A stretch of 21,249 nt of DNA from a virus. Below are positions 1 through 21,249 of the stretch, one piece after another (the stretch's first letter is position 1; each line of letters opens with the position of its first letter). A program made the position numbers and the translations under genes. The stretch covers positions 1 to 21,249 of the IMG/VR virus record IMGVR_UViG_3300017917_002242; one strand, given 5' to 3'. The notes below the pieces were generated by a model, which saw only the letters and a program-made list of their open reading frames with translations, searched no databases and was not told the origin of the DNA.

Positions 1-87
1 AACCTCAGTTTCAAAAAGAAAAACTTGTTTGTTTAAAAAAATATTCTTACCTTTACAGTAACTCTTTTGTTGAAAAACGGGGGAGTT

Positions 88-192
88 ATGTGGTTTAAAA
101 AATTTTTTAAAATTTCGGCAATACAAACTTTTGTCACCAAATCCCGCGCATATATCCTTATATACAACCAATGTTCAACTTTAGGGTTATAG
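88..192 (+). CDS. Possible 34-aa short ORF (weak)
   Basis: The ORF starts at ATG 88 and ends at TAG 190-192. The product begins MWFKKFFK, a basic and aromatic start like those of small membrane-associated peptides, and has no recognisable domain. The main support is GGGGGAG at 79-85, a few bases before the ATG. Such a purine run is unusual here, since most other starts lack a Shine-Dalgarno sequence. Against it are its short length and the lack of any family. It may be chance. Confidence 0.2.
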   Translation: MWFKKFFKISAIQTFVTKSRAYILIYNQCSTLGL

Positions 193-250
193 CATTTGTA
201 ACCAATGCAACACTCGCTCCTATTGTATTTGGTTGCCATTCATCATTTTG

Positions 251-310
251 GCTAGCCCCGTAAGCTAATTTAATCAAATTAGATTAACTTATGTAAGGCT
301 AGCTTTTATA
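251..310 (+). terminator. Long hairpin with T-rich tail, probable rho-independent terminator
   Basis: The outer stem pairs GCTAGCC (251-257) with GGCTAGC (297-303). Inside it, TAAG (261-264) pairs with CTTA (288-291), and CTAATTT (265-271) pairs with AAATTAG (276-282) around a 4-base loop AATC. A 5-base bulge separates the last two helices on the 3' side. The 3' arm runs straight into TTTTATATTTT, so it should stop + strand transcription coming from the left. The other strand has no T-tract, so it is not a bidirectional terminator. The first gene starts 46 bases after the stem. Confidence 0.6.
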
Positions 311-348
311 TTTTAATATATATTTATTATCAGTAAACACAATTTTAA

Positions 349-606
349 ATGAGCGATTACACTTACACAGTAGCATCCACTTCAGAAGGTGATTATATTC
401 CACCAGCTAATCCATTATCACAAGTTACAGAACAACAACTTAAGGAAAACTATTGTTTTATAGTTGCACCTGGTGATGAGGTTATCTTTTTTAAAACACC
501 TGAGATTTGGAAGCAAGCTAAAGCTGTATTGGAGGGATATCAATACAAGGTATTTTACTGTTTTGAAGTGTTACGTTTCGTTAGACTAAAAAATGTACCA
601 AAATAA
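349..606 (+). CDS. Hypothetical protein, 85 aa
   Basis: I do not recognise this protein. It is the first gene of the rightward unit and follows the hairpin at 251-303 by about 45 bases of AT-rich sequence. The N-terminus is polar and probably disordered (TYTVAST, IPPANP). The rest looks like a small alpha/beta fold with alternating hydrophobic strands (CFIVAPGDEVIFF, YKVFYCFEVLRFVRL). There is no signal peptide or membrane helix. It lies directly before the small Cys protein, the sigma-like gene and the terminase genes, so it is probably a phage accessory protein. Codon use matches its neighbours. Confidence 0.6.
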   Translation: MSDYTYTVASTSEGDYIPPANPLSQVTEQQLKENYCFIVAPGDEVIFFKTPEIWKQAKAVLEGYQYKVFYCFEVLRFVRLKNVPK

Positions 607-607
607 T

Positions 608-787
608 ATGTGCATAGGTAATTTTACAGAAGCATTAATTTACGTTTTAACATTTGGCTACGGCAAACCCATTTCTACTTGGGTTGCTCATAAATTAGGC
701 TATAAGGATTGTGGTTGCGAAAAGCGACGTCAATGGCTAAATAAAATAGGTCGCTGCAATGAGTCCATTGACCTATCTAAATTATGA
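608..787 (+). CDS. Small Cys protein with a DCGCEKR motif, 59 aa
   Basis: Two in-frame starts are possible. ATG 593 would overlap the previous gene by 14 nt and give 64 aa. ATG 608 sits one base after the previous stop and gives 59 aa; I prefer 608, though neither has a Shine-Dalgarno site. The N-terminal half is a hydrophobic helix (FTEALIYVLTFGYG). The C-terminal half carries DCGCEKRRQWLNKIG. Very similar Cys-x-Cys plus basic-helix tails occur in short proteins near the terminase genes of Bacteroidota phages, as I remember them; their function is unknown. The stop overlaps the next start (ATGA at 784-787), which suggests translational coupling. Confidence 0.65.
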   Translation: MCIGNFTEALIYVLTFGYGKPISTWVAHKLGYKDCGCEKRRQWLNKIGRCNESIDLSKL

Positions 788-1344
788 GTGAAAACGAAAA
801 GCAAAAGTTAATAACATTAATTTACGACATTCACAGTGAGTGGCTACACCAAGTAGCTTACAATTTCAGCAACAACAAACATACTGCCCAAGATATGGTT
901 CAGGATATGTTTATTATGTTGTGTGAAATGAAGGACATTAGTAAAATCAAGTATGGTAATACTGTGAATTTATATTATTTGTATAAATCACTTAGAAGCA
1001 TTTACTTAAATAGATATCAAAAACACGCCAGCACACATACAGCACTTCCTGAAGTTGAATTTGAGGCTGATTTTTATTCATTAGAAAAAGATGATAATTT
1101 TGAGGCTATGATTAAGATAGTAAATGAAACATTACAAAACGATGTTCATTGGTTTGATGCTATGCTCATTGATACTTATTTGAATCGTAAAACTAAAGAG
1201 GGCAAGGCACACTCAATCAATTCACTACATAAAGAAACTAAAATCAGTACTTCATCAATCTGGACATCATTGAAAAATACTAGGGAGATTGTACGTACTA
1301 AACTTGAAAAACAAGGTTATAACTCTAAAAGTTACAAACAATGA
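784..1344 (+). CDS. Sigma-70-like RNA polymerase sigma factor (divergent), 186 aa
   Basis: Residues about 10-50 look like sigma region 2: W20, then an HQVAYNF segment, then AQDMVQDMFIML (35-46), matching the A-x-D-x-V-Q-D-x-F signature of ECF-type factors. Residues about 139-175 (SINSLHKETKISTSSIWTSL) resemble the region 4 helix-turn-helix that reads the -35 box. At 186 aa the length suits a small ECF-type factor. If active it would bind host RNA polymerase core and direct it to phage promoters. Its position just before the terminase and structural genes suggests a late-gene regulator, which is inference. The start overlaps the previous stop and the stop overlaps the next start (ATGA at 1341-1344). 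Region 4 is weakly conserved, so a non-sigma DNA-binding protein is possible. Confidence 0.65.
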   Translation: MSENEKQKLITLIYDIHSEWLHQVAYNFSNNKHTAQDMVQDMFIMLCEMKDISKIKYGNTVNLYYLYKSLRSIYLNRYQKHASTHTALPEVEFEADFYSLEKDDNFEAMIKIVNETLQNDVHWFDAMLIDTYLNRKTKEGKAHSINSLHKETKISTSSIWTSLKNTREIVRTKLEKQGYNSKSYKQ

Positions 1345-1580
1345 TATCAAATTATGAATGGAAACAACTAAATGATTGGTTGTCTAAAATTGACTTAAAA
1401 CAATTTACTGGTAATGACCAGGCTGCTACAGCAAGTTGGCATGCAAAAGTTATGAATCACCCATACCACAAACCTTGTAGCTGTCAACCTCAGCTATTTT
1501 TAGACTGGTTAGGTGATATTAAACGTTGGGTTGAGACTAATAAATCAACATTTGAGTCAGGTACAAACTTGGAGGTATAA
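1341..1580 (+). CDS. Hypothetical small protein with a CSC motif, 79 aa
   Basis: This gene is translationally coupled to the sigma-like gene through ATGA. The protein is mostly helical and Trp-rich (W7, W13, W33 and others). It has a central HPYHKPCSCQP segment, in which the His and Cys residues could bind a metal, followed by an amphipathic helix (LFLDWLGDIKRWVE). I know of short phage proteins with a similar Cys-x-Cys segment before a terminal helix but cannot name a function. The tail after about residue 68 is polar. A roughly 36-nt gap with a weak imperfect repeat (GTAAC at 1591-1595, GTTAC near 1609) separates it from the next gene. Confidence 0.6.
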   Translation: MISNYEWKQLNDWLSKIDLKQFTGNDQAATASWHAKVMNHPYHKPCSCQPQLFLDWLGDIKRWVETNKSTFESGTNLEV

Positions 1581-1616
1581 AGAAAGGGCCGTAACTTCAA
1601 AATAAAAGGTTACGAA

Positions 1617-2030
1617 ATGAAAGAATGCAAAAGATGCCTCCAAAGCAAAGACGAAAGTCAATTCTGTAAGAAATCAAATACAGCAGATGGATTAAGTAAT
1701 AGATGTCGACAATGCAACAAAGAGATAGATAGAATAAATTACTTAAATAATCCAATACCTAAACGTAAGCAAGCTAAAAAAAGACATAGTGGATTAAGAC
1801 TATCATACTGGATAGTTTATCTATTACCTCAGCACAATTATGTCGGTATGACTAATAATCCAATAAGAAGAATGTATAACCATAAAAATTTAGGGCGTAA
1901 TACTTCAGATTGGGTTGAATTAGCTAGATTTAATACTTGGCGAGAAGCTAGACGATGTGAAGATAATTATCATAAACAAGGTTATGTGGGAATGAAATCT
2001 AAAAAACAGGTTATATCAGTATTAAATTGA
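1617..2030 (+). CDS. Zinc-ribbon plus GIY-YIG-type endonuclease, 137 aa
   Basis: Residues 4-33 form a zinc-finger-like module (C4-x2-C7, then C30-x2-C33, with C17 between), like the N-terminal domain of many phage HNH and GIY-YIG nucleases. Residues about 64-125 match a degenerate GIY-YIG domain: IVYLL (66-70) for GIY, YVG (75-77) for YIG, then R84/R85, H89, and E110 or E115 in EARRCED as the metal-binding Glu. The family cuts or nicks DNA, and free-standing members often act as homing endonucleases beside terminase genes, which fits this location. The gene is rich in AGA codons and AT, unlike the capsid gene, consistent with being a mobile addition. The domain is short, so specificity and activity are uncertain. 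Confidence 0.75.
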   Translation: MKECKRCLQSKDESQFCKKSNTADGLSNRCRQCNKEIDRINYLNNPIPKRKQAKKRHSGLRLSYWIVYLLPQHNYVGMTNNPIRRMYNHKNLGRNTSDWVELARFNTWREARRCEDNYHKQGYVGMKSKKQVISVLN

Positions 2031-2036
2031 TCAAAT

Positions 2037-2348
2037 ATGCCAAAAGGATTTCAAGTTGGAGATGAGAATGCAGGTAGACCTAAAGGTGCTCAAAATAAAG
2101 AAGCAAAAGCAATACGCGAAGCATTCGCTAAATTCATAGATGGTAAATTACCTGAAGTAGCAGATTGGCTTGAGGAAATCAGAGAAAATGACCCAGTTAA
2201 AGCATTTGAATTGATGCTTAAGATGTCTGAGTACGTTTTACCTAAACTTAAAGCAGTTGAAACTACATTCAATACTGAAGAAGGTATATCCAGCATTAAA
2301 ATTGAGGTTGTAAAGAATAACGATGCAATTAAATCTGAAAACGAGTGA
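2037..2348 (+). CDS. terS: Terminase small subunit
   Basis: This is the DNA-recognition subunit of the packaging motor, which selects phage DNA and stimulates the large subunit. The N-terminus carries GRPKGAQNK (13-21), an AT-hook-like basic stretch typical of small terminase subunits in Bacteroidota phages. Helices follow (KEAKAIREAFAKFIDG, KAFELMLKMSEYVLPKLK); the segment ending in Y-V-L-P-K-L-K is characteristic of this family as I remember it. The 103-aa length is normal. It overlaps the large subunit start by 26 nt, which suggests coupled translation and balanced subunits. The C-terminal tail is polar and probably binds the large subunit. Confidence 0.8.
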   Translation: MPKGFQVGDENAGRPKGAQNKEAKAIREAFAKFIDGKLPEVADWLEEIRENDPVKAFELMLKMSEYVLPKLKAVETTFNTEEGISSIKIEVVKNNDAIKSENE

Positions 2349-3501
2349 GTTATTTGCTAAAACGTATAACTCAAATAAACGCTTCATAGTACACCAAGGT
2401 GGTACTCGTAGCGGTAAAACATATTCAATTTTACAGTGTTTGATAATTAAGGGGCTTGAGGCAACTCAGCCTCTTACTATATCAATCTGTAGGCGTTCTA
2501 TGCCTTCACTTAAACTCTCAGCAATGAGAGATTTCATTAACATTTTAGATACAATGGGTCTGTATAAAGACTCAGATCATAATAAAACTGAAGGTACTTA
2601 CAAATTAGGTAAATGCACATTTGATTTCTTATCAATGGATGATGCAGCTAAGAAGAGAGGATCTAAACGTGACATTTTATATTTAAATGAAGCGAATGAA
2701 TTAAGTTATGAGGAACAATTCCAATTGGCTATCAGAACTGAAAAACAAGTTATTATTGACTATAACCCCTCAGATAACCAATCCTGGATTTATGATTTAT
2801 TAGAGGAAAGAGCAGATGAAATAGACTTTATCAAATCAACTTATAAAGATAATCCATTCCTGCCCCAAGAAACGATTCGTGAAATTGAAAATTTGAAGTA
2901 CACAGATGATGATTATTATCGCATCTATGCTTTGGGTGAGAGAGGATCAGGCAGAACGCTTATATTTCAATATCAGCAAATTAAAGGTATAGACTATCAC
3001 ACCACTCAATTTGTGGGGTTAGGAATGGATTTTGGTTACTCAAATGACCCAACTACAATAGTTGAAATCTGGAAAGGTGGAATTAATGATTTATATGTTA
3101 AAGAGTTATTGTATAAAACTAAATTAACTAACAACGACATCATAGGTGAATTGAAAAAACTAGATGTTGCACCTCATACTTTAATTGTTGCTGATTCAGC
3201 AGAACCAAAATCAATTGAAGAATTAAGGCGAGCAGGCTTCAACATTAAACCAACTAAAAAAGGTAAAGATAGTATCAATGTAGGTATTGACTATATTAGA
3301 AGACACAATTTGTTAGTTACAGAAGATAGTATTAACTTAATAAAAGAATTAAACAATTATAAGTGGAGAATGGATAGAGATGGTAACATGACAAATCAAC
3401 CTATTGATGCGTTTAACCATGCTATTGATGCTCTTCGTTATATTGGTACATACACACAATCAAAAACAGGAACAGGAAGATATTATGTCAAATTTGTCTA
3501 A
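2323..3501 (+). CDS. terL: Terminase large subunit (ATPase and nuclease)
   Basis: This is the motor that packages DNA into the procapsid and cuts the concatemer. Walker A is GGTRSGKT (26-33). Walker B lies in DILYLNEAN (117-125), with E123 as catalytic Glu. The coupling motif is IDYNPS (145-150). The RNase H-like nuclease supplies D236 in GMDFGYS, D291 in VADSAE, and D362 or D369 in the C-terminal DAFNHAIDALRY. The order and spacing are those of a full-length large terminase, and 392 aa is at the compact end of the family. The only usable start before Walker A is ATG 2323, inside the small-subunit gene. The 3' end overlaps the next gene by 17 nt. Confidence 0.95.
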   Translation: MQLNLKTSELFAKTYNSNKRFIVHQGGTRSGKTYSILQCLIIKGLEATQPLTISICRRSMPSLKLSAMRDFINILDTMGLYKDSDHNKTEGTYKLGKCTFDFLSMDDAAKKRGSKRDILYLNEANELSYEEQFQLAIRTEKQVIIDYNPSDNQSWIYDLLEERADEIDFIKSTYKDNPFLPQETIREIENLKYTDDDYYRIYALGERGSGRTLIFQYQQIKGIDYHTTQFVGLGMDFGYSNDPTTIVEIWKGGINDLYVKELLYKTKLTNNDIIGELKKLDVAPHTLIVADSAEPKSIEELRRAGFNIKPTKKGKDSINVGIDYIRRHNLLVTEDSINLIKELNNYKWRMDRDGNMTNQPIDAFNHAIDALRYIGTYTQSKTGTGRYYVKFV

Positions 3502-4171
3502 AACAGTAAAACACACTATTCCTACCAGATGGGAGGAAATTAAGTTATCATTGTATCTAAAGTATTACAATGCAATTAAGGATGCTAAACCTGAAGATGC
3601 AGGATATGAGGAATTAATCATTAAGGAGTTTGCTCATTATATTTGTTTAATTCATCGTGATTTATTTCCAGCACTTGAAATGTCAACTATTGATGAGATA
3701 GGTGAGAATATGAAACGAATGTTTAAGCAAACATCATCAATGCCTTTAGTTCAAACATTTACAATTGAAGGTACTGAATATGGTTTTCATCCTAATTTAC
3801 AAGAGTTAACTTATGGAGAGTATCTTGACTTAACTCACTATGGAGGTAAATTGTGGGAAGAAGATAACATATATAAATTCCTATCCATTTTATATCGCCC
3901 TATTATTCGCAAAAGTGGTCAAGAATATATCCTAGATGATTATTCAGGTACATCTCAAGTTAGAATAGATCTATTCAAATCACATATGACTTGTGATGTT
4001 GTTTGGGGTTCAGTTAGTTTTTTTTTGCTTTTACAACTCGCATTAGTGAACAGTACGAGTCTTTATTTGACGGAGCTGACGCAGGAAGCAGCACGAGAGT
4101 TGAGGCAAACTTTGCAAACAAATGGGGAACATATCAAACAATCTATACATTGGCTGGAGGCAGGCTTATAG
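3485..4171 (+). CDS. Tail assembly chaperone-like protein, short (zero-frame) product, 228 aa
   Basis: I chose ATG 3485 over the upstream in-frame ATG 3404 because GGAAGA lies just before it and the 27 extra residues merely overlay the terminase gene. The protein is mostly helical (WEEIKLSLYLKYYNAI, ICLIHRDLFPAL, FLSILYRPII), with a hydrophobic SVSFFLLLQLAL segment at the T9 run. Similar proteins with an LYRP motif and a late Phe-rich segment occur in Bacteroidota phages, as I recall; a chaperone role is inferred from the two-frame layout. After the T9 run the zero frame continues for 48 codons (ending IKQSIHWLEAGL) to TAA 4169-4171. The same DNA is also open in the -1 frame, so this gene may make two products sharing about 180 N-terminal residues. 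Confidence 0.75.
   Translation: MSNLSKTVKHTIPTRWEEIKLSLYLKYYNAIKDAKPEDAGYEELIIKEFAHYICLIHRDLFPALEMSTIDEIGENMKRMFKQTSSMPLVQTFTIEGTEYGFHPNLQELTYGEYLDLTHYGGKLWEEDNIYKFLSILYRPIIRKSGQEYILDDYSGTSQVRIDLFKSHMTCDVVWGSVSFFLLLQLALVNSTSLYLTELTQEAARELRQTLQTNGEHIKQSIHWLEAGL
4018..4026 (+). other. T9 slippery site for -1 frameshifting
   Basis: Nine consecutive T lie at the exact point where the -1 frame becomes open (its last stop is 4015-4017). Zero-frame codons across the run are TTT 4019-4021, TTT 4022-4024 and TTG 4025-4027. Both T TTT TTT (4018-4024) and T TTT TTG (4021-4027) fit the X XXY YYZ slippery pattern. A candidate stimulatory stem follows after 9 nt. A T9 run can also cause RNA polymerase slippage. 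Confidence 0.65.
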
Positions 4172-4293
4172 ATTTTGATGCTGTTACAAAATTACCTTTA
4201 CATAGCTGTCTTACTTTTCTAGCCTACTTACAAGACAGATCTCAAGTTGAACATATATTAACTAAGCAAACCCGAAATCAACTAAACAGATAG
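4018..4293 (+). CDS. -1 frame extension, joined to the 3485 gene by frameshift (product about 269 aa)
   Basis: This frame opens directly after TAG 4015-4017 and closes at TAG 4291-4293, giving about 90 open codons with no ATG or GTG; the only TTG is at 4150. It therefore needs ribosome or polymerase slippage at the T9 run to be made. Its product reads FAFTTRISEQYES, then FANKWGTYQTIYTLAGG, then FDAVTKLPLHSCLTFLAY, ending in charged residues. The K-W-G-x-Y, L-A-G-G, V-T-K-L and C-L-x-x-L pattern looks like a real family in Bacteroidota phages, as I remember it. A TTG 4150 start would drop the KWG part. Slippage near 4024 gives about 180 shared plus 89 new residues. A miscounted T in the run would instead make one plain gene. 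Confidence 0.7.
   Translation, partial: FFFAFTTRISEQYESLFDGADAGSSTRVEANFANKWGTYQTIYTLAGGRLIDFDAVTKLPLHSCLTFLAYLQDRSQVEHILTKQTRNQLNR
4036..4060 (+). promoter_or_regulatory. Candidate stem-loop downstream of the slippery run
   Basis: ACTCG (4036-4040) can pair with CGAGT (4056-4060) around a 15-base loop. The stem starts 9 nt after the T9 run, close to the spacing usual for frameshift stimulators. A second possible stem follows (GCTG near 4075, CAGC near 4088). Five base pairs alone are weak, and both strands of the stem are also constrained by coding in two frames. Confidence 0.35.
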
Positions 4294-4309
4294 GGATGTT
4301 TTACACGCC

Positions 4310-4322
4310 TTTGGTTATATCA
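4310..4322 (+). promoter_or_regulatory. 13-nt element (copy 1) two bases before a start codon
   Basis: TTTGGTTATATCA sits 2 nt before ATG 4325. The same 13 bases lie 2 nt before ATG 10504. The function is unknown. It could be a translation-initiation element or part of a promoter, though its closeness to the ATG argues against a normal promoter. Confidence 0.45.
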
Positions 4323-4324
4323 GC

Positions 4325-4582
4325 ATGCCAAAGTCAAGATTCAACAAGGTTGCTACTATTGATTTAACTCAAGCAGCAAATAGACCTTATATACCAGGTC
4401 GTTCATCACCAAGAAGTGGAAACAGAGCCTGTTTATGTTGGGGTACATCAACTTATGGTGCTACCTACTCACGTAAATGTTGTAATCAAGATTTACACGC
4501 TCAAGCAATAGGCTATATTGGTCCTAATCCTGCCAATTATAGTGCATTTTCTGATGGATTTTTACAATCAGCTTTTAGTTAA
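4325..4582 (+). CDS. Small Cys-rich phage protein, 85 aa
   Basis: The core is ACLCWGTSTYGATYSRKCC, with C36, C38, C52 and C53, followed by HAQAIG. Short proteins with this C-L-C, about 13 residues, C-C, then A-Q-G/A-I-G pattern recur in Bacteroidota phages as I remember them, usually among structural genes; their role is unknown. The four Cys could bind a metal or form disulphides. The N-terminus is basic and polar (MPKSRFNK), with no signal peptide. The gene follows the frameshifted gene by 31 nt, which hold the 13-nt element, and precedes the fibre-like gene by 6 nt, so it is probably co-expressed with the fibre. Confidence 0.65.
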   Translation: MPKSRFNKVATIDLTQAANRPYIPGRSSPRSGNRACLCWGTSTYGATYSRKCCNQDLHAQAIGYIGPNPANYSAFSDGFLQSAFS

Positions 4583-4588
4583 TAAAAT

Positions 4589-7500
4589 ATGCCTACACAA
4601 AGACAAGAAATATCAGCCTCGATACAATCGAATTTTCCTGATAATACCTCGCAGTTTATTACTCCTGCTCGCTTAAGAACTGAACAGGGATTATTTGAAC
4701 AATATGCAGTACTAAATGAACAAACAGCATCAATTATAGCACAAGCAGTTACTTCTGCTTCTGTGGGTGCTGGTTCAGTTACTACAGCTTCATTTAATGC
4801 TTATACTGCATCAACAAATACATTTACTCAGTCAATACAAACTCAAGTAAATGCTCTACAAGCAGCTACTTCATCTTATGTGCCTAATGCTGCTACCTCA
4901 AGTATGAGCATTGTAACACTTAATGTGTCACAATCATTTACAGCTAGTGGATTAATTTATCCTACAGCTGATGGTTTGGTAGATCAAGTATTACAAACAA
5001 ATGGTGCTGGTGTTTTATCATTTAACAATGTTGATACTATTTTAGAGGCAGTTTATGCTGGTGAAAATATAACTAAAGGTGACCCATTATACATTTCAGG
5101 TTCACAAGGTGCAAATCCAATAGTATATAGAGCAGATGCAGCAGATGCAAATAAAATGCCTGTTACTTATATTGCTTATGAAACATTGTCTGCTGGTGCA
5201 ACTGGTAGAGCAATTATTTTGGGCTTAATTGAAGGTATGAACTTAACAGGATACAATGCTGGTGATGAAGTTTATGTAGCAGCAGGAGGTGGTTGGACAT
5301 CAACTCGCCCAACTGGTTCAGCAATAATCCAATTTTTAGGTATTGTAACTAAAGGTGGTGCTGGTGGAAAAGGTTTAGTATTAAATCCTGGTCCTGCTAC
5401 TTTACCAAATTTAACTTCAGGTTATGTTTGGGTTGGTGATGCAAATGGACAGCCAGTAGCTGTTTCAACTTCATCAATTGCAACTACAGTTAATACAGGT
5501 TCATTACTTGTAACTGCATCAGCTGTTTTAAATACAATTACATTTACTAAAGGTGATGCTTCAACATTTGCTGTTACTGTAGATACAGGTTCAGGTGGTG
5601 GTGGTGGAATGAATTTAGGCGCTAACACGTTTACAGGTTCACAAACATTATCTTCATCTACTATTCCAGCATCATTAATATTCAGAGTATCAGGTTCATT
5701 AGCTGCATTTGTAACTGAAAGTAATGGTTTTGGCTCTACAAATACAGGATATGGAAATATAATTTTCCAAAATAGAACAAATGCCGCCTTTTCAGGTAGT
5801 GAGATAATAAGTGGTTCATCAAATATTATTTTTGCTAACGGCACTGCTACAACTTCTCTTAAAGGGATAAGTGGTTTTGGTAATATAGGTTTATTACCCA
5901 TATATTCAGGTTCTATACCAAGTGGACAAAGTAACTATTTTGGTGGTACTCTTACTTCAAGTGGTTCAAGGCAAGCAATAACTCAAAACAATATAATTGG
6001 TAGTGCTACTTTAGTTGAATCAAATAATATAAGTGCTTCATTCACCAACAACTATGTTAATGCTGTTCAAGCAGTTTTTAATTCAAACTATTCAGGTTCA
6101 ACAGGTACTTTTGCTTCTACTATTTCTAACAACACAATAAACGGTGCTAGTCATTTAATTCAAATAGCTGGATCTGGTTCACAAAATAGACAATTTGCTA
6201 ATAACTTAATTGGTGGTAACGCTAATACTGCTTCATTAACTACAGCTACTGGTTCATCAAACAATAGTGGTTCATTAATGAACACATTAATTTATGGTAC
6301 TAATTTAATTGTAAGTGGTACTCAAATCAATACAGCTACACTTCATGGAGGTGCATTTGTAGGTAGATATAATGAAACAGGTTCATTAGCTGATCACACA
6401 GTTGTATTCGCAGTTGGTGCTGGAACAAGTAATACACTTCGCAAAACATCTTTATATGTTTCTGCCTCTGGTGATGTAGTAATTAATGCAACTAGTGGTG
6501 GTTTAGCTTCTTCATTTAATAGTAGATTTGCTCCTAACTACGTTACTATATTAAATAATACAATAAATAGTAATACTACTGTTGGTGGACCTGGTAATGG
6601 TTCATTTGTAACAAATGGTGGTTCAATAACTGGTGGAGGTAATAACTTAAATAACGTTATTATAGCAGCTGAACTTGGTAATATTACAGCTGGTAGACAA
6701 TCAGCAATTATAGCTGGTGAAAGTAATACAATTAATACTGTTGTACCTTCAAACTCTCAGAGACCAAATATCATTGCTGCTTCAATTCAAAGCCAAATTA
6801 ATGGTGCTACTACAGGTAGTATGAATGCTATTATTGCTTCAAGTGGTTCATTTATATCTCAATCAAACAACTCAGCAATATTAGCTAATGGTATTGTAAA
6901 TACTACTATTATAAATGCTTCTTCATCAGTAGCATTAGGTAGAGATACAGCATATACAGCAAACCAAAGCTATACTTTATATACTCAAAATATTAATGCC
7001 TCAGGTAGTGTAAATATTTCTGGTTCAATAATATTGAATGGTACTACACTTGGTGCAGCATTCCCTTATACAGGTTCAGCTACAATTTCAGGTTCATTAG
7101 CTGTAAATGGTACTGTTGATAATACATTAGCAACTACAGTTGTAGGTACAGGTTCAATAACAAATAGAATCCATACTAAACAATCAGGTGCTATTGCTAG
7201 TGGATCAATTAGCTCATCAGCATTTATCTCTCCTGAAATTGGATTAGAAGCTACTACAGGTAATTTCAAACTTATTTTAGAAAGAAATATAACAGGATCA
7301 GTTGGTCCAAGTGGTTCATATGCCTTTAGTTTAGATTATATAAACACAGTATTAGTATCAGGTGGTACAGATAGCTATGTTGGTATAGGTAAAATAAGTG
7401 GTTTCTGTTTACCAGGTAGAAGACCAACAACTCCATTTGCAACAGCATCAATTCAAGTCTTTATACAAAATGATGCTGGTATGTCACCTACTCTAAGTTC

Positions 7501-7609
7501 TTCATTTGATGGTACTTTATATCAAGTATATGCTAAACATCAGGGTGGTGCTTCATCATCATTTGCTTACACAGGTACTGAGTGGTATCACTTAGGTCAA
7601 ACTCAATAA
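4589..7609 (+). CDS. Tail-fibre-like protein with YadA-head-like repeats, 1006 aa
   Basis: This is probably a trimeric fibre or other surface structural protein. The N-terminus (F16 to about residue 40: FPDNTSQFITPARLR) resembles the attachment region of fibre proteins in Bacteroidota phages. Residues about 115-145 contain the fibre-type YPTADGLVDQVLQTNGAG. Residues 150-290 (ENITKGDPLYISG onward) look like a compact beta domain common in fibres. Residues about 590-640 (VVFAVGAGTSN) and 640-800 hold repeats such as AIIAGESNTIN, NAIIASSGSFIS and VALGRDT, typical of YadA-like head beta-rolls. The C-terminal 150 residues are non-repetitive and may be the receptor-binding tip. Composition is extreme in Ser, Thr, Gly and Asn. 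Its place between terminase and capsid genes is unusual. Confidence 0.75.
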   Translation: MPTQRQEISASIQSNFPDNTSQFITPARLRTEQGLFEQYAVLNEQTASIIAQAVTSASVGAGSVTTASFNAYTASTNTFTQSIQTQVNALQAATSSYVPNAATSSMSIVTLNVSQSFTASGLIYPTADGLVDQVLQTNGAGVLSFNNVDTILEAVYAGENITKGDPLYISGSQGANPIVYRADAADANKMPVTYIAYETLSAGATGRAIILGLIEGMNLTGYNAGDEVYVAAGGGWTSTRPTGSAIIQFLGIVTKGGAGGKGLVLNPGPATLPNLTSGYVWVGDANGQPVAVSTSSIATTVNTGSLLVTASAVLNTITFTKGDASTFAVTVDTGSGGGGGMNLGANTFTGSQTLSSSTIPASLIFRVSGSLAAFVTESNGFGSTNTGYGNIIFQNRTNAAFSGSEIISGSSNIIFANGTATTSLKGISGFGNIGLLPIYSGSIPSGQSNYFGGTLTSSGSRQAITQNNIIGSATLVESNNISASFTNNYVNAVQAVFNSNYSGSTGTFASTISNNTINGASHLIQIAGSGSQNRQFANNLIGGNANTASLTTATGSSNNSGSLMNTLIYGTNLIVSGTQINTATLHGGAFVGRYNETGSLADHTVVFAVGAGTSNTLRKTSLYVSASGDVVINATSGGLASSFNSRFAPNYVTILNNTINSNTTVGGPGNGSFVTNGGSITGGGNNLNNVIIAAELGNITAGRQSAIIAGESNTINTVVPSNSQRPNIIAASIQSQINGATTGSMNAIIASSGSFISQSNNSAILANGIVNTTIINASSSVALGRDTAYTANQSYTLYTQNINASGSVNISGSIILNGTTLGAAFPYTGSATISGSLAVNGTVDNTLATTVVGTGSITNRIHTKQSGAIASGSISSSAFISPEIGLEATTGNFKLILERNITGSVGPSGSYAFSLDYINTVLVSGGTDSYVGIGKISGFCLPGRRPTTPFATASIQVFIQNDAGMSPTLSSSFDGTLYQVYAKHQGGASSSFAYTGTEWYHLGQTQ

Positions 7610-7611
7610 TA

Positions 7612-7734
7612 ATGGCTAAATCAATAGGTAACGCAACAAAAACAACATTTGGCAAACGCAAAGGGGGCAAAGCTAGAAAATCTAGCGGCCCCAAAGATGC
7701 GCCAAAATCAAAATATAGAGGACAAGGTAAATAA
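7612..7734 (+). CDS. Small basic protein, 40 aa, KYRGQGK C-terminus
   Basis: ATG 7612 lies two bases after the previous stop, and TAA is at 7732-7734. The product is strongly basic and low in hydrophobic residues: FGKRKGGKARKS in the middle and SKYRGQGK at the end. Very similar 40-60 aa proteins (F-G-K-R-x-x-G-K-A-x-K-S, then K-Y-R-G-Q-G) are widespread in phages of Bacteroidota and marine bacteria as I remember them. The charge suggests binding to DNA, RNA or an acidic virion protein; the function is unknown. It is flanked by structural genes with almost no gap. Confidence 0.75.
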   Translation: MAKSIGNATKTTFGKRKGGKARKSSGPKDAPKSKYRGQGK

Positions 7735-7741
7735 TTAAATC

Positions 7742-7981
7742 ATGCCAATACCATCTCGTAAACAAGGTGAAGATGAACAAACATTTATCTCACGCTGCAT
7801 CAGTGAAATCTCAGGTGAATATGATCGTGAGCAAGCTGCTGCAATATGTTACAACCAAATCAATCTAGAGGAATTTGCTTTTAGAAAAGCATTAATGCAA
7901 TTCAGTCAACCAAGTTTTACAGGTAATACTTACTCTGGTGGCATGGGAATGAAACGCAAAAACCTCTCAAATAAGAAATAA
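7742..7981 (+). CDS. Small phage protein with a C-x16-C motif, 79 aa
   Basis: Residues 10-39 read as two helices with conserved-looking F15, C19 and C36 (TFISRCISEI, then REQAAAICYNQ). This F-I-x-R-C, then E, then A-A-x-C-Y-x-Q pattern is common in short phage proteins near head genes, and sometimes forms a segment of larger head or protease-associated proteins, from memory. The second half is polar and Gly-rich and ends in a basic tail (MKRKNLSNKK). A head-related role is inferred from its place just before the scaffold-like and capsid genes. No catalytic protease residues are visible. Confidence 0.65.
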   Translation: MPIPSRKQGEDEQTFISRCISEISGEYDREQAAAICYNQINLEEFAFRKALMQFSQPSFTGNTYSGGMGMKRKNLSNKK

Positions 7982-8009
7982 CGATATTGTTATATAAATA
8001 TAAAACAAA

Positions 8010-8774
8010 ATGGATATGAATTCTAAAGCTATTTTGGATAAAATCTTTAATGTGCTTTCTATTGACAAAAATGAAGTAGTTGAACTTACACGTAATGTTG
8101 TGTATGGTTCACTATTACCTGACAATGATATCCTCGAAGTATCTGAATGGAAAATCGGTGTTCCTGTATTTGTTATCTCAGAAGATGGTACTAAAAAACC
8201 TCTTATGGATGGTGAATACGAAATCGTAATTGAAGATACAGCTGATGGTTTGTCACAAGGTGGCCCTACAAAGTATGCCTTGAAAATTGATGGTAAAAAA
8301 ATCGAGTCATTACAGATCAAGCAGTTGAAAGAAACTAAAGCCATAACAAACAAAACACAATTAGAAAAAACTGAAACTATGGAATTAAAATCTATGGAGG
8401 AGAAAGCAATGGTACCAGAAACCAAATCTCCTGAAAAAGAAGAAATGCAGGAACCTCTAAAAGATTTAGGTCCTGAAGAAAAGTATGCAACTAAAGAAGA
8501 GATTGCAGACATTAAGAAAGCAGTTGAAGAATTAGCTAAAGCTCTTGCTTCATTAACTAAAGAAAAGTCAGACGAAACTGAAATGGGTAGCGAAGAGAAG
8601 AAGGTAATTGTACCTGAAACTAAAGTACCTGGTAAAGAAGTTAAAATGTCTTCTGCTCGTAAGTTAACTGGTGCTCCTGAAGCTGTTAAGCCTGCTTACA
8701 ACGAATTTTACAACAACAAAAAAGAATTTGAATCTACTCAAGATCGCGTATTCCGCAGAATGAATAGCTTCTAA
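8010..8774 (+). CDS. Scaffold-like protein preceding the major capsid gene, 254 aa
   Basis: The N-terminal 100 residues are beta-rich, with GVPVFVISEDG (50-60) and MDGEYEI (66-72), a pattern I associate with proteins encoded directly before the capsid gene in Bacteroidota phages. The middle is highly charged, with the element VPETK repeated at 135-139 and 201-205. Residues about 158-190 form a likely coiled coil (ATKEEIADIKKAVEELAKAL). The C-terminus (NEFYNNKKEF, then RVFRRMNSF) is basic and amphipathic, as in scaffold regions that bind capsid protein. A role in procapsid assembly is inferred from position and composition. A second in-frame ATG (8016) could be the true start. Confidence 0.65.
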   Translation: MDMNSKAILDKIFNVLSIDKNEVVELTRNVVYGSLLPDNDILEVSEWKIGVPVFVISEDGTKKPLMDGEYEIVIEDTADGLSQGGPTKYALKIDGKKIESLQIKQLKETKAITNKTQLEKTETMELKSMEEKAMVPETKSPEKEEMQEPLKDLGPEEKYATKEEIADIKKAVEELAKALASLTKEKSDETEMGSEEKKVIVPETKVPGKEVKMSSARKLTGAPEAVKPAYNEFYNNKKEFESTQDRVFRRMNSF

Positions 8775-8809
8775 AATAATCAAAACAAACATTTTTAAAA
8801 AGTATTAAA

Positions 8810-9754
8810 ATGAACAAAAACGTATTTTTAGCTGATAGCCCTACGTTTACTAGCAACACCTATGCAGGTGAATTTGCTGGCAAATATATCGCGGCTGCAC
8901 TTTTCAGCTCACCAACAATCGACAAAGAGTTGATTACTGTACTTCCTAACGTTCGTTACAAAGAAGTTATCCAGAAGTTTGACTTCTCTAACTTAATTGG
9001 TAACGCATCTTGTGATTTCGGTAATGCTACTCCTGCCTCTATGTCAATCGACGAGAGAGTATTAACAACTGAAGAATTCCAAGTTAACTTACAATTGTGT
9101 AAAAAGCAATTACGTCAAACTTGGGAAGCTACTATGATGCAGCCTTCAGTATTAAATGACACTTTGCCTACTTCATTCTCTGATTTCGTAATCGGATATG
9201 TTGCTCAGCAAGTTGCTCAACAAAATGAAATCAACATCTGGAGAGGTGCTAATGCATCTGTAGGCCAGTTTGATGGTTTAACAACTTTACTTTGTGCTGC
9301 TTCAGGTTCTGCAAATGGTCCATTGATCGTTTCAGCTTCAGCTGTAACTTCTGCTTCAGTACTTACTGAACTTCAGAAAGTTGTAGATGCTATCCCTTCT
9401 GCAGTATACGGAAAAGAAGATCTTATGATCTATGCTCCTGCTAACGTAGTTAAAGCTTATGCTTTCGCATTAGGTACTGCTAACTACCAATTTGGTGCTT
9501 ATGTAGGTGGTAAGCCATTAGATTTCTTAGGTATACCTATCGCTTATGTTCCAGGTTTAGCTTCAAACAATATGGTAGCTGCTCAAAAATCTAACTTGTT
9601 CTTCGGTACAGCGTTAAAAGCTGACTTCAACGAAGTAAGAGTGTTAGATATGAGTGATTTGGACGGTTCACAAAATGTACGCTTCGTAATGCGCTATGCA
9701 GCTGGTGTACAATATGGTGTAGGTTCAGATATCGTATTATACAAGAACTGCTAA
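8810..9754 (+). CDS. Major capsid protein
   Basis: This is the main head shell subunit. The sequence reads like capsid proteins of Bacteroidota phages as I remember them: AALFSSPTIDKELITVLPNV (29-48), RYKEVIQKFDF (49-59), DERVLTTEEFQVNLQLCKK (81-99), RQTWEA (102-107) and FSDFVIGYVAQQVAQQNE. HK97-fold membership is likely for a tailed-phage capsid but is not proven by the sequence alone. At 314 aa it is a typical size. Codon use differs from most neighbours: TTC, AAC, ATC and CGT/CGC are frequent, as expected for a very highly expressed gene. It follows the scaffold-like gene by 35 AT-rich bases and has no long delta-domain. Confidence 0.85.
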   Translation: MNKNVFLADSPTFTSNTYAGEFAGKYIAAALFSSPTIDKELITVLPNVRYKEVIQKFDFSNLIGNASCDFGNATPASMSIDERVLTTEEFQVNLQLCKKQLRQTWEATMMQPSVLNDTLPTSFSDFVIGYVAQQVAQQNEINIWRGANASVGQFDGLTTLLCAASGSANGPLIVSASAVTSASVLTELQKVVDAIPSAVYGKEDLMIYAPANVVKAYAFALGTANYQFGAYVGGKPLDFLGIPIAYVPGLASNNMVAAQKSNLFFGTALKADFNEVRVLDMSDLDGSQNVRFVMRYAAGVQYGVGSDIVLYKNC

Positions 9755-9837
9755 TAACAAAATAATGGATGGTTGGTGGTTACCCTCCTAAAAACAAAAC
9801 CTCATTTTTTTAAAAAAACAAATTAAATTATTCAAAT

Positions 9838-10386
9838 ATGGCTTGCGATATTACTTTAGGTCGTAACGAACCTTGTAAAGATTCAGTAGGTGGTTTGCTT
9901 GCAGTTTACTTTCAGAACTTTGATGCTACAGCAACTGGTTCTATAGATGCAAACGATCAAATCACAGCTTGGGAAAGCGGTTCTACTGTTTACAAGTACG
10001 AGTTAAAAGGTAACTCAACTTACACTGAAACTATCGTAACCTCAAGAGATAATGGTACTACTGCCTTCCAACAAGTATTAGTATTGAACCTTAAATCATT
10101 AGATGCAACTACTACTAAACAGTTGAAGTTGTTAGCTTATGGTCGTCCTCAGATCTTTGTTCAAACAAACAAAGGTGATACCCTATTAGTAGGTCGTATC
10201 CACGGTGCTGATGTAACTGAAGGTACAATTGCTGAAACTGGTGCTTCATTAGGTGATAAGTACGGATATAGCTTGACGTTTACTGGTTTAGAACAATTAC
10301 CTGCCAACTTCGTATCAGGTTCAACTGTAGCTAGTGCATTCGGGTTAATTACCAATCCTCCTACAATTGTGTATGGTACTAACTAA
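9838..10386 (+). CDS. Major tail tube protein candidate, 182 aa
   Basis: The N-terminus (MACDITLGRNEPCKDSVGG) and the central beta strands KYELKGNSTYTETIVTSRDNG (53-73), LKLLAYGRP (96-104) and HGADVTEGT (about 122-130) match a structural family repeatedly found after the capsid gene in Bacteroidota phages, as I recall. Its size, all-beta look and the GYSLTFTGLE segment near the C-terminus fit a tail tube subunit. Codon use is C-rich at third positions, as in the capsid gene, consistent with a high-copy virion protein. It is followed by a hairpin terminator. It could instead be a head decoration or other abundant structural protein. Confidence 0.7.
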   Translation: MACDITLGRNEPCKDSVGGLLAVYFQNFDATATGSIDANDQITAWESGSTVYKYELKGNSTYTETIVTSRDNGTTAFQQVLVLNLKSLDATTTKQLKLLAYGRPQIFVQTNKGDTLLVGRIHGADVTEGTIAETGASLGDKYGYSLTFTGLEQLPANFVSGSTVASAFGLITNPPTIVYGTN

Positions 10387-10439
10387 TCACAACTAGGAGA
10401 TTATATATATCCCTTTTTACAGTGTGTTTACTGAGATTT

Positions 10440-10470
10440 AGGTCATCCTTTTGGATGGCCTATTTCTTTG
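10440..10470 (+). terminator. Rho-independent terminator after the tail tube gene
   Basis: GGTCATCC (10441-10448) pairs with GGATGGCC (10453-10460) around a TTTT loop, all Watson-Crick except one G-U; A 10440 with T 10461 adds a ninth pair. The tail TATTTCTTTG follows. It lies in the 117-base gap between the tail tube and the next gene, one of the few real gaps in the module, so it probably limits read-through from the abundant capsid and tube transcript. Confidence 0.7.
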
Positions 10471-10488
10471 TAGACTAAAGCAACAAGT

Positions 10489-10501
10489 TTTGGTTATATC
10501 A
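10489..10501 (+). promoter_or_regulatory. 13-nt element (copy 2) two bases before a start codon
   Basis: TTTGGTTATATCA lies 2 nt before ATG 10504 and is identical in sequence and spacing to 4310-4322. It follows the terminator at 10440-10470. Whether it restarts transcription or aids initiation cannot be told from sequence. Confidence 0.45.
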
Positions 10502-10503
10502 TT

Positions 10504-10860
10504 ATGATAGTAATTCAGCCAATAACATCATCACAGTCATTTGCTATTAGAGTAAGGGAGACATCTTCAGTGTCACCTGTATCTTATAAAATAGTATTAG
10601 TGAATGAAGATACAAATGTTAGTTCATCGATTATTCCTACTGCATCATTCAATAGCAATGATTTTCTGACTGTTACTGCTTCGTTTAATTTAACAAACGA
10701 TGCTTTTTACTATATGCAGTTATTCCAGATGTCTGGTTCAACTGAAATTCAAGAATTATATTCAGGTGAAATATTGTATTCAAATGCTTCAGCATATACA
10801 GCATCTACTCCTGACTATACTGTTTATACAGGCTCAAACAATGACTATATAATTTACTAA
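10504..10860 (+). CDS. Small beta-rich structural protein, 118 aa
   Basis: The whole protein reads as alternating beta strands: FAIRVRETSSVSPVSYKIVL, then SFNSNDFLTVTASFNL, then FYYMQLFQM, ending in YTVYTGSNNDYIIY. It resembles short proteins found between the tail tube and portal genes of Bacteroidota phages as I remember them (an Ig-like single domain with a Tyr-rich C-terminus); the function is unknown. It is rich in Ser and Thr. The start is 2 nt after the 13-nt element at 10489-10501, and four bases separate it from the portal gene. A small virion component is likely, not proven. Confidence 0.6.
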   Translation: MIVIQPITSSQSFAIRVRETSSVSPVSYKIVLVNEDTNVSSSIIPTASFNSNDFLTVTASFNLTNDAFYYMQLFQMSGSTEIQELYSGEILYSNASAYTASTPDYTVYTGSNNDYIIY

Positions 10861-10864
10861 GTTT

Positions 10865-12223
10865 ATGATACAATCTGAAAAAAATGTCTTATCAGTAGTA
10901 AACCTTGCAAACTACATTCAACCAAAAGTAAGTGAAGAAAGCAACAATGGTAAAAGAACACCTTGGGTAGAATACGGCATTTACAATACTGATGATTTTT
11001 TTGGTGTAATAACTGAAAAATATGAAACATCAACTACAAATGCTGCTTGCGTAGATGCAACTTCAAATTTAATATTTGGTAAAGGTTTAAAATCAAAAGA
11101 TGAAAATGTAGACAAAATGATCTACAACATGTTGTCTGATAAAGACCTTAACAGAGTTATTTTTGACTTAAAATTATATGGTAACGCTGCATTCCAGCTT
11201 ATTTACTCTGAAGATGGTTCTGAAATTGTAGAAATAGTACACGTACCAATTCAAACATTACGTTCAGGAAAAGTAGATATGAGAGGTGAGATTGAGTGTT
11301 ATTACTACTCACCAGATTGGGCAGCTAAAAAAATAGTATATGAGAAATTTTATGCGTATACAAAATCACCTACAACTCCTACTTCTGAGATTTATTATAT
11401 CAAGCCCTACAAACCAGGAAAGTTTTACTACGGCTTACCTGATTGGTATGCATCTTTACAATACTGCTCTGTAGAAAGTGAATTATCAAATCTACACATC
11501 AATAATATATTAAATGGCTTTATGCCACTTACTATGATTAACTTCAATAATGGTATTCCACCAGTTGAAGAAAGAGAGCAATTAGAAGCAGCATTAAAAC
11601 AAAAATTTGTTGGTTCATCAAACGCAGGTAAGTTTGTAATGAACTTTAATGATAATAAAGATAGTGCTACTACAATTGATGCTTTACAAGTAGAAAATTT
11701 ACATGACAAATATCAGTTTTTGTCTGAAGAAGCAGCTCGTAGAATAATGGTAGCACACAGAATTACTACTCCATTATTGTTTGGTTTACGTGAGCGTGGT
11801 CAGGGATTCAGCTCAAATGCTGATGAAATGAGAGTTGGTTTTGAAATATTCCAATCAATGGTAGTTGCTCCATTCCAACAACAAATAATTGATGCAATTG
11901 AAGATATCTTCTATTACAATGGTGTAACTGAAGCTCAATTGTATTTCGATCCATTATTACCTCTTGGTTTCATTACTGATATGCAAGAACAAATTGGTGA
12001 TAATGCAGTAAATAAAAACATTATTGAATCACAAGAAGGTGCTCAACAAGATGAGTCAGCAAGACAACCAAGTGGTTTACCTGATTTAGATGATAATGAT
12101 GATAATCCAGTAGGTGATGACAACCAAGGAAGAGTGATTGATGGTTATACATCGCCAACGGATTATGGCAATAGACCATTTGCTATGACTGCAGAAACAA
12201 AATTAGAATACGGCTTAAAATAA
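10865..12223 (+). CDS. Portal protein
   Basis: This is the dodecameric ring at one capsid vertex through which DNA passes and to which terminase and the neck bind. Supporting segments are WVEYGIYNTDDFFGVI near residue 35, the helix pair with CVDATSNLIFGKGL (62-75), the wing-like region with YYSPDW, and the clip/stem and crown regions with FLSEEAARRIMVAHRITTPL and SSNADEMRVGFEIFQSMVV. The 452-aa length is normal for a portal. The C-terminus is acidic and Asp/Asn-rich. Its place after the capsid and tube genes, and not directly after terminase, departs from the common order. Confidence 0.85.
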   Translation: MIQSEKNVLSVVNLANYIQPKVSEESNNGKRTPWVEYGIYNTDDFFGVITEKYETSTTNAACVDATSNLIFGKGLKSKDENVDKMIYNMLSDKDLNRVIFDLKLYGNAAFQLIYSEDGSEIVEIVHVPIQTLRSGKVDMRGEIECYYYSPDWAAKKIVYEKFYAYTKSPTTPTSEIYYIKPYKPGKFYYGLPDWYASLQYCSVESELSNLHINNILNGFMPLTMINFNNGIPPVEEREQLEAALKQKFVGSSNAGKFVMNFNDNKDSATTIDALQVENLHDKYQFLSEEAARRIMVAHRITTPLLFGLRERGQGFSSNADEMRVGFEIFQSMVVAPFQQQIIDAIEDIFYYNGVTEAQLYFDPLLPLGFITDMQEQIGDNAVNKNIIESQEGAQQDESARQPSGLPDLDDNDDNPVGDDNQGRVIDGYTSPTDYGNRPFAMTAETKLEYGLK

Positions 12224-12231
12224 AAATAGAA

Positions 12232-12753
12232 ATGTTAAACATTATATTCATAAAGAGAGATGACGTCATTAAACGTACACCATATGGCGGAAACATCGAT
12301 CCAGATAAATTAATTCCATTTATGAAAACAGCTCAAGATAAGTACATTCTACCTATCGTGGGCACTGTGTTGTTTCAGAAATTAGAGTCAATAATTGTAG
12401 CAGGTACTGTTGGCGATGTAGCTAATGCTGCTTATAAAACATTATTAGATGACTATATAACTGATTGTTTAGTTTACTATACAGTTGTAGAATCATTACC
12501 TTTCCTTTCTTATAACATTTCTAATACAGGTGTACAACGCCACTTAAGTGAACAATCAGTATTGCCTTCTAAAAATGAAATAGATTATTTAGTAGAAAAA
12601 GCATTACAATCAGCTCAATTCTATCAGGAAAGATTATTACAATATCTTTTATCATATCCTAATTTATACCCTGAGTATTATCAGTCAAATGGTAAAATTG
12701 ATAACGTTTATCCTGATCAAGGTTGGTCTTACACAATGGGTATTCACGTATAA
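12232..12753 (+). CDS. DUF6712-like head-tail connector, 173 aa
   Basis: This is probably the adaptor that binds beneath the portal (gp6-like). The segments GGNIDPDKLIPFMKTAQDKYI (19-39), LPIVGTVLFQKL, VVESLPFLSYNISNTGV and EKALQSAQFYQERLLQYL match what I know of the DUF6712 family in Bacteroidota phages. It is all-helical with a partly disordered C-terminus. It follows the portal by 8 nt, the usual place for a connector. The stop overlaps the start of the next small gene by one base (TAATG). The DUF assignment is from memory and was not searched. Confidence 0.75.
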   Translation: MLNIIFIKRDDVIKRTPYGGNIDPDKLIPFMKTAQDKYILPIVGTVLFQKLESIIVAGTVGDVANAAYKTLLDDYITDCLVYYTVVESLPFLSYNISNTGVQRHLSEQSVLPSKNEIDYLVEKALQSAQFYQERLLQYLLSYPNLYPEYYQSNGKIDNVYPDQGWSYTMGIHV

Positions 12754-12905
12754 TGGCTAAAAAGAAAGTATATAAACCAAAAAGCAAAAATGTTAGTTTG
12801 CTATCTGTGTACTTAGGAATGACTAAAAACACAGACAGAAACGTTTCTAAAAACGAAACCAACAGACAAACATCATCTAATAACAAGAAATCAAGATTCT
12901 ATTAA
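12753..12905 (+). CDS. Small basic protein, 50 aa
   Basis: I prefer ATG 12753, which overlaps the previous stop by one base, over an in-frame ATG at 12723 inside the connector gene. The product starts MAKKKVYKPKSKNVSLLSVY and ends NNKKSRFY; it is basic, polar and mostly disordered, with a short hydrophobic centre (LLSVYLGM). I recognise no family. It sits between connector and tail-terminator-like genes, so a minor virion or assembly role is likely. Confidence 0.55.
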   Translation: MAKKKVYKPKSKNVSLLSVYLGMTKNTDRNVSKNETNRQTSSNNKKSRFY

Positions 12906-12906
12906 A

Positions 12907-13410
12907 ATGTCTAATTTAGTACTTACAAACCAGAATACCTCGATTTATCAGATGACTACTATGCTATATGAATTAGCAAATAGCCATCCTAATGTTAAAT
13001 CAGTTTATTTTGGAGACATTTATGATGTTGATGAAGGTAAACAATCATTGTTTCCTTACGTTCAATTTTATATTACAAACTCTACTGTGAATGAGAAGAC
13101 AACTACTCACAACATTAGAATGATATTTTTAGATAGAAAGGTTATCATTGATAATACAACATCAGGTCCTGATCAAGACTATTCACCTGGATTTAATCGT
13201 GCAGATAACTTAATTGATATCTGGAATACTGGTTTTGGTGTTGGTACTGATATTGTTTCTTACATTCGCAAACGTAAAGAATTGTATGATGTAAATACAG
13301 TTAGTGGTACTCCATTTGACAGAAGAATGGATAATGGATTAGCAGGATACGAATTTAATTTTACTATAACTCAGTTCAATAATACTAACGCTTGTATTGT
13401 AAGTGAATAA
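12907..13410 (+). CDS. Tail-terminator or tail-completion-like protein, 167 aa
   Basis: The order here (portal, connector, this gene, gp10-like gene) is where head closure and tail terminator proteins sit. The sequence has an alpha/beta pattern typical of that group: helix TTMLYELANSHP, strand SVYFGDIYDVD, FPYVQFYI, then MIFLDRKVI, helix NLIDIWNTG, IVSYIRKRKELYD, strands to the end (GYEFNFTITQF) and N-A-C near the C-terminus. I recall relatives in Bacteroidota phages with the same layout. Its probable role is to cap the tail tube and join it to the head. The stop overlaps the next start by one base (TAATG). Confidence 0.65.
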   Translation: MSNLVLTNQNTSIYQMTTMLYELANSHPNVKSVYFGDIYDVDEGKQSLFPYVQFYITNSTVNEKTTTHNIRMIFLDRKVIIDNTTSGPDQDYSPGFNRADNLIDIWNTGFGVGTDIVSYIRKRKELYDVNTVSGTPFDRRMDNGLAGYEFNFTITQFNNTNACIVSE

Positions 13411-13751
13411 TGCCAAAAGGAAATAATCCCATATCAAAACCAAATAAAGCTGAAGCAGCAAGACGTAGTGCACAACTACAACTTGCACTTGAGCAGGCAG
13501 TTAGAGAGGCTAAATCATTAGCCCCTGTAGTAACAGGTCAACTTCGTGATTCAATTCAATTAATACAAATTGATGATGGTTATGGAATAATTGCTGAAGA
13601 TTACTACTCATATATTGCCTCAGGTCACGGCACTGCTGCTCCTGATCCATTTATTGAAGAAGCAATGGCTGCTAATTTAGATAAAATTGGTGAAGCTTGG
13701 GCAGATGGTTTAGTAGAAGACATAATCAAGCAACTAGATCAGTTTCAATAA
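13410..13751 (+). CDS. HK97 gp10-like neck protein, 113 aa
   Basis: After a basic, polar N-terminus, helix 20-36 leads into SLAPVVTGQLRDSIQ (36-50), the hallmark A-P-V-x-T-G-x-L-R-x-S-I of HK97 gp10-like neck proteins. It continues with EDYYSYIASGHGTAAPDPFIEEA (63-85), matching the family's Y-x-x-x-x-x-x-G-T-x-x-x-P-x-P-F motif. These proteins join head completion and tail proteins in siphophage necks. The 113-aa length is normal. It is coupled to the previous gene through TAATG. A hairpin follows before the next gene, so this gene may close a sub-operon. Confidence 0.8.
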   Translation: MPKGNNPISKPNKAEAARRSAQLQLALEQAVREAKSLAPVVTGQLRDSIQLIQIDDGYGIIAEDYYSYIASGHGTAAPDPFIEEAMAANLDKIGEAWADGLVEDIIKQLDQFQ

Positions 13752-13755
13752 CATA

Positions 13756-13791
13756 AAAGCCGAATACCTGGTTATATACCAAAACGGCTTT
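13756..13791 (+). promoter_or_regulatory. Hairpin abutting the next start codon
   Basis: AAAGCCG (13756-13762) pairs with CGGCTTT (13785-13791), and inside the loop TGGT (13769-13772) pairs with ACCA (13778-13781). The 3' arm ends one base before ATG 13793. The T-tract is only three long, so it may act as a weak terminator, an RNA-processing site or a block on ribosome access. The inner arm contains GGTTATATAC, close to the 13-nt element found elsewhere. Confidence 0.5.
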
Positions 13792-13792
13792 A

Positions 13793-15013
13793 ATGGCTTA
13801 CGCAATTACACAACTTCCCGCAGCTCTATCGTTTGCTGAATCACCAATGGTGTTTACAGTATTTGATACTACTAATGTTACACAGTCGCAGTATCAATAC
13901 ACAATGAAATTGAAGTATTGGACTGGTTCATATGCTCAAGAACCTGTTGCATTCAATTATGTGATGCAAAAATATCCAAACGCTGTAGGTGTAGGGATGT
14001 TTGATGTTTCTAAAATTGTAAGTTCATTATTTGTTAGTGCTCAACAGAACCCAAATCAATTATACAATTACAAAGCATATTTTAATTACATTTATTACTC
14101 TGGATCTGGTTATGTAACTGGTTCAGATGTAACTTCATCAGTTAATCAAGCAATTGATGGTTATCAAATTTGGAATAATGATGCTTATGTAGAACAAGGT
14201 GTTGATGAACAAGCCCCTTATTGGCCTATCATGTCATCAATGCCTCAAACTCAATCAGTTTATTGGTGCCATGTTTGTGGTGATACAGGAAATTCAGGTC
14301 AATTACCTGTAATGAGATTTTATGAATTAGCAAATAGTGCCTCTATTACTGCCTCAGATGCTGGTGGTGCTACTAGACATTTATTAGTAAGTTGGTCTTA
14401 TACAAACGTAACAGGATCAACTACAGCCTCAGTGTATCAAGTACCTGCAGGTATTGTTACATTAAATAATATAACTTCTAGTTTTATTACTACTAACACT
14501 ACACACTATACAATTAATATTCTAAAAGATGGTACACCTATAACAGGTAGCTCTATTAGATATGAGGTTGATAGTGAGTGTAAATACAGACCAGTTACTA
14601 TCAAGTTTAAAAACCAATTTGGTCAGTTTGATTTTATTACTTTCCCTAAAGCCAAATATGAGGATTTTGAGGTAAGTGAAAACACATATCAACCACAACT
14701 TGGTACTTGGGAAGCTGCAAACTTAGAAATAGCTCAATACTCTACTTTAAGAAAAAGATATTATATAGACACAGTTGAATCATTAACTGTTAATACAGAT
14801 TGGTTACCTGAATCTTATAACGAATGGATAAAGCAAATGCTTGTAAGTGATGAAATTTACCAAGTATTCGGCACAGCTGGAATTGGTGATCCTGATATAA
14901 TTCCTTTGGTAATTAAAACAAAGAATATTAGATTCAAGACCTTCGTTAACGATAAGTTAATCAATTATACATTCGAATTCTTAATCGGTAGAAGCTATAA
15001 ACTAATTCTGTAA
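13793..15013 (+). CDS. Tail/baseplate structural protein, 406 aa
   Basis: This is a beta-rich protein of a kind I know from tail modules of Bacteroidota phages but cannot name functionally. The N-terminus (PAALSFAESPMVFTVF) and the C-terminal third are the most recognisable: CKYRPVTIKFKNQFGQFDF, DTVESLTVNTDWLPESYNEW, IKQMLVSDEIYQVF, PLVIKTKNIRFKT and KLINYTFEFLIGRSYK. The last segment looks like a structural domain ending in a strand pair. The centre is rich in Ser, Thr, Gly and Tyr. It is followed by a one-base overlap with the next gene. A distal-tail or baseplate component is the likely role. It is unusual that these genes come before the tape measure. Confidence 0.65.
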   Translation: MAYAITQLPAALSFAESPMVFTVFDTTNVTQSQYQYTMKLKYWTGSYAQEPVAFNYVMQKYPNAVGVGMFDVSKIVSSLFVSAQQNPNQLYNYKAYFNYIYYSGSGYVTGSDVTSSVNQAIDGYQIWNNDAYVEQGVDEQAPYWPIMSSMPQTQSVYWCHVCGDTGNSGQLPVMRFYELANSASITASDAGGATRHLLVSWSYTNVTGSTTASVYQVPAGIVTLNNITSSFITTNTTHYTINILKDGTPITGSSIRYEVDSECKYRPVTIKFKNQFGQFDFITFPKAKYEDFEVSENTYQPQLGTWEAANLEIAQYSTLRKRYYIDTVESLTVNTDWLPESYNEWIKQMLVSDEIYQVFGTAGIGDPDIIPLVIKTKNIRFKTFVNDKLINYTFEFLIGRSYKLIL

Positions 15014-17133
15014 TGGTAGTATCACAATATAAACTAGTTGCAAATTATATCCCATACTCTGGAAGTGTTATTCTAGACACTTTTAAAGATGAGGATTTAC
15101 TTATATCAAATAACCTAACTGAGATAACTGAGGTGGATCAAATTCCATACTCATTATCTCGTACTTTCCAATTACCAGGTACAAATAAGAACAATTCATT
15201 TTTTCAGCACGCCTATGACATTTCAATAGACGAGCCTTATTTGTTTAGCACTAACGCTAAAGTACCTTGTTACATTGACTATGATGGTATTGCTGTGTTA
15301 GATGGTTATTTACAATTGAATAAGATTGTAATGTTAGACCAAGAAACAGTTGATTATTGGGAAGTAACTATATTTGGTACATTAAATAAATTTGCTAGAG
15401 ATTTAAATACAGCTTATTTAGAAGATTTATCTTCATTATCTAGATTTAATCATACCTCATCTTTAGGTAACATTAAAGCTTCTTGGACTTATGATTTATT
15501 CAGTGGTTCAATAGTTTATCCATTTGCTGATTATGGTCAGCGTTTATCATTTACTCCTGAAGAGGGATTTTTTGGTATTGATAGTAATGAAGGAGCAATG
15601 GCTGTACAAGATTGGAAGCCATCAATTAGAATAAAAGAGGTATTTGATGCTATATTTGATTATGCAGGATACACTTACACATCTAACTTCTTTACCCAAA
15701 GTTGGTTAGATAATGTTTATATGGTGTTAAATAAAGGACTAAAGTATCCTGATTATCCAGAGGGTAATTTAGAAACATTTGGTTTATTTAAAATAGCACC
15801 TATTAGTGGTAGTGGGCAAACAAATGTTACCATGAGTGCTGCTACTCCTATCACATTACCTTGGTACAATATTCAGTATAACCCATCAGGTGCTATTGGA
15901 CCTGATTTGTATTACACAATGTCAGCATCACCTAATGTAGATGCATCACGTTTAAGAGGTAATTTAAAATTGTACTTTGAAGTAAAAAGTACTGGTGTAG
16001 GAAATGGTATACCTGCTTTTTATTTACATTATGGTGGTGGTTCAACTGTATTAGTTAATTTTAATAATTACTTATCAGATGTTCGAACATATAATGCTAC
16101 TCAGACTAAAACTGAAAAATTTACTTTAGAAACTGAATTTAATACATCACAAATTACTACTGGTAGTACAATTCAATTTCAATTAGAATATGTAAATGTT
16201 GGAGGTTCAAACTTCCAAGTAATACTTGATCCTGATAATGAACCTAAGTCATATCTTGAAATCACTAAAGTGATGCAGGCCGCGGATCAAAGAATATTTA
16301 ATGTACCTTATAACATGCCAAGAGGTACAGATGGAATTAAGTTAATTGATTTCATCAAAGGTGTCCAACGTAAATTCAACTTAGTAATTTATCCTGATAA
16401 AACGAATCTAAATAATTTTATAATTGAAGAATTTAATGATTGGTATAAACAAGGTGAAATACTAAATATAAATCAATATGTTGATTTAAATCAAGGATTA
16501 GAAGTAATTCCTGCTAACAGTTTAGCTGTTAATAAATTAACATTTGGTGATAAACAAGATTCAGATTATATATCATCACAATTTAAAGCTAAGAATAATA
16601 GGGACTATGGTAGATCATTTTACACTGATACAACCAATGACTTTTCATCAGGTGAATATAATGTTATCTCAACATTTGCCTCTTCTCCCATTGCTTATTT
16701 AAATGGTACTGGTTTATCTGGTTCACTTGGTACAACAACAATTGATGTATTAGTTGAAGATGATTTTTGGACTACTGAAACTTATTATTGTAATGCTAAT
16801 GGTTCATTCTATAGTAACACAATTTATAGAACAACAGTAACATTAAGAAGTGGTGGTGTGCCTATTGTAAATACACTTGGTGATTTCTATATTCCTATTA
16901 ATTATGATGTTACTGGAGGTTGTGGTGGTTCAAATACTTACACTCAGTTCTTCTATATTCCATATGGTTCTAATAGTGCTCAATATGAATACTACTATTT
17001 AGATTATCAGAATTGTGGTTTTACTTGTAATCCTACCACTACAATAATTAATTGTATTCCAACAGGTTCAGCAACATTACCTCCAAACGTAGACATAGCT
17101 ATAGATCCATTCTCAGTAATATCAAATTGTTAA
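15013..17133 (+). CDS. Tail/baseplate hub-like protein, N-terminal part of a split pair, 706 aa
   Basis: The N-terminal region has SLSRTFQLPGTNKNNSFFQH and IDYDGIAVLDGYLQLNKI, patterns known to me from large tail-associated proteins of Bacteroidota phages. Later parts (PRGTDGIKLIDFIKGVQRKF, FNLVIYPDKTNLNNF, then GRSFYTDTTNDFSSGEY near residue 535-555) also fit that family. The final roughly 130 residues differ: Cys-rich and Tyr-rich (CNANG, GGCGGSN, CGFTCNPTTTIINC). In relatives I recall, the region after the D-F-x-x-G-E segment continues into a domain that is here encoded by the next gene. It probably lies at the tail tip. The next gene starts 4 nt later. Confidence 0.65.
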   Translation: MVVSQYKLVANYIPYSGSVILDTFKDEDLLISNNLTEITEVDQIPYSLSRTFQLPGTNKNNSFFQHAYDISIDEPYLFSTNAKVPCYIDYDGIAVLDGYLQLNKIVMLDQETVDYWEVTIFGTLNKFARDLNTAYLEDLSSLSRFNHTSSLGNIKASWTYDLFSGSIVYPFADYGQRLSFTPEEGFFGIDSNEGAMAVQDWKPSIRIKEVFDAIFDYAGYTYTSNFFTQSWLDNVYMVLNKGLKYPDYPEGNLETFGLFKIAPISGSGQTNVTMSAATPITLPWYNIQYNPSGAIGPDLYYTMSASPNVDASRLRGNLKLYFEVKSTGVGNGIPAFYLHYGGGSTVLVNFNNYLSDVRTYNATQTKTEKFTLETEFNTSQITTGSTIQFQLEYVNVGGSNFQVILDPDNEPKSYLEITKVMQAADQRIFNVPYNMPRGTDGIKLIDFIKGVQRKFNLVIYPDKTNLNNFIIEEFNDWYKQGEILNINQYVDLNQGLEVIPANSLAVNKLTFGDKQDSDYISSQFKAKNNRDYGRSFYTDTTNDFSSGEYNVISTFASSPIAYLNGTGLSGSLGTTTIDVLVEDDFWTTETYYCNANGSFYSNTIYRTTVTLRSGGVPIVNTLGDFYIPINYDVTGGCGGSNTYTQFFYIPYGSNSAQYEYYYLDYQNCGFTCNPTTTIINCIPTGSATLPPNVDIAIDPFSVISNC

Positions 17134-17137
17134 TACA

Positions 17138-19063
17138 ATGGCAAAAAACAAAATATACATACCTTATTTTATTTCGAATGAAAATTTTGCACCTGCCAAA
17201 GTATTTCCTAGAATATTTTTCTACAATGGTACTAAAGAGTGTGATATTATTCAAGTGCAATATTATGCTACAGGTAGTGGATTAGTTGTATCAGATACAT
17301 TTACAGCATTCCCTTATTTTGATCATTATAGTGGACAGATAACAACTACAAGTTCGTTATCATTATTATTTTTAAATGAAGAGCCTGTGTATGGTACACA
17401 GCCTCCTTCACAATCATTATATGACAAATATTGGGCTAATTATATTAATTTGCTTTATGATCCTAGAACTAGAATTCTAAGATGTAATGCAGTATTACCT
17501 TTTGATGTTTATCAAAATATAGAACTTAATGATATAGTTCAATTACGTTCTAACTACTATCACTTACGTGCTGTTAACGATTATAATTTAAGAACTGGTG
17601 AGTGTAGACTTGAATTATTAGGTCCATTATTAGAAGGAGCATTTGATGGTAAAGTAGTATTTGATAATAGTTGTGAAAGTGCTCCAACTATAACATCTCA
17701 ATCATTTAATACTAGTACTAATGTATTAACATTTGATATTACAGGTTCTAACTGCTGTAATAATCCTAATGAACTAGTAATTAAACTTGATTTTACAACA
17801 GGTGTTTGTCCTCTTAACTGGACATTTAGTGGTTCATCAAATGCATATCAACCTATTTCTACAGGTTCATTCTATAGTAGTGAACCATATACAGGTAGTA
17901 CTTATAATCTTTATTATATAACTTCATCTACAGCTATTTCAACTGGTTCAGGTATCCCTGCTAGTGATAGTAGATGGACATTTGCAAAAACAGTTACACC
18001 AACCGCTTCAATTAATGATTTAGCTACATTTAATATACTTGCACCTTCAGGTAGTTATTTATACTTACAAGCTAGAGAAAGTGGAAGTGGTGATATGTTA
18101 CAACTTGACCCTAGATCAGGAGCAGGACAAAACTGGACTTCAAGAGTAGCTAGAAGTGGAAGTTCAAATACATATAACTCTATATTATGGGCTAAATTAA
18201 CACCTATTGTGGTTGCTTATGATACAGTTGCTCCATATACATCTCTTAATGCTGAAAAAGGACATGTTAAAGCATGGAAACCTAACACTGAAAATAGTAT
18301 AATATATGGAAATAATAATTACAATGTATGGTTAAATGGTAATGTTACTGCAAGTGATGTAACTGCAAGTATGTTAACTACATCATCAGCTACTTATCCA
18401 AGTTTAGCAGATGCTAAATGGCAGCCTGTTTTAGCTACAACAGCAAGTCTAAACAATGGACATGCAATGTATGTAAGAGGACCTTGGTTAACAACAGGCA
18501 CACCAACATCATCTTGGGGCACAACAACATCATATGAAAGTGATATTAGTTGGCCTACAGGTTCATATGTTTACTTTAAGTATGAAAAAGCAGGTACTGG
18601 TAGCTTAAATGTAGATTCTGCTTCAATTACAACAACTACAGCTTCAATTGCTTATAGTAGTAGTATGTTGAGATTAGAATCTAATTTTACAGCAAGTACA
18701 ACTGGTGTACCAAGTAGTATAGGATTAAGAGTTTATTTAACAAGTAGTGCTGCACCTCCTGCAACATCATCACTAGAAATATATGCTCAATATGTTAATG
18801 GAGATGCTGCAATTGAATATCAAGTTAATGGTGGTGGATATACTTCACTAGGAGTTACTGGAAATACAACATGTAATCTTATTACTACATTAACAGGATT
18901 ATATCCAGCAGATAATGTTGAATTTCAAGCTGTAGGTGGATATTGTATAGGAGGTAGTTCAGTAACTTGTCCTGGTTCAGCAGCTGGAACTTCATATAAT
19001 GTGACAATAGGCTCAGGAACAAATTCAGTGTATCTAACAGTAGATTCAACAACAAGTTGTTAA
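17138..19063 (+). CDS. Tail protein, second part of the split pair, with adhesin-like repeats, 641 aa
   Basis: Residues 1-170 (IYIPYFISNENFAPAKVFPR, FFYNGTK, LYDPRTRILRCNAVLPF, ELNDIVQLRSNYYHLRAVND and TGECRLELLGPL) look like the C-terminal domain of the same tail protein family as the previous gene. After this the protein is Ser/Thr/Gly-rich with Cys residues. It includes two copies of a repeat domain that also occurs in the next gene (motif GIPASDSRWTF near residues 267-277 and YPSLADAKW near 420-428, each followed by a G-S-Y-x-Y strand). These parts resemble surface-exposed beta domains for host contact. The protein ends in Cys. The spacing and coding density of an intact gene argue against a pseudogene. 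Confidence 0.65.
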   Translation: MAKNKIYIPYFISNENFAPAKVFPRIFFYNGTKECDIIQVQYYATGSGLVVSDTFTAFPYFDHYSGQITTTSSLSLLFLNEEPVYGTQPPSQSLYDKYWANYINLLYDPRTRILRCNAVLPFDVYQNIELNDIVQLRSNYYHLRAVNDYNLRTGECRLELLGPLLEGAFDGKVVFDNSCESAPTITSQSFNTSTNVLTFDITGSNCCNNPNELVIKLDFTTGVCPLNWTFSGSSNAYQPISTGSFYSSEPYTGSTYNLYYITSSTAISTGSGIPASDSRWTFAKTVTPTASINDLATFNILAPSGSYLYLQARESGSGDMLQLDPRSGAGQNWTSRVARSGSSNTYNSILWAKLTPIVVAYDTVAPYTSLNAEKGHVKAWKPNTENSIIYGNNNYNVWLNGNVTASDVTASMLTTSSATYPSLADAKWQPVLATTASLNNGHAMYVRGPWLTTGTPTSSWGTTTSYESDISWPTGSYVYFKYEKAGTGSLNVDSASITTTTASIAYSSSMLRLESNFTASTTGVPSSIGLRVYLTSSAAPPATSSLEIYAQYVNGDAAIEYQVNGGGYTSLGVTGNTTCNLITTLTGLYPADNVEFQAVGGYCIGGSSVTCPGSAAGTSYNVTIGSGTNSVYLTVDSTTSC

Positions 19064-19072
19064 AATATTAAT

Positions 19073-20488
19073 ATGCCAACAGTATACTTAAACATACCAA
19101 ACGGATCAACAGGAAGTGTAGATTTACTTGCTTTGATTTCCGCATCTTACCCAGGTTATAATTGCGTAACAGCATCAGTAGCAAATTTATGCTATGGATT
19201 AGATGTTACAGGTTCATTTGCTCCTATATTTTCAGGTTCATTAAGTGGATTTTATTATAATGCATTTACACAAGGTAGTCCAACAAAAAGAAATAACTGT
19301 ACTGGGGGTAAAACAGGTAGTTTTGCTATACCATTTGTAAACATACAACAATTTAGTTCAAGTGTATCATTTGCTGATGCAAGTACTTCAGCAAGTACCT
19401 ACTTAGCAGCTAATTCACAATCTATGGTTAATGGTACAATAGGTACAAGTCCTGGTGTTTGTTTTACTTCAGGTGCTAGAATAGTTTTACCTAGTAATGC
19501 TGTGTTTGAAAGTATTTTAGGATATACTATTTATCCATCTAATATAGATTTGCAAATTACAACTAATTTACCTCTTACTTTATCAGTATTAGCAACTAGT
19601 AGTTTATGGACTCAATTTAGTCAAGGTTACTCTCCAGATTGGAATGATCCTGGATTTCAAGTAGTAGATTATTTTTCTCAATCATTATACACAAGTAGTA
19701 GTTTTGATGGATGGTTTTCTAATTATTTCAATCCTATATCAGGAGCTGTTTATATTAAAGCAACAGGAGCAGATGGTAAAAAAATAAATTGTGGAGATGT
19801 TTCATTAAGTTCAAAAGCAGGACTTTATAATGGAAATTATATACAAGCATATCCTCAACAGTATATAATTGCTATTTCTCCTAGAATACAAGAATTTATA
19901 GATATTTCTGAAGGTACAGTAGTAAGTTCATCTACTTTTGTTCCTAGAGCAGGTTTATTATTAGAAAATAATTTAAGTAGTTCTTGGATTGACGAAGATC
20001 ATATTAGAACTTTTATTATACCTATTTTTACTACTGGTTCAATATGGACAAATAATAATTTTACAGCATCTATACTTTGGACTACTGAATCAAGTTATCC
20101 ATCTCAAAGTGATGCTAGATGGACTTTACTAGGAAATAGTTTATCAGGTTCAACTACTACTTTTTTTAGAACAGGTTCATTTAATGGAGTAAATAAAGTA
20201 TATGGACTAAATAGACTTGTTAGTACTGTTGGAGCTAGTATTGGACTTGCTTCAACTGCATCTTATTCAGGATACACTTATATTAAATTTGAAAGTGGAT
20301 CCACTTTAATTCCAAATTTAGGAATTAATACAGCTAGAAATGTTACTATAGTGGAATCAGGTTCATATAATGATATTATAAGATTTAGAACCAATTATAC
20401 TAGTTCAATGCCATCTCCAGGTTTAGATTATTGGAAAATAGATGCTTATACAGCATTGTATGTAACAATGTCAAATACTTATTTATAA
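19073..20488 (+). CDS. Adhesin-like tail protein with a DUF5977-like domain, 471 aa
   Basis: Residues about 62-130 (FTQGSPTKRNNCTGGKTGS, then a strand pair, then ADASTSASTYLAANSQ, ending GVC) match my memory of DUF5977, a small domain repeated in surface and phage proteins of Bacteroidota. A long beta-rich middle follows. Residues about 329-410 hold the third copy of the repeat shared with the previous gene (SILWTTESSYPSQSDARW, then SGYTYIKFESGS). The N-terminus lacks a signal peptide, so this is a virion protein and not a secreted adhesin. It lies between the tail genes and the tape measure. A receptor-contact or tail-tip role is inferred from composition and position. Confidence 0.6.
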   Translation: MPTVYLNIPNGSTGSVDLLALISASYPGYNCVTASVANLCYGLDVTGSFAPIFSGSLSGFYYNAFTQGSPTKRNNCTGGKTGSFAIPFVNIQQFSSSVSFADASTSASTYLAANSQSMVNGTIGTSPGVCFTSGARIVLPSNAVFESILGYTIYPSNIDLQITTNLPLTLSVLATSSLWTQFSQGYSPDWNDPGFQVVDYFSQSLYTSSSFDGWFSNYFNPISGAVYIKATGADGKKINCGDVSLSSKAGLYNGNYIQAYPQQYIIAISPRIQEFIDISEGTVVSSSTFVPRAGLLLENNLSSSWIDEDHIRTFIIPIFTTGSIWTNNNFTASILWTTESSYPSQSDARWTLLGNSLSGSTTTFFRTGSFNGVNKVYGLNRLVSTVGASIGLASTASYSGYTYIKFESGSTLIPNLGINTARNVTIVESGSYNDIIRFRTNYTSSMPSPGLDYWKIDAYTALYVTMSNTYL

Positions 20489-20489
20489 T

Positions 20490-20687
20490 ATGATAACTCA
20501 CCCAAATATAAGATTTGACCTTGTGTGGAAGCTGCTTAATGCAGCACCACACATTGCGCAACATCAGGTTATAGACACAGCAAAAGGAAAATACGAACTA
20601 GCTACTGATAAAAAATCAGCAGTTAAAAAGTTCAAGCGTAGTTTTAAAACCTTAACAGCAACAGTATGGCCAAAGAAATCCAAATAA
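20490..20687 (+). CDS. Small basic protein before the tape measure, 65 aa
   Basis: The ATG is one base after the previous stop, and the gene overlaps the tape measure start by 22 nt, suggesting coupled translation. The product is helical at first (FDLVWKLLNAAPHIAQHQVI) and basic at the end (KKSAVKKFKRSFKTL, ending WPKKSK). I recognise no family. The gene before a tape measure often encodes a tail assembly chaperone, but this one is much shorter than usual and shows no sign of a second frame. A role in tail assembly is possible but unproven. Confidence 0.6.
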   Translation: MITHPNIRFDLVWKLLNAAPHIAQHQVIDTAKGKYELATDKKSAVKKFKRSFKTLTATVWPKKSK

Positions 20688-21249
20688 AGATAGGCGTAGA
20701 TGATTCGCAACTGCAGAATGCTGCAGGTAGTGCGGATAATTTACGTAAACAATTAAGAGAGGCAAGTATTGAATTAGAAAATACAGTTGCCAAATTTGGC
20801 TTAACGTCTGAAGAGGCAGCCAAAGCAGCTCAAAAAGTAGGTGAATTAAGAGACACATTAGGTGATGCTCGTTCATTAGCTGCTGCATTTGATGCTGATA
20901 AAAGATTTGCTGCAGTTGGCCAAGCACTACAAGGTGTACTTGGTGGTTTTACTGCTGTACAAGGTGCATTAGCTGCATTTGGTGTTGAATCTGAAGATGT
21001 ACAAAAATCATTACTTAAAGTACAAGGTTTACTTGCATTTACTCAGGGTATAAACCAATTATTAGCAGCACAAGATGCATTCAAAAATCTAGGTGTAGTA
21101 ATTCAAACTACAACTGGTATTCAAAGATTATTTGCTACTACTACAGTAGCAACATCAACTGCTTTAAATGCGGTTGGTGTAAGTTCAACAGCAGCATCAG
21201 TAGGTGTAAGAGCGTTTTCAAGCGCCCTTATTGCAACTGGTATTGGTGC
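20666..21249 (+). CDS. Tape measure protein, N-terminal part (cut by window end)
   Basis: The frame is open from ATG 20666 to the window end (194 codons). The N-terminus begins MAKEIQIKIGVDDSQLQNA. A coiled-coil helix follows (LRKQLREASIELENTVAKFG), then FGLTSEEAAKAAQKVGELRDTLGDARSL (44-71), then the hydrophobic QGVLGGFTAVQGALAAFGVES segment and VQKSLLKVQGLLAFTQGI. This order is that of tape measure proteins in Bacteroidota phages. The protein sets tail length by lining the tail tube during assembly and leaves with the DNA. Tape measure proteins are often over 700 aa, so most of the gene lies beyond the window. It supports a long-tailed (siphophage-like) particle. Confidence 0.85.
   Translation, partial: MAKEIQIKIGVDDSQLQNAAGSADNLRKQLREASIELENTVAKFGLTSEEAAKAAQKVGELRDTLGDARSLAAAFDADKRFAAVGQALQGVLGGFTAVQGALAAFGVESEDVQKSLLKVQGLLAFTQGINQLLAAQDAFKNLGVVIQTTTGIQRLFATTTVATSTALNAVGVSSTAASVGVRAFSSALIATGIG

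Follow-up and report, generated by a model that had tools for sequence, protein, structure and literature searches.

The gene that directly follows the terminase in a 21.2-kb IMG/VR virus contig almost certainly gives rise to two forms of one protein through a programmed slip at a run of nine T (T9), as judged from the conservation of its sequence in relatives. The contig, which carries terminase, capsid, portal and tail genes, was analysed over its whole length of 21,249 nt, hereafter the window. The two predicted products have a common N-part, and the gene is probably a tail assembly chaperone of the lambda G/GT type.

A -1 reading frame opens at a T9 run after the terminase gene

The reading frames around the junction are the following.

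2323 to 3501, + strand: terminase large subunit (Terminase_3 PF04466, 2.4e-25; PHROG 2, 4.8e-40)
3485 to 4171, + strand: zero-frame ORF of 228 aa, with ATG at 3485 and stop at 4169-4171; a shared N-part of about 180 aa and a 48-codon tail after the run
4018 to 4026, + strand: T9 slip site, read in the zero frame as AGT TTT TTT TTG, with the in-phase heptamer T TTT TTT inside
4018 to 4293, + strand: -1 frame C-part of 91 codons plus stop, which the frame change is predicted to join to the N-part: KWGTYQTIYTLAGG...VTKLPLHSCLTFLAY
4027 to 4171, + strand: dual-coded overlap, with the -1 frame coding and the zero frame maintained without stops

The last 17 nt of the terminase gene are also the first 17 of the frameshift gene. 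The original prediction had placed the opening of the -1 frame at T9, with about 90 codons devoid of ATG and GTG, and its coordinates were confirmed: the -1 frame is closed by a TAG at 4015-4017, stays open from 4018 to 4290 and stops at 4291-4293, and the C-part holds no ATG or GTG and a single TTG at 4150. The zero frame continues, as had been stated, for 48 codons past the run to 4171, and the products would measure 228 aa and, for the predicted fusion, 180 + 89 = 269 aa. An X XXY YYZ heptamer had also been claimed at the junction, and T TTT TTT was found there in phase in every member. T9 is the sole run of T or A longer than 7 in the window. In five other genes of the window the longest open -1 stretch spans 21-42 codons, compared with 91 at T9; together with the three close contigs and the 143 representatives described below, this indicates that the open -1 stretch is more than chance.

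The T run and the two-frame arrangement are conserved in relatives

Profiles of the N-part and of the C-part were built and iterated over IMG/VR loci found through the terminase, the N-part or the C-part, giving a census of 256 loci that span the run with both parts, from which we took 143 representatives differing in at least about 10% of their nucleotides. The scans kept best matches, so that the 143 are those among the matches listed, and relatives further removed might have other sites; the census loci are also related to each other, and their counts are therefore not independent. Among the matches listed, every one of the 143 representatives had its C-part in the -1 frame, with T9 at the junction in 126 and T10 in 17. 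Outside the junctions, these loci (868 kb in total) contained 18 T8 runs, 6 T9 runs and none longer. Three close contigs, with about 15% protein divergence, kept T9 and both frames, and the isolated Nonlabens phages P12024S and P12024L had T9 in the same two-frame arrangement. Beyond these two phages, protein searches of the phage collection reached no relative. A genome scan with alignment A2 returned no match, and a narrower alignment led to four Bacteroidota MAG loci (Flavobacterium, two of Winogradskyella and a Bacteroidetes bacterium), all with T9 and a -1 C-part. Because these MAG loci are in Bacteroidota, the hosts are most likely Bacteroidota.

In 130 of the 143 representatives the -1 part had no ATG or GTG ahead of the run or in the 60 nt that follow the run's start, and in both parts substitutions were biased to the third position, the mark of purifying selection. 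At the level of sequence, the census shows that the -1 part codes for protein, lacks an independent start and invariably meets the N-part at 9-10 T. Since all 143 representatives keep T9 or T10, the slip almost certainly occurs on purpose. The search for homologues with the same slippery run, which the original prediction had called for, thus lends strong support from conservation to its programmed -1 event with two products sharing their N-part. It had also named two outcomes that would speak against it. A start proper to the -1 part was lacking in those 130 representatives, and T10 as a plain continuous gene was seen among the homologues in a single contig (L151, positions 551-560), which has one continuous ORF and is otherwise identical, over 400 nt around the run, to two T9 contigs (L153 and L154). 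This T10 is either a population variant or an assembly indel.

Two records of about 66-67 kb filed as plasmids of Lysinibacillus and Escherichia fergusonii (L038, CP045836.1; L039, NZ_CP040811.1) contain related phage DNA of Bacteroidota type in which small indels break the frames, and are probably contamination or misassigned phage. All the census exceptions (L151, L038 and L039) look like indels. A literature search found no paper on the T9-junction gene.

RNA polymerase and ribosome as possible agents of the frame change

The best explanation, to which we give about an even chance, is a G-like and GT-like chaperone pair made by RNA polymerase slippage at T9/T10. Most transcripts would carry U9 and direct synthesis of the 228-aa G-like short form, and in a minority of them the polymerase would add a U (U10), so that ordinary translation would yield the 269-aa GT-like fusion. 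By analogy with lambda, the short form would coat the tape measure protein and the C-part of the fusion would recruit the tail tube protein. In transcripts that had lost a U (U8), translation would pass into the +1 frame and end almost immediately; after the run this frame closed at 2.3 codons, compared with 5.0 expected, an early stop that may be forced by what the other two frames must encode, Phe-Arg in -1 and Leu in zero.

The same gene could also give the same two products if ribosomes shifted by -1 on U UUU UUU, the mechanism of lambda G/GT and P2 E, a reading that we take seriously and yet judge to be rather more probably wrong than right. Because T9 always holds U UUU UUU in phase, ribosomes could slip at every site; the direction is always -1, and the tail-chaperone recoding treated in a review of the subject is ribosomal (PMC5009743). 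An in-phase heptamer, however, requires 7 T in codon phase 2, 8 in phase 1 and 9 in phase 0, and among the matches listed the run fell in phase 2 in 35 representatives, in phase 1 in 100 and in phase 0 in 8 without ever being shorter than 9 T, although 7 or 8 would be enough in two of these phases. Nor was the site, among the matches listed, ever swapped for another heptamer such as A AAA AAG. The short stem proposed to lie 9 nt after the run did not hold up, being no better than shuffled sequence in the window (z = 0.25); RNA structure after the run had a z near 0 across 86 representatives, and Rfam returned no downstream stem or pseudoknot. The suggestion of ribosomal frameshifting helped by a stem thus found no structural signal. 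Slippage by RNA polymerase would account at least equally well for a run never below 9 T; in vivo, a stretch of 9 A or T makes the bacterial enzyme slip efficiently (PMC5009743). A T run that never falls short of 9 in any of the three phases, the closed +1 frame and the absence of structure signal together favour RNA polymerase slippage, which we consequently place somewhat ahead of ribosomal slippage.

The tree of the members implied about 10 phase changes. Also in favour of the polymerase, the third -1 codon was TTT in 35 of 35 phase-2 members versus 5 of 100 phase-1 members (Fisher 2e-27, uncorrected for kinship), and among independent tree pairs phase compensation went 4 to 0 in one direction (p = 0.125, the pairs being too few for significance). 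The Phe encoded by the second -1 codon after the run was TTT in 102 of 102 cases and the Arg that follows it was mostly AGG, though AGA is commoner elsewhere in the gene, which produces a conserved TTTAGG motif; at the location of this motif (4027 onwards) the window reads TTTACA. A Shine-Dalgarno-like stimulator upstream of the run was considered and rejected, as the conserved Gly before the run is encoded by GGT more often than by GGA.

The zero-frame tail of the short form

The zero frame remained open beyond the run for a mean of 51.1 codons, compared with 27.0 expected when the synonymous codons of the -1 frame were shuffled (sd 1.3; 0 of 200 shuffles as high). Run at two positions within the N-part, the same test gave 5.9 versus 6.6 and 5.7 versus 4.7. 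In the window taken by itself the difference was modest (47 versus 31 open codons, p = 0.04). Substitutions at the third position of the -1 frame amounted to 213 of 462 in the overlap versus 179 of 277 in the tail of the C-part (36 close pairs, p = 1e-6). Because the zero frame is kept open and the overlap is less bound to third-position substitutions, the tail of the short form seems to matter.

Protein family, gene position and probable role

The N-part matched PHROG 32199 in 78 of 84 relatives, and the C-part of some relatives matched PHROG 38404, both families of unassigned function. AlphaFold modelled residues 1-180 as a mixed helix-strand domain (pLDDT 93.6) whose structural relatives were uncharacterised tailed-phage proteins (31 at E < 0.001); compared with the PDB, this model had no match at E < 1 and hence none to a solved tail chaperone fold. 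The C-part model was helical and of low confidence (pLDDT 69.5), and the profile match of the C-part in the PDB was 6nyr (Crov588; E 2e-4), spanning 42 profile positions of a 681-residue chain. The sequence profile search matched no tail chaperone. A PHROG tail-protein family was matched by 5 of 84 N-parts and Phage_TAC_7 (PF10109) by 2 of 84, the better of them (L136) at 23.2 bits, under the curated cut-off of 25; the window protein gave no match to Phage_TAC_7.

The slot directly before the tape measure is the standard location of a tail chaperone. In one relative (L115) the frameshift gene stands between a gp10-like gene and the tape measure (PHROG 3336, 1.2e-13), directly upstream of the latter, and in another (L186) it lies within a tail/neck module. 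The terminase was directly upstream in 108 of the 143 representatives and the same neck/tail gene directly downstream in 122. The tape measure lay downstream on the same strand, about 4.6-6.5 kb away in the examined isolate and contigs and about 16 kb away in the window, where its candidate is the following.

20666 to 21249, + strand: tape-measure-like protein, start only (PHROG 21917, function unassigned, 1395 positions)

This ORF, which we infer to be tape-measure-like from the character of its sequence, begins about 16.4 kb downstream of the frameshift gene and runs off the end of the contig. No second chaperone candidate was found before it, the genes there being a 65-aa ORF and one for a 471-aa protein, without family matches. 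Synteny in L115 and the weak Phage_TAC_7 and tail-protein matches make the chaperone role likely. The proposed likeness to lambda gpG/gpGT finds support in these respects; in the window and in most relatives the gene is apart from the tape measure.

That the recoding is real and programmed and that the protein nevertheless has a packaging or neck task is unlikely. Such a task would suit the frequent terminase upstream, the shared neck/tail gene downstream and the lack of a confident family match, but L115 and L186 place the gene in the tail/neck module, in L115 immediately before the tape measure, and the G/GT-like two-product design and the weak matches also argue against it.

Other genes were noted in this region. 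An HNH-endonuclease-like gene separates the terminase from the frameshift gene in L031, L032 and L036, and in L112, L113 and L167 the frameshift gene is closely preceded by a DNA-methyltransferase-like gene. Upstream of the terminase, a sigma-70 region 2-like protein is encoded at 784-1344 in the window (Pfam 8.5e-5, just under cut-off) and likewise at 1466-1945 in L009, and a sigma-like gene is annotated at a comparable place in P12024S. Between the sigma-like gene and the terminase of the window, positions 1617-2030 encode a protein with a GIY-YIG-like stretch (YWIVYLLPQHNYVGMTNNPIRRMYNH), possibly a homing endonuclease.

Two separate genes or a sequence error

Two separate genes, with the -1 part started independently by re-initiation and no fusion made, are highly improbable. 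GenBank does list genes 38 and 39 in P12024S, and the C-part of P12024S/L is annotated as a 55-aa ORF from an internal ATG; however, just 13 of the 143 representatives have an ATG or GTG ahead of the run or in the 60 nt after the run's start, conserved residues lie right at the run, and the conservation of the T run would be left unexplained. A separate gene for the -1 part was rejected for this lack of starts. A sequencing or assembly error or a decayed gene has next to no probability: although the junction is a homopolymer, L151 shows T10 in otherwise identical sequence and the plasmid records have broken frames, the recurrence of the same junction in 256 loci, isolates and MAGs included, refutes sequencing error, and the third-position-biased substitutions of both parts argue against decay.

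Implications

The most far-reaching interpretation is a tentative one, to which we would give less than an even chance: a large lineage of Bacteroidota phages may make its two tail chaperones by polymerase slippage at T9/T10 instead of by ribosomal frameshifting, from a gene moved beside the terminase and with a dual-coded, functional tail on the short form. The analysis offers a probable function and two-product expression for a large phage family without assigned function (PHROGs 32199 and 38404), suggests that a tail-chaperone gene can sit away from the tape measure, and provides hundreds of natural variants in which to ask whether a phage chaperone ratio is set by polymerase slippage or by ribosomal frameshifting. 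Gene callers split or truncate the frameshift gene, an annotation that can now be corrected.

Comparison with known systems

As in gpG/gpGT of lambda and the long-tailed phages, a common N-part is extended in the predicted longer product through a -1 change near the end of the first ORF, and in L115 the gene is likewise directly before the tape measure. The present gene differs in being usually located after the terminase and well away from the tape measure, which in the window is 16 kb off, in having always T9 or T10 as its site, in its long and open overlap (about 50 codons) without stem signal, and in matching no solved chaperone by sequence or structure. Phage_TAC_7 (PF10109), the family of P2 gpE and Mu gp41, is approached by one member at 23.2 bits (cut-off 25); this match is however below the curated cut-off, the family is reached by 2 of 84 members only, and the window protein is without match. 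The slip site of P2 gpE is T-rich.

Genes 38-39 and 40-41 of the Nonlabens phages P12024S/L are homologous to the gene of the window and share T9, the -1 C-part and the position directly after the terminase, but they are annotated as two hypothetical proteins and the frameshift is unrecorded. Thermus dnaX and Shigella mxiE, two cases of transcriptional slippage, resemble it in the run of at least 9 A or T at the frame junction and in the two product lengths per gene, and differ in being bacterial genes. Literature searches turned up no phage tail chaperone with polymerase slippage. A homopolymer of at least 9 A or T kept by selection at a frame junction is one mark of transcriptional slippage genes, and the gene of the window and its relatives carry it.
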